64,000 bases of DNA, taken from the NCBI RefSeq assembly GCF_000018405.1, contig NC_009943.1:2793001-2857000 (forward strand), given 5' to 3'. This stretch comes from Desulfosudis oleivorans Hxd3. Lineage in GTDB: Bacteria > Desulfobacterota > Desulfobacteria > Desulfobacterales > Desulfosudaceae. Shown here piece by piece: positions 1-64,000 of the stretch. The translations under genes and the position numbers were made by a program. The notes beneath the pieces were generated by a model that was not told where the DNA came from, ran no database searches, and worked only from the letters and a program-made list of their open reading frames with translations. Within the stretch, counting starts at the first letter, position 1. The number at the start of each line of letters is the position of its first letter.

Positions 1-289
1 CGGCCAGGCTGTCGCACACCCGCATCAGCTCAAAGGCCTGTGCCCGCAAAGGGTTATACCGTGACCCACTCCCGTCGGTCCAGTGGGCGATGATCCGTTT
101 TACCAGCCGCTTCTGGTCTTCCAGGGGCGTCACCACAAAATAACCGGCCGCTCCGTAAGTTTTTGCGGCCCTGGCAATGTCGTGCAGGTCCAGGTTGGTC
201 ACGGCCGAGGCAATGGTCTCCGCCTGCCGGCCCAGGACCGGGTGGTGGACCAGCGCAATGTAGAGGCGAACCGGGCTAATCGGCGACAA
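1..289 (-). CDS. RNA methyltransferase, partial (C-terminus outside window)
   Basis: About 96 residues are visible. The N-terminus reads [14 protein letters not shown] and continues with [15 protein letters not shown] and YFVVTP, the pattern I associate with the SAM-dependent RNA methyltransferase family (PF09936 type) that often follows trmD. The likely start is TTG at 287-289, inside the end of trmD, with GGAAGG nine bases upstream. The two genes overlap by 14 bases in different frames, so translational coupling is likely. The gene runs off the left edge of the window, so its length and catalytic part cannot be judged. Exact RNA target unknown. Confidence 0.7.
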
Positions 290-1028
290 GGGTTTCAACC
301 TTCCGGCACCACGCTTTGAGCGCCTTTTTCTCCTCCGGGGTCAACGCTCTTTCCAGCAGCAGGTCCGGCCGCTTGAGCAGGGTGCGAACCAGGGAGGTTT
401 CCAGTCGCCAGGCTTCGATCCGGGCGTGGTTGCCGGAAACCAGGACTTCGGGCACCGGTTCCCCTTCAAATACCGGGGGCCGGGTGTAGTGGGCGTGCTC
501 GATCCGTCCCTGCACAAAGGTCTCCTTTTCCGCCGAGTCCTCGCCGCCCAGGGCACCGGGAATCAGTCGGGTGACCGCGTCGATGACGATCATGGCCGGC
601 ACCTCGCCGCCGGAAAGCACGTAATCGCCCACGGAAATCTCATCGTCAATCAGTCCCTGGCAGACCCGCTCGTCAATGCCTTCGTAACGGCCGCACACCA
701 GAATCAGGTCTTCGGCGGCATCGGCCAGGTGCCGGGCCGCCTCCTGGGTAAACCCCCGGCCCTGGGGGGTCAAGAGCACTGTACGGGCCGACGGATAGGC
801 GTTTCTGGCATCCCGAATGGCCGCTGCCAGGGGCTCGGGCTTCATCACCATGCCGCTGCCCCCGCCGTAAGGCCGATCATCCACGGTCCGGTGACGATCT
901 TTTGTATAGTCGCGAATGTCAACGGTCCGGCACGAGATGGTGCCGCTTTCTACGGCCCGCCGGACAATGCCATGCTGGGAAAAGGCATCCACCATCTCCG
1001 GGAAAATCGTCAACACCGTAAAGTTCAT
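276..1028 (-). CDS. trmD: tRNA (guanine-37-N1)-methyltransferase TrmD
   Basis: Methylates G37 next to the anticodon using S-adenosylmethionine, which prevents frameshifting. The 250-residue length fits the family. Visible family motifs include [12 protein letters not shown] at the start, [16 protein letters not shown], the knotted SAM site [13 protein letters not shown] and [14 protein letters not shown] at 1026-1028 is chosen because the family N-terminus begins there; an upstream in-frame extension to 1115 has no family character. It follows rimM as in the common rpsP-rimM-trmD operon, but here a 368-base repeat-filled gap separates them, which may uncouple expression. Confidence 0.95.
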
Positions 1029-1106
1029 GGCACGCCTTTTTTGTCCGGCCTTTCGGGCCGGTTCGAATATGCCGCAAGCCCCGCCTGTGGCAGGGCTAAA
1101 AAATTT

Positions 1107-1399
1107 CAATTTCATGAAAGATACGGGCTACCCGTATCTTTCACGAGTTGATTTGGCCGCAGGTGCAAGGCGCGGGACATGAAGCTGTAGTCAATCTACC
1201 GCGAATGTCCCGCAACACAGCAACTGCGGTCAAGGTGACTCGCCCGAAGGGTGAAATTTTTCGGTATAAAATTGGCTCAAAAGGCCTCAAGTCGTCCATG
1301 ACAGTTTGTGTTTTTAAAAAAATGCAATTTCTATTACGATATACTGTTTCTGATCCAGATATTCACCCATACCAAAAATTTCATGAAAGATACGGGCTA
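1107..1399. repeat. Repeat-filled rimM-trmD gap bounded by direct repeats
   Basis: The sequence TTTCATGAAAGATACGGGCT occurs at about 1110-1130 and again at about 1379-1398, the second copy running into the rimM stop codon. Next to the first copy is its inverted partner (CCCGTATCTTTCACG), making a hairpin. Between the copies, about 1165-1200 carries a block (AAGGCGCGGGACATGAAGCT and onward) that is repeated in inverted orientation at about 10160-10200. The rest (about 1260-1375) is AT-rich with nothing recognised. The direct repeats suggest an inserted or expanded REP/MITE-like element. Confidence 0.65.
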
Positions 1400-1909
1400 C
1401 AGGGATTCCGGCAGGCTCACCTGCATGGTGCCGGCCGCCAGGTCGATGTGCCCGACCACGGACTTGAGGGCGGGCACCAGGGTCTCCTTCCCGGTATCGG
1501 CGTCGGTCACCACATACACATCGTTGCCCGGCGTGGGAATAATCGATGTGATACGGCCCAGCAAGGTCTTTTTGTCAAACACGGCCAGGCCGATCAGGTC
1601 ATCCCAGTAATAGGTGTCGTCCTCAAGGGGCGGCAGGGAGGCGCGCAGCGCGAATAGTTCGTATCCCACCACGGCCGCGGCCTGCTCGCGGCTGTCCAGT
1701 TCCAGAGCCCCCAAAAGGAAATGGCGACCATGGGGTTTGCACCATTCAATGGTGCAAACCCGCTCGTCGCCTTTGGGACCTCGTAGAAAAAGGGTATTTC
1801 CCTGCGAGAACTCCGCGATGTCACCGGAGTGGGAATAGACCCGGACAGTTCCGCGAATTCCATGAATACCGACGATTTTGCCCACACATAGGAATTCGCT
1901 GCTGTTCAT
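1397..1909 (-). CDS. rimM: Ribosome maturation factor RimM
   Basis: A 170-residue protein assisting 30S subunit (16S rRNA 3' domain) maturation by binding ribosomal protein S19. The N-terminal barrel starts VGKIVGIHGIRGTVRVYS, the usual RimM opening. The C-terminal PRC-barrel-like half contains YYWDDLIGLAVF and GNDVYVV with LVPALKSVV. The start is ATG at 1907-1909. It lies eight bases after khpA in the ribosomal operon. The stop codon is embedded in a copy of the CCCGTATCTTTCATGAAA repeat, so the repeat begins right at the gene end. Confidence 0.93.
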   Translation of the reverse strand: MNSSEFLCVGKIVGIHGIRGTVRVYSHSGDIAEFSQGNTLFLRGPKGDERVCTIEWCKPHGRHFLLGALELDSREQAAAVVGYELFALRASLPPLEDDTYYWDDLIGLAVFDKKTLLGRITSIIPTPGNDVYVVTDADTGKETLVPALKSVVGHIDLAAGTMQVSLPESL

Positions 1910-1917
1910 GGGAAAAG

Positions 1918-2154
1918 CTACTCGATGATCTCGAGCACCGTGCGTTTTTTGAGCTTGGCCGAAGCAGCGCTCAGAATGGTGCGCAAGGCACGGGCCGTGC
2001 GGCCCTGTTTGCCGATGATCTTGCCCAGATCCTCCTTGGCCACCTTGAGCTCCAGAACCGAGGTCTGGCTGCCGTCCACTTCCGTCACCACTGTCTGGTC
2101 GGGGTTGTCGACAAGCGCCTTTGCGATGTACTCGATCAACTCTTTCATGGACAT
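1918..2154 (-). CDS. khpA: KH-domain RNA-binding protein KhpA
   Basis: A 78-residue single KH-domain protein of the KhpA/YlqC family. The GxxG loop is in [16 protein letters not shown], followed by the expected C-terminal helix. Such proteins bind RNA, often as partner of KhpB, and sit between rpsP and rimM in many bacteria, as here. ATG at 2152-2154 is selected because AAGGAG lies about eight bases upstream; an upstream in-frame start at 2199 would add 15 residues without family match. Another ATG two codons downstream is possible. Confidence 0.9.
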
Positions 2155-2303
2155 AGCCGCATCTCCTTGCTGTGTTCGTTGCAGTTTAGACGACTCCAAC
2201 GTATACGGTCAACAACACACTGGTCTGGCTGTGAAAGTTAATCTTGTGGAAAGTATACCATTTTTATCGCAAAACGCAAACGCGAAACGCACGGGCGAAG
2301 AAT

Positions 2304-2552
2304 CTATGAGACCGCAACGCCCTCTTTTTTCAGAATGCTCTTCACGGTGCGGGTGGCCTGGGCGCCCTGGCCCAGCCAGTGCTCGACCCGGTCCTTTGCC
2401 ACGACGACCTCCGCCGGATTCACCAGGGGGTTGTAGGTACCCACCTTTTCAATAAACCGGCCGTCCCGGGCATACCGCTCGTCCGCCACCACCATCCGAT
2501 AAAAGGGACGTTTCTTGCGACCACATCTTGCCAATCGAATTTTTACCGCCAT
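2304..2552 (-). CDS. rpsP: 30S ribosomal protein S16
   Basis: An 82-residue S16 with the classic beginning [19 protein letters not shown] and the [14 protein letters not shown] segment, full length for the family. It starts 15 bases after the ffh stop codon, so the two are almost certainly cotranscribed, and is followed by khpA after about 150 bases in which I see no gene. Identification is secure from sequence alone. Confidence 0.97.
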
Positions 2553-2567
2553 GTTTTTCTTTTCTCC

Positions 2568-3899
2568 TTAGAACGGCATCATGCCGCGGCCCAGACCGCG
2601 CATGCCGCCCTTGTTGATTTTTTTTACCATTTTCATCACCTGCGTGTAGTCCTTCAACAGCCGGTTGACCTCCTGCACGCTGGTGCCGCTGCCCTTTGCT
2701 ATTCTTTTCCGCCGGCTGCCGTTGATGATGGCATGCCGCCGCCGTTCCTCCGCTGTCATGGAGTTGATGATGGCTTCGATGCGGGAGAGCTGCCCGTCAT
2801 CCACCTCCATGTCCTTCATCTGTTTGACCTTGCCCATGCCTGGAATCATCTTCATCAGATCGCCGATGGAGCCCATCTTGCGAATCTGGGTCATCTGGTC
2901 CCGAAAATCCTCCAGGGTAAACTCGTTTTTCCGCAGCTTTCGCTCAAGGTCCGCCGCCTTTTTCTCGTCCACAACGGACTGGGCCTTTTCGATGAACGAA
3001 AGCACATCGCCCATGCCCAGAATGCTGGAGGCCATGCGGTCCGGGTGAAACGCCTCCAGGGCGTTTGTCTTTTCGCCCACGCCCACGAACTTGATGGGCC
3101 TGCCGGTCACCGCCTTGATGGAAAGCGCCGCGCCGCCCCTGGCGTCGCCGTCCATCTTGGACAGGATCACGCCGCCGATGTCCAGCCGTTCGTTAAAGGA
3201 CTGGGCGATGTTGACTGCGTCCTGGCCGGTCATGGCATCGGCCACCAGCAGAATGTCCGACGGCGACACGGCCTGCTTGATGCCGACCAGCTCCTCCATC
3301 AACGCTTCGTCGATGTGAAGCCGGCCCGCCGTGTCCAGAAGCAGCGTGTTGCACCCCTGCTGCTGGGCCGCCACCCGGGCCTGGCGGCAGATATCCACCG
3401 GGTTCATGCCGGGATCCGACGCAAACACCGGCACCTGGACCTGGCTGCCCAGCTTTTTGAGCTGGTCGATGGCCGCGGGCCGGTAAACGTCCGCCGGCAC
3501 CAGAAAGGGCTTTCTGCCCTGCTTTTTCAGATAAACGGCCAGCTTGGCGGCGGTGGTGGTTTTACCGGAGCCCTGAAGCCCCACCAGCATCACCGACACC
3601 GGGGCCTGGCCGGTCAGGTTCAGGTCCTGCCGCGTTTCCCCCATCAGCCGGGTCAGCTCTTCGTAAACGATCTTGATGACCTGCTGACCCGGGGTCAGGC
3701 TCTCCAGCACATCGGCGCCCACGGCCCGTTCCCGAATGTCGGCGATAAACTGCTTGACGATCCGGTAGTGGACGTCGGCCTCCAGCAGGGCAAACCGCAC
3801 CTCCTTGAGGCCATCGTCGATATTCTTCTCGGTAAGCGTTCCCTGGCCTTTAAGCTTCTTAAAAACCGAATTCAGCTTGTCGCTCAGGTTCTCAAACAT
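2568..3899 (-). CDS. ffh: Signal recognition particle GTPase Ffh
   Basis: A 443-residue SRP54 protein that binds signal peptides of nascent membrane proteins and 4.5S RNA. An N-domain (MFENLSDKLNSVFKKL) is followed by the G-domain with P-loop GLQGSGKTTTAAKLA near residue 110, DTAGR near 190 and SKMDGDARGGAAL near 250. The C-terminal methionine-rich M-domain includes GSRRKRIAKGSG. The length is typical. It leads the operon ffh-rpsP-khpA-rimM-trmD. A candidate promoter lies at 4049-4077. Confidence 0.97.
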   Translation of the reverse strand: MFENLSDKLNSVFKKLKGQGTLTEKNIDDGLKEVRFALLEADVHYRIVKQFIADIRERAVGADVLESLTPGQQVIKIVYEELTRLMGETRQDLNLTGQAPVSVMLVGLQGSGKTTTAAKLAVYLKKQGRKPFLVPADVYRPAAIDQLKKLGSQVQVPVFASDPGMNPVDICRQARVAAQQQGCNTLLLDTAGRLHIDEALMEELVGIKQAVSPSDILLVADAMTGQDAVNIAQSFNERLDIGGVILSKMDGDARGGAALSIKAVTGRPIKFVGVGEKTNALEAFHPDRMASSILGMGDVLSFIEKAQSVVDEKKAADLERKLRKNEFTLEDFRDQMTQIRKMGSIGDLMKMIPGMGKVKQMKDMEVDDGQLSRIEAIINSMTAEERRRHAIINGSRRKRIAKGSGTSVQEVNRLLKDYTQVMKMVKKINKGGMRGLGRGMMPF

Positions 3900-4048
3900 A
3901 TGCTCGCCGTTGCACTCCTTTTTTCACCGGCCCCATGCCCCGTTTGAAACGAATATGGCCGGCCCGATAGACCCGCGTCACAGGAAGCGGGAAGAAAAAC
4001 CACCCGCGGGCGACCTGCCACAGCGGATGGCCGAAAACTAAACCCTTG

Positions 4049-4077
4049 AAACTAATATTTTAGCAACGGCATGTCAA
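4049..4077 (-). promoter_or_regulatory. Candidate sigma-70 promoter for the ffh operon
   Basis: On the minus strand TTGACA (4072-4077) and TAGTTT (4049-4054) are separated by 17 bases. The -35 is perfect and the -10 is weak. It lies about 150 bases upstream of the ffh start codon in the ffh-rlmN divergent gap (3900-4124), where nothing else was recognised. Confidence 0.45.
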
Positions 4078-4124
4078 GAAATTTATACTATACAGGGCCG
4101 CCAAAATTCATTATAAAAGGCATC

Positions 4125-5186
4125 ATGAACAGCACCGCCTTGCCACAGGAGATTCAGAACCTCACCCGGGCCCGGTTTGCCGACTGGCTGAACGCGCACA
4201 ATATCGCCCCCTACCGGGCCGACCAGGTGTTTAAATGGCTCTTTGTTCACCGGGCGGAGAGTTTTGACCAGATGACCAATATTTCCAAGCCGGTACGAAC
4301 ACTTCTGGCAGAATCCTTTATTATCGGCCGCTTGAAAATTGCCAGAACCCAGCAGTCCGCCGACGGCACCCGCAAATACCTGTTTGAACTGTCCGACGGT
4401 GAGCATATTGAAAGCGTGCTGATTCCCGAGGAGGACCATTTCACCCTGTGTGTCTCCACCCAGGTGGGATGCGCCCAGGGGTGCGCCTTCTGCATGACCG
4501 CGAAAAAGGGATTTGTGCGCAACCTGACCCCGGCGGAGATCACCGGCCAGGTTCTCGGCGCGTTAAAAACCCTGGCCCCGGAAGAGCGGCTGACCAACAT
4601 CGTGCTCATGGGCATGGGCGAGCCCCTGGCCAACTACGACAACGTGATCACCAGCCTGGACACCATCTGCGACGGGGACTGCGGCCTTCAGTTTTCCACC
4701 CGCCGGGTCACCCTCTCCACCTCGGGCCTGGTGCCCCGCATGGCACCGCTGGGCCTGGCCACCACGGTCAACCTGGCCGTCTCCCTGAACGCCACGGACA
4801 ATAAAACCCGGGACATGCTCATGCCGATCAACAAGACCTATCCCATTGAGGTGCTGCTGGAGGCGTGCCGGACCTACCCCCTTTCCAACCGGCGCAAGAT
4901 CACCTTTGAGTATATCCTGATGGCAGGGGTCAACGATTCGGAAAAAGACGCATTGCGCCTGGTCAAGCTGCTGCGGTCCATCAAGGCCAAGGTCAACCTG
5001 ATTCCTTTCAACGAGCACGAAGGCGCGGCCTTCAAACGGCCTGACGATGCCGCCATCGAACGCTTCAAGCAGATTCTTCATGACCGCCAGTACACGGTGA
5101 TGACCCGGCAAAGCAAAGGCGCCGACATATCCGCCGCCTGCGGCCAGCTGGCAGCGGACATTAAAAAGTACGGTCAAAACAAATAG
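4125..5186 (+). CDS. rlmN: Dual-specificity 23S rRNA/tRNA methyltransferase RlmN
   Basis: A radical-SAM enzyme that methylates C2 of A2503 in 23S rRNA and A37 in some tRNAs. The 353-residue protein carries the radical-SAM CxxxCxxC cluster in GCAQGCAFCMTAKKGF, the GMGEPLANYDNV segment, and near the C-terminus AACGQLA, whose Cys matches the methyl-carrying cysteine of the family. ATG 4125 is chosen because the family N-terminus follows it; an upstream ATG at 4071 would add 18 unrelated residues. The CYTH gene follows nine bases after its stop. Confidence 0.95.
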   Translation: MNSTALPQEIQNLTRARFADWLNAHNIAPYRADQVFKWLFVHRAESFDQMTNISKPVRTLLAESFIIGRLKIARTQQSADGTRKYLFELSDGEHIESVLIPEEDHFTLCVSTQVGCAQGCAFCMTAKKGFVRNLTPAEITGQVLGALKTLAPEERLTNIVLMGMGEPLANYDNVITSLDTICDGDCGLQFSTRRVTLSTSGLVPRMAPLGLATTVNLAVSLNATDNKTRDMLMPINKTYPIEVLLEACRTYPLSNRRKITFEYILMAGVNDSEKDALRLVKLLRSIKAKVNLIPFNEHEGAAFKRPDDAAIERFKQILHDRQYTVMTRQSKGADISAACGQLAADIKKYGQNK

Positions 5187-5195
5187 GAAAGCCCC

Positions 5196-5792
5196 ATGTC
5201 CCACATGGAGATCGAGGTCAAATTCTTTCTGGAAGACAAGGCTGCGGTGCGACAGCGCATTCTGGCCCTGGGCGCGGTTTCCCAGGGCGAGCGATTTGAA
5301 ACCAACATCCGGTTTGAAGACAGAGAAAAAAGCCTGATCCGGCGTAACGTGCTGCTGCGGCTGCGAAAGGACAGCCAGGCCACCCTGACTTTGAAAATCC
5401 CGCCGGAAGTGGCGGACACCGAGTTCAAGGTGTACCGGGAGATTGAGACTCAAGTCACCGATTTTGAAAACACAAAACAGATCCTTGCCGGGCTGGGCTT
5501 TTTGCCGGAGCAGGTCTACGAAAAATGGCGGGAAACCTTTACGGCAGGACCGGTTGTCCTCTGCCTGGACACCCTGCCCTACGGCGACTTTCTGGAAATC
5601 GAGGCGAATAAAGAGAACATCCGGCAGTGGGCCGAAAAGCTGGGCCTTGCCTGGGAAAACCGGCTGGTGACCAACTACCTGGGAATGTTTGCCCGCATGC
5701 GGGAAAAATACGGCCTGGCCTTTACCGATGTGACCTTTGAAAATTTTGAGGGCGTGGTTGTGGCCCCGGAGGACTTTTTCAAAGCTGAATAG
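5196..5792 (+). CDS. CYTH-domain protein (class IV adenylate cyclase / CyaB-like)
   Basis: A 198-residue CYTH (triphosphate tunnel) protein. The signature EIEVKF sits at residues 5-10, and charged strand motifs IRFEDREKSLIRRNVLLRLR, TLTLKIP and EIE at C-terminal strands follow, consistent with binding a triphosphate substrate in a beta-tunnel. Members include class IV adenylate cyclases and thiamine-triphosphatase or inorganic triphosphatase enzymes, and the sequence alone does not decide the substrate. The start ATG 5196 follows AGGAAA. It is cotranscribed with rlmN. The gap 5793-6018 downstream holds a possible promoter only. Confidence 0.82.
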   Translation: MSHMEIEVKFFLEDKAAVRQRILALGAVSQGERFETNIRFEDREKSLIRRNVLLRLRKDSQATLTLKIPPEVADTEFKVYREIETQVTDFENTKQILAGLGFLPEQVYEKWRETFTAGPVVLCLDTLPYGDFLEIEANKENIRQWAEKLGLAWENRLVTNYLGMFARMREKYGLAFTDVTFENFEGVVVAPEDFFKAE

Positions 5793-5932
5793 TTTCCATC
5801 CATAAATGAGAATTTTTCCTCCCCCACCCCAAACGCCATTTTTGTTTCCGGCGGTCTCCTTTTTTGCGGTGAATTTAATTTTTCGAGGGTCCCTTTAACG
5901 CCCTCGTATGAGGCAGGGAAGTCTGTTTTCTC

Positions 5933-5961
5933 TTGACATTTCATACCTTTCATTGCATTCT
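5933..5961 (+). promoter_or_regulatory. Possible sigma-70 promoter of the sigma-54 activator gene
   Basis: TTGACA at 5933-5938 is followed after 17 bases by CATTCT (5956-5961). The -35 is perfect, the -10 poor. It lies about 60 bases upstream of the activator start. Confidence 0.3.
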
Positions 5962-6018
5962 ACACAAAAAACCCCCTCATGAGCAGCAGTCGTTCCCCTG
6001 AAAAAAAGAAAACAAACC

Positions 6019-7551
6019 ATGGGTCAGAAAATAAGACAAACCGGATGTGATCAGCGAACGATAGAAGCCTTTCTTCAGGGTGCCGACATCGTTCTGGATT
6101 CGATTCGTGAACCGTTACTGGTGCTGGATCCTGCCCTGAAGGTTGTAATCGCCAATCGCTCCTTTTACCTGACATTCGGCGTCAACCCGAAGGAGACGGA
6201 AGGGGCATTAATATATGATCTTGGCAACCGGCAATGGAACATCCCCAGGCTGAAAGAACTGCTTGAAGATATCCTTCCCGGAAATACACTGTTCCATGAC
6301 TTTGAAGTGGAGCATGATTTTGCGACTATCGGCCGGAAGATCATGCATCTGAACGCCCGGCGGATTTACACTGAGCCAGACCAGACCCAACTGATCCTGC
6401 TGGCCATTGAGGATGTGACCGACCGGGTAAGCTATAGAAGGAACCTTGAAGGGCTGGTTAAAAAGAAAACGGCTGAACTGACCGTTGCCCTGGAAGAGGC
6501 GGAAGAGAAAAATCGCATCGCTGAGACATCCCTTTCCGAAATCAAAAAGTTAAAGCAGCAACTGGAAGCGGAAAGAGCCTATCTGCAGGAAGAGATCAAA
6601 CTGGAGTACAATCATGAGCACATTATCGGTCAAAGTGACGGGCTCAAATACGTACTCTATAAAATTGAACAAATCGCCGACAGCGATACCACGGTACTGG
6701 TTCTTGGCGAGACAGGCACCGGCAAAGAACTGGTTGCCCGGGCCATTCACAACTTGAGCCGCCGCAAAAACCGGACGATGTTAAAAGTAAATTGCGCGGC
6801 GCTGCCCACAAACCTGATCGAAAGCGAGCTGTTCGGGCATGAGAAAGGCGCCTTTACCGGGGCGCATGCCAGGCACACGGGACGCTTTGAGGTCGCCAAC
6901 GGCACCACCCTTTTTCTGGATGAAATCGGCGAATTGCCGCTGGAACTGCAACCCAAGCTGCTCCGCGTACTCCAGGACGGCGAGTTTGAACGGCTGGGCA
7001 GTTCCCACTCCACCAAAGTCGATGCGCGGATTATTGCCGCCACCAATCGCAATCTGGAAGAGGAAGTCCGTAATGGCAATTTCCGTGAGGATCTCTGGTA
7101 CCGGTTAAATGTTTTTCCGATTACCATGCCGCCGCTCCGGGATCGCCTGGACGACATTCCGCTCCTGGTTGAGTTTTACGTCAAAAAAATTTCCAGGCGG
7201 ATGGGCAAGACCATTGAAACGATTCCTTCAAAAATTATGGAGACGTTACAGGCATATCCGTGGCCCGGCAATGTCCGGGAGCTGGAAAACGTTCTTGAAC
7301 GCGCGGTGATCAACTCGTCGGGAACCAAGCTGCGTCTGGTTGATGAGCTTAAAAGGCCGTTCAGGGGGTTAAGCTCAAGCGAAAAAACCCTGGCAGCGGT
7401 TGAACGGGACCATATTGTACGCGTCCTTGAACAGACCCAATGGAAAGTCGGCGGTAAAAACAGCGCCGCTGAAATTCTCGGGCTCGACCGCAGCACATTG
7501 CGCGCCCGCATGCGTAAGCTCAATATCTCCCCCCCCAAAACAATAAAATAA
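6019..7551 (+). CDS. PAS-domain sigma-54-dependent transcriptional activator
   Basis: A 510-residue bacterial enhancer-binding protein. Residues about 20-130 form a PAS domain (VLDSIREPLLVLDPALKVVI), about 140-190 a coiled coil, about 200-430 the AAA+ domain with Walker A GETGTGKE near 230, the sigma-54 contact loop GAFTGA near 276, and LFLDEIGELP. The C-terminal Fis-type helix-turn-helix (AAEILGLDRSTLRARM) is at about 470-500. There is no receiver domain, so a signal is probably sensed directly by PAS or via a separate kinase. Two downstream sigma-54-type promoters share a palindrome about 115 bases upstream, making this protein their most likely regulator (inference). Confidence 0.92.
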   Translation: MGQKIRQTGCDQRTIEAFLQGADIVLDSIREPLLVLDPALKVVIANRSFYLTFGVNPKETEGALIYDLGNRQWNIPRLKELLEDILPGNTLFHDFEVEHDFATIGRKIMHLNARRIYTEPDQTQLILLAIEDVTDRVSYRRNLEGLVKKKTAELTVALEEAEEKNRIAETSLSEIKKLKQQLEAERAYLQEEIKLEYNHEHIIGQSDGLKYVLYKIEQIADSDTTVLVLGETGTGKELVARAIHNLSRRKNRTMLKVNCAALPTNLIESELFGHEKGAFTGAHARHTGRFEVANGTTLFLDEIGELPLELQPKLLRVLQDGEFERLGSSHSTKVDARIIAATNRNLEEEVRNGNFREDLWYRLNVFPITMPPLRDRLDDIPLLVEFYVKKISRRMGKTIETIPSKIMETLQAYPWPGNVRELENVLERAVINSSGTKLRLVDELKRPFRGLSSSEKTLAAVERDHIVRVLEQTQWKVGGKNSAAEILGLDRSTLRARMRKLNISPPKTIK

Positions 7552-7620
7552 CCCTGGATAGCCGAATCAGGCCCAGCCCCTCCGCATTCCTTTTCACCAC
7601 CACACCCTCAGAAAAAACAA

Positions 7621-7660
7621 AAAAAGGCCATATACGACCATCGGTTATATATGACCTTTT
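7621..7660. promoter_or_regulatory. Palindromic upstream activator site (site 1)
   Basis: Arms AAAAGGCCATATACGACC (7622-7639) and GGTTATATATGACCTTTT (7643-7660) are an inverted repeat matching at 15 of 18 positions around a 3-base centre. The same design recurs at 10271-10309. The centre lies about 115 bases upstream of a sigma-54-like promoter, as expected for an enhancer. A hairpin terminator of the activator gene is an alternative, but the recurrence far from any gene end argues against that. Confidence 0.65.
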
Positions 7661-7755
7661 CAAACAGCAATTAACGACACACCAAGAACCTTTTCTAAAG
7701 CGATTTCCTTTAAATATCAAAATCATAAGAGATAATGCCGCCTGCATTCCCCGCC

Positions 7756-7771
7756 TGGCACGAAATTTGAA
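7756..7771 (+). promoter_or_regulatory. Sigma-54 (-24/-12) promoter candidate for response regulator gene
   Basis: TGGCACG (7756-7762), four bases, then TTGAA (7767-7771). The -24 element is perfect and the spacing is right; the -12 element lacks the usual GC (TTGAA instead of TTGCA). It lies about 190 bases upstream of the start codon at 7958. The rest of the 7552-7957 gap shows no gene. Confidence 0.62.
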
Positions 7772-7957
7772 TGTTTACAACTGGTTGGGTCTTATGTGCC
7801 AACACGCTTCAGGCGATAGGGGAATAACAACGGTTCACAAATAAAGAGCCATGGGGATTTTTTATTCCTGAACCTCCCTCAAACCCGAATACGATTGGAA
7901 ATATGCCGTATAACCCAAGATGGCGCAGGCATGAATAACGCGATAAGGAGGGATGAA

Positions 7958-8425
7958 ATGACGCACGACACCATGACCGCTATCCGCAAGGGACCCTTTG
8001 GAGATGCGGGTGACAGGCAGACGCATTCTCTGGAGCAGAACAATCAGAACGTTCAACCTGTCCGCAGCCTGGTGATTGATGATGACAGCACTATCCTCAG
8101 ATACGTGGCCCTGATACTTGCCATGCTCAAATTTCAGGAGGTGGAAACCGCCCAAAAAAAACCTGAAGTCATGGAAAAGCTGTCCACCGGCCCCTACGAC
8201 CTGCTGCTCACGGACCTGGAGATGCCGGACGTGAATGGTTATCGTCTGAGCCGAATGATCAAAAAAAAGCGGCATGGCACCAAAATCATCATGATGACGG
8301 GACGTGATAAGAACGACTGCCATGGAATAGTGGCCTCAAAGTGGGTTGACGGGTGGCTCTTCAAACCCTTTGGGCTAAAGGAGCTGCGCCCCATGCTCCA
8401 GTGTCTGGGGATGGTCAGGGATTAA
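7958..8425 (+). CDS. Single-domain response regulator
   Basis: A 155-residue protein with a receiver domain at about residues 35-150: acidic patch VIDDDS, phospho-acceptor Asp in LLLTDLEMPDVNG, the Thr of MMTGRD and the Lys-Pro pair LFKPFG. No output domain is present, so it probably works by protein contact. ATG 7958 is chosen for a near-perfect ribosome site AAGGAGGG five bases upstream; upstream in-frame ATGs lack one. Expression is predicted to be sigma-54 dependent from the promoter at 7756-7771. The kinase partner is not obvious nearby. Confidence 0.85.
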   Translation: MTHDTMTAIRKGPFGDAGDRQTHSLEQNNQNVQPVRSLVIDDDSTILRYVALILAMLKFQEVETAQKKPEVMEKLSTGPYDLLLTDLEMPDVNGYRLSRMIKKKRHGTKIIMMTGRDKNDCHGIVASKWVDGWLFKPFGLKELRPMLQCLGMVRD

Positions 8426-8436
8426 CCTGAATCATT

Positions 8437-8680
8437 ATTGTCCAAAAAAGGGTTTAATCCTGGCAGGACAGCGTTCCGGTTGTTTATCCAAATCCAAATC
8501 GAAATCGAAATCGGGATCGGGATCGGGATCGCTATCGAAATCGGGATCGAATTGTATTTACGGCGGTGCGCTCAAAGATTATTTCCATTATCCTGCTTAT
8601 CCGTGCAGCCTGGCCGTTGGCTTCCCCTGCGCTGTAATGGGCGGGGGCCTGCAATTGATGCCCCGACGTGATGTATAAAG
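8437..8680 (+). repeat. Dispersed hexamer-array repeat element, copy 1
   Basis: The head sequence (TTATTGTCCAAAAAAGGGTT, GGCAGGACAGCGTTCCGGTT) leads into a tandem array of ATCGNN hexamers at about 8488-8553, roughly eleven units of types ATCGAA, ATCGGG and ATCGCT. A conserved tail follows (TTATCCTGCTTATCCGTG, then GATGCCCCGACGTG). Related copies lie at about 11925-12140 (inverted) and 41740-42080; shorter arrays lie at 31684-31737 and 33844-33874. It fills the gap between the response regulator and the diguanylate cyclase; no gene seen inside. Confidence 0.8.
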
Positions 8681-8763
8681 CTTCAAAGTCCTTTTGGGAA
8701 CTGTTTTTTGGACACCAATGAATCTTAATATTTCATGAAATATTCGGGTTGAGGAGACGGTAT

Positions 8764-10140
8764 ATGACCGGCCAGCCAAAAAACTATCACCGACAGGCGG
8801 AAGATACCGTCGCTTTAAAAGGAAAACCCCGGTGGTTGAAGGCAGTGGCATCAGAGTCCAGGCAGACCAGCGAGGCGCTGCGCAAGAGCGAATTGCTGAT
8901 GCGCGCGATCAACGTGTCGGCACGGGATGCCGTTCTCATGATGGATGCCGAAGGGCGGGTTTCCTACTGGAATCCCGCGGCTGAACGAATCCTTGGTTAC
9001 ACCAGCGATGAGGCACTGGGGCGGAATCTGCATTCCCTGCTTGCCCCTCAGCATTATCGAAGGTTGTTTGAGGCGGCGTTCCCGGAGTTCCAGCGTTCAG
9101 GTTGCGGCAATAACGTTGAAAAAACCATGCGGTTAAAAGCCCTGCGAAAAAACGGAGACGAATTTCCTGTAGAACTGTCCCTTGCCGGCGTGCAGCTCCA
9201 TGACGGATGGCATGCGGTTGGTATTATACGTGACATCTCCAATCGTGAGCTGTCGGATAAGGCCTTGCGGGAGAGCGAAGACAAATTCAGAACCTATATG
9301 GAAAAAGCGCCTCTTGGCATATTCGTGGCGGATCACACGGGCCGTTGCCTTGAAGCCAACCAGGCGGCATGCCGGATGAGCGGATACACGGAAGAAGAGC
9401 TTTTGGAATTAAGCCTTCAGGATTTTCTCGCTCCGGATTTTTCAGGCGTGGGGATGGCCTCGTTTAAAAAGTTAAAAACAGAGGGCCGCGTAGACGGTGA
9501 TCTTATGGTACGCGGGAAGAATGGAAAGAATTTCTGGATTAATCTGGTTGCAACAACAATTGGGCCTGACAGAGTGCTTGCTTATTGTCAGGATATCACC
9601 AGGCGCAAGCAGACCGAAGAGGAAATCCAGAAAATGGCCTACCATGACGCCCTGACCGGTCTTCCCAACCGGAAGCTCTTCTCCGATCGTCTGGGTATTG
9701 CATTGGCCCAGGCCCGGAGGGACCAAAAGGGTATCGCGGCCATCATACTTGATCTCGATAATTTCAAGGACGTGAACGATACCTTTGGCCATGATGTGGG
9801 AGATCGTCTTCTCCAGGCAGCGGCAGAGCGGTTAAGCGCTGCACTGAGAAAAAGTGATACGGTTGCGCGCCTGGGTGGCGACGAGTTTGTGCTGATTCTT
9901 CCCGACTTAAAGGGGACAGAAGACGTGGACCGGGTTGCACAGAAAATCGTTGACGGTTTTCGAAACCCCTTTTCCATCGACACCCATCAACTCATCGTGA
10001 CAACGAGTATCGGCATCGCCGTCTACCCCCGGGATGGCATCTCTGAGGTTCTCCTTCTGAAGCATGCCGATATCGCCATGTATCAGGTCAAACAGGCAGG
10101 ACGGAATGGATACCGCTTCTTTAACCCGAACAGCTCATGA
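8764..10140 (+). CDS. PAS-PAS-GGDEF diguanylate cyclase
   Basis: A 458-residue predicted cytoplasmic protein. Two PAS domains, about 45-165 (SARDAVLMMDAEGRVSYWN) and about 170-290 (EKAPLGIFVADHTGRC), precede a GGDEF domain from about 290. The GGDEF domain starts DALTGLPNRKLFSDRL and has an intact active site RLGGDEFVLILPDL, so it should make cyclic di-GMP from two GTP. No transmembrane segment and no EAL domain are visible. ATG 8764 is preferred since GAGGAG lies eight bases upstream; a TTG at 8749 would add five residues. The stop codon overlaps a TCATGAAA repeat motif. Confidence 0.9.
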   Translation: MTGQPKNYHRQAEDTVALKGKPRWLKAVASESRQTSEALRKSELLMRAINVSARDAVLMMDAEGRVSYWNPAAERILGYTSDEALGRNLHSLLAPQHYRRLFEAAFPEFQRSGCGNNVEKTMRLKALRKNGDEFPVELSLAGVQLHDGWHAVGIIRDISNRELSDKALRESEDKFRTYMEKAPLGIFVADHTGRCLEANQAACRMSGYTEEELLELSLQDFLAPDFSGVGMASFKKLKTEGRVDGDLMVRGKNGKNFWINLVATTIGPDRVLAYCQDITRRKQTEEEIQKMAYHDALTGLPNRKLFSDRLGIALAQARRDQKGIAAIILDLDNFKDVNDTFGHDVGDRLLQAAAERLSAALRKSDTVARLGGDEFVLILPDLKGTEDVDRVAQKIVDGFRNPFSIDTHQLIVTTSIGIAVYPRDGISEVLLLKHADIAMYQVKQAGRNGYRFFNPNSS

Positions 10141-10220
10141 AATTTTTTCACATGGCGGTAGATCGACTACAGCTTCATGTCCCGCGCCTTGCATCCGCAG
10201 CCACATCAACCGTGAGCTAT
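10141..10220 (-). repeat. REP-like element following the GGDEF gene
   Basis: Read on the minus strand, about 10150-10210 matches about 1150-1205 at roughly nine of ten bases, including the 20-mer CGCGGGACATGAAGCTGTAG and CACG-GTTGAT-TGGC. It begins at the stop codon of the upstream gene (TCATGAAATTTTTT). Confidence 0.7.
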
Positions 10221-10270
10221 TCTGTTGCCCCCCCAAACCAGAATCTCAATTCTCAGAGCCTCCCGTGAGA

Positions 10271-10309
10271 AAAAGGTCACATGCGCCCACAGGTTAGATA
10301 TGACCTTTT
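10271..10309. promoter_or_regulatory. Palindromic upstream activator site (site 2)
   Basis: Arms AAAAGGTCACATGCGCCC (10271-10288) and GGTTAGATATGACCTTTT (10292-10309) flank a 3-base centre, pairing at 13 of 18 positions. Same arm length, spacing and consensus as site 1 at 7621-7660. The centre is about 117 bases upstream of the sigma-54-like promoter at 10407. Confidence 0.65.
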
Positions 10310-10406
10310 TTATATAGTTTTTAATAACAACCACGAAAACACTTTTCAGAGTTATTGTCATTAAAAATCAATCCCATAGAAGACAAAACCCGGTGTGCTC
10401 AAAACA

Positions 10407-10422
10407 TGGCACAAAGATTGAA
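10407..10422 (+). promoter_or_regulatory. Sigma-54 promoter candidate for CsbD operon
   Basis: TGGCACA (10407-10413), four bases, TTGAA (10418-10422). It has the same layout and the same -12 variant as the promoter at 7756. It lies about 85 bases upstream of the csbD-like start. Nothing else seen in 10310-10506. Confidence 0.6.
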
Positions 10423-10506
10423 TTAAAAAACATTGAGCAAGGACAAGTGAACCATCGTGATTCACACGGCATCCACTCAATTTGGAATCAAACAGGGGAA
10501 ACAACC

Positions 10507-10686
10507 ATGAAATCGAGCAACAGAGAAAAGGCAGAAGGCAAGATTCATCAGGTAAAAGGCAAGTTCAAGGAGGCCGCCGGGATAATCGCCGGCAATCGTG
10601 ATCTGGAAGCCGTAGGCAAAGAAGAAAAAAAAGAGGGAAAGATTCAGGAAAAACTCGGCCAGATCAAAAAACTGATGGATAAATAG
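10507..10686 (+). CDS. CsbD family stress-response protein
   Basis: A 59-residue, highly charged protein with the CsbD pattern: KAEGKIHQVKGKFKEAAG, a central AGNRDLEAVGKEEKKEGKIQ and a C-terminal helix. CsbD-like proteins accumulate in stress and stationary phase in several phyla, with no known enzymatic activity. ATG 10507 follows GGGGAAACAACC. It is the first gene of a run with two tiny membrane proteins, and a sigma-54-type promoter with an enhancer palindrome precedes it, so induction by the nearby activator is predicted. Confidence 0.88.
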   Translation: MKSSNREKAEGKIHQVKGKFKEAAGIIAGNRDLEAVGKEEKKEGKIQEKLGQIKKLMDK

Positions 10687-10777
10687 ATGATTTTTATCAG
10701 TGTTTTTCTCCCTGGACAGCCGGCCGGGGCTTACAATACCGGCAGCAGTTTCACAATCAAATCGCAAGGAGGATCTT

Positions 10778-10927
10778 ATGCTCTGGACAGTCGCGGTAAT
10801 ACTGTTAATCCTGTGGCTGCTGGGATTTGTGAGCAGCTACACCATGGGCGGGTTTATTCATCTCCTGCTGGTCGTTGCCGTCATCGTCGTTCTGGTCAGG
10901 GTTATTCAGGGCCGGCGCGTTATTTAG
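10778..10927 (+). CDS. Lmo0937-type small membrane protein (DUF5670)
   Basis: A 49-residue protein almost entirely made of two hydrophobic segments: MLWTVAVILLILWLLGFVSS and GGFIHLLLVVAVIVVLVRVI, ending QGRRVI. This matches the very short Lmo0937/DUF5670 family, which is commonly found beside CsbD genes. Start ATG 10778 has AAGGAGG five bases upstream. Function unknown; an envelope-stress role is inferred from company. Confidence 0.85.
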   Translation: MLWTVAVILLILWLLGFVSSYTMGGFIHLLLVVAVIVVLVRVIQGRRVI

Positions 10928-10971
10928 CCGGCGGCATATCATAAATCAGACAATATAAGAAGCGGGGTCAA

Positions 10972-11193
10972 ATGAAAGTAACCACACTTGTTGCCATTAT
11001 TCTTATTGCCATAGGGATCCTTGCTTTCGGGTATCAGGGAATCTCCTACACGACCAGGGAAAAGGTCGTCGATATCGGGCCACTGGAAATATCGGCGGAT
11101 AAAACCCGAACGATACCATTGCCGCCGATCGTAGGGGGTCTCGCGCTCGCGGGGGGTATTGTCCTGCTGATCGTGGGCGGGAAAAAGGGCTGA
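10972..11193 (+). CDS. DUF3185-type small membrane protein
   Basis: A 73-residue protein with an N-terminal membrane segment (LVAIILIAIGILAFGYQGI), a polar loop with YTTREKVVDIGPLEISADKT, and a second segment (IVGGLALAGGIVLLIVGGKK). The loop with the DIGPLEI pattern fits the DUF3185 family as I know it. Function unknown. It is probably cotranscribed with the CsbD and DUF5670 genes, the three making a small envelope-stress operon. Confidence 0.8.
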   Translation: MKVTTLVAIILIAIGILAFGYQGISYTTREKVVDIGPLEISADKTRTIPLPPIVGGLALAGGIVLLIVGGKKG

Positions 11194-11288
11194 ACCGTCC
11201 GGGCGGTCGAAACATTCCGCGCGTCGATTCGGCCGCAACGGGCATAATGAAGCGTCAGATGCCGAAGAGCGAAGGATCTCTTTCAACA

Positions 11289-11636
11289 ATGATGAACGTA
11301 ATCAGAACCATCATGAACGTGTTCCCTGAAAAGCAGAAAGAGGTTTTACAGACACTTCTTTCAATGGTTACGCCGGCCGGGGAAGAAAAAGGCTGCCTGA
11401 GCTATGGGATATACAGTGATATCCAGGATGAAAATGTTTTCAACCTGATTTCGGAATGGGAAACCCGTGAACAACTGGACCAGCATATGCGAAGCGACCG
11501 CTTCAGCGTTTTGCTGGGGACCAAGAGCTTTTTAATCGACCCGATGAAGATTCAGATTTTTGCGGTTTCGGATACGGAAGGAATGGAGGCGGTCAATGCC
11601 GTAAGAAAAAAAATGAAACGGATTTCTCCCGCATGA
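11289..11636 (+). CDS. Antibiotic biosynthesis monooxygenase (ABM) domain protein
   Basis: A 115-residue ferredoxin-like ABM domain protein: NVIRTIMNVFPEKQKEVLQT, GCLSYGIYSDIQDENVFNLI, SEWETREQLDQHMRS. Such dimeric proteins include quinol monooxygenases and heme-degrading relatives, and many have no known substrate. The family-like part begins at ATG 11289 (or the adjacent ATG 11292), preceded by GAAGGAT; in-frame ATG 11247 upstream adds residues without family character. Directly after its stop codon the same reading frame continues as a remnant of another gene (11637-11909). Confidence 0.8.
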   Translation: MMNVIRTIMNVFPEKQKEVLQTLLSMVTPAGEEKGCLSYGIYSDIQDENVFNLISEWETREQLDQHMRSDRFSVLLGTKSFLIDPMKIQIFAVSDTEGMEAVNAVRKKMKRISPA

Positions 11637-11909
11637 ACACCGGAAGGGCCATCTGATTTCAACGTCTGCAACTGGAAGAAAGACGCACCCAATGCGAAAG
11701 CGCTTTGCCGGGCACTTTGCCATACCTGGGAGGAGACCGATTGGGACACCGATGTGAATGTCAAAGCCGGCATCAATATCCGCAGCCCCTATGCCGGGAA
11801 ACGGGGCATTCAGGTTTTTGGTGAATATTACAACGGCCATCTCCCCTTCGGCCAGTTCTACAAAATACGGGCATCGTATTACGGGGCCGGAATTAACGTA
11901 TCCTTTTAG
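11637..11909 (+). pseudogene. DUF1207-like outer-membrane protein remnant (C-terminal part only)
   Basis: Open frame without a start codon. It translates to a C-terminal beta-barrel tail with WEETDWDTDVNVKAGINIRS, RGIQVFGEYYNGHLPFGQFY and the terminal YYGAGINVSF. This resembles the last strands of DUF1207 family proteins, where an EENDWDPDIN-like motif precedes an EYYNGHSPNGQFY-like motif. The N-terminal two thirds are missing and the frame is fused in phase behind the ABM stop codon, so it is most likely a decayed gene. It could be a read-through extension, but ABM proteins do not have such a tail. Confidence 0.65.
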
Positions 11910-11924
11910 TCCGCGCCGAAAAAA

Positions 11925-12140
11925 CCGTTTGCGCGAGGGAAGTCACGCCTGCGGCGTGATTCTTTTGGTACTTTTCTTGCCGCCAGGAAAAGTACACGGA
12001 TAAACAGGATAAGGGAAATATTCTTTAAGAGCACTGCCGTAAAGACAATTCGATTTCGACACCGATACCGATAGCGATTTCGATAAACAACCGGAAGACT
12101 GTCCTGCCATGATTAAAACCGTTTTTGGACAATAATGAAA
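11925..12140 (-). repeat. Dispersed hexamer-array repeat element, copy 2 (inverted)
   Basis: Reverse complement of the same element as 8437-8680. Read on the minus strand it has ATTATTGTCC, GGCAGGACAG-CTTCCGGTT, an ATCGNN hexamer array (12048-12086), TTATCC-GTTTATCCGTG, then CTTTTC-GGCGGCAAGAAAAG and a CTTCCCTCGCGCAAACG block. The latter blocks are shared with copy 3 at 41740-42080. No gene seen between 11910 and 12176. Confidence 0.8.
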
Positions 12141-12176
12141 CTGTCATGAACCCAAGCCAAACGGGGAGACGCGACC

Positions 12177-12488
12177 ATGCCTGAAAATTTGAAATCAAGG
12201 GATATCGAAGAATTAATGGCTGAAGCCGATGAACTCATCCGGCAGATCAATGCGGATATCATCGAAGAGATGAAGGAAGAACATCTCCTGGAACTTGAGA
12301 AATACGCTCAACGTTTTAAAACGATCAAAGCCACGGTCCAGGAGAAGGCCGAAAAGCAAAAGGACTTTGAATTAAGCGACAGCGCGGACGGAATGCACGA
12401 GGCAATACTGGATATTGTGACGGCCATGCAGGAGTTTAAAGACAAACTTTTCCGATCGTCGAAGGAAGGGACTAAAGATAATTTTTAG
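12177..12488 (+). CDS. Small hypothetical helical protein
   Basis: A 103-residue, strongly acidic and lysine-rich protein predicted to be all-helical, with possible coiled coil over residues 8-60 (IEELMAEADELIRQINADII, then EEHLLELEKYAQRF). No Cys, no signal peptide, no recognised family. Start ATG 12177 lies behind GGGGAGACGCGACC. It stands alone between a repeat element and the convergent FHA gene. It may be a structural or chemotaxis-accessory-like protein, but nothing in the sequence proves this. Confidence 0.6.
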   Translation: MPENLKSRDIEELMAEADELIRQINADIIEEMKEEHLLELEKYAQRFKTIKATVQEKAEKQKDFELSDSADGMHEAILDIVTAMQEFKDKLFRSSKEGTKDNF

Positions 12489-12503
12489 GGGTGCCCTTCA
12501 CCT

Positions 12504-12797
12504 TTAGCCTTTGCCGGAATAGATGAGGGTATGCATGCCGATGCGGACCACATCCTTGTCCTTGAGCATACAGCTGGTGATCGCCTTTTTGTTGACATAG
12601 GTGCCGTTCTTGCTCTGCAGGTCGGTAAGGACAAAGCCCTCCTTGACAAACTCCACCTTGGCGTGGTGGCCGGACACCGAAAGGTTTTCAATCACGATGT
12701 CGTTGGTCTTGCGCCTGCCGATGTGAAGCGGCTTTTCAGGATCCAGCTTGTAACGGTTTACAATGGTTTCCTTAAACTTCAATGTCAGAAAGGGCAT
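12504..12797 (-). CDS. FHA-domain protein
   Basis: A 97-residue stand-alone forkhead-associated domain that should bind phosphothreonine peptides. Signature residues are present: HIGRRKTNDIVI (GR), LSVSGHHAKVEF (SxxH), and DLQSKNGTYVNKK (NG). No other domain is fused. ATG at 12795-12797 fits the domain start; a longer frame upstream to 12884 adds unrelated sequence. The partner kinase is not in the window. It is convergent with the small helical protein gene. Confidence 0.87.
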   Translation of the reverse strand: MPFLTLKFKETIVNRYKLDPEKPLHIGRRKTNDIVIENLSVSGHHAKVEFVKEGFVLTDLQSKNGTYVNKKAITSCMLKDKDVVRIGMHTLIYSGKG

Positions 12798-12912
12798 GGC
12801 GAAAATCCTCTTTTCTTGCCAGCGGTTATGCCCCCCAATATGCCAACAAACACTCCATCCGTCAAGAAAATAGAATGTTCGCACCTGTCGGCGGGGAACG
12901 GGGCCCGCACCC

Positions 12913-13344
12913 CTACATCGTGTGGACGGTCTTTCCGTTGATCACGGAAATGTTGTGCTGCGCCAGCGTGGCCAGGGCCTTGTCCGTGTCGTCAAACCGG
13001 AAGATCATGATGGCGTTGTTGCCGCTGTTGCGCACAAAGGCGTACATGTACTCCACGTTGACCCCGACCTTGCCCAGCAGGTCTAAAATTCTGTGAAGTC
13101 CGCCCGGCCTGTCTTCCACCTCCACGGCCACCACGTCGTGGGCACCAATGGTCAGGCCGTTGTCGCGCAGCACGCGCTTGGCCTTTTCGTTGTCATCCAC
13201 GATCATGCGCAACACCCCGAAATCAGAGGTGTCGGCCAGGGCCAGGGCACGAATATTAACCCCGGCTTCGGTCAGAATGGATGTCACCTCGGCAAGACGA
13301 CCGGTCCTGTTCTCAAGAAAAACGGAAATCTGCTCAACCCGCAT
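12913..13344 (-). CDS. Tandem ACT-domain protein
   Basis: A 143-residue protein with two ACT domains: residues about 3-65 (ISVFLENRTGRLAEVTSILT, then ALALADTSDFGVLRMIV) and about 70-140 (VVAVEVEDRPGGLHRILDLL). It lies directly downstream of a phenylacetate-CoA ligase gene, a pairing common in Desulfobacterota and archaea. It probably senses an amino acid (phenylalanine or similar) and regulates the ligase or its gene; this function is inferred from context. Confidence 0.85.
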   Translation of the reverse strand: MRVEQISVFLENRTGRLAEVTSILTEAGVNIRALALADTSDFGVLRMIVDDNEKAKRVLRDNGLTIGAHDVVAVEVEDRPGGLHRILDLLGKVGVNVEYMYAFVRNSGNNAIMIFRFDDTDKALATLAQHNISVINGKTVHTM

Positions 13345-13379
13345 GGTTCCCCCTTATGGTGTATGGTTAAAATCTTTCA

Positions 13380-14681
13380 TCAGATTTTGCGGTTATCAAT
13401 CACGCGCACGGCCTTGCCTTCGCTGCGGGCAATAGTTTTGGGCTCCACCAGTTTGACATCGGCGGACACGCCCAGCAGCTCCTTGATGTTGTGGGCGATC
13501 TTGCGCTCGGTCTCCTGAAGCTTTTTCACCTCGTCAGAGAAGAGCTTTTCCCCCACCTCCACCTTCACGGTGAGCACGTCCAGGTTGTCTTTCCGGTCCA
13601 CGATGAGCTGGTAGTGGGGCTCCACCTCTTCCATCTCCATGAGCACACTTTCAATCTGGGACGGAAACACGTTGACGCCCCGAATGATCAGCATGTCGTC
13701 GGTCCGGCCGCTGACCCGCTCCATGCGGACATGGGTCCGGCCGCAGATGCACGGCTCGGCATGAAGGGTGGTGATGTCCCGGGTGCGGTACCGGATCACG
13801 GGAAAGGCCTCCTTTGTCAGGGAGGTAAACACCAGCTCGCCCTGTTCACCGTAGGGCAGCACCTCCCCGGACACCGGATCAATCACCTCGGCAAGAAAGT
13901 GGTCCTCAAAGATATGAAGCCCCTTCTTGGCCTCGCAGCACTCAATGGCAACGCCCGGGCCGATCACCTCTGAAAGGCCGTAGATGTCAACGGCGCTCAG
14001 GTGTAGCTTGGCCTCAATCTCCTGGCGCATGTTCTCCGACCAGGGCTCGGCGCCGAACACGCCCACCCTGAATTTCAGGTCGTTGAAGTTGACGCCCATC
14101 TCCTGGGCCACCTCGGCAAGGTGCAGGGTATAGGAGGGCGTGGCGGTCAGGACGGTGGGGCCGAAATCCTTCATGATCATGACCTGCCGCCGGGTGTTGC
14201 CGCCGGACACCGGAATGACCGATGCCCCCAGTTTTTCCGCGCCGTAATGAGCCCCCAGGCCGCCGGTGAACAGACCGTAACCATAGGCGTTGTGAATGAT
14301 GTCGCCCCGCCAGGCCCCGGCCGCGGCCAGAGAACGGGCCATGAGCGTGGCCCAGGTATCCACGTCCCGGCGGGTATACCCCACCACCGTGGGTTTGCCG
14401 GTGGTGCCGGAGGAGGCGTGAATCCGCACCACGTTGTCCATGGGTACGGTAAACAGGCCAAAGGGGTAGTTGTCCCGCAGGTCCTGCTTGGTGGTAAAGG
14501 GAATGCGCCGCAGGTCGTCCAGGCTCTTGATGTCCGACGGCTTGACCCCGGCTTTTTTAAAACCGTCCCGGTAGAAAGGCACCGTGGCATAAACACGTTC
14601 AAGGGTGGATACCAGCCGCTGCAGCTGAATGGCGGAAAGCGCCTCCCGGGGCAGGGTTTCAAATTCAATATCGTAGATCAT
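13380..14681 (-). CDS. paaK: Phenylacetate-CoA ligase
   Basis: A 433-residue AMP-forming ligase of the PaaK family, converting phenylacetate (or a related aryl acid) plus CoA and ATP to the thioester. Visible are the nucleotide-binding loop [19 protein letters not shown] near residue 90-110, the VYGLSEV-type motif as [13 protein letters not shown], the hinge RTRDITTLH, and the C-terminal Lys in [12 protein letters not shown]. The start is ATG at 14679-14681, since family sequence begins at [13 protein letters not shown]; the frame is open further upstream. It is followed by the ACT gene. Role: anaerobic aromatic or amino-acid-derived acid use. Confidence 0.92.
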
Positions 14682-14814
14682 GGGTTGCTCCTTGTTCCGG
14701 GTTTGCCCGTAGGGCCCGAAACAGGGCAACAACGGGTAAACCGCAAGTAAAAGGCGCTGCAACAGGGCAACGCCGCGGGACACGGGAATCGGGCCTCTTT
14801 TCGTCCGAACAGGT

Positions 14815-14859
14815 CACGGCATATTCAGGCCGACCGGATATGCCACGGCATGTTCAGGC
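14815..14859. repeat. Direct repeat in the paaK leader
   Basis: CACGGCATATTCAGGC (14815-14830) and CACGGCATGTTCAGGC (14844-14859) differ at one of 16 positions and are 29 bases apart. They lie between the predicted -10 and the paaK start codon, a position suited to repressor or RNA-level control. No protein is known to bind them. Confidence 0.5.
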
Positions 14860-14873
14860 GAAAACCTTCAGAA

Positions 14874-14902
14874 TATGTAGTGAAAACAAATACCCCTGTC
14901 AA
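14874..14902 (-). promoter_or_regulatory. Sigma-70 promoter candidate for paaK-ACT
   Basis: Minus-strand TTGACA (14897-14902), 17-base spacer, TACATA (14874-14879). The start of transcription would be about 185 bases upstream of the paaK ATG, leaving a long leader that contains the direct repeat. Confidence 0.6.
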
Positions 14903-14964
14903 GGAAAAATAACGGGTTGCCCGATGCCGGCGGCCCGTGAAAAGGGATCAGGGATCGCCTGCCG

Positions 14965-15972
14965 TCATGTCCCGTAATAATCAAGGTACCATGCGACAAA
15001 CTTTGCTATTCCGTTTTCCAGAGAAGTGGCCGGGGAAAAACCGGTGGCCTGCCGCAGGGAATCAATGTCGGCCCAGGTGGCCGGCACGTCCCCCGGCTGC
15101 ATAGGCAGAAAGGTTTTTTCCGCTTTTTTGCCCAGGGCCTTTTCAATGGCTTCGATAAAACCCATCAGGCTCACCGGCTGATTGTTGCCGATATTGTACA
15201 GCCGATAGGGAGCGCGGCTCGTGGCAGGACAAGGCGCCTCCGGCGACCATTCGGGATCCGGCGCCGGCACACGGTCCATTACCCGCACGACCCCCTCCAC
15301 GATATCGTCGATATAGGTGAAGTCCCGCTTCATGTTGCCCTGGTTGTAAACCTTGATGGGCGTGCCTTCCAGAATCGCCCGGGTAAATAAAAAATAGGCC
15401 ATGTCCGGCCGTCCCCAGGGGCCGTATACGGTAAAAAAGCGCAGGCCCGTGGCGGGCAGGCCGTAGAGATGGCTGTAGGTGTGGGCCATCAGTTCGTTGG
15501 CCTTTTTGGTGGCGGCATACAGGCTTACCGGATGGTCCACGTTGTGGAACACCGAAAAGGGCATGGTGGTGTTCAGGCCATACACGGAGCTGCTGGAGGC
15601 GTAGACCAGATGCTTTACTTTCGCATGCCGGCACCCTTCCAGGATGTTGCCAAACCCCACCAGGTTGCTGTCGATATACGTTTCCGGGTGTTCCAGGCTG
15701 TAGCGCACACCGGCCTGGGCCGCCAGGTGGACGACGCAGTCAAATTTATGGGAGGTAAACAGCTTTGCCATGAAGGGGCGGTCGGCGATATCGATTTGGA
15801 AAAAGCTGAAATTCGAAAAGGGGTGCAGCAGGGCCAGTCGGGCGTTTTTAAGGCCGGGATCATAATAATCATTGATATTGTCCACCCCGACAACCGTGTG
15901 GCCGTCTTCGCACAACCGCTTTGCCAGGTGAAACCCGATGAAACCGGCGGCACCGGTGACAAGAATGTTCAT
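14965..15972 (-). CDS. NAD-dependent sugar epimerase (UDP-glucuronate 4-epimerase-like)
   Basis: A 335-residue extended short-chain dehydrogenase. The NAD-binding [14 protein letters not shown] follows the initial MNILVT, and [17 protein letters not shown] is typical of UDP-glucuronate 4-epimerases. The active site has SSSSVYG and YAATKKANE (Tyr and Lys), and the [11 protein letters not shown] motif is present. It probably interconverts UDP-glucuronate and UDP-galacturonate for surface polysaccharide. The start at ATG 15970-15972 is preceded by GGAAGATC. It is separate from the FtsB-MurJ genes by about 90 bases. Confidence 0.88.
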
Positions 15973-16062
15973 GATCTTCCTTTCAATGGGGCCGTAAAAC
16001 GGACTTCAGCAGGAGGGGTATCTGGCCGGGCGTGCGGCCCGGCCGGGCAGAGGACCGGTGTG

Positions 16063-16377
16063 TCAGGAGGCATCCGGGTTAAACCGCTTGACGCTGTCCC
16101 GAAGATTTTCAAACTTCTGTCTCAGGTTGTTTTCCACCAGCAGGCTGACCCATGTGCCGACCAGTGCTTCAAGACGGTTCTCCGGTATCCCGGTATCTTT
16201 GCTCTGGTCCGGTTGCGATAACCGGGCATTCACATCATCCAGGGCCTGGCGCAGATCCCGGTTTTCCGGGTCCTGGTCCAGCAGAAACGCGTAGATTTCC
16301 GCGCTTTTTTCAAGGTATCCCTGTTGCGCGCACAACCGGGCCACTGACGGGGTATAAAAAAGAGGGTTATTTGTCAT
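16063..16377 (-). CDS. Hypothetical TPR-like protein
   Basis: A 104-residue protein with one tetratricopeptide-like helix pair (SVARLCAQQGYLEKSAEIYA, then LLDQDPENRDLRQALDDVNA) and a polar C-terminal half with a long helix (WVSLLVENNLRQKFENLRDS). Its ATG lies within the last codons of the FtsB-like gene (11-base overlap), implying translational coupling and a possible link to envelope or division. No specific family recognised. Confidence 0.65.
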   Translation of the reverse strand: MTNNPLFYTPSVARLCAQQGYLEKSAEIYAFLLDQDPENRDLRQALDDVNARLSQPDQSKDTGIPENRLEALVGTWVSLLVENNLRQKFENLRDSVKRFNPDAS

Positions 16378-16684
16378 GAAGCGCTCCTGATTTTTTCAGG
16401 GTGTAGACCTGCTCGTTTCTGCCCACCATGCCCAGCTCTTTACGTGCCACGTGTTCGATGTAGTCAAGGTCCTCTTTTAACCGTTTGACCAGCCGGTGCA
16501 TCTCCATGTTCTCCTGCTGCATGCGAATATTCTCCTGCACCACGGCCTCGTTTTTCGCCTGCAGGCGGCGGTAGTCCAGAAAACCGTTGTCGGCAAACAG
16601 GATCACCCCCACCATGAAACAGGCAAACAGGCCGGCCAGGGCCAGCAGTATGCGGTTTACGTTATTTTTCAACCACTGTATCAC
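16367..16684 (-). CDS. FtsB/DivIC-type septum formation initiator
   Basis: A 105-residue bitopic membrane protein. A short cytoplasmic stretch precedes a transmembrane segment (ILLALAGLFACFMVGVILFA) and then a leucine-type coiled coil (EAVVQENIRMQQENMEMHRL and onward) ending in IEHVARKELGMVGRNEQVY. The ARKELGMV segment is the hallmark of the FtsB/DivIC family, which links FtsL and FtsQ in the divisome. GTG at 16682-16684 is preferred since ACGGAG lies eight bases before; it lies inside the 3' end of murJ (23-base overlap). Confidence 0.82.
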   Translation of the reverse strand: MIQWLKNNVNRILLALAGLFACFMVGVILFADNGFLDYRRLQAKNEAVVQENIRMQQENMEMHRLVKRLKEDLDYIEHVARKELGMVGRNEQVYTLKKSGALHDK

Positions 16685-18248
16685 GGGCCTTGCTCCGTTT
16701 TCCGGCAACCAGGCTGCCAAGTTCCCTGCTTTTCAGAATATACGCAAAAACAACAAAACAGACAACCCCCAGGACCATGCAGGCCACGGTGCCTGCCAGC
16801 AGCCGGACGGAACCGGCGCCGGCCGGAATCAAAAAGGGGAGGGCCAGCCAGACGGCCAGCCCCATCAACGCCGCGCACAGGGCCGATTTGGTGGCCGAAC
16901 GCAGGATGCCTGTCAGCCCGATATGACCCAGGCGGGCCGCAAGCGCCCGGGTGAGGAGCAGCAGGTTCACCATGGAGGCAATGGAGGTGGCCAGGGCCAG
17001 GCCGCCGTGGGCCAGGGGACCCATGAGAATCAGGCTCAGGGCCGCATTTATGCAGATGGCAATCACCGCCATGACGACTGGCGTTTTGGTATCGGACAGG
17101 GCGTAGAAGGTGGAAACCACAATACGGACCGCTGAAAAGGCCCAGAGGCCCGCCACGTAGTAGAACAGGGCATCGGCGGTCAGGCGTGTGGCCTGGGCGT
17201 CAAACCCCCCGCGTTCAAACAGCAGGGCCACAATTGGCTCCCGCAGCACGATCAGGCCCGCCATGGAGGGAAAAGAGATAAAAAGAATCATGCGCATGGA
17301 ATACCCGAAGGTGTCCTTGACCGCATCAAAGTCTCCGGCCGCGGCCTGGCGGGAGATACTGGGCAGCACGGCCATGGCCGCGGATATGGCAAACACGCCC
17401 AGGGGGAACTGCACCAGCCGGTCGGCATAGTAGAGATAAGAAACGCTGCCCTCGGGCAGCAGGGTGGCCAGCAGGGTGCCGATGACGATGTTCACCTGGT
17501 AGACCGCGGCCCCGAACACCGCCGGCAGCATGAGCATCCCCACTTTTTTCAGGGCCGGATGGTAGAGCCTGGCCTTCTGCCAGAAAAAAAGGCCCTGCCT
17601 GGTCAAAAAAGGGACTTGCAGCGCCAGTTGCAGCACGCCTCCGGCAATAACCCCCCAGGCCAGGCCCATGGCCCGCAGGGCCGGGTCGTCGGTGACCATG
17701 GCCACGGCCCACAGGGCCGCCAGCATGGCGATGTTGAGCAGCACCGGTGCCAGGGCCGGGGCGGCAAAGTGGCCCAGGGCGTTTAAAATGCCCATGGCCA
17801 GGGCCACCAGGCAGACAAAAAAAACATAGGGAAACATGATGCGGGTCAAAGAGACGGTCAGGTCGAATTTTTCCGGAACATCGGCAAACCCGAACCCCAT
17901 TACGTAAACGATTTCCGGTGAGAACAGGATGCCCAGCAGCGTCACGCCCACCAGGATAACGGAAAGCAGCCGCAGGGCGGACCGGGCCATGGCAAAGGCC
18001 TCTTCCCTGCCCTGGTGCTGAATCTGCTCCAGGAAAACCGGCACAAAGGCGATGGTCAAAGACCCTTCGGCAAAAAGGCGCCGCAGCAGGTTGGGAATGC
18101 GGAAGGCCACAAAAAAAGCGTCCGACGCCATGCCGGCGCCGAGAAAGGCGGCCAGCGCCATGTCCCGGGCATAGCCGAAAACCCGGCTCAGCAGGGTGGC
18201 CGAACCGATGATGCCCGTGGCCCGGGTGACACGACGTTTTTCATCCAT
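16662..18248 (-). CDS. murJ: Lipid II flippase MurJ
   Basis: A 528-residue polytopic membrane protein of the MviN/MurJ family with about 14 hydrophobic segments. The N-terminus (TGIIGSATLLSRVFGYARDM, then FFVAFRIPNLLRRLFAEGSL) is diagnostic, and GALVYQ-type conserved charged positions in the central helices are present. It flips lipid II across the inner membrane for peptidoglycan synthesis. The start ATG at 18246-18248 is chosen as the family N-terminus begins at MDEKRRVTRATG; the open frame continues upstream without similarity. It overlaps the FtsB-like gene, joining cell-wall synthesis and division. Confidence 0.93.
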   Translation of the reverse strand: MDEKRRVTRATGIIGSATLLSRVFGYARDMALAAFLGAGMASDAFFVAFRIPNLLRRLFAEGSLTIAFVPVFLEQIQHQGREEAFAMARSALRLLSVILVGVTLLGILFSPEIVYVMGFGFADVPEKFDLTVSLTRIMFPYVFFVCLVALAMGILNALGHFAAPALAPVLLNIAMLAALWAVAMVTDDPALRAMGLAWGVIAGGVLQLALQVPFLTRQGLFFWQKARLYHPALKKVGMLMLPAVFGAAVYQVNIVIGTLLATLLPEGSVSYLYYADRLVQFPLGVFAISAAMAVLPSISRQAAAGDFDAVKDTFGYSMRMILFISFPSMAGLIVLREPIVALLFERGGFDAQATRLTADALFYYVAGLWAFSAVRIVVSTFYALSDTKTPVVMAVIAICINAALSLILMGPLAHGGLALATSIASMVNLLLLTRALAARLGHIGLTGILRSATKSALCAALMGLAVWLALPFLIPAGAGSVRLLAGTVACMVLGVVCFVVFAYILKSRELGSLVAGKRSKARDTVVEK

Positions 18249-18432
18249 TGGTTTTCCCGTCCCCAAGAACCCATGGAGATTGCTTCGCCTTCGGTTCACA
18301 TAACGGTTAAAAAATTCTCTGAATCGGCAACAAGCAATATCCTGGAAGCCTGGAACCCGAGTGTAACGGAAGCGCAAAGCAGCGTCAAGCGGTAACCCGG
18401 CCATCGACGGGAGCGGAGTCGCGCCGGAATGT

Positions 18433-19875
18433 TTACAACAGAGGCGCAAACAGACGGGCCAGGGAGTTGCGAAACTTTTTGAGGCGGCTCATACGGCTAT
18501 AGTCTTCCAGCGTGAACTCCCGGGCCGCGGCCAGGTCCTTCCTGAACATGGCCTCAAACACCTTTGCCACGTTTGCGTCATAGATCAGGGCATTGATCTC
18601 GTAATTCAGCTCAAAACTGCGAATATCCATATTGGCCGTTCCAACGGAGCAGCAAAGGGAGTCCACCACGATGGTTTTGGCGTGCATGAACCCTTCGGTG
18701 TAGTAATAAAAACGGACCCCTGCCTGCAGCAGCTCCTCAATGTAGGTCAACGCCGCCCAGTAGGGAACCCGCTTGTCCAGCATGCCGGTGAGCATGATGC
18801 GGACATCAATGCCACTTAATGCCGCGGTTTTCAGGGCCATGAGAATGCTGGCATCAGGAATGAAATAGGGAGTCTGAATAAACACCGAGTTTTCCGCCGA
18901 TGAGATCAGCAGAAAATAGACCTGTTTGATGGAGTGCCACTGGGAGTCGGGGCCGGAGGTGGTGATCTGAATGTGGGTAATGTCAGGCGGCGGCTGGGGC
19001 ACAAACGCCTTGACGTCAATGGTTTCACCGGTGGTGTTGAACCAGCTCACGGCAAACACCTCCTCCAGAACAGCCACGGCTTCGCCCTGGATACGAATGT
19101 GGGTATCCCGCCATACCGGAAACCGTTTTCCCCCGTCCACATATTCCTGGCCCATGTTCATGCCGCCCAGGTACCCGGTTTCTCCGTCGATAACCACCAC
19201 TTTCCGGTGGTTCCGGTAGTTCAGGGTGTGGATCTTGAGGGGGGAGACAAAATTATAATAGGGATAAATCTGGATGCCGGCCCGGCGCAGCCGCCGCAGG
19301 TACCGGCCTGAAAGATAGTTTCCCACCGCGTCATAAAGCACCCGCACGGCCACGCCCTGGACCGCCTTCTCCTTGAGTACGGCCACCACCATTTCAGTAA
19401 GGTCATCGGCCTTCCAGATAAAATACTCCATGTGAATATAGTGACGGGCCCGCATCAGGTCATTGAACAGCACCTCAAATTTTTCCTGGCCGTTGAAAAA
19501 GACCGAAAGTTCGTTGTGCCGGGTCAGAATGGAGTCGGAGTTGCGATCAAGCAGGCGGATCAGCTTGCGGGTTTCCGGCGAGGGGTAACGGACATGAAGG
19601 GCGTCCGCTTCGTCTTTCTGCTGGGTGACCAGGCTTTCGTGGCTGTCCTGGAGCCGGGTCTCCAGGTCCTGGCGCACCAGGGTGCGGGTGGTTTTTTTGC
19701 GCATGCCCCGGCCGACAAGAAAATAGACCACCAATCCCAGAACGGGGAGAAAGATAAAAACCAGCAGCCATGAGAGGGTGGAAGCGGTTTCCCGGTTGTC
19801 TAAAAGCAGATAAACGATGGTAACAGCGATATAGATGTACAGCGCAACGATAAGAATCGTGTCCCACGGTACCAT
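18433..19875 (-). CDS. cls: Cardiolipin synthase
   Basis: A 480-residue membrane phospholipase D family enzyme. Two N-terminal transmembrane helices (ILIVALYIYIAVTIVYLLL and WLLVFIFLPVLGLVVYFLVG) are followed by two HKD motifs: HRKVVVIDGETGYLGGMNMG near residue 220 and HAKTIVVDSLCCSVGTANMD near 400. It joins two phosphatidylglycerol molecules into cardiolipin and glycerol. The length is typical. It lies nine bases behind a nuclease-family gene and is probably in an operon with it and metF. Confidence 0.94.
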   Translation of the reverse strand: MVPWDTILIVALYIYIAVTIVYLLLDNRETASTLSWLLVFIFLPVLGLVVYFLVGRGMRKKTTRTLVRQDLETRLQDSHESLVTQQKDEADALHVRYPSPETRKLIRLLDRNSDSILTRHNELSVFFNGQEKFEVLFNDLMRARHYIHMEYFIWKADDLTEMVVAVLKEKAVQGVAVRVLYDAVGNYLSGRYLRRLRRAGIQIYPYYNFVSPLKIHTLNYRNHRKVVVIDGETGYLGGMNMGQEYVDGGKRFPVWRDTHIRIQGEAVAVLEEVFAVSWFNTTGETIDVKAFVPQPPPDITHIQITTSGPDSQWHSIKQVYFLLISSAENSVFIQTPYFIPDASILMALKTAALSGIDVRIMLTGMLDKRVPYWAALTYIEELLQAGVRFYYYTEGFMHAKTIVVDSLCCSVGTANMDIRSFELNYEINALIYDANVAKVFEAMFRKDLAAAREFTLEDYSRMSRLKKFRNSLARLFAPLL

Positions 19876-19884
19876 GGGCCGCCC

Positions 19885-20631
19885 TTATTTTATGGTAAAA
19901 TCACACACCAGGGGCAGATGGTCGGAAAATCGGACGGAGGGCGCGTGCATGTCGTTCACCCTCACCTGCCGGCTGTGAAAAATATAGTCCAGCTCCCACC
20001 GGGGCCGCTTGCTGGGAAACGTCCGCACATTGGCGGCATTGGCGCTGACCAGGCCGGTGGCGGAAAGAAAGCCGGCCAGTTCCCGCGACCCGGCAAAGGC
20101 GTTGAAGTCGCCGCCCACAATCACCGGTTTGCCCACCCCCCGTATCAGCAGGCCCAGCTCGGCAAGCTGCTGCTGCCGGTGGCCGGGATGAAGGGAGAGA
20201 TGCACCAGGAACAGGACCACGTCTTCCAGTTCCACCTCGATGATCAGCCGCTTGATCCCTTTTTCAAAATAGTGGTACCGGTGCCCGAGAATGTCATGCC
20301 GGGCCAGCACGGCATTGCCCTGCTTGCCCATGATGGGAATGGCCCTGGAAAACGGGGAGGGCTTGTACTTGGTCTGAAAAACGCAGTGATAGCCCAGTTC
20401 CTCGGCCACCTGCCGGGCCTGGTTGATGCCGTTGTGCCGGCCGGAACCACCGTCCACCTCCACCAGGCCCACCATGTCGGGATCGCAGGAGCGGATAAAG
20501 GACGCGATCTCCGGAAACGCCTTTTGGGTTTTGCGGAAATATCCGCTGAAGGGCACCGGCGCGTGAAACCGCCATCCCCCACTGCCCGTTCCGTATCGAA
20601 TGTTGTACAACAAAAAACGATGTGAAGCCAA
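19885..20631 (-). CDS. Endonuclease/exonuclease/phosphatase family protein
   Basis: A 248-residue EEP-fold protein. Metal and catalytic residues are visible: LLYNIRYG near the start (Asn), VGLVEVDGG (Glu), LVHLSLHPGHR, VIVGGDFNAFAGSRELAG (Asp, Asn) and the last FSDHLPLVCDF (Asp-His). Members that lie beside cardiolipin synthase often act in lipid or nucleotide hydrolysis, but the substrate is not clear. No signal peptide. The start is uncertain: TTG at 20629-20631 has AGGGGAAGG upstream; an earlier TTG at 20649 is also possible. Confidence 0.82.
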   Translation of the reverse strand: MASHRFLLYNIRYGTGSGGWRFHAPVPFSGYFRKTQKAFPEIASFIRSCDPDMVGLVEVDGGSGRHNGINQARQVAEELGYHCVFQTKYKPSPFSRAIPIMGKQGNAVLARHDILGHRYHYFEKGIKRLIIEVELEDVVLFLVHLSLHPGHRQQQLAELGLLIRGVGKPVIVGGDFNAFAGSRELAGFLSATGLVSANAANVRTFPSKRPRWELDYIFHSRQVRVNDMHAPSVRFSDHLPLVCDFTIK

Positions 20632-20656
20632 ACTGCCTTCCCCTTTCAAACAGATA

Positions 20657-21535
20657 CTACATCAGGCCTTCATTGCGCAGCCGGGTGAGAATTTCCCGTG
20701 TGGACCGGCTGCGGTCCATGGTGTAAAAATGGAGCCCCGGCACCCCCTGTTCAAGCAGGCCCCGGCATTGTTCCACGGCCTTTTCAATACCGAAATCCAC
20801 CACCCTGTCAGCCGGCGCGTCAGCCAGATCGGCCAGGGCCGTTTCCATGGACGCGGGAATGGAAGAACCGCACACCTTTGACAGCATGCGGGTCATCTTG
20901 AGGGTATAAACCGGCATGATGCCCGGAATGATGGGCACCGTGATGCCGGCGGCCCGGCATTTTTCCACGTAATCAAAATAAAAGGTATTGTCGTAGAAAT
21001 ACTGGGTCACCACGTAACGGGCCCCGTTGTCCACTTTCAGCTTGAGATATTCAATATCTTTTTCAAGGCTTTCCGCCTGAAGGTGCCCTTCCGGATAGCC
21101 GGCGCATCCCAGGGAAAAATCGTACTGCTCAGCGATAAAGGCGATCAGGTCCGAGGCATACATGAAGCTCTCCGGGTGGGAAACAAAATCGGGCTCCCGG
21201 GGCTGATCCCCCCGAATAACAAAAATGGTTTCAATGCCGATGGCCCGGTACCTGTCCAGCACATTCACAATGGTGTCCGGGCTCAGGCCGTAGCCGGCCA
21301 CATAGGCCACCACCGGCAGGTTGGCATCAGCGGTCAGGTGCTTGACCGTCTGGTAGGAACCGTCTTTTGTGGAACCGCCCGCGCCAAAGGTGACCGACAG
21401 GTAGTCGGGTTTCAGCGGCGTCAGTTCGTCTATCACCGCGTCAAACGTGCCCTGGGCTTTTTCATCCCGGGGCGGAAAAAATTCAAATGAAACAACCGGA
21501 CCTTTTCTCTTCTCATAAACCTGCTCAACCCGCAT
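20657..21535 (-). CDS. metF: Methylenetetrahydrofolate reductase MetF
   Basis: A 292-residue FAD-dependent TIM-barrel enzyme reducing 5,10-methylene-tetrahydrofolate to 5-methyl-tetrahydrofolate. In sulfate reducers this serves methionine synthesis and possibly the Wood-Ljungdahl methyl branch. Family residues are present: VSFEFFPPRDEKAQ at the N-terminus, VTFGAGGSTKDGSYQTV, IFVIRGDQPRE, FSLGCAGYPEGH and YFYDNTFYFDYV. ATG at 21533-21535 follows GGGAG by six bases. It is transcribed from a strong promoter through a leader hairpin (21560-21592) just upstream. Confidence 0.93.
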   Translation of the reverse strand: MRVEQVYEKRKGPVVSFEFFPPRDEKAQGTFDAVIDELTPLKPDYLSVTFGAGGSTKDGSYQTVKHLTADANLPVVAYVAGYGLSPDTIVNVLDRYRAIGIETIFVIRGDQPREPDFVSHPESFMYASDLIAFIAEQYDFSLGCAGYPEGHLQAESLEKDIEYLKLKVDNGARYVVTQYFYDNTFYFDYVEKCRAAGITVPIIPGIMPVYTLKMTRMLSKVCGSSIPASMETALADLADAPADRVVDFGIEKAVEQCRGLLEQGVPGLHFYTMDRSRSTREILTRLRNEGLM

Positions 21536-21559
21536 TATTGCTCCCTTCAATCGTAAAAC

Positions 21560-21592
21560 AGCCTGCCGGTCCGTTTGGGAACCCGGCAGGCT
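21560..21592 (-). promoter_or_regulatory. Terminator-like hairpin in the metF leader
   Basis: Perfect 10-bp stem AGCCTGCCGG / CCGGCAGGCT with a 13-base loop, followed on the minus strand by GTTTTA. It lies between the metF promoter and the ribosome site, ending only about 25 bases before the start codon. An attenuator or 5' stabilising structure is possible; as a plain terminator for the upstream regulator operon it would also hit metF. No known riboswitch class was recognised. Confidence 0.6.
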
Positions 21593-21615
21593 CTCAAATA
21601 AACATACTTTATAAG

Positions 21616-21643
21616 ATTATAGGCACTTACAACGCAAAGTCAA
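21616..21643 (-). promoter_or_regulatory. Sigma-70 promoter for metF
   Basis: Minus-strand TTGACT (21638-21643), 16-base spacer, perfect TATAAT (21616-21621). Predicted transcript start near 21609. The remaining gap up to 21849 shows no gene. Confidence 0.72.
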
Positions 21644-21849
21644 CCGAATTGTCGCGGGGATTTCACAGGAACAGACGCAAGTCAGCGTCCTTCATGGAGA
21701 AAATCACCTGCCCCCCTTATGGGTGGACCAGCAGAAAACACTTTAGTTCTCCGACATCGGAAGCAGAAACGCTGTCGAAAGCGAAGACCATTGTTGGTTC
21801 ACCCCCGGGTTCGACAGCGATTTTGATGTGCCTTCATCGGCCGGCCTGT

Positions 21850-22278
21850 TTACCAGGCCTTGCGGGTCAGAATGTCCTGAATGCGTTCCTGGCTCTTTTT
21901 CTCCACCAGGATGATTTTCTCGGCCTTGGCCCGTTTGATCCGGTCGATGATAGTGGGCAGGTCCGCCGGTTTTTCGATCAGGTCCATGGCGCCCAGCTTC
22001 ATGGCCTCCACGCCCTTTTCCACCGTGGCATGGCCGGTGAGCAGGATCACCTGAACGTCCGGGTTTTTCTCCTTGATCCGCTTGAGGGCCTCAAGTCCGT
22101 CCATTCCCGGCATCTGAAGGTCCAGCACCACCGCGTCATAGGACTCCTTGTCAATCAGCGAAACGGCGTCCTCTCCCCGCGTGGCGGTTGACACGTCCAC
22201 GTCCCGGGCCTTCAGGCGTTCGGAAATAAGGTCTAAAAAATCCTTTTCATCATCCACGATCAAAACCTTGTCAGACAT
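21850..22278 (-). CDS. Response regulator (receiver only)
   Basis: A 142-residue protein: receiver domain at residues about 3-120 with VLIVDDEKDFLDLISERL, phospho-acceptor Asp in AVVLDLQMPGMDG, LLTGHATVEKG (Thr) and IEKPAD (Lys-Pro). The short C-terminal tail (about 20 residues) is basic and ends with a run RIQDILTRKAW. AGGAGG lies six bases before ATG 22276-22278. Last gene of the six-gene SulP signalling operon. Confidence 0.9.
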   Translation of the reverse strand: MSDKVLIVDDEKDFLDLISERLKARDVDVSTATRGEDAVSLIDKESYDAVVLDLQMPGMDGLEALKRIKEKNPDVQVILLTGHATVEKGVEAMKLGAMDLIEKPADLPTIIDRIKRAKAEKIILVEKKSQERIQDILTRKAW

Positions 22279-22340
22279 GGCATGCCTCCTCATATCGATT
22301 TAAGAATGCCGGACACTTTACGACAGGTCCGGCGGTTTTT

Positions 22341-23009
22341 TTACCTATCCACGGAAAAAGCAGCCGGCAGGCTCAGAACAAACCGACCTTTTCCCTCAAT
22401 GATCTCCAGATTCGCGCCCAGTGCCTCCAGCAGGGGGCCTGACCGGCCCGCGAGAAACGCGTCAGCGCCGGCGCCGGTCAGTGCCTCAAGCCCGGAAAAC
22501 GTCATTCCGGCGCCGGCGCCGGTTCCGGTCACCGCAACGTTGACGGCCCGGGCATCGCCGCAGGTCTCCATGGAAAGCTCCAGCAGCAGCCAGACCAGGG
22601 TTTCCAGAAAAAACGGGTGAGTGGTAATGGATACCGGTGCTTCCGGAAAGGTGCCGGTGATCTTTACCCCCCGGCTGACGGCATTGCGCTCCGACACGTG
22701 CAGCATCAGTTCCAGCAGGGAGGCAATATCGACCACGGCCTGTTTTTCATCCAGGCTGTGGGCCAGGCGGTTCATGTTCTTTATAATGGTATTGGACCGC
22801 TGCACCTGTTTCAAAACGGTTCCGGCCAGCGTGCTCAGCCGCCCGGGATCCAGGGGAATCCCTTTCTGCACCATCAGGGTGACATCTTCCAGAAACCCGG
22901 CGCTCTCGTTGATCACGGCCAGGGCGTTCTTCAATTCGTGAGAGATGGACGCGGAAACCTTTGAATAAAAGGCCAGCCCCGTATCCTGCGGCAGTGGTTT
23001 GTGTTCCAT
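22341..23009 (-). CDS. Histidine-kinase-like protein with degenerate ATPase domain
   Basis: A 222-residue soluble protein. The N-terminal part is a HisKA-type dimerisation domain with H-box SASISHELKNALAVINESAG, so the phospho-His is conserved. The C-terminal half keeps the general shape of an HATPase domain but I see neither the N-box nor the DxGxG / GLGLS motifs; instead a glycine/alanine-rich linker lies there (TGTGAGAGMTFSG). It may be a phosphotransfer or phosphatase scaffold rather than an active kinase. GGAGG precedes ATG 23007-23009. It sits between two receiver genes. Confidence 0.75.
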   Translation of the reverse strand: MEHKPLPQDTGLAFYSKVSASISHELKNALAVINESAGFLEDVTLMVQKGIPLDPGRLSTLAGTVLKQVQRSNTIIKNMNRLAHSLDEKQAVVDIASLLELMLHVSERNAVSRGVKITGTFPEAPVSITTHPFFLETLVWLLLELSMETCGDARAVNVAVTGTGAGAGMTFSGLEALTGAGADAFLAGRSGPLLEALGANLEIIEGKGRFVLSLPAAFSVDR

Positions 23010-23020
23010 GGTTTGCCTCC

Positions 23021-23374
23021 TTACCTGGACAACGCCTGGTTGATCTTGGCGATCAGATCATCGATGTTGATGGGCTTGAGCAGGTAATACTCCGCCTCGA
23101 CCACGCCGGCCCGGTAATCCTCTTCAGACCCGTGACCGGTCAGGTAGATGGTCTTAACCCCGGGCAGCCGCTTTTCTATGATCTGCTTCAACTGGCGCCC
23201 CCCCATCTGGGGCATCTTTATATCCAGCACCACCAGGTCATAATGGGTGGTCTGGATCAGGTCTTCGGCCTCCTTTGCGCTGGTGGCCCAGTCAGCCTCG
23301 ATATTCCGCAGGGCCAGGCGTTCGGCCAGGGTGGCCACAAAATCCTTTTCATCGTCAACCAGGAGCAGTTTCAT
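23021..23374 (-). CDS. Response regulator (receiver only)
   Basis: A 117-residue single receiver domain: LLLVDDEKDFVATLAERLAL, Asp in LVVLDIKMPQMGGRQL, YLTGHGSEEDY and LLKPINIDDL. No output domain. The start codon overlaps the stop codon of the Cache histidine kinase (ATGA), so the two are translationally coupled and probably form a kinase-receiver pair. Confidence 0.9.
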   Translation of the reverse strand: MKLLLVDDEKDFVATLAERLALRNIEADWATSAKEAEDLIQTTHYDLVVLDIKMPQMGGRQLKQIIEKRLPGVKTIYLTGHGSEEDYRAGVVEAEYYLLKPINIDDLIAKINQALSR

Positions 23375-25119
23375 GTCGTCTCTCCTTTGTTTCTGGCCGG
23401 AGGCATCAACGGCAGTGTAATGGTGAACTGCGTTCCCACACCGACCTCGCTCTCCACATCAATGACGCCACCCAGTTCCTGAACCAGTGAATAGGTGATG
23501 GAAAGTCCCAGGCCGGTGCCGCCGGTGCTGGTCTTGGTGGAGAAAAAGGGCTCAAAAATCCGTTTGAGATCCTTGTCTGAAATACCGCAGCCGGTATCAT
23601 TGATCCGAATGCGAAGGGTCTTGCCGTTTACGCGGTTCGCCGTTATGGTCAGAGCGCCACCTTCCGACAGGGCGGCAAAGGCGTTGTTGATAAGGTTTAG
23701 CAGAATCTGCTGCAACTTGCCCCGGTCGGTTTCAAACTGCGGAATATCCGGCGGCACGTCAATGGTGATGGCGATATTTCGGTACTCGGCCTCTTTGCCC
23801 AGAAAACCCACCACGTCGGAAATCACCGCCCGAATGTCCACCGGCTGTACGCTGAAATCCATGTGACGGGCAAAACTGAGCAGCTGCTTGGTGATCCGGC
23901 CGCAACGGGCCACCGATTCATTGATGGCATCCACCAGGCCCAGCAGTTTTTCATCCCCTGCATACCGGTCCGTCAGTTGAAAAATATCCTTGATAAGACC
24001 GGCCTTTTCATTGATCACAGCCAGGGGGTTGTTGATTTCATGGGCCACGCCGGCGGCCAGCCGGCCGATGGAGGCCAGCTTGTTGGCGTACTCCACCTGG
24101 TGCAGGCTGCGGATGCGCCGCTGGTCGGCCACATAAATGCGATTGACAAAATAGGTGGCAAACCCGGTCACCGCAATCAGCACGATGACGATACCGCCCA
24201 GCAGGTAGGCCAGCATTTCAATGCGGGTCCGGTGCCACGACCGCATGAGTTCGCCGGTCTTGTTCACGATCATCAATATGAACGGGCTGTCCGGAATATA
24301 GGCATACCCCAGGATGTAGTCGCCCTCGGCGGTTGTGTGGTACTGGACCACCTCGGTCTTGTCCGAATAGACGGGAACCGGGAAATTGATCTTTTCAAAT
24401 ATTTTCTCATGACCGCGGGAGGGGGTCTGCAGAACCCCTTTCGTGTTGATGATAAAGGCATTGCCCTGGTCGCTGAGTTCAAAGCCGGACAGCTGTTCGT
24501 TCAGGCGGCCGGTATCGATGGAGATGCGAAGGACAAAAAAGCTGCGGTCCGGGGCCTCGTAACGCACGGCAATGACAAAATGGGGGGCGTTTCGAAACCC
24601 CATGAAAACTTCGCTGATAAAAAACCCGCGGTCCATGGCCTCTTCGAACCACTGCTGGTCGCTGTAGTCCCGGCCCTCCAGTGAGTAGGGCCCGCTGTAG
24701 GCCACCTGCTGGCCGACGCCATCGATCACCCCGATATCCGTGACCCCGCCGATGGACAGGCGCAGGTTTTCCAGGATGGTGGAAAGACGCCCGGAATCCA
24801 GCAGCCGGTCATAGGTGTTGTCATGCACAATATAGACCAGAGACGCCTTTCGCTTGGCCAGAAAGGCCGCGATGGTCCGCTTGGCATTGGAAACGGTGCG
24901 GGAGGTCCGGGCCAGGCTTTCCGACTCCACGGCCCTCTGCGTGACGTTGTAATCCACCCAGGTGACCAGCAGCAGGGGAATAATGGCGCAGAGCCCGGTC
25001 AGCATCACCGCCGATTTCCAGAGCCGGCCGTAATTAAACATATACCGGTAGAGACGGCCCTGGGAAGGGTCCTGCTGCCGCCGGAAAGCGGGAAGAAACA
25101 ATTTAATGGATCGCTTCAT
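23371..25119 (-). CDS. Cache-domain sensor histidine kinase
   Basis: A 582-residue membrane kinase. TM1 near residue 40-60 (AVMLTGLCAIIPLLLVTWVD), then a periplasmic double-Cache sensor of about 270 residues with GRDYSDQQWFEEAMDRGFF and VFMGFRNAPHFVIAVRYE, then TM2 (MLAYLLGGIVIVLIAVTGFA). HisKA H-box VAHEINNPLAVINEKAG and a complete HATPase follow (NLINNAFAALSEGG, NDTGCGISD, GTGLGLSITYSLVQEL). The start is uncertain: ATG at 25117-25119 or a GTG five codons upstream, which has a better GGGGGA ribosome site. The ligand is probably a small organic or inorganic anion (inference). Confidence 0.88.
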   Translation of the reverse strand: MKRSIKLFLPAFRRQQDPSQGRLYRYMFNYGRLWKSAVMLTGLCAIIPLLLVTWVDYNVTQRAVESESLARTSRTVSNAKRTIAAFLAKRKASLVYIVHDNTYDRLLDSGRLSTILENLRLSIGGVTDIGVIDGVGQQVAYSGPYSLEGRDYSDQQWFEEAMDRGFFISEVFMGFRNAPHFVIAVRYEAPDRSFFVLRISIDTGRLNEQLSGFELSDQGNAFIINTKGVLQTPSRGHEKIFEKINFPVPVYSDKTEVVQYHTTAEGDYILGYAYIPDSPFILMIVNKTGELMRSWHRTRIEMLAYLLGGIVIVLIAVTGFATYFVNRIYVADQRRIRSLHQVEYANKLASIGRLAAGVAHEINNPLAVINEKAGLIKDIFQLTDRYAGDEKLLGLVDAINESVARCGRITKQLLSFARHMDFSVQPVDIRAVISDVVGFLGKEAEYRNIAITIDVPPDIPQFETDRGKLQQILLNLINNAFAALSEGGALTITANRVNGKTLRIRINDTGCGISDKDLKRIFEPFFSTKTSTGGTGLGLSITYSLVQELGGVIDVESEVGVGTQFTITLPLMPPARNKGETT

Positions 25120-25171
25120 GGAGTCCAGTTTCACGCCGTCCCCCTGTTCGGGATCAATTCGAAAGCACTCA

Positions 25172-26407
25172 TCAGGCGTTCCCGCCGGTCGCCAGCTTGC
25201 GCTGCTGAACCTTTTCATTGGCCTGTTTCAGGGTATCGCTGAGTACGTCAATATCCACCGGCTTATGCAGGTAGGCAAAAGCCCCCAGTTCCATGCACAC
25301 CTTTTTGTCGGCCTCGGAGCCATGGCCGGTAAGAATGATCACCTCGATGTCCGGCCGGGTGGCCTTGACCTTGCGCAGCACCTCGATACCGTCGATACCC
25401 GGCATCTTCAGGTCCAGGATCATCACTTCGGGCTCCTCCTCGGCCACCATGTTCAGGGCCGACTCGCCGTCATAGGCCACGGCCGATCCCATATCCCGCA
25501 TGATCAGCCGCTCGGACAGGGTCTGCACAAACTCGCGCTCGTCGTCCACCAGCAGCACCTTGGAAGGCATTTGAAAATCGTACTTGCGATAAATATCGGT
25601 CTGGTAAAAGTTTTCCCCTACCCTGGTTTCCACGCCTTTGACGTCGGGCACCTTCTCCACCAGGGCTTTCAACTCCTCCTCCAGGCGGGCGAGCATCAGC
25701 ACATGTTTATTAATGGTGATGGTCACTTTGCCGTCCCTGGCATGGGTGGAGACGTTGTGTCCGGCCTTTGCCAGCACCTCGCCGGCCCGGGCCGCCAGCT
25801 GGAAATCGGCCACTGCCTGGCGGGACCGGGTGGTGGGCTGGACCACATCGGCGCCCAGGTGTTGTACAATCAACTCGGCCGCCTGTTCCGGAGCGGTTTT
25901 GTCCATGGGCACCACCATGTCATAAAGCTCCGACTGCCAGGGGTCCTCATCCCCCTTGGCGGCCTTGACCCAGGTTGCTGCCTGTTCCGTGTGTTTTCGA
26001 ATCAGGGCGGCCGCGTCTTTTTCAGACATCTTTTTCTGCTGCCGGACCGTCTCCACCCGGAACTTTGCGTCCGCCACCAGGCAAACCCGCAGCACATGGG
26101 TGATGTCCGGCGGAATCAGCAGGCTGGCAAATCCTGAAACAATCAGGTTGTCCGCGTCCAGCAGATCGGCCAGGGCCAGGCGCAGGTAGGCAACGGCCCG
26201 CTCCTTTTCATGGGTAAACGGGTTGAACACCGATGCCTTGGCGGCAAAGGCGTTTTCGATCTTTTTTTCCGAAAGTCCGGACAGACGGGCCGCGTCTGCT
26301 ACCAGGGCGTCATCGGTAACCAGCCGGTGGCCGGTGCGCTCCCGGCAGGCCTCAATAACGGCCTCTGCGTTGCAGAAGGTGGCGCTGAAAATCGCTAACG
26401 TTGACAT
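25172..26407 (-). CDS. Cytidylate-kinase-like / response-regulator fusion protein
   Basis: A 411-residue three-part protein. Residues 1-200 resemble the cytidylate-kinase-like P-loop-fold family (LAIFSATFCNAEAVIEACRE, and ITHVLRVCLVADAKFRVETV), but the classic GxxGxGKS loop is not visible. Residues about 205-275 look like a BON/ACT-size alpha-beta segment (VTITINKHVLMLARLEEELK). Residues about 285-405 are a full receiver with VLLVDDEREFVQTLSERLIM, Asp in VMILDLKMPGIDG, LTGHGSEADK and LHKPVD. It is sandwiched between sulP and the Cache kinase gene. Possible role: linking anion uptake to phosphorelay. Confidence 0.78.
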   Translation of the reverse strand: MSTLAIFSATFCNAEAVIEACRERTGHRLVTDDALVADAARLSGLSEKKIENAFAAKASVFNPFTHEKERAVAYLRLALADLLDADNLIVSGFASLLIPPDITHVLRVCLVADAKFRVETVRQQKKMSEKDAAALIRKHTEQAATWVKAAKGDEDPWQSELYDMVVPMDKTAPEQAAELIVQHLGADVVQPTTRSRQAVADFQLAARAGEVLAKAGHNVSTHARDGKVTITINKHVLMLARLEEELKALVEKVPDVKGVETRVGENFYQTDIYRKYDFQMPSKVLLVDDEREFVQTLSERLIMRDMGSAVAYDGESALNMVAEEEPEVMILDLKMPGIDGIEVLRKVKATRPDIEVIILTGHGSEADKKVCMELGAFAYLHKPVDIDVLSDTLKQANEKVQQRKLATGGNA

Positions 26408-26440
26408 GATATGTATCCTTTTTCCTATAGGTTTATTTCA

Positions 26441-28552
26441 TTATGCAATCCGGCAGACCGTCATCAGCGGGCAGTCGGGTTCATCCGCGTTCTGGTGAGC
26501 GTCGGCATGAATGGCGCACACCGCTTTTTCCATGGTGGGATAGATGTTCTCCGGGCCGATCCTGGCCAGCAGGTGGGTCCGCTCCAGCACCCGCATCACC
26601 GACTCGTTCACCCCACTGAAGGAAATTTTTACACCCGCGCTGCGAACATTGTCAATAAGCAGGGAGAGTGTCTCTTCACCCGAAGCGTCGATGTCGTTGA
26701 TGGCGTTGGCCGCGATCACGATATGGCGCAGGTCCTTGCGTTGCATCATCCGGTCGTTGATCTTGTCTTCCAGGTAGCTGGCATTGGCGAAAAACAGGGG
26801 GCCGTCAAACCGCACCAGGTCGATGTACTTGCATTTCTGCAGGCCGTGGACCATGGCGGCCCGGAACGCGTCATCCTCTTTGCGGGAAAGGGAGGCCACC
26901 GTGGGCCGCATGCTTTTATAAAGAAAGACGCCCAGGGAAAGCGCCACCCCCACCATGATGCCCCGGTCCAGGTGGGGGGCAAAGGCCAGGGTGCAGATAA
27001 AGGAGATGATGGAGATGGCCCCGTCATACCACTGGGCCTTCCATGCATGAATAAAACCGCTGACATTGACCAGGCCGATCACCGCCATCATGATCACCGC
27101 GGCCAGAACAGCCTGGGGCAGGTGGTAGAGAAGGGGCGTGAAAAAGAGCAGCACGATCACCACGGCCAGCGACGTAAACGCGCTGGACAGACCGGTGACC
27201 GCGCCGGCCTGAAGGTTGACGGCGGACCGGGAAAACGACCCGGACACGGGATAGCTCTTGCCGGCCGCGCCGATCATGTTGGCCAGGCCCTGGCCGATGA
27301 GCTCCTGGTTGGGGTCCAGCCGCTGGCCGGTCTTGGCGGCCATGGCCTTGGCAATGGAGATGGCCTCCATGAACCCCAGAAGGGAGATGATGGCCGCATA
27401 GGGAAACAGGTGAAGCATGATTTTCATGTCGATTTTTGGAATCGACATGGCCGGCAGTCCCTTGGGCACCACACCCACCACGGCCCCGCCGCCGCTCATG
27501 GTAATGCTGTCGGGGTTCAGTGCCGCCGCGCGCAACTTGATCCGCCAGGTACGGCCGGAAAGGTTCTGGGCCGCCGGGTCATTCAGGTAAAAAACAGATC
27601 CCGATGCATCGGCCACAAACAGTTTGGACCGCAGCTCATCGCGGTAAAGGTGGGCCTCTTCCTTGAGCTGGTCGATCTTGTAGTTTGCCACGCGCAGGTC
27701 GTGCTCGGCCGCCATCACGGACATGGCGTCATGGGCGGTTTTGGCTTCATCCAGGTGCTTCATGGCAGCGGTACGCTCTTCCACGATAGCCCGAATCTGA
27801 TCGATACAGCCGTTGTAGGCCGTGGCTGTTTCATGCACCTCCGGGGCCTGAATCGCATCCAGGGTGACGGTGGTGTTGTGCTCAAACCCCATGGCCCAGG
27901 CCATGATCGTGGTAACGGCCACGGCCACCAGCACATTGGGAATTCTGGGGTTGATCCTTTTCAATATCACCATGATGGCAAAGGCCAGTGCCCCCATGAA
28001 AAATGTGGGCCAGTGGGTATAGTGGATCGCCGCCTCCACCACGCGAATGATGGTTTCGTAATGGTGGGCCGCCTTGTCCACGTCCACACCGAACAGCTTG
28101 GAAAACTGGGACGAGGCAATAATGATGGCCGCGGCATTGGTAAAACCGTTGACCACCGGGTGGGACAGAAAATTGACCACCAGGCCCAGCCGCAGCACGC
28201 CCAGGGAGAACTGAAAAATCCCCACCATCAGGGCCAGCATGATGGCATAGGCGATATAGCCCTCACTGCCCGCCGTGGCCAAAGGCTCAAGGGAGGCGGA
28301 TGTCATCAGCGATACCACGGCCACCGGACCGGTGGCCAGCTGCCGGCTGGAACCGAACAGGGCCGCGACCAGGGGGGGCAGAAAAGAGGCGTACAGACCG
28401 TAGTAGGAGGGCATGCCCGCCAGCTGGGCATAGGCCATGGACTGGGGAATCAGCACCAGGGCCACGGTGAGTCCGGAAATGCCGTCCACCTTGAATTTGT
28501 CCAGGTTATAGCCCCGCAGCCAGGCCATAAAGGGGAAAATCGCGTTGATCAT
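26441..28552 (-). CDS. SulP family anion transporter with coiled-coil insertion and STAS domain
   Basis: A 703-residue membrane protein. The SulP opening (KVDGISGLTVALVLIPQSMA, YAQLAGMPSYYGLYASFLPP) and about 12 hydrophobic segments identify a sulfate/bicarbonate-type permease. Between about residues 240 and 375 lies a hydrophilic insertion with heptad-like helices (AMKHLDEAKTAHDAMSVMAA, NYKIDQLKEEAHLYRDELRS), absent from ordinary SulP proteins as I know them. A STAS domain covers about 570-690 (HIVIAANAINDIDASGEETL). In a sulfate reducer it may import sulfate. The start is ATG 28552 or GTG 28561. First gene of the signalling operon. Confidence 0.88.
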   Translation of the reverse strand: MINAIFPFMAWLRGYNLDKFKVDGISGLTVALVLIPQSMAYAQLAGMPSYYGLYASFLPPLVAALFGSSRQLATGPVAVVSLMTSASLEPLATAGSEGYIAYAIMLALMVGIFQFSLGVLRLGLVVNFLSHPVVNGFTNAAAIIIASSQFSKLFGVDVDKAAHHYETIIRVVEAAIHYTHWPTFFMGALAFAIMVILKRINPRIPNVLVAVAVTTIMAWAMGFEHNTTVTLDAIQAPEVHETATAYNGCIDQIRAIVEERTAAMKHLDEAKTAHDAMSVMAAEHDLRVANYKIDQLKEEAHLYRDELRSKLFVADASGSVFYLNDPAAQNLSGRTWRIKLRAAALNPDSITMSGGGAVVGVVPKGLPAMSIPKIDMKIMLHLFPYAAIISLLGFMEAISIAKAMAAKTGQRLDPNQELIGQGLANMIGAAGKSYPVSGSFSRSAVNLQAGAVTGLSSAFTSLAVVIVLLFFTPLLYHLPQAVLAAVIMMAVIGLVNVSGFIHAWKAQWYDGAISIISFICTLAFAPHLDRGIMVGVALSLGVFLYKSMRPTVASLSRKEDDAFRAAMVHGLQKCKYIDLVRFDGPLFFANASYLEDKINDRMMQRKDLRHIVIAANAINDIDASGEETLSLLIDNVRSAGVKISFSGVNESVMRVLERTHLLARIGPENIYPTMEKAVCAIHADAHQNADEPDCPLMTVCRIA

Positions 28553-28614
28553 AAGCCGCACCTTTTCCTTTACATGAATTTCTGTTCCAATATTTTATAA
28601 ACCCGTAAAAAGTC

Positions 28615-28746
28615 TATTTGCGATGGCAAAGTAAAAAGTTCAAGATCAAGGCGTCGCAAATCCCGAGGAATGAGGCGTACTTGTCGTACGTCGCAGTGAC
28701 GAGGGGTGCAGCGCAACGCAGATATTGGGCTTTTTACGAAGCCATC
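28615..28746. repeat. REP-like dispersed element with GGCTTTTTACGAAGCC tail
   Basis: About 130 bases: AAGGCGTCGCAAATCCCGAG, GGCGTACTTGTCGTACGTCG (containing the palindrome CGTACTTGTCGTACG), GCAGCGCAACGCAGATA and the tail GGGCTTTTTACGAAGCCATC. The AAGGCG…GCAACGCAG layout parallels the element at 1165-1240. Tail-only remnants lie at about 42209-42230 and 45972-45993. It fills the gap between TetR and sulP. Confidence 0.65.
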
Positions 28747-28752
28747 AATATT

Positions 28753-29328
28753 TTATTTTACCATGCGACCAATCAAGGACATCAGTTCATTATAAAGCGC
28801 TCCCGCATCATACAGGTTGCAGTTCTTGAACCGGACAATGCCGTCCACCGTGGAGAGCAGCACCAGGGCGGTTTTACGGGGTGAAAGGCTGCCCACTGAT
28901 CCGTCGGCCTGCCCTTCGACCAGGGCTTTTTCAAAAATGTCCACGAAACAGTTGTAAATCTCCTCCAGCAGGGTTCTGCAAAACTCGTTTTCCTCGGCCA
29001 GCTTGTAAGGATAATAGCGATGCAGCAGCAGAAACCAGGGCTGCCGGGTGCCGGCCAGGTAGAGGTAAAAGGCCACTGACGCCTCCAGCCGGGCCGCACC
29101 GTCGGTAAACTCTTTTTCACCGAAATAGTGGGAAAACTCCTCCAGAATGCCGTCCTTTACACTGCTCAGCACGGCCAGAAACAGGTCCTCTTTGGTTTTA
29201 AAATGATAAAAAATCGTGGCGCTGGCAACGTCGCTCATGGCCGCCACCTCACCCATGGAGGTCTCCTTGAACCCCTTTGTGGCAAACAGAAACGTGGCGA
29301 CTTCAAGAATCTCGTGCTTTTTTGACAT
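28753..29328 (-). CDS. TetR family transcriptional regulator
   Basis: A 191-residue regulator. The N-terminal helix-turn-helix is clear: ILEVATFLFATKGFKETSMG, EVAAMSDVASATIFYHFKTK. The C-terminal part is a variable helical ligand domain. ATG at 29326-29328 is preferred; an in-frame TTG precedes it. It has its own promoter followed by a double palindrome at 29354-29398, so autorepression is likely. Ligand unknown. The next gene downstream on the strand is sulP, 200 bases on, with a REP element between. Confidence 0.88.
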   Translation of the reverse strand: MSKKHEILEVATFLFATKGFKETSMGEVAAMSDVASATIFYHFKTKEDLFLAVLSSVKDGILEEFSHYFGEKEFTDGAARLEASVAFYLYLAGTRQPWFLLLHRYYPYKLAEENEFCRTLLEEIYNCFVDIFEKALVEGQADGSVGSLSPRKTALVLLSTVDGIVRFKNCNLYDAGALYNELMSLIGRMVK

Positions 29329-29353
29329 CAACCCATCTCTTTTCGTTTTTAAT

Positions 29354-29398
29354 AAAACTGACTGATGGATCAGTCAGACTGACTGTTAAGTCAGTTTT
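29354..29398. promoter_or_regulatory. TetR-type operator (nested palindromes)
   Basis: CTGACTGATGGATCAGTCAG (29358-29377) is a palindrome with perfect 9-base arms. ACTGAC-N6-GTCAGT (29378-29395) is adjacent. The outer edges AAAACTGAC (29354-29362) and GTCAGTTTT (29390-29398) also pair. It overlaps the -10 and the predicted transcript start of the TetR gene. Confidence 0.72.
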
Positions 29399-29422
29399 AC
29401 CCGCATGGGTTTTTTCTGTCAA
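29394..29422 (-). promoter_or_regulatory. Sigma-70 promoter of the TetR gene
   Basis: Minus-strand TTGACA (29417-29422), 17-base spacer, TAAAAC (29394-29399). The -10 overlaps the edge of the operator palindrome. Confidence 0.6.
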
Positions 29423-29593
29423 GCTTTTTTTATTGTTTTTTACCTGGCCACTTGAATCCTGGCCCCCTTGACCCCTTCTGAAACAGATCGGCCCAACCGA
29501 AAAAATTGTGCGCTCGGCGTCACCTTCTCTTGATATTGATCTGCTTTTTTTGACATGGTATGGTGTCTTTCCACAATCAACACAGGAGTGCAC

Positions 29594-30199
29594 ATGAACT
29601 ACATCGTAAAAGACCTGATGGTGCCCATCTCGGAATATGCCACCGTGCCGGTGGGCGCCACCCTGTTTGAGGCGGTGCTGGCCCTGGAAGAGGCCCAGCT
29701 CAATTTCGACCGTTCCAAGTACCAGCACCGGGCCATCCTGGTGATGGACGACAATAATCACGTGGTGGGCAAGCTCAGCCAGCTCAACGTGCTGCACGCC
29801 CTTGGCGCTGATGTTGACAACCGGGAAATCAAGACCATCCGCCAGTTGGACCGGTTCGGATTTACGCCGCAGTTTATCAGCGCCATGGAGGCCCGGAGAC
29901 GGTTTGCCGGCCGCAGCCTGAAAAACATCTGCGCCGCACCCGCCGCCATGAAGGTGGAGCAGTTCATGAAAGCCACCACCCCCGGTGAATACGTGGATGA
30001 AAACGTCACCCTGGAAAGCGTGATCCCCCAGTTTGTCTACGGCGCCCATCTCTCCCTGCTGGTGACCGGCAACGGTGACATCGTGGGCATTCTCCGCCTG
30101 TCCGACGTGTTTGCCGCCGTGTTCCACGCCATGGAAGAGTGTCATCACGAAGCCGCCGGCGCTCCATCAACCGACAAGCCCTCAGGAGAAACAGGATGA
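29594..30199 (+). CDS. CBS-domain protein
   Basis: A 201-residue protein with a CBS pair: first repeat around residues 1-75 (VKDLMVPISEYATVPVGATL, VMDDNNHVVGKLSQLNVLHA), second around 115-180 (QFMKATTPGEYVDENVTLES, LVTGNGDIVGILRLSDVF). CBS pairs bind adenine nucleotides and act as energy sensors. ATG 29594 has AGGAG seven bases upstream. Its stop overlaps the ATG of the beta-helix gene (ATGA), so the pair is translationally coupled; it probably regulates that partner. Confidence 0.85.
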   Translation: MNYIVKDLMVPISEYATVPVGATLFEAVLALEEAQLNFDRSKYQHRAILVMDDNNHVVGKLSQLNVLHALGADVDNREIKTIRQLDRFGFTPQFISAMEARRRFAGRSLKNICAAPAAMKVEQFMKATTPGEYVDENVTLESVIPQFVYGAHLSLLVTGNGDIVGILRLSDVFAAVFHAMEECHHEAAGAPSTDKPSGETG

Positions 30200-31617
30200 A
30201 AGAACTGCAACGCCTTCTGGACAGACTGATACAGCGCGCCAATATCAACCTGCGGGAGATCAACTACGACGCCACGCCGGTGATTCAGAACCTGGTGCCG
30301 TTACGCCAGATGGACAAATTTTACGCCTTTTACGGCATTTCCAACTATCATCCCTTGGACCTTCAGTTCCAGCACGCCAACCTGGCCGGCAGCTATTTTC
30401 TGGGAAAATGCCGGGTGGCCAGCTCCCTGGTCTACAAAAGCGACGTGCGGGGCGACGAACTCAAGAAAAAGGGAGACGTCTTTAAATTCCAGAATTTTGA
30501 AATCCCCATCACCCGGGACGAGGGCATCGACATCGAAGACAGCTTCCTGGTCAAGACCCTGGTGCACAACTTCTCCCACGACCCGGAATCCCTGGAATGG
30601 TTTTTCATCAAAGACACCATCTCCACCCATTATGCCAACATTCACGGCTCGCCCTGCGACGGCTGTTTTCTCGGCCCCTTTGCCACGGCTGACCTCACCA
30701 CCCTTCGGGACTGCATCATCGGCGCCTTTTCCTATGTGCAGGCCGGCGAAATCAGCCACATGAGCATCAAGCCGGGCACCATCTGGGTGCGCAGCCCCGG
30801 CGCGTTCAACTTCTTCTACCAGTACGACCGGAGCCGGCTGGAAAAATACATCAGCTACACCACCGGGTCGGCGCCCACCGGTATTTTCATGGAGGTGGCC
30901 GAGGCGTGCAAGGAGGATTTTCAGAACATCTTTGACCGGGTCCACATCGAACACCCCGTGGCCGTGCCGGAGACAGCGTCGGTGGACCGGTACGCCCTGG
31001 TCAAGGGCGGCACCCACATCAGCGATAACGTGCTGGTGGCCCAGCGGGCCTTTCTGGACAACGCGTGGATGGGCAAGGGCGCCAACGCCCAGGAGAACTG
31101 CTATATCGTGAACTCCCGGCTGGAGGGCAACAACGTGACGGCCCACGGCGCCAAGATTCTGGACGCGGAGCTGGGCAAAAACGTCTTTGTGGGGTTCAAC
31201 AGCTTTCTCAACGGCCGGCCCAAAACCAAGCTCAAGATCGGCGAAGGCTGCATCATCATGCCCCACACCATCATTGACGCGGAAACGCCCCTGGCCATTC
31301 CCGACGGCCACCTGGCCTGGGGCATGATCACCGGTCCCGCCGACATTAAAACCAACACCATTTCCATCAAAGAGTTTGCCGCCGTGTCCGACCACTTTTC
31401 CATGGGCGACCTCTTTTTTGAAGGCAGCGGCAAGGCCTTTGTGGAGGCCTTTGAGCATCGGATTCAGCACATCCTGGAGGCCAACGGCGCGTTTTGCGAC
31501 GGCACCTGCAGCCTGGGCCACGCCCAGTTCAACCAAAAGATCTCCTTTAACACCCTGCAACCCTATTCCGAAGGAGACCTGAAAGGGCTCTTCCCGACCA
31601 TCACCATCCGGCCCTGA
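30196..31617 (+). CDS. Left-handed beta-helix (hexapeptide-repeat-like) protein
   Basis: A 473-residue protein. The C-terminal half shows hexapeptide-like strands of a left-handed beta-helix (ISDNVLVAQRAFLDNAWMGK, NNVTAHGAKILDAELGKNVF, LKIGEGCIIMPHTIIDAE), as in acyl- and nucleotidyl-transferases. The N-terminal part (QFQHANLAGSYFLGKCRVAS, HYANIHGSPCDGCFLGPFAT) also looks repeat-like. It probably makes a trimer and transfers an acyl or sugar group; no active site is clear. It is coupled to the CBS gene, and a terminator at 31643-31681 ends the operon. Confidence 0.7.
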   Translation: MKELQRLLDRLIQRANINLREINYDATPVIQNLVPLRQMDKFYAFYGISNYHPLDLQFQHANLAGSYFLGKCRVASSLVYKSDVRGDELKKKGDVFKFQNFEIPITRDEGIDIEDSFLVKTLVHNFSHDPESLEWFFIKDTISTHYANIHGSPCDGCFLGPFATADLTTLRDCIIGAFSYVQAGEISHMSIKPGTIWVRSPGAFNFFYQYDRSRLEKYISYTTGSAPTGIFMEVAEACKEDFQNIFDRVHIEHPVAVPETASVDRYALVKGGTHISDNVLVAQRAFLDNAWMGKGANAQENCYIVNSRLEGNNVTAHGAKILDAELGKNVFVGFNSFLNGRPKTKLKIGEGCIIMPHTIIDAETPLAIPDGHLAWGMITGPADIKTNTISIKEFAAVSDHFSMGDLFFEGSGKAFVEAFEHRIQHILEANGAFCDGTCSLGHAQFNQKISFNTLQPYSEGDLKGLFPTITIRP

Positions 31618-31642
31618 CCCGGCCCTGCATATCGCCCCTTCG

Positions 31643-31681
31643 ACAGGGAATGCCAAACCATAAAAGGCATTCCCTGTTTTC
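31643..31681 (+). terminator. Intrinsic terminator of the CBS/beta-helix operon
   Basis: 12-bp perfect stem ACAGGGAATGCC (31643-31654) / GGCATTCCCTGT (31666-31677) followed by TTTT. The duplicated segment of the accessory region starts exactly in its right arm (31666). Confidence 0.85.
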
Positions 31682-32012
31682 ATTATCCGAATCGAAATCG
31701 CTATCGGGATCGGGATCGGTATCGAAATCGAGCAGAAAACGATTTCTCCAAATCCCGTAACAGATCAACGCCCGCACAGGCATCACAAGCCAAACAATAA
31801 ATTGAAATAACTAAGAATTATTAATATTCAGCCAACCTGTTCAGCGTTTTTAGCAAAGTTTTTTTAAAAAAAGATATAAACAGTTTGTCATCTGAGCCTC
31901 AAGGACCTTATTTTGTTTGACTTTTTATATATTGACAATCAATTTTCAATCATATTAAATGCCTCAGGGGATATTTTTTCGGTCGGAAACGAGAATCACA
32001 ATAATATTAATG
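31666..32012 (+). repeat. Sequence A, copy 1 (cassette insertion platform)
   Basis: A 347-base AT-rich stretch duplicated at 33826-34155 with roughly 85-90% identity by eye. It contains a hexamer array (31684-31737), a conserved promoter TTGACA (31932-31937) -17- TTAAAT (31955-31960) pointing right, and ends AATATTAATG just before the cassette boundary. Sequence similarity between the copies stops exactly at the GTT at 32012-32014. No gene inside. It behaves like an attI-type region, although no integrase gene adjoins it. Confidence 0.8.
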
Positions 32013-32678
32013 TTCTACGATGAATCATTTGAGGACATAAATTATGCCAAAAAAACATGGAGATATTATCCCCGAAGAAAAAATATTAAATATTATTATA
32101 GTTGTCCGGGGAAAAAAAGTTATACTTGATTCCGATTTGGCGACACTATATGGCGTAGAGACCAGACGCCTAAACGAGCAAGTTCGTCGCAACATTGATA
32201 AATTTCCAGACGATTTTATGTTCCAATTAACCAAAGGGGAATTCGAAAACTTGAAATCGCAATTTGCGACATCAAGTTCCACTTGGGGCGGCCGACGGAA
32301 ACTCCCATTAGTTTTTACTGAACACGGAGCCTTGCAAGCAGCAAATATTCTGAATTCATCCCAAGCGAATAAAATGAGTGTCTTTATCGTCAGGACTTTT
32401 ATCAAGCTCCGTGAGATGGCGTTGAAAAACGAAAAATTATCAAGGAAATTCATAGAATTAGAAAAACGCGTAAGCGACCATGACGAAATTTTAATTGAAT
32501 TGGTTCATGAAATAAGGAAACTTATCGATAGCCCAAAGGGAAAGAAACAATCGATTGGCTTTATAGAACCAGTTAAACGAAAGAAAAAGAATATATCGTA
32601 GAACAAAGCGGTGTAGCTGATGTCACGGTTTGCTTTTCGCTACGCTCAGGCAAGCCCCGCCACAGCTACCCGCATGCG
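32013..32678 (+). mobile_element. Integron gene cassette 1 (ORF6N cargo)
   Basis: A 666-base cassette. Its first core is GTTCTAC (32012-32018) and its own attC begins with GTAGAAC (32598-32604), the exact reverse complement, as needed for a circular cassette attC. The gene starts 31 bases inside and its stop codon lies in the attC, the usual compact cassette design. GC is clearly lower than in the flanks. The module is at the same point of sequence A as cassette 2. Confidence 0.82.
32044..32601 (+). CDS. ORF6N domain protein
   Basis: A 185-residue protein with an N-terminal ORF6N DNA-binding-type domain: RGKKVILDSDLATLYGVETR, RLNEQVRRNIDKFPDDFMFQ, LPLVFTEHGALQAANILNSS. A C-terminal coiled-coil (KLREMALKNEKLSRKFIELE) and a basic tail (VKRKKKN) follow. 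ORF6N proteins occur in phages and on mobile elements and are thought to bind DNA; no specific function is proved. AGGA lies eight bases before ATG 32044. AT-rich codon use differs from the neighbours. It is the only gene of cassette 1 and can be driven by the promoter in sequence A. Confidence 0.88.
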   Translation: MPKKHGDIIPEEKILNIIIVVRGKKVILDSDLATLYGVETRRLNEQVRRNIDKFPDDFMFQLTKGEFENLKSQFATSSSTWGGRRKLPLVFTEHGALQAANILNSSQANKMSVFIVRTFIKLREMALKNEKLSRKFIELEKRVSDHDEILIELVHEIRKLIDSPKGKKQSIGFIEPVKRKKKNIS

Positions 32679-32684
32679 TTAACT
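32598..32684 (+). repeat. attC recombination site of cassette 1
   Basis: Left core GTAGAAC (32598-32604). Inner arms GCGGTGTAGCTG (32608-32619) and CAGCTACCCGC (32663-32673) pair over 11 bases with one extra unpaired T at 32612, like the extrahelical base of attC sites. It closes with GCGTT (32676-32680). Total about 87 bases, within the attC size range. Confidence 0.82.
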
Positions 32685-32703
32685 GCCGACCAGGTGTATA
32701 AAT

Positions 32704-33036
32704 ATGCCATCCCTTTTCGACAACCTCCCCCCCGATCTGGCCGAAGAGTTCTTTGAGACCCTGTGGAAGACGGACAGCGTTAAAATCGAACGGATCGTAT
32801 CAAAGGGCCACGCCTCTCCACCGGGATTCTGGTACGACCAGGAAGAAGACGAGTTTGTCCTGGTGGTCAGGGGAAGCGCCGGTCTCAGGTTCGAGGGCCG
32901 GGAAGATATTGTTGAACTCAGGGCCGGAGACTGGATCAACATCAGGGCCCATGTGAGGCACCGGGTGGAGTGGACCGACCCGGCCGGAGAAACCGTGTGG
33001 CTGGCTGTTTTCTCCCGGAGAGAAAGCCGATCTTGA
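32704..33036 (+). CDS. Cupin-domain protein, copy 1
   Basis: A 110-residue single cupin barrel. Motif 1 region GFWYDQEEDEFVLVVRGSAG and motif 2 region AGDWINIRAHVRHRVEWTDP supply possible metal ligands (Glu, His, His). Small cupins of this EDEFVLVV type are widespread and lack an assigned function. A paralog at 37606-37923 is about 88% identical in DNA by eye over the shared length, differing mostly at the 5' end and last codons. It lies just behind cassette 1, so it belongs to the duplicated platform and not to the cassette. Confidence 0.82.
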   Translation: MPSLFDNLPPDLAEEFFETLWKTDSVKIERIVSKGHASPPGFWYDQEEDEFVLVVRGSAGLRFEGREDIVELRAGDWINIRAHVRHRVEWTDPAGETVWLAVFSRRESRS

Positions 33037-33071
33037 CAGGCACGACAACTGGTGTATAGTTGTGGTGTATA
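33033..33071 (+). promoter_or_regulatory. Promoter and operator of the vapBC-like pair
   Basis: TTGACA (33033-33038), 16-base spacer, TATAGT (33055-33060). The inverted repeat ACAACT-N7-AGTTGT (33045-33063) and the direct repeat GGTGTATA (33051-33058, 33064-33071) cover the -10, a position expected for autorepression by a ribbon-helix-helix antitoxin. Confidence 0.7.
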
Positions 33072-33089
33072 TGGCTCAAGAGGTGCATC

Positions 33090-33323
33090 ATGATAAGAAC
33101 CCAGATTTACCTGACGGAAAAACAGCGCAATCAGTTAAACGCCATTGCCAAGGTTGCCGGCAAAAACCAGAGCGAGCTTATTCGAGAGGCCATTGACAAC
33201 CTGATCGGCAAAACCGGGGGCGGGCACAGGGCGTCGGTGTTGCGGCAGGCGGCCGGCATATGGAAAGACCGGACAGACCTTCCCGATTTTGACGCCCTTC
33301 GTGAAGAATGGAACAGGAACTGA
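33090..33323 (+). CDS. Ribbon-helix-helix antitoxin
   Basis: A 77-residue CopG/Arc-type protein. The N-terminal strand MIRTQIYLTEKQRNQLNAIA and helix ELIREAIDNLI form the DNA-binding ribbon-helix-helix; the C-terminal part (GIWKDRTDLPDFDALREEWN) is of the type that wraps the PIN toxin. ATG 33090 is chosen for fit to the fold. It is followed two bases after its stop by the toxin gene. Likely represses its own promoter through 33045-33071. Confidence 0.88.
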   Translation: MIRTQIYLTEKQRNQLNAIAKVAGKNQSELIREAIDNLIGKTGGGHRASVLRQAAGIWKDRTDLPDFDALREEWNRN

Positions 33324-33325
33324 TC

Positions 33326-33709
33326 ATGGAACGGCCCGTTCTTGTTGACACGGATGTTCTTGTTGACTTTTTCCGGGGGCATGAAAAAGCCGGGGCGTTT
33401 GTCAACACCCATCATGCGCGTATCATCCTGTCGCCGATTGTCATCGCGGAACTTTACGCCGGCGTCAAGGGAGAAGCGGAGCAGGCCGCGTTGAAAGACT
33501 TTTTCTCGCTTTTCCCTGTTGTCCCTATCAGCGCCGAAATCGGCAAGGCCGGGGGGCTTTACAGAAGGGACTATGGTAAATCACACGGCGTGGGACTTGC
33601 AGATGCGATCCTGGCCGCCACCGCGAAAATCGAAAACGCGGAGCTGAAAACGCTCAACACCCGGCACTATCCCATGTTCAAAGGGCTCAAACCGGCCTAC
33701 ACCAAATGA
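33326..33709 (+). CDS. PIN-domain toxin (VapC-like)
   Basis: A 127-residue PIN-domain ribonuclease. Conserved acidic residues: Asp in LVDTDVLVDFFRG, Glu in IVIAELYAGVKGEA, Asp in GVGLADAILAATA, with NTRHYPMF near the end. VapC toxins cut tRNA or rRNA and are held in check by the preceding antitoxin. ATG 33326 follows AGGAACTGATC; an in-frame ATG at 33308 overlapping the antitoxin gene is possible. Its stop is three bases before the truncated recD2 copy. Confidence 0.88.
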   Translation: MERPVLVDTDVLVDFFRGHEKAGAFVNTHHARIILSPIVIAELYAGVKGEAEQAALKDFFSLFPVVPISAEIGKAGGLYRRDYGKSHGVGLADAILAATAKIENAELKTLNTRHYPMFKGLKPAYTK

Positions 33710-33712
33710 TTC

Positions 33713-33828
33713 GCCAGCCGCTGGCGCAGCCGCGTGTAGCGCAGGTTGGGCCGGTTGTTGTTCACGCTGATGGCCAGGGCCTTTTTGGTGCCCACCATCA
33801 CCACCAGGCGGCGGCCCCGGGTCACGGC
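33713..33828 (-). pseudogene. Truncated recD2 3' end (duplicate)
   Basis: 116 bases identical, as far as I can read, to 37952-38067, the C-terminal codons of recD2. The copy ends at GGC, where sequence A' begins (AAGGC in A, CACGGC in recD2), a 3-base microhomology junction. It encodes no more than about 38 residues and is not functional. It marks the end of the first copy of the tandem duplication. Confidence 0.92.
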
Positions 33829-34155
33829 ATTCCCTGTTTTCATTATCCGAATCGAAATCGGGATCGGGATCGAGCAGAAAACGATTTATCCAAGTCCCGC
33901 AACGAATCAACGCCCGCACAGGCATCACCATCCAAACAATAAATTGAAATCATATAGAATTATTAATATTCAGCCGGCCTGTTCAGTGTTTTTATAAAAA
34001 TTTTTTAAAAAAACAATATAAACAGCTTGTCATTTGAACCTCAAGGCCCTTATTTTGTTTGACTTTTTATATATTGACAATCAATTTTCAATTGTATTAA
34101 ATGCTTCAGGGGATATTTTTTCGGTCGGAAAACGAGAATCACAATAATATTAATG
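33826..34155 (+). repeat. Sequence A, copy 2
   Basis: 330 bases, the counterpart of 31666-32012. It has a shorter hexamer array (33844-33874) and several substitutions. Similarity ends exactly at GTT (34155-34157) where cassette 2 starts. No gene inside. Confidence 0.85.
34074..34102 (+). promoter_or_regulatory. Cassette promoter (Pc-like) in sequence A copy 2
   Basis: TTGACA (34074-34079), 17-base spacer, TTAAAT (34097-34102), conserved in copy 1 at 31932-31960. It lies about 55 bases before the cassette junction and points into the cassette. Confidence 0.6.
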
Positions 34156-34237
34156 TTATGTGATAAGTAACACCATCGTAAAAATCTTCTTGTGAACGTA
34201 TGTTAAGTATTAAAGGGTGGGCATAGATACCGTGAGC

Positions 34238-34879
34238 ATGAAAAATAAACTCAAACCTTGGGCAGCGCGCCCTTTTGAACTGATTTTCCATGCGGAGATT
34301 CATTACCGCAAAGGTAGTGATTACGATCGTAGATTAGCACTCATAAGCTTTGACAATGCCATTGAGGTATCCATAGCCACATATTTATCTTTGAATCCCT
34401 TACAGCGAGGAAATAGGCAATATCCTAAAAAAGATATAGAAAAATGGATGAACAACTATCATTCTAAGCTTGATTTTTTCGCGTTAGAAATACAGACGCG
34501 GGGTCTACCTGAATATAAAGAGAAAGCTGAGATCGTGTGGTATCACGACCAACGCAATGAGCATTATCATGGCGGCGGATTCGGTGTTCCCCAACAGGAT
34601 ACACTGGATGGAATACGGCAGGTAGCACTATGGGTATTCTCCGTTCTCTTTGAAGCTGCAGATATTGAAACAGACTTAGAAGCGGCTATCTCAGAAAGTG
34701 ATAAGGAGATGCCATCAATTCCAGACAGCTTTATCGTTCCACGCGGAGCAGAATTAAACAAATTTGCTAGTGATACGGCCCAAGCAAAGGCATTAACTGC
34801 CGCCACAATGATTGGAAAATGGTACGAAAGCAACGAAAACGATTTAAAAATAATAAGGAAGATAGTTGATGGATTTTGA
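34238..34879 (+). CDS. HEPN-motif protein (candidate ribonuclease)
   Basis: A 213-residue soluble helical protein. Residues about 100-114 read VWYHDQRNEHYHGGG, containing Arg106-x4-His111, the RX4-6H motif of HEPN ribonucleases; RN-x-x-YHGG is typical of HEPN toxins and of RNase-like defence proteins. The N-terminal segment (RRLALISFDNAIEVSIATYL) resembles the first HEPN helices. The start is uncertain: ATG 34238, or GTG 34232 or 34217 closer to AAAGGG. It overlaps the next gene by 11 bases, so both are made together. Function inferred: RNA-cleaving effector. Confidence 0.68.
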   Translation: MKNKLKPWAARPFELIFHAEIHYRKGSDYDRRLALISFDNAIEVSIATYLSLNPLQRGNRQYPKKDIEKWMNNYHSKLDFFALEIQTRGLPEYKEKAEIVWYHDQRNEHYHGGGFGVPQQDTLDGIRQVALWVFSVLFEAADIETDLEAAISESDKEMPSIPDSFIVPRGAELNKFASDTAQAKALTAATMIGKWYESNENDLKIIRKIVDGF

Positions 34880-37457
34880 TTCATGGATAGCCAGCCTTCG
34901 AGAAGTTCTTCAAGGGCAAGATAATCCATTGGCTCTGCGAAACGGGCGCTGGGAAGTGGTAGATCGGAAGGAGCTTTGGCATGGCTTGGGTTCTAGAATA
35001 TTCGATACTCATTTAGACCAGTTCAAAGACTGTGCAGTTGAGGTGCTTTCAGAGTTAGACCCGCAATTTGAGTTACCTGCTGAGGAGCGTTATGCTGCAA
35101 ACATTCATGGAAAAGTGCTTAATCATTCGTCAGATCTACGTAAAGGTTTAGCAGAAACTTTGGCGTTGCTTGGGAGCCATGGAGGTATATTAAAGAACTG
35201 CACGCAGCATAAGCCAGAATTTATTGCCGTTCTATCCATTCGCGATATTTTCGAGCAAGCAAACTGGCAACTTTGGGGAAGCCTAAATAGCCTGTTGCCC
35301 ACGCTATCCGAAGCTGCACCTGGTGAGTTCTTGAATTTGGTACAAAATGCACTTCAGAAACAACCATGCCCCTTCGATGAGCTATTTGCTCAAGAGGGAA
35401 AAGGCATTGCAGGTAGAAATTACATGACTGGTTTACTTTGGGCATTAGAAGGTTTGTCCTGGGCTGAAGAACATTTTATGGGTGTAGCTATAATTTTAGC
35501 TGAGCTAGCATCACATGATCCAGGTGGGAATTGGACAAACAGACCAGTCAATTCTTTAATAACCATCTTGTTACCATGGTATCCACAAACGCTGGCGCCA
35601 ATTGATAAACGTATTGCGGCTATTAAGGCAATAAGAAGGGACTTTCCCGATATTGCTTGGAAGGTACTACTTAGTCTGCTACCTAATCAGCACCAGACAT
35701 CATTTGGTGTTCACAAACCGCTCTGGCGTAGCATCGTTCCCAAAGATTGGGAGCCCAAAGTCACCAATAAACAATATTGGGATCAGGTTGCTGGCTATGC
35801 AGAGATTGCTGTCGAAATGGCTTGCGGCGACTTAGATAAACTCAAAGAACTAGTAGCAAATCTTGATAATTTGCCCAAGCCATCATTTGATCAGGTTTTG
35901 AAATACCTATCTTCAGAAGCTATCACCAATCTTCCAGAAAACCAACGCTTACCGATTTGGACAGATCTTACAAATTTTGCAAGGAAACACCGACGTTTTT
36001 CAGATGCGAAATGGGCTCTAAATGATGAAAATATCACCCAAATTGAGGCCGTTGCAAATAGACTAGCACCCACCAGCCCGGAGGGCCTGTACCGGAGGCT
36101 TTTCGTTAGCAAAGAATTTGATCTCTATCACAAAAACGGGGATTGGGAGGAGCAACATAAGAAACTGGATGAAAGACGTCAAAAAGCTATTCAGGAAATT
36201 TATGATGCCAGTGGATTACAGGGTATTATAGCCTTTATTAATGAAGTTGAATCCCCAAATAAAGTGGGTTGGGCCTTAGGTCTAATAGCCGATAGTGGCA
36301 TAGACTCTGATTTATTAAAAAACTATTTAGATACTGAAGACACTATCTATCGGCAATTTATGGGTGGCTTTGTTTGGGGCCGATATCAAAATCAAGGATG
36401 GGAATGGGTTGATGGATTAGATAGAGCTGAATGGACTATTGCACAGAAATGTCAGCTTTTGATGTATTTGCCTTTCGAAGACGATACATGGAAGCGCGCT
36501 GTCGATTGGCTAGGTGATGCCGAGTATGAATATTGGCAAAGAGTTCCAGTTAATCCTTATCAATCTAAAAGCGATCTCTTGTTCGCCATCGACAAACTGT
36601 TAGGGGTAGCTCGGCCACAGGCGGCAATTGCTTGCCTAAATTATCGATTACATAAAAAATTGCCTTTTGATGCAAAAAGGACAGTCCGTGCTCTATTAGA
36701 AACTGTATCTTCTTCAGAACCAACAGCGAATATTGATTCATATGAAATTACAGAACTTATCAAAGCATTGCAGAATGATTCCAATACAGATCAAGATGAT
36801 CTTTTTAAGGTTGAATGGGCATATTTACGGCTACTTGACCGGCATAGTGGTGCTGAACCTAAATTACTTGAAAAATACCTTTCCACGCAACCGGATTTCT
36901 TTTGTGAAGTTATCCGGCTTATCTATCGATCCAAGAATGAGGAAACGCAAGGTGAAGAGCCTGGTGAGGTTAAAAAAGCTCTTGCATCGAATGCTTGGAG
37001 GCTTTTGCACGAATGGAGGAGGCCACCAGGTTTACGTGAGGACGGGAGTTTCTCTTCAGAAGATTTCGAAGCGTGGCTTAAAAGTGTTAAGCATCTATGT
37101 AAGGAGTCAGGCCATCTTGAGGTTGCCATGATTAAAGTTGGAGAAGTATTGCTTTATTGCCCTCCAGATCCCCAAGGGCTCTGGCTTCCTCGGTCGGTTG
37201 CTTCCGTATTGAATGCCAGAGACGCTGAAGAAATGCGGAGCGGTTTTCGTACTGAGATATTCAATTCTAGAGGAGTACACTCGGTTGATCCAACTGGGAA
37301 GCCAGAAAGAGATCTTGCCGCACTGTGGCGGGAAAAAGCTGATGCATTAGAAAATTCTGGATTTGCAAGATTCGCGTTCACATTGAGAGAACTGGCAAAC
37401 TCATACGATCGTGAGGCTGAGCGGATAATAGAAGAACACAAGTCAAAAGTTGAATAA
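34869..37457 (+). CDS. Large helical protein of unknown function, partner of HEPN protein
   Basis: An 862-residue protein, predicted almost all-helical, rich in Trp and Leu, with no signal peptide, membrane segment or NTPase loop. Segments that I associate with the C-terminal scaffold of large bacterial defence-type proteins are seen near the start (ELWHGLGSRIFDTHLDQFKD, FELPAEERYAANIHGKVL) and the end (RGVHSVDPTGKPERDLAALW, LRELANSYDREAERI). Here they stand alone without a fused ATPase. The middle may be HEAT/TPR-like repeats. AAGGAAG lies before ATG 34869. It may be the sensor or inhibitor of the HEPN protein (inference). Confidence 0.6.
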   Translation: MDFDSWIASLREVLQGQDNPLALRNGRWEVVDRKELWHGLGSRIFDTHLDQFKDCAVEVLSELDPQFELPAEERYAANIHGKVLNHSSDLRKGLAETLALLGSHGGILKNCTQHKPEFIAVLSIRDIFEQANWQLWGSLNSLLPTLSEAAPGEFLNLVQNALQKQPCPFDELFAQEGKGIAGRNYMTGLLWALEGLSWAEEHFMGVAIILAELASHDPGGNWTNRPVNSLITILLPWYPQTLAPIDKRIAAIKAIRRDFPDIAWKVLLSLLPNQHQTSFGVHKPLWRSIVPKDWEPKVTNKQYWDQVAGYAEIAVEMACGDLDKLKELVANLDNLPKPSFDQVLKYLSSEAITNLPENQRLPIWTDLTNFARKHRRFSDAKWALNDENITQIEAVANRLAPTSPEGLYRRLFVSKEFDLYHKNGDWEEQHKKLDERRQKAIQEIYDASGLQGIIAFINEVESPNKVGWALGLIADSGIDSDLLKNYLDTEDTIYRQFMGGFVWGRYQNQGWEWVDGLDRAEWTIAQKCQLLMYLPFEDDTWKRAVDWLGDAEYEYWQRVPVNPYQSKSDLLFAIDKLLGVARPQAAIACLNYRLHKKLPFDAKRTVRALLETVSSSEPTANIDSYEITELIKALQNDSNTDQDDLFKVEWAYLRLLDRHSGAEPKLLEKYLSTQPDFFCEVIRLIYRSKNEETQGEEPGEVKKALASNAWRLLHEWRRPPGLREDGSFSSEDFEAWLKSVKHLCKESGHLEVAMIKVGEVLLYCPPDPQGLWLPRSVASVLNARDAEEMRSGFRTEIFNSRGVHSVDPTGKPERDLAALWREKADALENSGFARFAFTLRELANSYDREAERIIEEHKSKVE

Positions 37458-37528
37458 AAGATTGTATATGAAACCATAGTCATTACAATTATTTGACTTT
37501 TTATAAACTGAAGCAGAGAAGCTAAAAC

Positions 37529-37589
37529 ACATAACCAAGCTAATTCAGCCGACGCAAAAAACCGCGCGGCTGATTAGCGGGCGTTCGCC
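37529..37589 (+). repeat. attC recombination site of cassette 2
   Basis: Left core ACATAAC (37529-37535). Inner arms CTAATTCAGCCG (37540-37551) and CGGCTGATTAG (37567-37577) pair over 11 bases with one extra T in the left arm. It closes with GGGCGTT (37579-37585). About 60 bases, a typical short attC. Confidence 0.84.
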
Positions 37590-37605
37590 GACCAAGTGCA
37601 TAAAT

Positions 37606-37923
37606 ATGCCATCCCTTCTCAAAAACATACCCACCGATCTGGCCGAAGAATTCATTGAGACCCTGTGTTCGACAGACAGCGTCAAAATCCAGCGGATCGT
37701 GTCAAAGGGCCACGCCTCTCCGCCGGGATTCTGGTACGACCAGGAAGAAGACGAGTTTGTCCTGGTGGTCAGGGGAAGTGCCGGGCTTCGGTTTGAGGGC
37801 CGGGAAGATATTGTTGAACTCAGGGCCGGAGACTGGATCAACATCAAGGCCCATGTGAGGCACCGGGTGGAGTGGACCGACCCGGCCGGTGAAACCATCT
37901 GGCTGGCCGTGCATTATGACTGA
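37606..37923 (+). CDS. Cupin-domain protein, copy 2
   Basis: A 105-residue cupin, paralog of 32704-33036. Core motifs GFWYDQEEDEFVLVVRGSAG and AGDWINIKAHVRHRVEWTDP are preserved, so it is likely functional. It differs mostly in residues 5-30 (LLKNIPTDLAEEFIETLCST) and in the last five residues. The upstream GCCGACCA-GTG-ATAAAT block is shared with copy 1. It is convergent with recD2, 18 bases away. Confidence 0.82.
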   Translation: MPSLLKNIPTDLAEEFIETLCSTDSVKIQRIVSKGHASPPGFWYDQEEDEFVLVVRGSAGLRFEGREDIVELRAGDWINIKAHVRHRVEWTDPAGETIWLAVHYD

Positions 37924-37941
37924 CCATGACCGTCCTTACCT

Positions 37942-40110
37942 TTATGCACCGGCCAGCCGCTGGCGCAGCCGCGTGTAGCGCAGGTTGGGCCGGTTGTTGT
38001 TCACGCTGATGGCCAGGGCCTTTTTGGTGCCCACCATCACCACCAGGCGGCGGCCCCGGGTCACGGCCGTGTACACCAGGTTGCGCTGCAACAGGATGTA
38101 GTGCTGGGTCAGAACAGGCATCACCACCGCCGGATACTCCGATCCCTGGGACTTGTGCACGGAAATGGCATAGGCCAGCACCAGCTCGTCTAACTCTGAA
38201 AAATCGTAAGCCACCTCCCGCCCGTCAAACAGAACGCCCAGCACCCGGGCCTCCTGATTGATACGGACAATGCGGCCGATGTCGCCGTTGAACACTTCCT
38301 TGTCATAGTTGTTGCGAATCTGCATCACCTTGTCCGACAGGCCGAAGGTGGCCTCGCCCCGGACAATGCCCTTTGACTCCGGGTTTAACGCCTTCTGCAG
38401 CCGGTTATTCAGGTTGATGGCGCCCACCGTTCCCTTGTGCATGGGGGTCAGCACCTGAATGTCGTCAAAGGGATCAAGGTCAAACTTTGCCGGAATGCGG
38501 CGGGTGACCAGGTCGACAATGGTGTCGGCAACCGTGTCCGGGTCTTCCTGGTCCACAAAGAAAAAGTCGCCGGCTGTATCGTCGTTCTGAATATGGGGCA
38601 GTTGTCCCTGGTTGATCAGATGGGCGTTGACCACGATCCGGCTCTGCCTGGCCTGGCGGAAAATCTCGTTTAACGTCACCACCGGCGCCACGCCCGAGGA
38701 GATAATATCGTTTAACACGTTGCCCGGCCCCACCGACGGCAACTGGTTCACGTCCCCCACAAGGATCAGCACGGCATGGGGCGGCACCGCCTTGAGCAGG
38801 TGGTACATCAGCACCGTGTCGATCATGGAGGCCTCGTCGATCACCAAAAGATCGCACTCCAGGGGCCGGCTGTCGTGGCGCTGGAACCCGCCCTTGGCCA
38901 TGGAAAACTCCAGCAGGCGGTGAATGGTGCGGGCCTCGTGGCCGGTGGCCTCCTTGAGTTTCTTGGCGGCCCGGCCCGTGGGCGCGGCCAGCAGCACCAC
39001 GGCCCCCAGGGCGTTGATGATGTGCAGCACGGACTTTACGATGGTGGTCTTGCCCGTACCCGGCCCGCCGGTGATCACCATGAGCTTGCTTTTGGCCGCG
39101 GTGCGCACCGCCTCGGCCTGCTTCTCGGCCAGGGTGATGGAAAGCTTTTTCTGCACCCAGTCCACGGCCCTGGCCGTGTCGATCTCCCGAATCACCTTGC
39201 CGGTGGCCACCTGCTCTTTTATCCGGCGGGCGATGCCGGTTTCGCACAGAAAATAGCCGGCCAGGTAAACCCCCTTGCCGTCCTCGCCGTCGTCATCCTT
39301 CAACTCCTCGACCACGATATTTTTTTCCGTTGCCTCGTCGGCAACGGCAGCCACCACCAGTGCCCGGTCCACGCCCAGGATCTCCATGCTCTTTCGGACC
39401 AGCGGCTCAAAGGGGTAATAGACATGGCCGTCATCGCCCAGGCTGGAAAGCACATGCAGCACCCCTGCCCGCACCCGCACCGGTGAATTTTTGGCAAACC
39501 CCAGTTTTTCAGCGATGCGGTCGGCGATGAGAAACCCGATGCCGGCCACGTCAGCGGCCAGCCGGTAGGGGTTGTTCGTCACCACGTCCATGGTGCCGGT
39601 GCCATACGTCTGAAAAATGCGCATGGCGTAGCCGGAGCCGATGCCCTGGCTCTGCAAAAAGACCATCACGTCCCGGACTTCTTTGTGGGCCTCCCAGGAC
39701 GCCTGAATCATGGTGATGCGTTTCTTGCCGATGCCCGGCACTTTGGCCAGGCGGCTGATGTCGGTCTCCAGGACCTGAAGGGTCTTTTTACCGAACTTTT
39801 TTGTGATGCGCTCGGCCGTGACCGGGCCGATGCCCTTGATCATGCCTGAGGCAAGGTATTTCTGAATGCCCTCCACCGTGACCGGGGCCCGGGCTTTGTA
39901 AGATTCCACCTTGAACTGGTCACCAAAGGAGGGGTGGGTGGTCCACTGGCCCTGCATTTCAAGGACCTCACCCGGTGACACCCCCAGCAACGGCCCCACC
40001 ACGGTAACCGGGTCTTGTTGGCCCCGCACCCTGACCCGGGCCACGGTAAACCCGCTCTCCTCGCTGGTGTAGGTGATGCGCTCCAGCTGGCCTGTCAATG
40101 TGGTTTCCAT
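37942..40110 (-). CDS. recD2: RecD2 helicase
   Basis: A 722-residue RecD2-type SF1B helicase with the long N-terminal extension, including a helix-hairpin-helix segment (LAKVPGIGKKRITMIQASWE). Helicase motifs in order: VITGGPGTGKTTIVKSV (Walker A), LLVIDEASMID, LILVGDVNQLPSVGPG, and late AYAISVHKSQGSEYPAVV. It unwinds DNA 5'-3' without RecBC and acts in repair. ATG at 40108-40110 is chosen since the family sequence begins METTLTGQLERI. Its 3' 116 bases are duplicated at 33713-33828. Confidence 0.93.
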   Translation of the reverse strand: METTLTGQLERITYTSEESGFTVARVRVRGQQDPVTVVGPLLGVSPGEVLEMQGQWTTHPSFGDQFKVESYKARAPVTVEGIQKYLASGMIKGIGPVTAERITKKFGKKTLQVLETDISRLAKVPGIGKKRITMIQASWEAHKEVRDVMVFLQSQGIGSGYAMRIFQTYGTGTMDVVTNNPYRLAADVAGIGFLIADRIAEKLGFAKNSPVRVRAGVLHVLSSLGDDGHVYYPFEPLVRKSMEILGVDRALVVAAVADEATEKNIVVEELKDDDGEDGKGVYLAGYFLCETGIARRIKEQVATGKVIREIDTARAVDWVQKKLSITLAEKQAEAVRTAAKSKLMVITGGPGTGKTTIVKSVLHIINALGAVVLLAAPTGRAAKKLKEATGHEARTIHRLLEFSMAKGGFQRHDSRPLECDLLVIDEASMIDTVLMYHLLKAVPPHAVLILVGDVNQLPSVGPGNVLNDIISSGVAPVVTLNEIFRQARQSRIVVNAHLINQGQLPHIQNDDTAGDFFFVDQEDPDTVADTIVDLVTRRIPAKFDLDPFDDIQVLTPMHKGTVGAINLNNRLQKALNPESKGIVRGEATFGLSDKVMQIRNNYDKEVFNGDIGRIVRINQEARVLGVLFDGREVAYDFSELDELVLAYAISVHKSQGSEYPAVVMPVLTQHYILLQRNLVYTAVTRGRRLVVMVGTKKALAISVNNNRPNLRYTRLRQRLAGA

Positions 40111-40197
40111 GGAATCGGCGGCTCCGGGCAAAAAATTGCGTCAAACGCCCGTTTCGGGCTGAACACGAGCATACCATTTTCTGCCGGTCAGACAATC

Positions 40198-40250
40198 AAA
40201 AAGAGGCCCGCCGGCGCGGTTGCAATACCTGCAACGCGCCAACGGGCCTC
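40198..40250 (-). terminator. Intrinsic terminator of rhlE
   Basis: Long imperfect hairpin GAGGCCCG…CGGGCCTC (40203-40210 / 40243-40250) with an inner TGCA-pairing stem, followed on the minus strand by a T-run. It lies 30 bases after the rhlE stop. Confidence 0.8.
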
Positions 40251-40281
40251 CTGGTGTTTTGATCAGTTCAGTCCGGACAGA

Positions 40282-41559
40282 CTATAAAAAGGTGTGGCGC
40301 CGGGCCGGCTTTTTGCCGTGGCTGCCGCTTTTTTCAAAAGTCTTCGGTCGCGGTGAAGACTGCCGGGCCGGTTTTTTTCGGGCCGGCCGGTGGGCCGAAT
40401 CGGTGCGGGCCGGCGCGCTGCCGGTAAAGGCCGGAGCCGCTGCCTTGTAATTAAAACTTTCCAGGGTCCGCTGCTCAATCTCCGACCCCAGCAGCCGGTT
40501 GATGGCCCGTACCATGTTTCTGTCCTCACCGGTAATGAACGTAAACGCCTCTCCGGTGCAGGTGGCCCGGCCGGTACGGCCGATGCGGTGAATATAGGCT
40601 TCCGGCGTGGAGGGCACGTCATAGTTGATGACATGGGAGACCCGTGTCACGTCGATGCCCCGGGCCGCGATATCCGTGGCCACCAGGATCTGAAAGGTTC
40701 CTTTGCGAAAACCGTCCAGAGCCGCCTGGCGTTTGACCTGGGACAGGTTGCCCTGCAGCGAGGTGGAGCGAAAACCGGCGCCGGCCAGTTTCTGGTCCAG
40801 GTTCTTGGCGCGGTGCTTGGTGCGGGTAAACACCAATACCGACCGGGCCTGGGTCTGCTTTAACAGGTCCAGCAGAAACGCGGTTTTCAGGTGCTGGGCC
40901 ACCGGGTAGAGCGCGTGGCTCACCGTGTCCGCCGGCGCTTCATTGCCGACCTGGACGGTGGCGGGATTCTGCAGAATATCCGCGGCCAGCTTGCGAATCT
41001 CAGCGGGCATGGTGGCGGAAAACAGCAGGGTCTGGCGCTGTTTCGGGAGATGGGTGAGGATCTTTTTGATATCAGGGAAAAACCCCATATCAAACAACTG
41101 ATCCGCCTCATCAATGACCAGCACCTCCAGTTTGGACAGGTTGGCGGTACGGCGACCGATATGGTCCAGGAGACGGCCCGGGCAGGCCACCACGATATCA
41201 ACCTTTTTCAACTTCTGAATCTGGGGGGTGATGCCCACGCCGCCGTAAACCGTGGCGCTTTTCAGGCCGGTCTTGCGGCCCAGAACGCCAATGGCCTGGT
41301 GGGTCTGCTCCGCCAGTTCCCGGGTGGGGGCCAAAATCAGGGCACGAATGCCGCCTTTCTGCCCCTTCATTAACCGATGCAGGATCGGCAGGACGAACGC
41401 GGCGGTTTTGCCGGTGCCGGTCTGGGCCATTCCCATGACGTCACGGTTTTCCATGACCGGGGCAATCGCCTGGACCTGAATCGGTGTGGGGACTGCATAA
41501 CCGGCCTCTTTAATGCCGGCTGCTACCTGGGGGTTAAAACCAAATGCTTCAAAATTCAA
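40282..41559 (-). CDS. rhlE: DEAD-box RNA helicase RhlE
   Basis: A 425-residue DEAD-box ATPase. Motifs: Q-motif FGFNPQVAAGIKEAGYAVPT, Walker A AQTGTGKTAAF, PTRELAEQ, VLVIDEADQLFDMGF (DEAD), SATMP, HRIGRTGRA. The C-terminal tail is basic and low-complexity (RPARKKPARQS), typical of RhlE. It remodels RNA in ribosome assembly and decay. The start is TTG at 41557-41559, with AAAAGG upstream. A terminator-like hairpin lies in the leader, about 35 bases upstream. Confidence 0.92.
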   Translation of the reverse strand: MNFEAFGFNPQVAAGIKEAGYAVPTPIQVQAIAPVMENRDVMGMAQTGTGKTAAFVLPILHRLMKGQKGGIRALILAPTRELAEQTHQAIGVLGRKTGLKSATVYGGVGITPQIQKLKKVDIVVACPGRLLDHIGRRTANLSKLEVLVIDEADQLFDMGFFPDIKKILTHLPKQRQTLLFSATMPAEIRKLAADILQNPATVQVGNEAPADTVSHALYPVAQHLKTAFLLDLLKQTQARSVLVFTRTKHRAKNLDQKLAGAGFRSTSLQGNLSQVKRQAALDGFRKGTFQILVATDIAARGIDVTRVSHVINYDVPSTPEAYIHRIGRTGRATCTGEAFTFITGEDRNMVRAINRLLGSEIEQRTLESFNYKAAAPAFTGSAPARTDSAHRPARKKPARQSSPRPKTFEKSGSHGKKPARRHTFL

Positions 41560-41591
41560 CTTGCTACCTTTTCTTTCCGTGTTCCTAATAT

Positions 41592-41620
41592 AAAAAAAGC
41601 CCCGGAGTCATTCCGGGGCT
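41592..41620 (-). promoter_or_regulatory. Terminator-like hairpin in the rhlE leader
   Basis: Perfect 9-bp stem AGCCCCGGA / TCCGGGGCT, 5-base loop, followed on the minus strand by at least six T. There is no gene upstream on that strand for about 600 bases whose transcript it could end, so a regulatory (attenuator) role for rhlE is possible. Confidence 0.65.
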
Positions 41621-41739
41621 TATGTAATGTCTTTCATCAACAACCAGGAACACTGTTATGTTGCTGCGACACTACAGGGATACAGTGTGGTTGTCAAGCA
41701 TTATTATCTGAGTTCAAAGCAAATCCTGACGTACGCCTC

Positions 41740-42080
41740 AAAAGTGGTTCCTCTCCCGGTTGTTTATCCAAATCGAAATCGCTGTCGGGATCGGTATCGA
41801 AATCGAATTGTCTTTACGGCGTTACTCTCAAAGAGTATTTCTCTTATCCTGCTTATCCGTGTACTTTTCTTGGCGGCAAGAAAAGTACCAAAAGAACCGG
41901 CCCGTGCAGCTTGGCCTTCGGCTTCCCTCGCGCAAACGCTTTTTTCGGCGCGGGCAGGAACTCGCCCGCTTCGCGGTGCTCAAACAGCCTGCCCGCTTTT
42001 TTCCGAAAAAAGCATTTTCGCTCGGCTGCGCTGCAATGGGCGGGGCCTGCCATTGATGCCCTGACGTGGTATATAAAAGA
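41740..42080 (+). repeat. Dispersed hexamer-array repeat element, copy 3 (longest)
   Basis: GTTTATCC, ATCGNN hexamers (41768-41810), TTATCCTGCTTATCCGTG, then CTTGGCGGCAAGAAAAGTAC, CTTCCCTCGCGCAAACGC, CTGCGCTGCAATGGGCGGGG and GATGCCCTGACGTG. It combines head and tail segments seen separately in copies 1 and 2. The gap 41621-42248 has no gene; a GGACTTTTTGCGAAGCCGTC remnant lies near 42209-42230. Confidence 0.8.
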
Positions 42081-42248
42081 TTTGCTTTCCCAGAGACAAC
42101 CTGGTTTTAACTCTTATTATCGTAATTTGTAAATTCAAATGATTATTTTATAGACCTGTCAATAACAACACTTGGATCCTTGAACCCTTTGCACCCAGCA
42201 ACGCGGTTATTGGACTTTTTGCGAAGCCGTCCATCTTCCCCGTTGGAA

Positions 42249-42812
42249 TCAGGGGTTGCCCCTGCTCTGGCCGTTTGCCAGTGCCCCGGCGATCAGGTGG
42301 GCCGCGCGAATGGGCTCCGGAATCCGGCTGTGCACGGCAAACCGCTTTATCACCTGCCGGGCCTGCTCCATTGAAATATCCACGCGCTGCACAAAAATAT
42401 CCGCCACTTCTTCCATTTGCCCCAGCCGTTCAATCACGGCCCATTTCTTTTTGCCTTCCGGAATTGACGCGAGCAGGGCTTTTTTGATGGCCTCCATGTC
42501 GGGCCGAACCCGGGAGACCACCAGCACGGGCAGGCCGGTCCGCTGATGCAGGCTAAACACGTCCACCACGTTGAACCCGCCCAGGGCAATGCCCTGAAGC
42601 AGGATCAGGCGAATATGATCCGCAAACCGGGATTCCGTAATCAGGGTTGCCAGCACGTCAGCGGCGTCAGTGCCGTCTTTCTGAATCTCTCCCATTAACA
42701 CGCCGTCAAACCGCAGGCCGGCATAGACCGCGCCCACCACGGCCACCGGTCCCGCATGGTCCCTTGCAAAGGGCGCGTCGTCAAACCCCACCACATTGGA
42801 AAAGTGTTTCAT
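42249..42812 (-). CDS. DUF99 family protein
   Basis: A 187-residue protein of the DUF99 family, found in archaea and some bacteria. Visible are the early VVGFDDAPF, VVGAVYAGLRFDGVL and ALGGFNVVDVFSLHQRTGLP, and the late ARQVIKRFAVHSRIPEPIRA. DUF99 relatives are thought to be endonuclease V-like nucleases (endonuclease dU), with the early Asp in the active site. ATG at 42810-42812 follows GGGAC. It is divergent from hisF; the gap 42813-43031 shows nothing recognised. Confidence 0.85.
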   Translation of the reverse strand: MKHFSNVVGFDDAPFARDHAGPVAVVGAVYAGLRFDGVLMGEIQKDGTDAADVLATLITESRFADHIRLILLQGIALGGFNVVDVFSLHQRTGLPVLVVSRVRPDMEAIKKALLASIPEGKKKWAVIERLGQMEEVADIFVQRVDISMEQARQVIKRFAVHSRIPEPIRAAHLIAGALANGQSRGNP

Positions 42813-43031
42813 GTCCCGTCGCTTTCGAGATTTTTCCTGCAAATTATACCACACCCTGCCCGGTGCAGACACAGGATCAAGGGGCCACCTTTTTACTTTA
42901 CAACCGCCGGGCGGCATTGATACTCTGAAACGCCTGAACACGTGGGATTTGCCGGATAAGATGCTTGCGGCCCCTGTTTCGGAAAAATATTTGAACTGCA
43001 TAAAACCATCACACAAACCGGAGACAGATTC

Positions 43032-43793
43032 ATGACAGAAACGATTCGCATCATGCCGTGCCTGGACATGCAAAACGGACGCGTGGTCAAGGGCGTTCAT
43101 TTTGTTGATATCAAGGATGCCGGAGACCCGGTGGAATGCGCCAGGGCCTATTGCGCGGGCGGGGCCGACGAACTGGCCCTGCTGGATATTACGGCCACGG
43201 TGGAGGGCCGGGCCACCATGCTGGACGTGGTCCGCCGGGTGGCCGACGTTGCCACCGTCCCCTTTACCGTGGGTGGGGGCATTGCCGACGTGGCCTCGGC
43301 CGAGGCCGTGCTCAAAGCCGGGGCCGACAAGGTCTCCATCAGCAGCGCCGCCTTTCGCAAGCCGAACCTGGTGCCGGACCTGATTTCCGCCCTGGGCGCT
43401 GAAAAAGTGACCGTGGCCATTGACGTGGACCAGAACCCGGCCCTGCCGTCGGGGTACGAGGTTTACGTGGACGGCGGCCGCACCGCAACAGGGACCGATG
43501 CCGTGGAGTGGGCCAAAAAGGTGGACGGGTTCGGGGTGCCGGTGATTCTGCCCACCAGCAAGGCCGGGGACGGTGCCCAGACCGGCTACGACCTGCCGGT
43601 GATCCGGGCCATCAAACAGTCGGTTTCCGCCGAAGTGGTGGCCTCGGGCGGCGCCGGCACACTGGAACACTTTTACGAGGCAGTGCAGGCGGGGGCCACC
43701 ATTCTGCTGGCCGCCTCCATGTTTCACTTCGGCATGATCCGGATCGACGAACTCAAATCATACCTGAAAAATCGCGGCGTGGCGGTAAAATAG
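43032..43793 (+). CDS. hisF: Imidazole glycerol phosphate synthase subunit HisF (orphan)
   Basis: A 253-residue TIM barrel. The catalytic Asp residues are in place: IMPCLDMQNGRVVKGVHF and VTVAIDVDQNP. VGGGIADV, KVSISSAAF and VVASGGAGTLEHFYEAV are typical of HisF. The usual LLTSMDRDGT stretch is replaced by ILPTSKAGDGAQTGYDL, seen by me in a divergent HisF group. It converts PRFAR with ammonia from HisH to IGP and AICAR. No hisH or other his gene is near, and it is followed by a flavoprotein gene. Confidence 0.87.
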   Translation: MTETIRIMPCLDMQNGRVVKGVHFVDIKDAGDPVECARAYCAGGADELALLDITATVEGRATMLDVVRRVADVATVPFTVGGGIADVASAEAVLKAGADKVSISSAAFRKPNLVPDLISALGAEKVTVAIDVDQNPALPSGYEVYVDGGRTATGTDAVEWAKKVDGFGVPVILPTSKAGDGAQTGYDLPVIRAIKQSVSAEVVASGGAGTLEHFYEAVQAGATILLAASMFHFGMIRIDELKSYLKNRGVAVK

Positions 43794-43807
43794 ACGAAGG
43801 CAAAACC

Positions 43808-45295
43808 ATGATCCAGTGCCCGGCAGAGGCAAAAGCGTCATGGGACGTTGTGGTGATCGGCACGGGCATGGGCGGGTCGGCGGCCGGGGCCATCTGCGCC
43901 CTGAACGGCTTGAAGACCCTGATCGTGGACAAAAACCCCGCACCCGGCGGGGCCTGTTCCTGCTACGAAAAACAGGGATTCCGGCTGGACACCGGCACCC
44001 ACCTGTTTATCCGGTGTAACAGGGGCCCTTTTGGCGATCTTACGAAACGTCTGGGCATGGGCCTGCCCATCGAATTCCGTCGCACCCGGTACCTCACCCA
44101 CGTGAAGGGCATGAACGTGGACGCCCGCATTCCGGCCGGACGGTTCGGTATGGTCATGGTGCTTCCCCTGCTGATCTGGCAGCTCAAAATTCATCCACGA
44201 TACCACGGCCCCATTCTCCGGCTGTTTTACGACATCGCCCGCATGAAACCCCGACAGGTAGAGGCCTTGGATAAGGTCCCCATCGAAGCCTTTCTGCTGC
44301 GCTATACTGAAAACCCGGAGGTGCGGGCCATGATGGGTATTCTGCTGGGGCTTTTCTTTGTGCTTCCCGCATGGGAGGCATCGGCCGGGGAGAGCATCTG
44401 GAACCTGCAGAAGATGTTTGTTGAAAACTGCCTGGGCTATCCCAAAGGCGGGGCCATCACCATTCCAAAGACATTTCTTGCCGGCGCGGAACGCCATGGC
44501 GCCGAAGTCCGCCTGAAATGCGGGGTTGAAAAAATAGAGATTCAGCACAACCAGGTCAAGGCCGTGGTCCTGGACAACGGGGAACAGGTCACCACCCGGT
44601 CCGTGATCAGCACCACCGCCCTCAGGGACACGGTGTTCCGGCTGGCAGGCGGCGATCTTTTCCCGCCCGGTTACGTGGCCGGGGTTAAAAAAATCAAACA
44701 GGCCTGGACCGCGGTCCAGGCCAAGATAGCGGTCAAAAAACGCCTGATTCACGCCGGTTCGATGGTGGGATGCGTGCCCCTGCGGTTCAAAATCGAAGAC
44801 CGGGTGGTGCGGGAAGCCATGGCCCGGGTTGAAAACGGCATTCAGGGCGACACCATTCCCATCTACGCGCCGGTGCCCACCAACTACGACCCGGACCTGG
44901 CACCCGAAGGCTGCCACATCATCACGGCTGCGGCCGTGGCCCCCACCCTGGACGTGCCCCTTGCCGACAACGAACAGGTATGGATCAACGGCCTGATGAA
45001 CGCCCTGCACCAAATGGTGCCGGGCTTGAAGGAGAACACCCTGTTTGCCGACACCTGGACCGTGGCCGACCTGGCCGGCTGGATCGGCAAAAGCAGCGGA
45101 TCGGTGATCACCACGGCCCAGACCGTGGACCAGGTGGGCCCCGGCCGGCCGGATCACCGGACACCGGTTGAAGGGCTCTACATTGCCGGCGACTGCGCCG
45201 GCCCGGCCCGGGGCGTGGGCACGGAACTGGCCTGCCAGAGTGGAATGGACTGCGGAGACCTGGTGTCATCGGATCTGCGGCGCGGTGAAGGATAA
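43808..45295 (+). CDS. Phytoene-desaturase-like FAD-dependent oxidoreductase
   Basis: A 495-residue flavoprotein. The N-terminal dinucleotide fold DVVVIGTGMGGSAAGAICAL ends in Asp-Lys (LIVDKNPAPGGACSCYEKQG), and the C-terminal FAD contact GLYIAGDCAGPARGVGTELA is present. This is the CrtI/retinol-isomerase superfamily; carotenoid genes are absent, so the substrate is open. The longer hydrophobic central part (FGMVMVLPLLIWQLKI) may sit on the membrane. ATG 43808 is 14 bases after hisF, so they are probably cotranscribed. Confidence 0.82.
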   Translation: MIQCPAEAKASWDVVVIGTGMGGSAAGAICALNGLKTLIVDKNPAPGGACSCYEKQGFRLDTGTHLFIRCNRGPFGDLTKRLGMGLPIEFRRTRYLTHVKGMNVDARIPAGRFGMVMVLPLLIWQLKIHPRYHGPILRLFYDIARMKPRQVEALDKVPIEAFLLRYTENPEVRAMMGILLGLFFVLPAWEASAGESIWNLQKMFVENCLGYPKGGAITIPKTFLAGAERHGAEVRLKCGVEKIEIQHNQVKAVVLDNGEQVTTRSVISTTALRDTVFRLAGGDLFPPGYVAGVKKIKQAWTAVQAKIAVKKRLIHAGSMVGCVPLRFKIEDRVVREAMARVENGIQGDTIPIYAPVPTNYDPDLAPEGCHIITAAAVAPTLDVPLADNEQVWINGLMNALHQMVPGLKENTLFADTWTVADLAGWIGKSSGSVITTAQTVDQVGPGRPDHRTPVEGLYIAGDCAGPARGVGTELACQSGMDCGDLVSSDLRRGEG

Positions 45296-45319
45296 AGCTT
45301 TTCCGGACCGGCTGCTTAC

Positions 45320-45958
45320 TTACTGAAGGAACGCGGCTGCGTTTTTCTGCATGGCCTCGAAATCAGCGTCGGAAAGGCCGGCGCCACGGACAATGCGACG
45401 GGCCGTCTCGTGGTCGATGAGGTCCGACGGCGCGTGGGTATCGGTATTGATCACCATGCCGGCACCGTGTTTTTTCGCCAGGGCCGCCACGTGGCCGTTG
45501 GCAAGAGAGTGACCGGCCCGGGCCGAAATCTCCAGCAGCACATTGTTCTTTTTAGCGGCCATCACCTCGTCCTCGGTGATCAGGCCGGGATGGGCCAGGA
45601 TGTCCACACCCGCGTCAATGGCTGCCCGGTTGGTGCCCGGCGCCACCGGCTCGGCCAGGGTCTCGCCGTGAACCACCACGATGCGGGCCCCCAGGGAGCG
45701 GGCCTGAATCACCACCCCGGCGATCAGGGACGGATGCACATGGGTGATCTCGATACCGGGAATCACCTGGATCGCCAGAACATTATTGAGCTCCTCGGCC
45801 ACGTCCACGATGCGGGGGAGAATAAAATCGATGTTGGAGGAGTCGCCGTGGTCGGTGATGGCAATGGCGGCAAGGCCCTTGTGCTCGGCCCGCCGGGCCA
45901 GCTCGGACGGAATCAGTACGCCGTCGCTGAAAATTGTGTGCATGTGCAGGTCGATCAT
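45320..45958 (-). CDS. PHP-domain phosphoesterase
   Basis: A 212-residue PHP-domain hydrolase. Metal motifs: MIDLHMHTIFSDG (HxH), AITDHGDSSN, PGIEITHVHP, VVHGETL, DILAHPGLI and NTDTHAPSDL. The family includes histidinol phosphatases and nucleotide phosphoesterases. Length and the early SDG fit a stand-alone PHP protein of unknown substrate. It is convergent with the flavoprotein gene. Confidence 0.85.
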   Translation of the reverse strand: MIDLHMHTIFSDGVLIPSELARRAEHKGLAAIAITDHGDSSNIDFILPRIVDVAEELNNVLAIQVIPGIEITHVHPSLIAGVVIQARSLGARIVVVHGETLAEPVAPGTNRAAIDAGVDILAHPGLITEDEVMAAKKNNVLLEISARAGHSLANGHVAALAKKHGAGMVINTDTHAPSDLIDHETARRIVRGAGLSDADFEAMQKNAAAFLQ

Positions 45959-45971
45959 GTTTCCCCCGTTT

Positions 45972-45993
45972 TTGGGCGGCTTTTTACGAAGCC
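45972..45993. repeat. GGCTTTTTACGAAGCC repeat remnant
   Basis: GCGGCTTTTTACGAAGCCGT, matching the tail of the element at 28615-28746 and a remnant near 42209-42230. It can fold (CGGCTT / AAGCCG) at the 3' end of the bifunctional nuclease gene. Confidence 0.6.
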
Positions 45994-45994
45994 G

Positions 45995-46498
45995 TCACAC
46001 TTTATACTTTCCAAAATCATCGGGAGAAAGACTGGCCAGATACTCGGCCCACTTCTTTCCCTCTTCGCTCTTGTCCTTGACCTCGTAAGTTCGGGCCCCG
46101 CCGTCGGGTTTGAGGGCCGCGATCACCTTTTCATCCACAAACACCGGAGCGCTAAACCGCACCGCCATGGCAACGGCGTCGCTGGGCCGGGCGTCAATGG
46201 AGAACTCGTTGTCGCCGGAGGCAAAATAGATACGCGCGTAAAAGGTGTTCTCCTTCAAATCGCACACCTCAATGCGCTCCACATCCACATGCATCATGGC
46301 GATAAAATTCTTGAACAGGTCGTGGGTCATGGGCCGTTCGAAATGGACCTCCTGAAGGGCCGATGCAATGGCCGTGGCCTCCAGCAGGCCGATCCAGATA
46401 GGAATGGTCTCCTGGGTGTCCACGGTCTTGAGTACCAGAATCGGGGTTTTGGAGTCCTGGTCCAGGGCCAGGCCCAGAATATCAACCTTATGCAGCAT
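45995..46498 (-). CDS. Bifunctional nuclease family protein (DUF151)
   Basis: A 167-residue BFN/DUF151 protein. Typical parts: ILGLALDQDSKTPILVLKTV, IPIWIGLLEATAIASAL, RPMTHDLFKNFIAMM, and IDARPSDAVAMAVRFSAPVF. Members have been described with DNase and RNase activity, but a general role is not settled. ATG at 46496-46498 is inside the last codons of miaB (11-base overlap), so coupled translation is likely; the family is often next to miaB in this phylum. Confidence 0.88.
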   Translation of the reverse strand: MLHKVDILGLALDQDSKTPILVLKTVDTQETIPIWIGLLEATAIASALQEVHFERPMTHDLFKNFIAMMHVDVERIEVCDLKENTFYARIYFASGDNEFSIDARPSDAVAMAVRFSAPVFVDEKVIAALKPDGGARTYEVKDKSEEGKKWAEYLASLSPDDFGKYKV

Positions 46499-47888
46499 GC
46501 GCGTCTCCTCCTGCTCCCGGTTTCTCAACACCTACGGCAATGCCGGACAGGCTGTGGGCCAGGCCGGACATGATCTCCACGCGCACCATGGCGCCCGGTC
46601 CAACGGCATTGCCGCTGGCAAGCTCCCGGGGCACCGTGAAATTGGCCACCCGGTTGCAGGTGGTGCGGCCGGTCCACTGGACGGTATCCGCCGTGATGTC
46701 GTTTCTGCCCGAGGACTTGCTTTTGCCCTCCACCAGCACCTGTTCGACACGGCCCTCCAGCGCCCTGTTTTTTTCAGCGGTGATCCGGTTCTGCAGTTCC
46801 AGCAGGGCGTAAATGCGCTGCTGCTTTTCCGCTTCATCCACCTTGCCGTCAAACGCACGGGCCGGTGCCAGGGGCCGGTCTGAATACATGAAGGCAAAGA
46901 TGCTGTCGTACCGGACCTTTTCGATCAGGTCCAGGGTCTGTAAAAAATCCTGCTCCGTCTCCCCGGGAAACCCCACAATGATATCGGTGGAAAGGGCCAT
47001 GCCGGGTTGGGCCTCCCTCAGCCAGTGAAGTTTTTCCAGATAGGCCTGCCGGGTGTAGCGTCGGTTCATGCGCTTTAAAACAGCATCGGAACCGGACTGG
47101 GCCGGCAGGTGCACGTGACTGCACAGTTTGTCAAGGGAGGTAAAGGCCGCTGCCAGTTCCGGTGAAAGGTCCTTGGGATGGGAGGTGGTAAACCGAATGC
47201 GGTGCAGCCCGTCAATCTCGTTGACCCTGGCCAGAAGGTCGGCAAAAGAGCAGAGCCCCTCTTTTTGGCCATAGCTGTTCACGTTCTGGCCCAGCAGGGT
47301 GATCTCCCGCAGCCCGCCGGCCACACGGGCCCGAATCTCATCAAGAATATGCTCCGGCGCGCGGCTGGTCTCCCGGCCCCTCACATAGGGAACCACACAG
47401 TAGGTGCAGAAGTTGTCGCACCCCCGCATGATGGTGATAAAACCGGTTACCCCGCTGCTGTCCGGCCCCTGAAGGGCATGCACCGATTCGTCGATGGCGG
47501 CGGTCATCTCCACGTCCACGATGCGGTCGCCCTGGTGCGCCACGGCCTGAATATGTCCGGGCAGCCGGCCCAGGGCATGGGTGCCGAACACGATATCCAC
47601 GCAGGGGAAAGCGTCAAGTAACTGCCGGCCCTCCTCCTGGGCCAGGCATCCACCCACGCCGACGATCATGTCCGGCCGGGCCCGCTTCATGGCGGCCAGC
47701 CGGCCCACAAAGCTGGTGGCCTTCTGTTTGGCCTTGGCCCGAATGGTGCAGGTGTTGACAAAGACCAGGTCGGCCTGTTCAGGTGCGTTTACGGATCGGT
47801 GGCCCATGGCGGTAAGGATGGCCGACAGCTGGGATGAATCGTACACGTTCATCTGGCAGCCGATGGTATGGATGTAAAACCGCTTCAT
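46488..47888 (-). CDS. miaB: tRNA-2-methylthio-N6-dimethylallyladenosine synthase MiaB
   Basis: A 466-residue radical-SAM methylthiotransferase. The N-terminal UPF0004 domain has the first cluster cysteines (HTIGCQMNVYDS, VFVNTCTIRAKA, GVGGCLAQ). The radical-SAM CxxxCxxC is in RGCDNFCTYCVVPYVRGRE, and a C-terminal TRAM domain covers about 385-445. It thiomethylates i6A37 in tRNA. The C-terminal about 20 residues run past the TRAM domain. It is in a run of minus-strand genes with the bifunctional nuclease. Confidence 0.94.
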   Translation of the reverse strand: MKRFYIHTIGCQMNVYDSSQLSAILTAMGHRSVNAPEQADLVFVNTCTIRAKAKQKATSFVGRLAAMKRARPDMIVGVGGCLAQEEGRQLLDAFPCVDIVFGTHALGRLPGHIQAVAHQGDRIVDVEMTAAIDESVHALQGPDSSGVTGFITIMRGCDNFCTYCVVPYVRGRETSRAPEHILDEIRARVAGGLREITLLGQNVNSYGQKEGLCSFADLLARVNEIDGLHRIRFTTSHPKDLSPELAAAFTSLDKLCSHVHLPAQSGSDAVLKRMNRRYTRQAYLEKLHWLREAQPGMALSTDIIVGFPGETEQDFLQTLDLIEKVRYDSIFAFMYSDRPLAPARAFDGKVDEAEKQQRIYALLELQNRITAEKNRALEGRVEQVLVEGKSKSSGRNDITADTVQWTGRTTCNRVANFTVPRELASGNAVGPGAMVRVEIMSGLAHSLSGIAVGVEKPGAGGDAHAA

Positions 47889-47905
47889 GGACGAACGTCC
47901 TCTTC

Positions 47906-48325
47906 TTACTCATCCCCGCCCTGAATTTCCAGTCTCTGAATATCGGCCAGCAGAATTCGCACGTCGGCCACCGGGGAAGAACCGTAGCAGGCCATGTCCG
48001 CCTTCATGACCAGCCGGACCGTGTCGCCGTCCTTTAACTGGATCAGGGCCGAAACCGTCCCGTCCGCGGCCTTTTCAAACGCTGCCGACCGGATTCGGTC
48101 AAAATCCACCGATGCGTCGGCCATACCCATCTTGCCGAAAAAAAAGGTGCTCCCATCGCAGGAAAACCGGTTCAGCACAATGGAAAGGCCGGACCGGTCC
48201 ACCAGGGCCGCGGAAAAATCACGCGCCGGTTCCGGAATTTCGATGCCGCCCTGGCCGGCACCGCCCATGCCCAGGCACATCACCGCCGCCATCACCGACA
48301 ACAGCAGACACACTCTCTTTTTCAT
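47906..48325 (-). CDS. Hypothetical exported protein
   Basis: A 139-residue protein with a signal peptide at residues 1 to about 25 (MKKRVCLLLSVMAAVMCLGM) and a polar remainder with ARDFSAALVDRSGLSIVLNR, FSCDGSTFFFGKMG and LLADIQRLEI at the end. Possibly a small periplasmic or outer-surface beta protein. Two Cys after the signal might pair. No family recognised. It lies 17 bases upstream of miaB in the same direction. Confidence 0.65.
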   Translation of the reverse strand: MKKRVCLLLSVMAAVMCLGMGGAGQGGIEIPEPARDFSAALVDRSGLSIVLNRFSCDGSTFFFGKMGMADASVDFDRIRSAAFEKAADGTVSALIQLKDGDTVRLVMKADMACYGSSPVADVRILLADIQRLEIQGGDE

Positions 48326-48367
48326 CGACTTTCTCCCGCAACGAATGAACCAAAACCAGCATCCGGA

Positions 48368-48616
48368 CTAATAAGGAAGCTCCGCCGCCGTAAATCCTGT
48401 GTCTTCCATCAGCATCTCTTTTTTCAGGTCAGCCAGAATCTTTTCGACCTCGTCTTCACAACCCGGCGCAATGGAGAGCACCACCGTTCCCGCGGCCGCA
48501 TCCAGGGTGGTCAGAACGGCCAGGCCGTCATACCCCTCAAACACAAACCGGAGAAAAGCGATTTCCCGGCGGTCCACCCGGAAGTAACGCCGACTGGTCT
48601 TTTTTCCACCTTGCAC
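48368..48616 (-). CDS. DUF4911 family protein
   Basis: An 82-residue protein with RYFRVDRREIAFLRFVFEGY, DGLAVLTTLDAA and VVLSIAPGCEDEVEKILADL. This is the DUF4911 pattern, usually beside miaB, efp or ribosome-related genes in Desulfobacterota. Function unknown. The start is GTG at 48614-48616 with AGGA seven bases upstream. It stands between efp and the exported protein gene. Confidence 0.8.
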   Translation of the reverse strand: MQGGKKTSRRYFRVDRREIAFLRFVFEGYDGLAVLTTLDAAAGTVVLSIAPGCEDEVEKILADLKKEMLMEDTGFTAAELPY

Positions 48617-48661
48617 AAAAATTTCCTGAAAATCAAGCGGCCCGGCAAGAAAACACCGGCC

Positions 48662-49225
48662 CTATTTTTTCACCCGCTCCACATAGTTTTTTGTGCGGGT
48701 ATCTATCTTGATCACCTCGCCAACCTCTATAAACGGCGGCACCTGGAGTACGCAGCCGGTTTCCACGGTAACCGGCTTGTTGCTGCCCGAGGCGGTATCG
48801 CCCTTGACCCAGGGATCGGCCTCGGTGATGGCCAGCTCCACAAAATTGGGCAGGGTCACGCCGATGGCCCGGTTGTCAAAAAACAGCACATCGCACACCG
48901 TGTTTTCCTTGAGCAGGTCCAGCACTTCAGCGACCTGAGACGGGGGGACAAAAATCTGGTCATAGGTGGTGCAGTCCATGAAGCAGTAGTTTTCCCCGTC
49001 AAAATAGAGGTACTCCATCTTGCGTTCTTCAAGGTTGGCACGCCCCACCTTGTCGCCGCTTCTGTAGGTATGGTCGTACTGCGAGCCGGTCAGCATGTTC
49101 TTGAGCTTGCACTTGTAAAGGGCCTGGCCCTTTCCCGGCTTGACGAATTCAAACTCCATAATCACATAGGGATCCCCGTCGATCTCGACCTTCAACCCCT
49201 TCCGTAATTCACCCGCTTCATACAT
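48662..49225 (-). CDS. efp: Elongation factor P
   Basis: A 187-residue EF-P, with three domains as usual. The tip lysine for post-translational modification is in FVKPGKGQALYKCKL (Lys32). GSQYDHTYRSGDKV and the final TGCVLQVPPFIEVGEVIKID are family hallmarks. It relieves ribosome stalling at polyproline. The modifying enzymes EpmA or EarP are not in the window. The start is ATG 49223-49225. Confidence 0.96.
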   Translation of the reverse strand: MYEAGELRKGLKVEIDGDPYVIMEFEFVKPGKGQALYKCKLKNMLTGSQYDHTYRSGDKVGRANLEERKMEYLYFDGENYCFMDCTTYDQIFVPPSQVAEVLDLLKENTVCDVLFFDNRAIGVTLPNFVELAITEADPWVKGDTASGSNKPVTVETGCVLQVPPFIEVGEVIKIDTRTKNYVERVKK

Positions 49226-49304
49226 GTTTGATTATCCTCCAGTTCTGAGTTATGGCACCGGCCGCCGCATCAGGCTTACCGGGCACTGCCGCCGTTCGCC
49301 CGAA

Positions 49305-49327
49305 TATTTCATGAAATATCCGGGTTA
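49305..49327. repeat. TTCATGAAA palindrome at gene end
   Basis: ATATTTCATGAAATAT is a perfect palindrome within CCCG-ATATTTCATGAAATAT-CCGGG-like flanks, and covers the stop codon of the TrpF-like gene. A sister copy is at about 8729-8750 (AATATTTCATGAAATATT, then CGGGTTGAGG). Confidence 0.7.
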
Positions 49328-50091
49328 GCCTCATCCCGGGCAATACAGGCCTCGGCCCGGCGGGTCTCTTCGACAAACCGCCGGACCCGGTCCATGTCCT
49401 TAGAAAACCGCACCGGGTTGCCGGCCGGATCGCGCCGGTTGGTCTGCGTACAGCTGTCCACGCCGGCGGGCCGTGTCTGAACGATCCCGTCATACACATT
49501 TTCCGGCGACATACCTCCTGCTAATATAACGGGAACCGGTGTGGATGCAACCAATTTCGCCACCACGGCCCAGTCGGAAGGCCTGCCGGTGATGCCCACA
49601 AACCCGGGAACCGGGGCCGCTTCCCGGGCCGTGGGGGAGGTGTCGGTAAGAAACCAGTCGCACAAATGCTCGATCTCCGGCAGCAGGGCCAGCAGGTCGT
49701 CTGTTTCGGCCTCTCCGGGGAGCCCTACCGGCAGGGTGCGCATGGTCTGAATCTCCGGAAACCGCTGTTTGACAATCCGCTGAACGGCAAAAATGTCGTT
49801 CAACTGCTTTCGGCCCTCGTCCCCCAAAGGCAGGTGCTCGCAGAAGTGGACAATGGCCGGCCGGTAAAAATCCAGCATTCGGGAAATAGTGTCCGGGTCG
49901 GAAAAAAGCGGAATCATGCTGCTTTTTGCCCCTGCCTGGGCTGCCAGGCGCACTGTGTCCTTTAATTCGGCCACCTTCCATCGTTCCGGGTCAAGCACCA
50001 CGCTGCCCAGATGGTCCACGCCCCCATTGATCAGCGATTCGGCCTCGTCGGGCGTCTGCACCTCGTAAATCTGTACGACGATTTTCTTCAT
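49309..50091 (-). CDS. TrpF-like TIM-barrel protein without the catalytic cysteine
   Basis: A 260-residue protein resembling phosphoribosylanthranilate isomerase: GGVDHLGSVV, FCEHLPLG, FLTDTS (Asp retained) and VPVILAGGMSPENVYDGIV. The TrpF N-terminus KICG(I/L)T is here VVQIYEVQTP, so the general-base Cys is missing. PVGLPGEAETDDLLAL is an unusual insertion. No trp gene is near. It probably is not a tryptophan enzyme but a relative with a different substrate. The C-terminus ends in the TTCATGAAA palindrome. Confidence 0.68.
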   Translation of the reverse strand: MKKIVVQIYEVQTPDEAESLINGGVDHLGSVVLDPERWKVAELKDTVRLAAQAGAKSSMIPLFSDPDTISRMLDFYRPAIVHFCEHLPLGDEGRKQLNDIFAVQRIVKQRFPEIQTMRTLPVGLPGEAETDDLLALLPEIEHLCDWFLTDTSPTAREAAPVPGFVGITGRPSDWAVVAKLVASTPVPVILAGGMSPENVYDGIVQTRPAGVDSCTQTNRRDPAGNPVRFSKDMDRVRRFVEETRRAEACIARDEANPDIS

Positions 50092-50102
50092 GGTTTGGCT
50101 GA

Positions 50103-52136
50103 TTATTCCTTTTGGTCTTCGGAAAACGGGTCTGAATACAGGGTGTCAAACCCGCCCCTGGGCAGGACGGCAAAGCGGTAATACCGGCCGGCCGCTGTCC
50201 CGGGACTGTACCACCGGGCCTGGTAGACGGCCATGCCGTCACCGGTGGCCTTTTCAAGGGCCACGGACACATCATACCCGGTGTCGTCCACGGGCCGGCC
50301 CCCTTCGTCAGAAAGCGGTTCCCAGGACGTGCCGTCGAGACTGGTCTCGATCCGCACCAGGGGCCGGTGAAGCTCGATCATGGCCGGCGGCACATCCTGC
50401 CATTCAAAACCGTAGGCCTCCTCGTTGTCGGAAGCATCTTCGTCATATTTCACCCGGCCGCGGACGGCCCTGTCTCCACCGGGTGTCGGGTTTTCAGGGA
50501 AAAAAGATTTTGCCTTCAGTTCCACGGACCAGCTCTCTGGAATATCCGCCGTCCAGCCCTGGTCCATGGCAAGGGCCAGGGAAGCGGCATGACGGGCCAG
50601 AAAGGGAGTGGTGGCCGGTCCGTACAGGGTGTGCCCTCCCTCGTAGTGCTGCCGGGTATACTCGGCCGGTGTGGTGGCATACCCGAAATAACCGTTGGCG
50701 CAACTGATCACTGCCACCTGTTCCGGCCCGGTCTGAAGGGCCTCGGCCACCTGGGCCGCGATCATGGCGCCGGACCGGCAGGTGATCTCAAAGGGCATGG
50801 GCACAAACACCCGGTCCGCCACCTGGACCACCTGGAAAAAGAGAACATGGGGGAAATCCTGCTTTTTCAACACAAGGGGCTGAAACACACCCCCCACGTG
50901 ACGCTTGTGGCCCTGGCATGAGCCGGTGAAAAACCAGCGGGCCGAGCCCCACCCCTCCCGGAAAAAGGGGGTGCGATAAAGAATCGGGTGTTTACCGTCA
51001 TCAGCGCCGGCGGTCAGGGCATTGCCCACCACCGGCCGTTGGCACACCGATACCCCGTCGATGGACGGATGGGTAAACAGGTCCACCTCCCGGCAGGCCG
51101 ACCGTACCGCCACGTCGCTGGAAAGCCCGGTCTCCAGAGAATGAAACAGTTCGATGGCCCGGCGACCCACTTCCACGCCGATCCGTTTTGCCTCGGCATA
51201 GTCCTGCCGGCCCTTTGCATAGTTGGGGGAGTTGTCCCCGTGGGTGCCGTTAGCCGCGGCATGAACCACCGGCCATGGGGCGGCGTACGCTTTTTCAAGA
51301 TCGAACTCAAGCTCCCGCGCGATGTAACCGAATACATCGGCGGTATAAAGATTGTTCCAGTGGGGAATCACCGTGGGGTGAATAGAAAAGCTTGAAAAGG
51401 CGCCGGCCGGCTGATATACGCCGTTATCGTCCTTCAGGTCAATCCGGATCATTGTCATCCGCGGGTTGACCGCCTTTTCCGGGTCGCCGGTCCAGTCAGG
51501 CGACAGGTCCGGGTTGGCCAGAAAGGGTTCCATGCTCCGGTTGCGGGTCATGCCGTAAATTTCGGCGCTTCCCGTGGCGATTTTCGCCGGTCTCCGGGCC
51601 GCATGGGCCGAGATGACGGCATCGGCGATGCGATGCGCCAAAAAATCAAAAAGCTGCGGATCAAACCCGCTCTTGCCGCCTGCAAGGGCGTTATAAAAAT
51701 TGCTGGAAAAATAGTTGCCCGGCCCGGAATGAGTATGGGTGCCGGCAATAATCAACTCCTGGACACCGATGCCGGTAGCGGGGGCCGCCAGCTCAGCCAC
51801 CCGGTGATGCAGCAACCGGGCGCCGGACAGAAAATCACAGGCAACCAGGGCCACCTTGCCCCCGGCGCTATCCTCAATATAGACGGCCCGGGCATAGAGC
51901 CGGGTGCGAAACCCCCGGCTGACCTCGGCCATGAGTGAATAACCGGCCGTGGCAATGCCCGGCGGCGGTGTGATGTCCACCCTGGCCAGCCCGGCTGAAA
52001 GGCCGGCAACAGCAACCCCGGAAGCCGGCGGCGCAGGCCGTTCGATGCGAACCGAGTGAAGGCGCGGTGAACAGGCAATAAGGAACAACATCATGGCAAC
52101 GGCCATGAGCCCAAAAAACTTATTGAATCCGTGCAT
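50103..52136 (-). CDS. Neutral/alkaline ceramidase-like lipoprotein
   Basis: A 677-residue exported protein. Lipoprotein signal MHGFNKFFGLMAVAMMLFLI plus ACS, with the lipid Cys at residue 22. The N-terminal domain has metal and catalytic residues of neutral ceramidases: ARVDITPPPG, IIAGTHTHSGPGNYFSS, IHPTVIPHWNN and NGTHGDNSPNYAKG. It cleaves N-acyl linkages in ceramide-like lipids; the natural substrate here is unknown, though some Desulfobacterota could make sphingolipids. Ribosome site GGAGG precedes ATG 52134-52136. It overlaps the FkbM gene. Confidence 0.87.
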   Translation of the reverse strand: MHGFNKFFGLMAVAMMLFLIACSPRLHSVRIERPAPPASGVAVAGLSAGLARVDITPPPGIATAGYSLMAEVSRGFRTRLYARAVYIEDSAGGKVALVACDFLSGARLLHHRVAELAAPATGIGVQELIIAGTHTHSGPGNYFSSNFYNALAGGKSGFDPQLFDFLAHRIADAVISAHAARRPAKIATGSAEIYGMTRNRSMEPFLANPDLSPDWTGDPEKAVNPRMTMIRIDLKDDNGVYQPAGAFSSFSIHPTVIPHWNNLYTADVFGYIARELEFDLEKAYAAPWPVVHAAANGTHGDNSPNYAKGRQDYAEAKRIGVEVGRRAIELFHSLETGLSSDVAVRSACREVDLFTHPSIDGVSVCQRPVVGNALTAGADDGKHPILYRTPFFREGWGSARWFFTGSCQGHKRHVGGVFQPLVLKKQDFPHVLFFQVVQVADRVFVPMPFEITCRSGAMIAAQVAEALQTGPEQVAVISCANGYFGYATTPAEYTRQHYEGGHTLYGPATTPFLARHAASLALAMDQGWTADIPESWSVELKAKSFFPENPTPGGDRAVRGRVKYDEDASDNEEAYGFEWQDVPPAMIELHRPLVRIETSLDGTSWEPLSDEGGRPVDDTGYDVSVALEKATGDGMAVYQARWYSPGTAAGRYYRFAVLPRGGFDTLYSDPFSEDQKE

Positions 52137-52932
52137 GTTTTCCTCCATGGCCGACAAGCAGATTGACAAACCCCTGGTTTTCCGGATCGCTGTCGGTCTG
52201 GTCCACCCACTGGCCCAGAAACTCCGCAGTTACCGGCACCAGGTGGTGTCCGATATGGTCTATAAGATAAAGGGGCATATCAAAGGCGGACAGACCGGAC
52301 AGCAGTTCCCGTCCCGATGAACCGGCCCGGCGCAACCCGTAGGGCCAGAACTCGACAATCATGGACAGGTGGTCCCGGTTGGCCTGAATCACCTTTTTCA
52401 ACCCGGTGATCACCGCCGTTTCCGATCCCTGGGTGTCGATCTTGATAAAGTCAACCCGGTCTGTTACGCCCGACAGATGGTCCCCGCCGTGGACCACACT
52501 TATGGGGCAACAGGTCCGCCCCTCTCCCGGGTCATAGAGCCGGTGGTCGCCCCGGTTGGTCTCAGACAGGTAAATACGGCCGTCACCGGTGTAGTCCGCC
52601 ATTGCCGCGCAAAAGCAGCGGGCATTGGTCACATGGTTGGCCGCCATGTTCTTCATCAACAGGTCATAGTTGTCGATATCCGGTTCATAGGCCACCACCA
52701 GCCCCCTCTCCTGGACCAGAACAGCGGCCAGAGCCGTGTAGTATCCGATATTGGCGCCCACATCCAAAAACACATCCCCTCTTTCCAGGCAGTCGACCAC
52801 AAGGGCGGTTTCATAGGGTTCCCATATGTGATGTTCCCGAATGTGGCGGGACAGGCAGGTGTCGACCGCTTGGTGAAGATGCAGGCGGATCGGCGTGTCC
52901 ATACCGGGTATCTCTAATAAACTCGGTTCCAT
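52120..52932 (-). CDS. FkbM family methyltransferase
   Basis: A 270-residue SAM-dependent methyltransferase. FkbM-type motifs: GDVFLDVGANIGYYTALAAV, VVAYEPDIDNYDLLMKNMAA, NARCFCAAMADYTGDGRIYL, VDFIKIDTQGSETAVITGLK and IVEFWPYGLR. Such enzymes O-methylate sugars or polyketides. ATG at 52930-52932 fits the fold; the frame is open further. It ends inside the start of the ceramidase-like gene (17-base overlap), pairing a surface glycan or lipid enzyme with a lipid hydrolase. Confidence 0.85.
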   Translation of the reverse strand: MEPSLLEIPGMDTPIRLHLHQAVDTCLSRHIREHHIWEPYETALVVDCLERGDVFLDVGANIGYYTALAAVLVQERGLVVAYEPDIDNYDLLMKNMAANHVTNARCFCAAMADYTGDGRIYLSETNRGDHRLYDPGEGRTCCPISVVHGGDHLSGVTDRVDFIKIDTQGSETAVITGLKKVIQANRDHLSMIVEFWPYGLRRAGSSGRELLSGLSAFDMPLYLIDHIGHHLVPVTAEFLGQWVDQTDSDPENQGFVNLLVGHGGKHARIQ

Positions 52933-53055
52933 ATTTTCTTGTTTCAGCAGTGACGACCGGCAGACAGCTTGCCCAACCCGGTGTTTTGGTTTACCATAAT
53001 CTCCCACCAGCCTCTTTTTTGCAAGATGAAAACAGGTTGCACCAGGGAGAAAGCC

Positions 53056-53976
53056 ATGAAAAAAACCGGTTATGCGTTGATTCTGATCGTCCTGCTGTTT
53101 CCGGCGGCACTGCCGGCCCCGGCGCTGGAGAATGTCGTCACCGACTTTTCCATGGGCATTGACACGATTCGGGGCCACACCACCTACCGGATCGGGGGCC
53201 ATGTGATGTTTCATGACGGCAGTTCATACCAGCTTCATTTTCCGGTCAGTGAACTGAAGTTTCCATTAAATCTTTACATGCTTACCGGCAGGGCGGATGT
53301 CCGGATGGGAGAAAGACTATCCGCGTATCTTTCCGGAAAGATCAACCTGAACAGTGATCCCGGCCAGATAAAAGATACCGACTGGCTCGCCTCACCCTTT
53401 GCCGTCGATATCTATTCCGAAAGCCGGGCCGATGCCGATGCCCTGATGGCGGAAACCGGCATCCGTTACAAAATGTGGCGCCGGCGCGGTCTGGATATGC
53501 TGGCCGGCCTGGGATGCCGATACCAGAACTTTGCGTTTGAAGCCGACCAGACCCTGCAATCCTACCCGGCCAGCGGCGCTTCTCCCGACTTTCTGGCCGG
53601 CCGGACACTGACCTATGACATCACCTACCTGATCCCCTATGCCGAGATTGTCCTTGCATTGACCCCCGCGCCGAAAACAGCGGTGGAAATCTCCCTGGGG
53701 TACAGTCCATGGATAAGGGCGACAGACAGGGACCATCACATCCTGTCAAACCGGGTATCGGAATGTGACTACGACGGAGACGGCATGATCGTGGGCATGA
53801 AAACCCGGCAGGACATCAGCGACCACCTGTTTGCAACGCTGACGTGTGAGGTGCTGGCCGTGGATGGAGAAGGGCGGTCGGTCACCTATACGAACGGCGC
53901 GTGGAGCCACTCGATTGACCAGACTACGGAAACCCGGCAGATATCCCTTGAGTTGTCGGCGGGATACACATTCTGA
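53056..53976 (+). CDS. Omptin-like outer-membrane protein (possible protease)
   Basis: A 306-residue protein with a signal peptide (MKKTGYALILIVLLFPAALP) and about ten amphipathic strands, ending in an aromatic residue (LELSAGYTF). Omptin active-site pairs seem to be present: Asp-x-Asp in IKDTDWLASP and Asp-x-His in ATDRDHHILSNR, together with a conserved YSPWIRA. Omptins cleave peptides at the cell surface. Similarity is distant, so it might be an inactive barrel. It stands alone and is divergent from FkbM; the gap 52933-53055 shows no clear promoter. Confidence 0.66.
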   Translation: MKKTGYALILIVLLFPAALPAPALENVVTDFSMGIDTIRGHTTYRIGGHVMFHDGSSYQLHFPVSELKFPLNLYMLTGRADVRMGERLSAYLSGKINLNSDPGQIKDTDWLASPFAVDIYSESRADADALMAETGIRYKMWRRRGLDMLAGLGCRYQNFAFEADQTLQSYPASGASPDFLAGRTLTYDITYLIPYAEIVLALTPAPKTAVEISLGYSPWIRATDRDHHILSNRVSECDYDGDGMIVGMKTRQDISDHLFATLTCEVLAVDGEGRSVTYTNGAWSHSIDQTTETRQISLELSAGYTF

Positions 53977-54019
53977 CCGGACCCCGGGCCGCCCGTACCG
54001 GTAGGCCTCAGGCACCCGG

Positions 54020-54763
54020 TTATCGGGAATGCCGGGAGCTGTCGGCAACCGGCCCCTTGGCCGACAAGCTTTCTGCTGAAATACCGAGCCGCTCCAAAAG
54101 CTCCCGGGAGGGTATCGCGTCCCGATATTCAGGGGACTGGGCCGTTTGTCTCAGATTAACAAACGTCAGGTGTGTGGCTTCCCGGAAAAACGGATTGAGG
54201 GTCCATCCCGGCAGAAGGGTGCCCATATCGGCATAGACGCGGCTTGTTACCAGTGTCCGATGGGGTCCGAGAGGGGTAATGGTCCACTGGCCTTCAACAT
54301 GATTGACCCGGACCAGACCCGGTTCAGCAGAAGGGTATGCATACTTTTCATCCGACTGGTAATCAATAACAAACCGTTTGTTTTCTTTTTCAAAGGTCCG
54401 AATGCTGTGCAGCACCGCGTCCCGGTCCTTCAGGGGCCATGGAAATTCGGTAATATTGTAAAGGAAATGCTCGTCCGGGGTAATCTCAGCAATCCGTTCA
54501 AGGCGGCGGCAATGGGCAAACCATTGAGGCGTCTGCTCCGTATCGTCAAACAGCGCCAGCACCGAAGCCGGACTGCTGTCTAGAACCATTTCGGCCCGAA
54601 AATCCCGCATGGGCGCGTCAGGACGCTGCCGCTCATAGACTACGATGCCGTCCTGTTCCAAAACCCGTTCCCACTCCTGGGCAAGGGCATCGAATGGCAG
54701 GCATACCACAAGGCAGATGGAAACCAATATTTTGAAAACGATTTTCTTTTCGGTGAATTCCAA
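54020..54763 (-). CDS. START-domain protein, exported
   Basis: A 247-residue protein with a signal peptide (FKILVSICLVVCLPFDALAQ) and a START lipid-binding domain from about 35 to 215: WERVLEQDGIVVYERQRPDA, DDTEQTPQWFAHCRRLERI, NITEFPWPLKDRDAVLHS and EGQWTITPLGPHRTLV. It could carry lipid in the periplasm. The start is TTG at 54761-54763; no ATG gives a full signal peptide. It is convergent with the omptin-like gene. Confidence 0.82.
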   Translation of the reverse strand: MEFTEKKIVFKILVSICLVVCLPFDALAQEWERVLEQDGIVVYERQRPDAPMRDFRAEMVLDSSPASVLALFDDTEQTPQWFAHCRRLERIAEITPDEHFLYNITEFPWPLKDRDAVLHSIRTFEKENKRFVIDYQSDEKYAYPSAEPGLVRVNHVEGQWTITPLGPHRTLVTSRVYADMGTLLPGWTLNPFFREATHLTFVNLRQTAQSPEYRDAIPSRELLERLGISAESLSAKGPVADSSRHSR

Positions 54764-54978
54764 TTGCCGTCTCCGTCAGCGGCCCACAGACGCACCACGC
54801 AAAAGTTAAAAGCTGAGCTTCATACTTTTATGACACAGGAGCAGCAAAGTCAATAATTGAAATCGCCCTGTCCAATTTTTTCGAAGGCGTACCGCTTTCG
54901 TGTTTTTCTCTTTACAGCCACATGTGATAAGGTTATGACCACCTGCAATAAGTGCATCTTAATAGCATAAGGAAAACC

Positions 54979-56040
54979 ATGACTGCTGTTTTTGACCTGG
55001 TTGTCATCGGGTTCGCCATCTATCTGCTGACCCTGGTGGCCAACCATTTTTTCATGACCAGCCTGGATGGCATCGCGGCCCGGTTGAAGCTCTCCCCCAG
55101 CGTGGCCGGAGCCACCCTCATGGCGGCCGGATCGTCGGCCCCGGAGCTGGCCATCGCCATGGTGGCCCTGTTCACCCAGGGCGGCACCCACAGTGACATC
55201 GGCATCGGCACCATCGTGGGCTCGGCGGTGTTCAACATCCTGGTCATCACCGGCGTCTGCGCGGTGATCCGCACGGCCCACATCACCCTGAAGGCCATCA
55301 TCCGGGACACCGGCTTCTACCTGGCCGGCATCGGCGTCATGCTGTACGTGTTTATCGACGGTGAAATCACGCCCCTGGAGCCGCTGCTGCTGGTGGGGGC
55401 ATACGGCATATACCTGATTGCCGTTTTCCGTTTTCCCGGCGACAGCTTCGAAGTCTACGAGCATGGCCCGGAAGAGACGCCGCTGATTGAAACCCGGTGG
55501 AAAACCATTCTGTTGTGGCGAATGGTCAACCGAACCGTTAAACAGACCGTTGGCCTGATCACCGGTGACCCCGGTCAACACTATATTCGCGCCTTTCTGG
55601 CTTCCATTGCGATCATCATTGTCCTCAGCAAACTGCTGGTGGACCACGCCGTTTCCCTTTCCCAGATCATGGGCCTGCCGCCGGTGGTTATCGGTCTCAC
55701 CGTGCTGGCAGCCGGCACTTCGGCACCGGACCTGATCGCCTCCATGATCGCGGTGCGACGAGGCCACGGCGATATGGCCGTGGCCAATGCCATCGGGTCC
55801 AACACCTTTGACATTCTCATCGGCCTGGGCCTTCCCTGGCTGGTGGCGCTTGGTTTTACCGGCCGGAGCGTCATTCCCGTGGGAACCTCGAATCTGCTGG
55901 AGTCGGTATTTATACTGATTGGCACCGTACTGGTGCTCTTCGGTTTTCTGGCTGTCAACCGGCAGCTGGGAAGAAAAGCAGGTATTACCCTGCTGATGAT
56001 TTACGCGGGGTATGTGGCCTGGATCGTGGCCGGCCAGTAA
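54979..56040 (+). CDS. Sodium/calcium antiporter
   Basis: A 353-residue CaCA-family exchanger with about 10-11 hydrophobic segments. The two inverted alpha repeats are clear: GSSAPELAIAMVALF with GTIVGSAVFNIL, and AGTSAPDLIASMIAV with AIGSNTFDILIGLG. The acidic residues that bind Ca are conserved. It exports Ca in exchange for Na or another cation. ATG 54979 has AAGGA upstream. It is followed by a strong bidirectional terminator. Confidence 0.92.
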   Translation: MTAVFDLVVIGFAIYLLTLVANHFFMTSLDGIAARLKLSPSVAGATLMAAGSSAPELAIAMVALFTQGGTHSDIGIGTIVGSAVFNILVITGVCAVIRTAHITLKAIIRDTGFYLAGIGVMLYVFIDGEITPLEPLLLVGAYGIYLIAVFRFPGDSFEVYEHGPEETPLIETRWKTILLWRMVNRTVKQTVGLITGDPGQHYIRAFLASIAIIIVLSKLLVDHAVSLSQIMGLPPVVIGLTVLAAGTSAPDLIASMIAVRRGHGDMAVANAIGSNTFDILIGLGLPWLVALGFTGRSVIPVGTSNLLESVFILIGTVLVLFGFLAVNRQLGRKAGITLLMIYAGYVAWIVAGQ

Positions 56041-56141
56041 CCCGAATCCGGTTGCCCCCCTGGCCCCTTTCAAAACCACCAACTGCCCCGAAAAGCATGC
56101 AGGTCTTTTGCTATTCACTGATCGGGAGATGAACCAACAAA

Positions 56142-56179
56142 AAAAACCGGTTTGCCCTCTTTGAGGCAAACCGGTTTTT
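56142..56179. terminator. Bidirectional intrinsic terminator
   Basis: 15-base arms AAAAACCGGTTTGCC (56142-56156) and GGCAAACCGGTTTTT (56165-56179), an 8-base loop, T-runs on both strands. It serves the antiporter (plus) and enoyl-CoA hydratase (minus) genes. Confidence 0.9.
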
Positions 56180-56206
56180 GCGTATTATCGTACAGCCGAA
56201 AAGCGG

Positions 56207-56977
56207 TTATTCGCCGGTGAACACCGGATCCCGTTTCTCAAAAAAGGCGGTAAATCCTTCGACAGCGTCCTTGGAGGTGGAGACCCGCTTGGTGCCTTCC
56301 AGTTCCACCTTAAGGCCTTCGTCAAATGTAAAGTCAACACCGGTAGCCACAGCCTTCAACACGCTGGCCACGGCCAGGGGCGGCCGGGTGGCCAGCACCT
56401 CGGCCATTGCCCTGGCTTCGCTCATCAGATTTTCCGGCGTGCAGACCTTGTCCACCAGGCCGATCTCAAAGGCTTCGGGAGCCGTCAACCGCTTGCTGAA
56501 CAGAATCAGCTCCAGGGTTTTGGTACGGCCCAGCAGGATGGCCATGCGCTGGGTGCCGGCCCATCCCGGAATAATGCCCAGATTCAGTTCGGTAAGGCCG
56601 ATCTTGGCCTTGGGGGTGTCCACCATCAGCCGGAAGTGACAGGCCATGGCCAGCTCGCATCCGCCACCGAAGGCAAACCCGTTGACCGCGGCGATCACCG
56701 GCTTGGTGTAACGAAATATTTTGGTCCATACCCGCTGCCCCTCTTCCCCGGCCTTAGCCGCGTTGCCGGCGTCGCTCACGTCAAAACCGGCGGAAAAGGA
56801 TTTTTCCCCGCTGCCGGTGAGAATAATCGCGCGGGCGTCCTTGTTCTCCGCCAGGTCATCAAAGGCCTTTTCAAGCTCCAGAATGGTGGCCAGGTTGACC
56901 GAATTGACGGGCGGCTTGTTGATGGTAACGGTCGCCACCTTGTTGGTGATCTCCACTGTCAGGTTTTCGTAAGACAT
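56207..56977 (-). CDS. Enoyl-CoA hydratase/isomerase
   Basis: A 256-residue crotonase. The oxyanion-hole and acid residues are in place: KSFSAGFDVSDAG, FAFGGGCELAMACHFRLM (Glu) and IGLTELNLGIIPGWAGTQR (Glu). It hydrates trans-2-enoyl-CoA in beta-oxidation or a related acyl-CoA step. AGGAGGAGATC precedes ATG 56975-56977. It lies downstream of the acyl-CoA dehydrogenase in the same direction. Confidence 0.92.
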   Translation of the reverse strand: MSYENLTVEITNKVATVTINKPPVNSVNLATILELEKAFDDLAENKDARAIILTGSGEKSFSAGFDVSDAGNAAKAGEEGQRVWTKIFRYTKPVIAAVNGFAFGGGCELAMACHFRLMVDTPKAKIGLTELNLGIIPGWAGTQRMAILLGRTKTLELILFSKRLTAPEAFEIGLVDKVCTPENLMSEARAMAEVLATRPPLAVASVLKAVATGVDFTFDEGLKVELEGTKRVSTSKDAVEGFTAFFEKRDPVFTGE

Positions 56978-57074
56978 GATCTCCTCCTTATAAATAGTAA
57001 TGAACGGTTACAGGGCACCAGGGATTATCGGTAACCCATGGCCGTATGTCAAGTCCCGGTTGACGAATGAACCA

Positions 57075-58880
57075 TCAACCGCCGAAGGAGGCGTCTTCAA
57101 TCTCCACGGCGGCCCCGTTGGTGGCCAGCATGGAATTGACCTTGCCCAGGGCCACCGGCAGAAACACGTTGACAAAAAATTCCACCGACTTGATCTGGCC
57201 CTGGTAGAAAGCCGCGTCTTTGGGTTTTGCTTCAAGCTTCTGGGCGGCGATCACGGCCCGCCACAGCAGCATCCACCCCATCACCACGTCGCCGGTCACC
57301 TCCATCAGCGGATAGGCGTAGGCAAAGGCCAGGTCCACGTTCTCCATGGCGGTCTTGCCCAGGTGCCGGGCGGCCTCGCCCAGTTTGTTTAAGGACGCCT
57401 CCACCTTTTCAGCGGCATCCTTGAGCGAGTCAATCGCCTTGGCCGCATTGACCGTCTTCATGATCTCACCGAACAGGTCCATGACCAGCTTGCCCTTTTT
57501 CATGGTCATCTTCCGGCCGAACAGGTCCATGGCCTGAATGCCGTTGGTCCCCTCGTAGATCATGGTGATACGGCAATCCCGCAGGTACTGCTCGACCGGG
57601 TACTCCTTGGTATACCCGTAACCGCCGTAAACCTGAACCCCGTGGCTGCATACCTCAAAAGCCTTATCCGTACCGTAGCCCTTGGCAATGGGGGTAAGAA
57701 TGTCCACCAGGCCTTCGTATTTTTCCTTTTCCTCCTCGGTTCCGGCCAGGACCGCCATGTCCTGGCAATAACCGACATAGTAGTGAAGGCTTCTCATGCC
57801 TTCCACCATCACCTTCATGTTCATGAGCTGGCGGCGCACATCCGGATGCCGGATGATGGGCACCCCACCCACGGAGGCGTCCTTGCCCGCTGTCAGGGGC
57901 CGACCCTGAATACGCTCCTTCGCGTAATTCAGGGCCGACATGTAGGAGGCCGTGGCGCAGCCGAAGGCCTGCATACCCACCAGCAGCCGGGCCTCGTTCA
58001 TCATGACGAACATGGCGCTCATGCCCTTGTTCTCCTGGCCCAGCAGGGTGCCGATGCACTTGCCCTTGCCGCCCAGGGTCAGCGAGCAGGTGGAGCTGCC
58101 GTGAATGCCCATCTTCTCCTCAATGCCGGTGCACACCACGTCGTTGAAGTCACCCAGGCTGCCGTCGGCATTGACCCGGTACTTGGGCACCAGGAACAGG
58201 GAGATGCCCCGGGTTCCGGGAGGGGCGCCCTCAATACGGGCCAGCACCGGGTGAATAATATTTTCAGTCATGTCGTGTTCACCGCCGGAGATAAAAATCT
58301 TGGAGCCGGAGATGGAATAGGTACCGTCCGGATTCTTCACCGCCGTGGTGGTCAGGGCGCCCACGTCGGAACCGGCCTCTGCTTCGGTGAGCAGCATGGT
58401 GCCGGACCATTCTCCGGTGTAAAGTTTTTTCAGGTAGGTCTCCTTCTGTTCCTGGGTGCCGAACACCTCAACCAGGCGGCCGGCGCCGTGGGTCAGGCCG
58501 GCATAGAGCATGAAGGCATAGTTGGCGCCCTGAAAGTAATCGTTGGCGGCCCGGGACACCACCTGGGGCATACCCTGGCCACCGTACTCGGGGTCCTCGG
58601 TCATGGCGGTCCACTCCCCTTCCCGCAGCAGATCGTAGGCTTTTTTGAAACTCTCCGGCACCGCCACCTTGCCACCGTCAAAGGTAGCGCCGATCTCATC
58701 GCCTTCCTTGTTGATGGGGAGAAACTCCTTGACGGCCAGGCTTCGGGCCTCGGTGACGATCATGTCGATGGTCTTCTTGTTGAACTCGGCAAACTTCTCG
58801 TTTTTGCTCAGGTCGGCAGCATTCAACTGCTCATGAAGAACAAAATCAACATCCCTTCTGTCTGCGATTACTTGTGCCAT
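57075..58880 (-). CDS. Long acyl-CoA dehydrogenase (601 residues)
   Basis: A 601-residue FAD-dependent dehydrogenase of the long type that has an extra C-terminal domain. Family signatures: MLLTEAEAGSDVGALTTTA (FAD/substrate), KIFISGGEHDMTENIIHPVL, and CRITMIYEGTNGIQAMDLFG with the catalytic Glu. It oxidises acyl-CoA (or an aryl-propionyl-CoA analog), handing electrons to electron transfer flavoprotein. It starts ATG 58878-58880. Its regulator gene lies just upstream in the same direction. Confidence 0.92.
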   Translation of the reverse strand: MAQVIADRRDVDFVLHEQLNAADLSKNEKFAEFNKKTIDMIVTEARSLAVKEFLPINKEGDEIGATFDGGKVAVPESFKKAYDLLREGEWTAMTEDPEYGGQGMPQVVSRAANDYFQGANYAFMLYAGLTHGAGRLVEVFGTQEQKETYLKKLYTGEWSGTMLLTEAEAGSDVGALTTTAVKNPDGTYSISGSKIFISGGEHDMTENIIHPVLARIEGAPPGTRGISLFLVPKYRVNADGSLGDFNDVVCTGIEEKMGIHGSSTCSLTLGGKGKCIGTLLGQENKGMSAMFVMMNEARLLVGMQAFGCATASYMSALNYAKERIQGRPLTAGKDASVGGVPIIRHPDVRRQLMNMKVMVEGMRSLHYYVGYCQDMAVLAGTEEEKEKYEGLVDILTPIAKGYGTDKAFEVCSHGVQVYGGYGYTKEYPVEQYLRDCRITMIYEGTNGIQAMDLFGRKMTMKKGKLVMDLFGEIMKTVNAAKAIDSLKDAAEKVEASLNKLGEAARHLGKTAMENVDLAFAYAYPLMEVTGDVVMGWMLLWRAVIAAQKLEAKPKDAAFYQGQIKSVEFFVNVFLPVALGKVNSMLATNGAAVEIEDASFGG

Positions 58881-58934
58881 AACCCTCTCCTTGCTTCTTT
58901 TTTTTGGTTGCTATGAACGATGGTCCATTTCTTT

Positions 58935-59543
58935 TTATTTCGGGGGCGTTGCGCCGATGCCGTTGACAAACAGGTCCACAATGGCATCGGCCTGGGCCTC
59001 CAGGTCATATTTTCTGGCCGCGTGCAGCCATGTGTTGATCACCTCGTCCACGGTGCCCAGAATAAACCGCTTTACCAGGGACGGATCCAACCCCCGGCGA
59101 AACACGCTCTCCTCCTGCCCCTGGACCACGATCTCCCCCACCAGGTCAAAATACATGTTGGTCAGGTCCTTGATATAGACCTCGAAATACCGGATCTGAC
59201 GGGCCTCGGCCTGAAAGACCACGGCCATGTTCCGGTCCTTCTGGAACTCACGCAGATGGGCTTTGATCAGGTTGCGCAGTTTTTCACGGGCGTTGCCGCC
59301 CTTGTCCACTTCATGCCGGAAGGTGCCGAACACCTCTTTTGTCTTGTAATTGAAAAAATGGAGCAGGATATCGTTCTTGTTCTTGAAATAAAGATAGATG
59401 GTGCCATCGGCCACACCGGCAGCCCGGGCGATCTTGGAAACCGTGGCATTAAAAAAGCCCTGCTCGGCAAACACACCGATGGCCGCTTCCAGGATGCGAT
59501 GATACTTATCCGGATTAACTGAGTTTTGTGCGGGGTCCACCAT
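58935..59543 (-). CDS. TetR-type fatty-acid regulator (FadR-like)
   Basis: A 202-residue repressor: helix-turn-helix YHRILEAAIGVFAEQGFFNA, TVSKIARAAGVADGTIYLYF. The C-terminal domain is of the FadR/AcrR group binding acyl-CoA. ATG at 59541-59543 is chosen because AAGGA is eight bases upstream and it lies behind an operator-like palindrome (59567-59584); an upstream ATG (59585) would include the operator. It probably represses its own and the acyl-CoA dehydrogenase genes until acyl-CoA accumulates. Confidence 0.85.
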   Translation of the reverse strand: MVDPAQNSVNPDKYHRILEAAIGVFAEQGFFNATVSKIARAAGVADGTIYLYFKNKNDILLHFFNYKTKEVFGTFRHEVDKGGNAREKLRNLIKAHLREFQKDRNMAVVFQAEARQIRYFEVYIKDLTNMYFDLVGEIVVQGQEESVFRRGLDPSLVKRFILGTVDEVINTWLHAARKYDLEAQADAIVDLFVNGIGATPPK

Positions 59544-59566
59544 TCTTTTTTCCTTGTCAGCAGTGA

Positions 59567-59584
59567 TGAATGAATGCTCATTCA
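59567..59584. promoter_or_regulatory. FadR-type operator
   Basis: TGAATGAATGCTCATTCA, an 18-base inverted repeat with two TGAATGA half sites. It is close to the known Bacillus FadR consensus (TGAATGA-N4-TCATTCA), seen in either strand. It lies 23 bases upstream of the regulator start. Confidence 0.72.
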
Positions 59585-59752
59585 TTAGACATGATCGCCA
59601 CTTTCCTGTCAAGGAGAATATATGCCGGGCAGGCCTGCCCTTCAGCGCCATCAGCCCTTGTCAGCGGTGCCTGAAGCCTTACGGGTTCCGGCGGTGCCGA
59701 ATGTGGCACCGCCCGGGCGGTGGACGAGTAAAAACCGCATGAAATGAACGGA

Positions 59753-60748
59753 TTACACATCATCCATATCCCCGGAACGGGAAAGAATGGCTTCCAGGGT
59801 CCTGTCCTCCTTCAGCCGGTTCACAAGGGCCGCATGGCGCCGGAACTCTTCCATGCCGGAAAAGGTCAGCTCCAGCACAAAATCGGCGCCTTCAAAAAAG
59901 GACGGCGGACAAAGCCGAACCCGGCGACCGAGTTTCAGCCGCTTTTCCAGCTCCTGGTAACGCTCCCGGCTTTGCACCAGGGCCGGGAACCGCCGCTTTT
60001 CAAGGAATGCGCGCAACCGGGCCGCCTGAAGCCCCCGGTCGGCATCGGTATCGTTTAATATTCCGTGAAGCGTTTTGTCCTGAGCAAACAGGTCGGCAAC
60101 GGATATCCCCTCCCGGACGGCGATCTCCCGGGCCAGAACCGCGACCTCCCGCTGCTTGTTGGCCCCCAGCCGAAGGTTGGCAAACACCCCGGCAAGAATT
60201 TGGGCATCCGGCCCGTTCATGCCGGCCAGCAGAAGGGCGGAAGAAAGGGGAATGGTCTCCCGGGCCACGTGGTCCAGCACCGGCTCGGGCAAGCTTAAAA
60301 GGGTCCGGAGCTTTTCAACAAGTGTGGGATTGGCGGCCATTCCCAGGTCGGAAAGAACGGCACACAGCCGGTCCATCTCTTTTTCCAGGCCGAACAGCTT
60401 CTCCACGGCCAGGGCCTGCTCCACCAGGTTGAGGGGCCGGGAGCAGAGATTATCCGCCACTGCCAGCTTCTGGCAGATCAGCCGGTCCGCCTCGCCCTCA
60501 ACCACACGGCAGGATGCTGATACAACACCCAGGTGCCGGAGCGCGGTCAGTCGGCGAAATCCGGAAATCACCTGGAAACCGTTTTTCTTCGCGGGCCGGA
60601 GAAGCGGCGGCGACAGCAGGCCCACCGCTGACAGGGAGGCAACCAGCGGGGCCATGGGCTTGTCCGCGTCCGTGGTAATGCGAAACGACCGGTCTTCCAT
60701 GTCTATATCAGCCAGCGGGATCGTGTGTTCTGAAAACCGGATGGACAT
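59753..60748 (-). CDS. ParB-like nuclease-domain protein
   Basis: A 331-residue protein with an N-terminal ParB/Srx domain: SEHTIPLADIDMEDRSFRIT, LSAVGLLSPPLLRPAKKNGF, and VISGFRRLTALRHLGVVSAS (GFRR, the CTP/DNA-binding loop). A helical part follows (HTH-like, residues about 110-190) and a basic tail. Not the chromosome-partitioning ParB, since no parA or origin is near. It may be a regulator or Noc-like protein. ATG at 60746-60748 is chosen for domain fit. Confidence 0.75.
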   Translation of the reverse strand: MSIRFSEHTIPLADIDMEDRSFRITTDADKPMAPLVASLSAVGLLSPPLLRPAKKNGFQVISGFRRLTALRHLGVVSASCRVVEGEADRLICQKLAVADNLCSRPLNLVEQALAVEKLFGLEKEMDRLCAVLSDLGMAANPTLVEKLRTLLSLPEPVLDHVARETIPLSSALLLAGMNGPDAQILAGVFANLRLGANKQREVAVLAREIAVREGISVADLFAQDKTLHGILNDTDADRGLQAARLRAFLEKRRFPALVQSRERYQELEKRLKLGRRVRLCPPSFFEGADFVLELTFSGMEEFRRHAALVNRLKEDRTLEAILSRSGDMDDV

Positions 60749-60844
60749 CTTGACCACCTGTGTCGGGAATTTTATCTGGGCAAAACAGAAAGCCGGCGTT
60801 GGCATTGCGCCATCCGGCGAACGGGGAGCGCGCGCTTCCGAATG

Positions 60845-61726
60845 TCAGCCCACCAGCAGGTCGAGCGCCTCACTGTACTTCTTGCGGGTGTTGGCAACCA
60901 CATCCGGGGGAAGGTCAGGGGCCGGCGGTTTCTGGTTCCAGTTCAGGGAAAGCAGATAGTCCCGGACGTACTGTTTGTCAAAGCTCTGCTGAGGCCCGCC
61001 CGGCGCGTATCCGTCCCTGGGCCAGAACCGCGAGGAGTCCGGTGTCAGCACCTCGTCGATCAGGATCAGTTCACCATCTACAAAACCGAACTCGAACTTG
61101 GTGTCCGCGATGATGATACCCCTGGCATCCGCGACCTCCACCCCCCGACGGTAGATGGCCAGGCTCAGGTCCCGTGCCTTTTCCGTTGTTTCCCGGCCGG
61201 CAATATTTGCGGCCTCGTCAAAGGAGATGTTGATGTCGTGCTGGCCCGCCTCGGCCTTGGTGGAAGGCGTAAAAATCGGTTCGGGCAGCCGGTCCGACTC
61301 CCGCAAGCCGTCGGGCAGGGAAATGCCGCACACGGTGCGGTCCTTCTGATAGGATTTCCAGCCCGAGCCTGACAGGTAACCCCGCACAACACACTCAATG
61401 GCCAGGGGCTCCGTCTTTGTGACCAGCATGCTGCGGCCGGCAAGGGTTTCCGCGTAAGGACGGCACGCCTCGGGATAATCGTTCACATCGCTGGAGATTA
61501 AATGGTTCCGGACAATATCCTTCACCTGGTCGAACCAGAACAGGGAAATTTGCGTCAGTATCTCCCCTTTGCCCGGAATGGGGTCCGGCATGACCACGTC
61601 AAAAGCGGACAGCCGGTCCGTTGCAACGATCAGCAGCCGGTCCCCGAAATCGTACACATCACGAACCTTGCCCCGCTTGAGCAGGTTTAAGCCTGGGAAA
61701 TCCGTATGGTAAACCACCTGATCCAT
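60845..61726 (-). CDS. purC: SAICAR synthetase PurC
   Basis: A 293-residue purine enzyme joining aspartate to CAIR with ATP. Motifs: [60 protein letters not shown] and [20 protein letters not shown]. The ATG at 61724-61726 lies about 11 bases after GGAGG; a GTG at 61738 would be too close to the ribosome site. Length is as in the longer type of PurC. Confidence 0.95.
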
Positions 61727-61753
61727 ATTCTCTTTCACCTCCGTCAGTTACAG

Positions 61754-62119
61754 CTATTCAGGTTGGTCGGCCTCATCCCGGGTATCGGAAAAGGCTGCCA
61801 CATACCGCCGGATGATGCGGCGGGCCTTTTCATCCGGATCGATAAACTCAATGCCGGTCTGTTCCCGGCCGTTCTCCCCCCTCTTGCCGTAGGCGATCTT
61901 GCCCCGGACCTCGGTCACCTCATCTTCAAAACCGATGGACAGCAGCACCGTGCCTTCTTTTTCCAGGGGCACATGGGTCTCGATCAGGATACCGCCTTCG
62001 CTCACGTTCAGGGTTCTTCCCATGCCCTGGGAAACCACCTTGTTTTCGTGATCGACGCAGGAGTAAGAGAGGAGCCGCAGGGAGTCGATTCTGTCGTATC
62101 GGCGTTTCTGGGATGTCAT
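61754..62119 (-). CDS. PilZ-domain protein
   Basis: A 121-residue PilZ protein: QKRRYDRIDSLRLLSYSCVD (RxxxR), NVSEGGILIETHVPLEKEGT (xSxxGG), and ARRIIRRYVAAF at the end. It should bind cyclic di-GMP. Its partner output is unknown; the GGDEF protein at 8764-10140 is a possible source of the signal. It lies in one direction with the DUF4388/cNMP and MglA genes. Confidence 0.85.
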   Translation of the reverse strand: MTSQKRRYDRIDSLRLLSYSCVDHENKVVSQGMGRTLNVSEGGILIETHVPLEKEGTVLLSIGFEDEVTEVRGKIAYGKRGENGREQTGIEFIDPDEKARRIIRRYVAAFSDTRDEADQPE

Positions 62120-62135
62120 GGCAATAACCTCATTT

Positions 62136-63299
62136 TTATTTTTTATACAAATCATACAAAATACTGGTGGTGGCGGAAATAAACGTGGCACAATTGTCGA
62201 CCATGTTCCGCAGGGTGCCGGAAAGACGGGCGTACTCCTCGGCCAGGGCTTCCGTGTTCAGCTCCTTCATCTGAAGATTGTCGGTACCGAAAACAGCGGC
62301 GGACTCCGGCTCATGCCCGATATTGAGAAAGGGGACAGGCCCCACAAAATCGGATTTTTCCAGCTTGCACAGCAGCAGGTCTCCCTGTTTCATAGACTTG
62401 ACAATAAACGCATTGCCCGCAGAAATTGAAAGCAACCGGGCACTGCTTCCCCCTTTGGGAATGATGGGGGCCTTTCCCGTGGGTACACCCTTGAGGGGCT
62501 GAGGACTCACGCGGCCCATGGCTGCCTGACGGGTGACCTGTTTCAGTCGCCTGTCCATGCTGAGAATGAGATTACGAAAATCCGAGGTCAGCGACGCGTA
62601 TTCATGGGTCAGGCGGGGCCGGTCCAGTACCCCCAGCTGCACCCGGTCCGCTGCAATGGCTGTTGCGCTGCGAACCTCGTCCTGCTGGGAAAAGGCGGCC
62701 ATGCTGCCGATAAACGATCCCGGCCCTACCTTCAGTATGGGGATCTTTTCTTCCCCGGCCTCTTTGCAAATATTCACCGTGCCTTCAAGAACCACCCACA
62801 TCCATGTGCCGTGCCGGCCCTGGGAAACGATGGTCTGGCCTTCAGAAAAATCCTCCTCGGCCACCACATCCATGTAATCGATCAGCGGGCCCTTGATAAC
62901 GGGCAAACGTCCACCTTTGCCGTCGGCCGTGTCGGGCGACGGCTCAAACCCAACGGCTCCCTTGACCTCGATCTCCCCATCGTCGAGCAGTCGCAGACCT
63001 TCAAGGATGATCTGCATGCGGCTTTTCTTGATCGACGGTTTGACATTCAACGGCTCCTGGCTGAAGCTAAACTCCCCTTCCTTCCAGCCAAAAAAGGAGT
63101 AAAGAACCTTCAATCCACGCTCCATGCCGTTGGACGCGTCCACCGGGTTCCCCTCCTTGAAGTAGACCTCCCCCGGAGACTCCACATATTTGCTCAACAG
63201 ATGCAACACGCCTGTGCTGCCGCTGGACCCGATCAGCTGAATCAATTCGCCGAGATTGAGAAACCGAAGATCACCGGTGAGAACGACCTGGTCTTTCAT
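62136..63299 (-). CDS. DUF4388 (PATAN) and cyclic-nucleotide-binding domain protein
   Basis: A 387-residue protein. The N-terminal DUF4388/PATAN-like domain (LTGDLRFLNLGELIQLIGSS, TGVLHLLSKYVESPGEVYFK) covers about 1-110. The middle is a cNMP-binding beta-roll at about 140-235 (DFSEGQTIVSQGRHGTWMWV, ILKVGPGSFIGSMAAFSQQD). The C-terminal part (about 300-387) may be a second, partial cNMP-like roll. It sits between a PilZ and an MglA gene, so probably relays a second-messenger signal to a small GTPase. Confidence 0.78.
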   Translation of the reverse strand: MKDQVVLTGDLRFLNLGELIQLIGSSGSTGVLHLLSKYVESPGEVYFKEGNPVDASNGMERGLKVLYSFFGWKEGEFSFSQEPLNVKPSIKKSRMQIILEGLRLLDDGEIEVKGAVGFEPSPDTADGKGGRLPVIKGPLIDYMDVVAEEDFSEGQTIVSQGRHGTWMWVVLEGTVNICKEAGEEKIPILKVGPGSFIGSMAAFSQQDEVRSATAIAADRVQLGVLDRPRLTHEYASLTSDFRNLILSMDRRLKQVTRQAAMGRVSPQPLKGVPTGKAPIIPKGGSSARLLSISAGNAFIVKSMKQGDLLLCKLEKSDFVGPVPFLNIGHEPESAAVFGTDNLQMKELNTEALAEEYARLSGTLRNMVDNCATFISATTSILYDLYKK

Positions 63300-63318
63300 A
63301 ATGCTCCATGCCCGAAAA

Positions 63319-63933
63319 TCAGCTCGCCCATTGCAGTTGTTTCTGCAGGTGTTGAAGCGTCAGCCGAAGGCAGGCCTGAAGGGTCTGGCCCACGCCCTTG
63401 CCGTTGACCGCACTGGCCTCAAAGGAAGGTACCTTCAACTGGCGGTTGAGATCCTTTTCCATCTGCTCCACGGACATCAATGGTATGCCATCGTCGGCCA
63501 GATCCCGCTTGTTGTACTGAAGTATCAGGGGAGTTTTGAAGATGCTCATGTTGTACTCCTTGAGGTTCTGCTGTAAGTCCTTTAAGGAGAGCATGTTCTT
63601 TTCCCGCCGCACCTCCATGGAATCGGCCACGAACACCACGCCGTCCACCCCTTTTAACACCAGTTTCCGCGTGGAGCTGTACTGTACCTGGCCGGGAACG
63701 GTAAAAAGCTGTACCCGGACGTCACATCCCTTGATCTTGCCCAGGTCCATGGGCAGAAAATCAAAAAACAGGGTCCGGTCCCCCTCGGTATCGATGGAGA
63801 CCATCTCGCTCTTGACCTGTTTTTTATACGCCTTGAAGACATATTCCAGATTGGTGGTCTTGCCGCCCCGGCCGGGGCCGTAGTAGACGATCTTGCACTC
63901 AATCTCGCGTTTATTGATATTAAATACAGCCAT
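63319..63933 (-). CDS. MglA-type small GTPase
   Basis: A 204-residue Ras-like GTPase of the MglA family: P-loop KIVYYGPGRGGKTTNLEYVF, Thr switch EGDRTLFFDFLP, the VRVQLFTVPGQVQYSSTRKL switch and NKRD for guanine. The TVPGQ variant of the DxxGQ motif is normal for MglA. In myxobacteria MglA sets cell polarity; here it may control pili or motility. No MglB gene is seen; it would be expected upstream, outside the window. Confidence 0.9.
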   Translation of the reverse strand: MAVFNINKREIECKIVYYGPGRGGKTTNLEYVFKAYKKQVKSEMVSIDTEGDRTLFFDFLPMDLGKIKGCDVRVQLFTVPGQVQYSSTRKLVLKGVDGVVFVADSMEVRREKNMLSLKDLQQNLKEYNMSIFKTPLILQYNKRDLADDGIPLMSVEQMEKDLNRQLKVPSFEASAVNGKGVGQTLQACLRLTLQHLQKQLQWAS

Positions 63934-64000
63934 AGTAGGTCTTTATAACAACGATCAAGCCGTTACGGGTTCGTGAATACCCTACATACCACACTCACGC

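Follow-up and report, generated by a model that had tools for sequence, protein, structure and literature searches.

The window (the whole 64-kb stretch of DNA that was analysed) carries the gene of a predicted sigma-54 activator and, downstream of it on the same strand, two control regions, each composed of a candidate enhancer site and a predicted sigma-54 promoter with an IHF-like site between them (Table 1). The first precedes the gene of a single-domain response regulator, and the second precedes a group of small genes that begins with a CsbD-like protein.

Table 1. Positions of the activator gene, the control elements and the target genes in the window; the last row is the third predicted target, elsewhere in the same genome
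Feature	Position	Strand	Remarks
Predicted sigma-54 activator	6019..7551	+	PAS aa 26-137, coiled coil, AAA+ with GAFTGA aa 202-368, Fis-type HTH aa 457-501 (Pfam)
Candidate enhancer site 1	7622..7660	+	core 7626-7656 GGCCATATACGACCATCGGTTATATATGACC; dyads 7626-7639 and 7643-7656; 3-bp spacer; A-rich and T-rich flanks
IHF-like site TATCAAAATCATA	7715..7727	+	41 bp before TGG; 1 mismatch to WATCARNNNNTTR; position kept in most homologous units
Sigma-54 -24/-12 element TGGCACGAAATTTGA	7756..7770	+	pattern match
Target 1: single receiver-domain response regulator, 155 aa, N-terminal extension	7958..8425	+	Response_reg E 2e-22 (Pfam); RBS AAGGAGGG upstream
PAS-PAS-GGDEF protein	8764..10140	+	Pfam; 338-bp intergenic gap after target 1
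Candidate enhancer site 2	10271..10309	+	core 10275-10305 GGTCACATGCGCCCACAGGTTAGATATGACC; dyads 10275-10288 and 10292-10305
IHF-like site AATCAATCCCATA	10366..10378	+	41 bp before TGG; 1 mismatch to IHF consensus
Sigma-54 -24/-12 element TGGCACAAAGATTGA	10407..10421	+	pattern match
Target 2: CsbD-like protein	10507..10686	+	PF05532; sole CsbD in genome (single genome match)
lmo0937-family/DUF5670 membrane protein, 49 aa	10778..10927	+	NF033488 and PF18919, both over cut-off
73-aa protein, two hydrophobic stretches	10972..11193	+	62-75% identical relatives beside other sites; recurrent regulon member
ABM-domain (antibiotic-biosynthesis-monooxygenase) protein	11247..11636	+	PF03992
103-aa helical protein	12177..12488	+	relatives downstream of enhancer units in L085 and L123
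Target 3: multi-PAS histidine kinase	G000:C1 ~1,350,580-1,352,370	-	site model E 3.9e-6 (rough); TGGCATGATGCTTG 97 bp downstream

Control regions and target genes in this genome

Both sites and both promoters lie where the first-pass annotation had placed them, and its interpretation was largely right, although the IHF-like site and the tandem structure of the dyads had been missed. The two sites had been described as an identical palindrome. They do share a common pattern with dyad symmetry, but their sequences differ, and two tandem 14-bp dyads fit better than a single palindrome. The 115 and 117 bp given as the distance to the promoter are measured from the site centre, and from the end of the core to TGG the distance is 99 and 101 bp. 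Over the whole 3.94-Mb genome, the pattern GGYCRYAT-N15-ATRYGRCC matches without mismatch only at sites 1 and 2, and looser matches (one or two mismatches) stay at chance level, with 60 against 75 for a reversed-pattern control. In a model scan, site 1 scored 42.2 bits (E 2.6e-10) and site 2 36.7 bits (E 1.4e-8), the E-values of the RNA model being rough. TGGCAC-N5-TTG occurs without mismatch only at 7756 and 10407 within the 64 kb. Both promoters read TGGCAC-N5-TTGA, with TTGA and not TTGC as the -12 element; this change of the last base from C to A is shared by 46 of the 73 homologous units described below, among which TTGA is the commonest form. RpoN is encoded in the genome (one PF04552 match, E 1.2e-62).

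Comparative evidence supports the prediction that both the response regulator gene and the CsbD operon are under the control of these regions. The PAS-PAS-GGDEF gene is possibly co-transcribed with the response regulator gene. A short tandem repeat of ATCGAAATCGAAATCGGG units lies between these two genes (8492-8551), and, judging by ORF translations, a similar stretch may occur near 12000-12110. The CsbD gene is accompanied by two genes for tiny membrane proteins, as had been noted, and also by the ABM gene of the same operon, which had been overlooked. The true start of the ABM protein is probably near 11289, and ABM is the first downstream gene in L090, L097, L105, L109, L126, L143 and L144. 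No Pfam or NCBIfam family was found for the 73-aa protein, and its assignment as DUF3185 was rejected, as it is without Pfam support. The 103-aa protein likewise matched no Pfam family, and its membership of the CsbD operon is uncertain.

A scan with a model of 70 sequences recovered exactly three sites in this genome, and no place beyond these three reached E 10. The motif had been put forward as a means of finding targets genome-wide, and the scan did yield one further target, a histidine kinase whose site is followed by a -24/-12 element of its own after 97 bp. The objection that the genome would hold no other target therefore fails, and the small regulon first described is larger and better defined than that description, with a third target and a wide distribution. 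The IHF-like match at the third site lies at -39, and the first PAS domain of the kinase is 58% identical to that of the activator. The kinase (L195, G000:C1:1350000-1352400) has four PAS domains; its frame stops after HisKA, and the HATPase and receiver parts are in another frame, so that the gene seems interrupted, either by real decay or by an assembly error.

Conservation of the site-promoter unit

Orthologues of the activator, compared over the PAS and linker region, adjoin the same site in other families of the order, with 130-133 bp from the site start to TGG. The copies beside these orthologues reveal the two tandem 14-bp dyads, separated by 3 bp and sometimes by 4 bp, with the consensus GGTCATATATGACC-AYY-GGTTAWATATGACC; a TGGCAC-N5-TTGA promoter follows after about 100 bp. 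A global scan of 84,980 species for the site, followed after 85-115 bp by the promoter, gave 69 loci with 73 site-promoter units. The gap was 98-103 bp in 65 of the 73 units, though 85-115 bp had been allowed, and the positions left free in the search pattern converged on AAAA-GGTCATATATGACC-AYY-GGTTAWATATGACC-NTTTT, with the -12 element mostly TTGAA. Nearly all units came from Desulfobacterota, namely groups of Desulfobacterales and Desulfobulbales, with a few from Desulfovibrionales (L116, L117).

Sites were also found in MAGs that bear the labels Anaerolineaceae, Sumerlaeota and Alphaproteobacteria (L078, L140 and L144). These contigs may be misbinned; the site and promoter of L140 are identical to those of the Desulfobacteraceae MAG L093. 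At L078:2974-3231, a single site is flanked by two sigma-54 promoters that diverge from it, at 98 and 101 bp; CsbD is served by one of them. At G126:C64:133914-146191 and G306:C34:13118-38625, five enhancer sites are crowded into about 12-26 kb; these islands look like large clusters of stress genes controlled by one activator.

When the gaps between site and promoter were aligned on the promoter, a conserved A/T block and an ATCA motif appeared. An IHF-like match with at most one mismatch was present on the plus strand between -46 and -36 in 43 of 76 gaps (shuffles 1.35 +/- 1.2), and with at most two mismatches in 62 of 76 (shuffles 9.6 +/- 3.0); in most units it lies at -41 or -40 before the -24 element, on the same strand. 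Two of the four HU/IHF genes of this genome have IHF-alpha and IHF-beta as their best NCBIfam matches, below the curated cut-offs. In D. vulgaris, IHF is required at sigma-54 promoters (PMC3897727).

The activator family and alternative explanations

The activator has the features of an enhancer-binding protein of the NtrC family (PF00158, E 1.9e-72, with the GAFTGA loop in the sequence) and a Fis-type HTH (PF02954, E 7.8e-9), and Pfam gave no receiver domain. It is probably not autoregulated by a sigma-54 route, because no exact sigma-54 element stands upstream of its gene within the window. Helix comparison identified RSTLRARMRK as its recognition helix. RSTLRAR is common to all of the approximately 40 distinct activators of the subfamily and absent from the 16 nearest other activators (57-66% identity), where P mostly replaces the first R and near which no site was found. 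The sensor part of the window-type activator is a cytosolic PAS domain, and other arrangements occur: the L105, L125 and L144 activators have an N-terminal hydrophobic segment and a PAS_3 domain, the 977-aa L097 activator has an N-terminal hydrophobic segment with PocR and PAS domains, and L173 and L174 have other PAS arrangements. The same recognition helix is thus combined with differing sensor parts (L097, L105, L125, L144, L173), as in sensor exchange over a fixed output.

The first-pass annotation had taken the site as the enhancer of the adjacent PAS activator, a proposal that is supported by adjacency to orthologues in other families and by co-occurrence far beyond chance. The activator stands directly upstream of the unit in about 20 of the global loci, with 67-78% identity. 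Among 389 genomes of the order, the site is present in 106, with almost no matches to the reversed-pattern control, and a close relative of the coil-AAA-HTH part of the activator is present in 89. The site was found in 78 of these 89 genomes vs 28 of the 300 others (both/activator only/site only/neither, 78/11/28/272; Fisher p 2e-45). Shared ancestry inflates these counts, though not those of a sample of roughly one genome per family, which gave 8/1/3/46 (p 7e-7). Absence of the activator was judged at E 1e-150, and some of the 28 site-only genomes are incomplete or fragmented assemblies. Five of the 11 activator genomes without a strict site carry a 32-bp variant about 60-380 bp from the activator gene, with a promoter 86-101 bp beyond it, and six had no convincing site. 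The system was not found in G001 and G002, the two closest family members of this genome.

That the site is a sigma-54 enhancer bound by an activator other than the adjacent PAS protein has a small chance of being true. Desulfobacterales genomes hold dozens of sigma-54 activators, so another could also use the site, and the 28 site-bearing genomes are without a subfamily match at the chosen threshold; against this stand the adjacency in about 20 loci together with the order-wide co-occurrence, the subfamily-specific recognition helix, and the variant site beside the activator in 5 of the 11 seemingly siteless genomes. The palindromes could also be intrinsic, perhaps bidirectional, terminators of the upstream genes, alike through their A/T-flanked stems. 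Such a role would suit their good folding as RNA (z -3.5 to -5.3) between A-rich 5' and T-rich 3' flanks and their position in this genome, each 45-135 bp past a co-directional stop codon. A terminator scanner flagged one site on the minus strand but neither on the transcribed strand, and terminators would not explain why the bases themselves are conserved beyond pairing, why the -24/-12 element follows at a distance that varies by only a few bp, or how the L078 site serves two divergent promoters. The flanks have the same A/T content with (0.57/0.61) and without (0.53/0.64) a co-directional gene end upstream. On base conservation, fixed promoter distance and flank composition, termination was rejected as the main explanation and is given only a very slight chance; a double role of the sites, as terminator and enhancer, is possible.

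Several genomes have up to 11 copies, some of them clustered, as might be expected of a dispersed repeat or of the end of a mobile element that came to lie near promoters by chance copying. Only three copies exist in this genome, however, the similarity is limited to the 31-bp core, the IHF-like site and the promoter at fixed distances, and the targets form a coherent set in function. This explanation, whose chance we regard as negligible, is refuted by the fixed spacing to promoters. The reading of the site as the enhancer of the adjacent PAS activator is retained below.

A probable sigma-54 stress regulon in Desulfobacterota

At least one stress-type family was encoded within 2.5 kb downstream on the same strand in 47 of 73 units and on the opposite strand in none, and the upstream side of the units gave 11 and 5, the ORF calls under these tallies being automatic and approximate. 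Among the first two downstream genes, the Pfam tally was BON 12, DUF5670 9, ABM 8, CsbD 6, pyruvate kinase 5, FtsH/M41 3 and Band_7 3, and DUF3309, YtxH, YflT, PRC-barrel, M48 peptidase and an ice-binding protein were also found downstream of units. BON/OsmY, YtxH, YflT and lmo0937 are typical stress genes. A dedicated stress sigma factor, looked for as RpoS, was not found: the RpoS model TIGR02394 had no match over its curated cut-off in 56 relatives including this genome, and one of 14 control genomes, presumably E. coli, exceeded it. The second sigma factor of this genome is RpoH-like, and the site is of the sigma-54 type. The regulon is best read as a general or envelope stress regulon driven by sigma-54, with gene content pointing to stress as its probable signal.

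Considering all the above results, we have proposed a model that we hold to be very probable as a whole, comprising the activator, the tandem dyads, an IHF-assisted sigma-54 promoter and a stress regulon. The architecture, its conservation and spacing, the co-occurrence and the target content are read directly from the sequences, and we infer from them the protein binding, the oligomeric state, the action of IHF and the use of sigma-54. The PAS-AAA+-Fis activator would bind the tandem GGTCATATATGACC dyads about 100 bp upstream of the promoter, probably as two dimers. At the conserved site, which stands 41 bp ahead of the -24 element, IHF likely bends the DNA between enhancer and promoter, which would allow the AAA+ ring to reach the sigma-54 polymerase and open the promoter. 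Three units would respond in this genome, namely the response regulator, the operon of the CsbD, lmo0937-family, 73-aa and ABM proteins, and the distant histidine kinase. Across Desulfobacterota, the same enhancer-promoter unit would drive a general or envelope-type stress regulon.

This arrangement resembles NtrC/NorR-type regulons with IHF-assisted looping, such as the orp operons of Desulfovibrio vulgaris, in its AAA+ GAFTGA activator with a Fis-type HTH, its upstream enhancer and its -24/-12 promoter with an IHF-like site between (PMC3897727). It differs from them in a new site sequence (tandem GGTCATATATGACC), new targets and a near-constant spacing over at least two orders. The sigma-54 regulome of D. 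vulgaris Hildenborough (Kazakov et al., 2015, PMC4641369), which includes DVU3305 ("general stress") and DVU2989/PspF, likewise comprises, in its main text, regulons that are small, with one to a few operons next to the gene of their activator, and some of these regulons control stress operons. The DVU2894 motif given there, yGTCA-N6-TGACr, has a half-site similar to that of the present site. The main text of that study names no CsbD target and describes DVU3305 as a two-component regulator with UspA-type targets; as compared with that main text, the present motif could equal the motif of one of its activators.

The csbD gene belongs to the regulon of RpoS in Salmonella (PMC5437024), of SigB in Listeria and Bacillus (PMC2248587) and of EcfG in Sphingopyxis (PMC7083833), so that csbD/yjbJ is common to all three regulons and the one described here. 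Those regulons use a dedicated sigma factor, whereas here sigma-54 and an activator with a replaceable sensor domain are apparently used. The present regulon therefore resembles a general stress regulon but, being built on sigma-54, falls outside the RpoS, SigB and EcfG families. No published description of this regulon was found in the open-access literature for the site sequence, for CsbD with sigma-54 or sulfate reducers, or for sigma-54 in the general stress response of Deltaproteobacteria.

We tentatively suggest, at somewhat less than even confidence, that in Desulfobacterota without RpoS one activator family with interchangeable sensors governs the general stress response through a fixed enhancer-IHF-promoter module. 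The sensors would be cytosolic PAS, membrane-tethered PAS, PocR-PAS or multi-PAS, and the module would do the job done elsewhere by dedicated sigma factors, a part of the suggestion that we hold with the same caution. The three-part control region, in which a site of likely DNA bending stands between a double activator site and a sigma-54 promoter, recurs in many sulfate-reducing bacteria and connects a single family of activators with small stress-protection proteins for which other bacteria use dedicated stress sigma factors. It would be a case of sensor-domain exchange in which the DNA-binding output and the promoter geometry are kept fixed. The motif can be used in hundreds of genomes, and it places small proteins of unknown function, such as lmo0937/DUF5670, the 73-aa membrane protein, DUF3309 and ABM, in a regulatory context. 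The model names an activator and its recognition helix, predicts its binding site, lists the targets and makes a dependence on IHF likely, and it may offer a precise and testable answer, for a large group of bacteria, to the question of how sulfate reducers without RpoS organise their general stress response.
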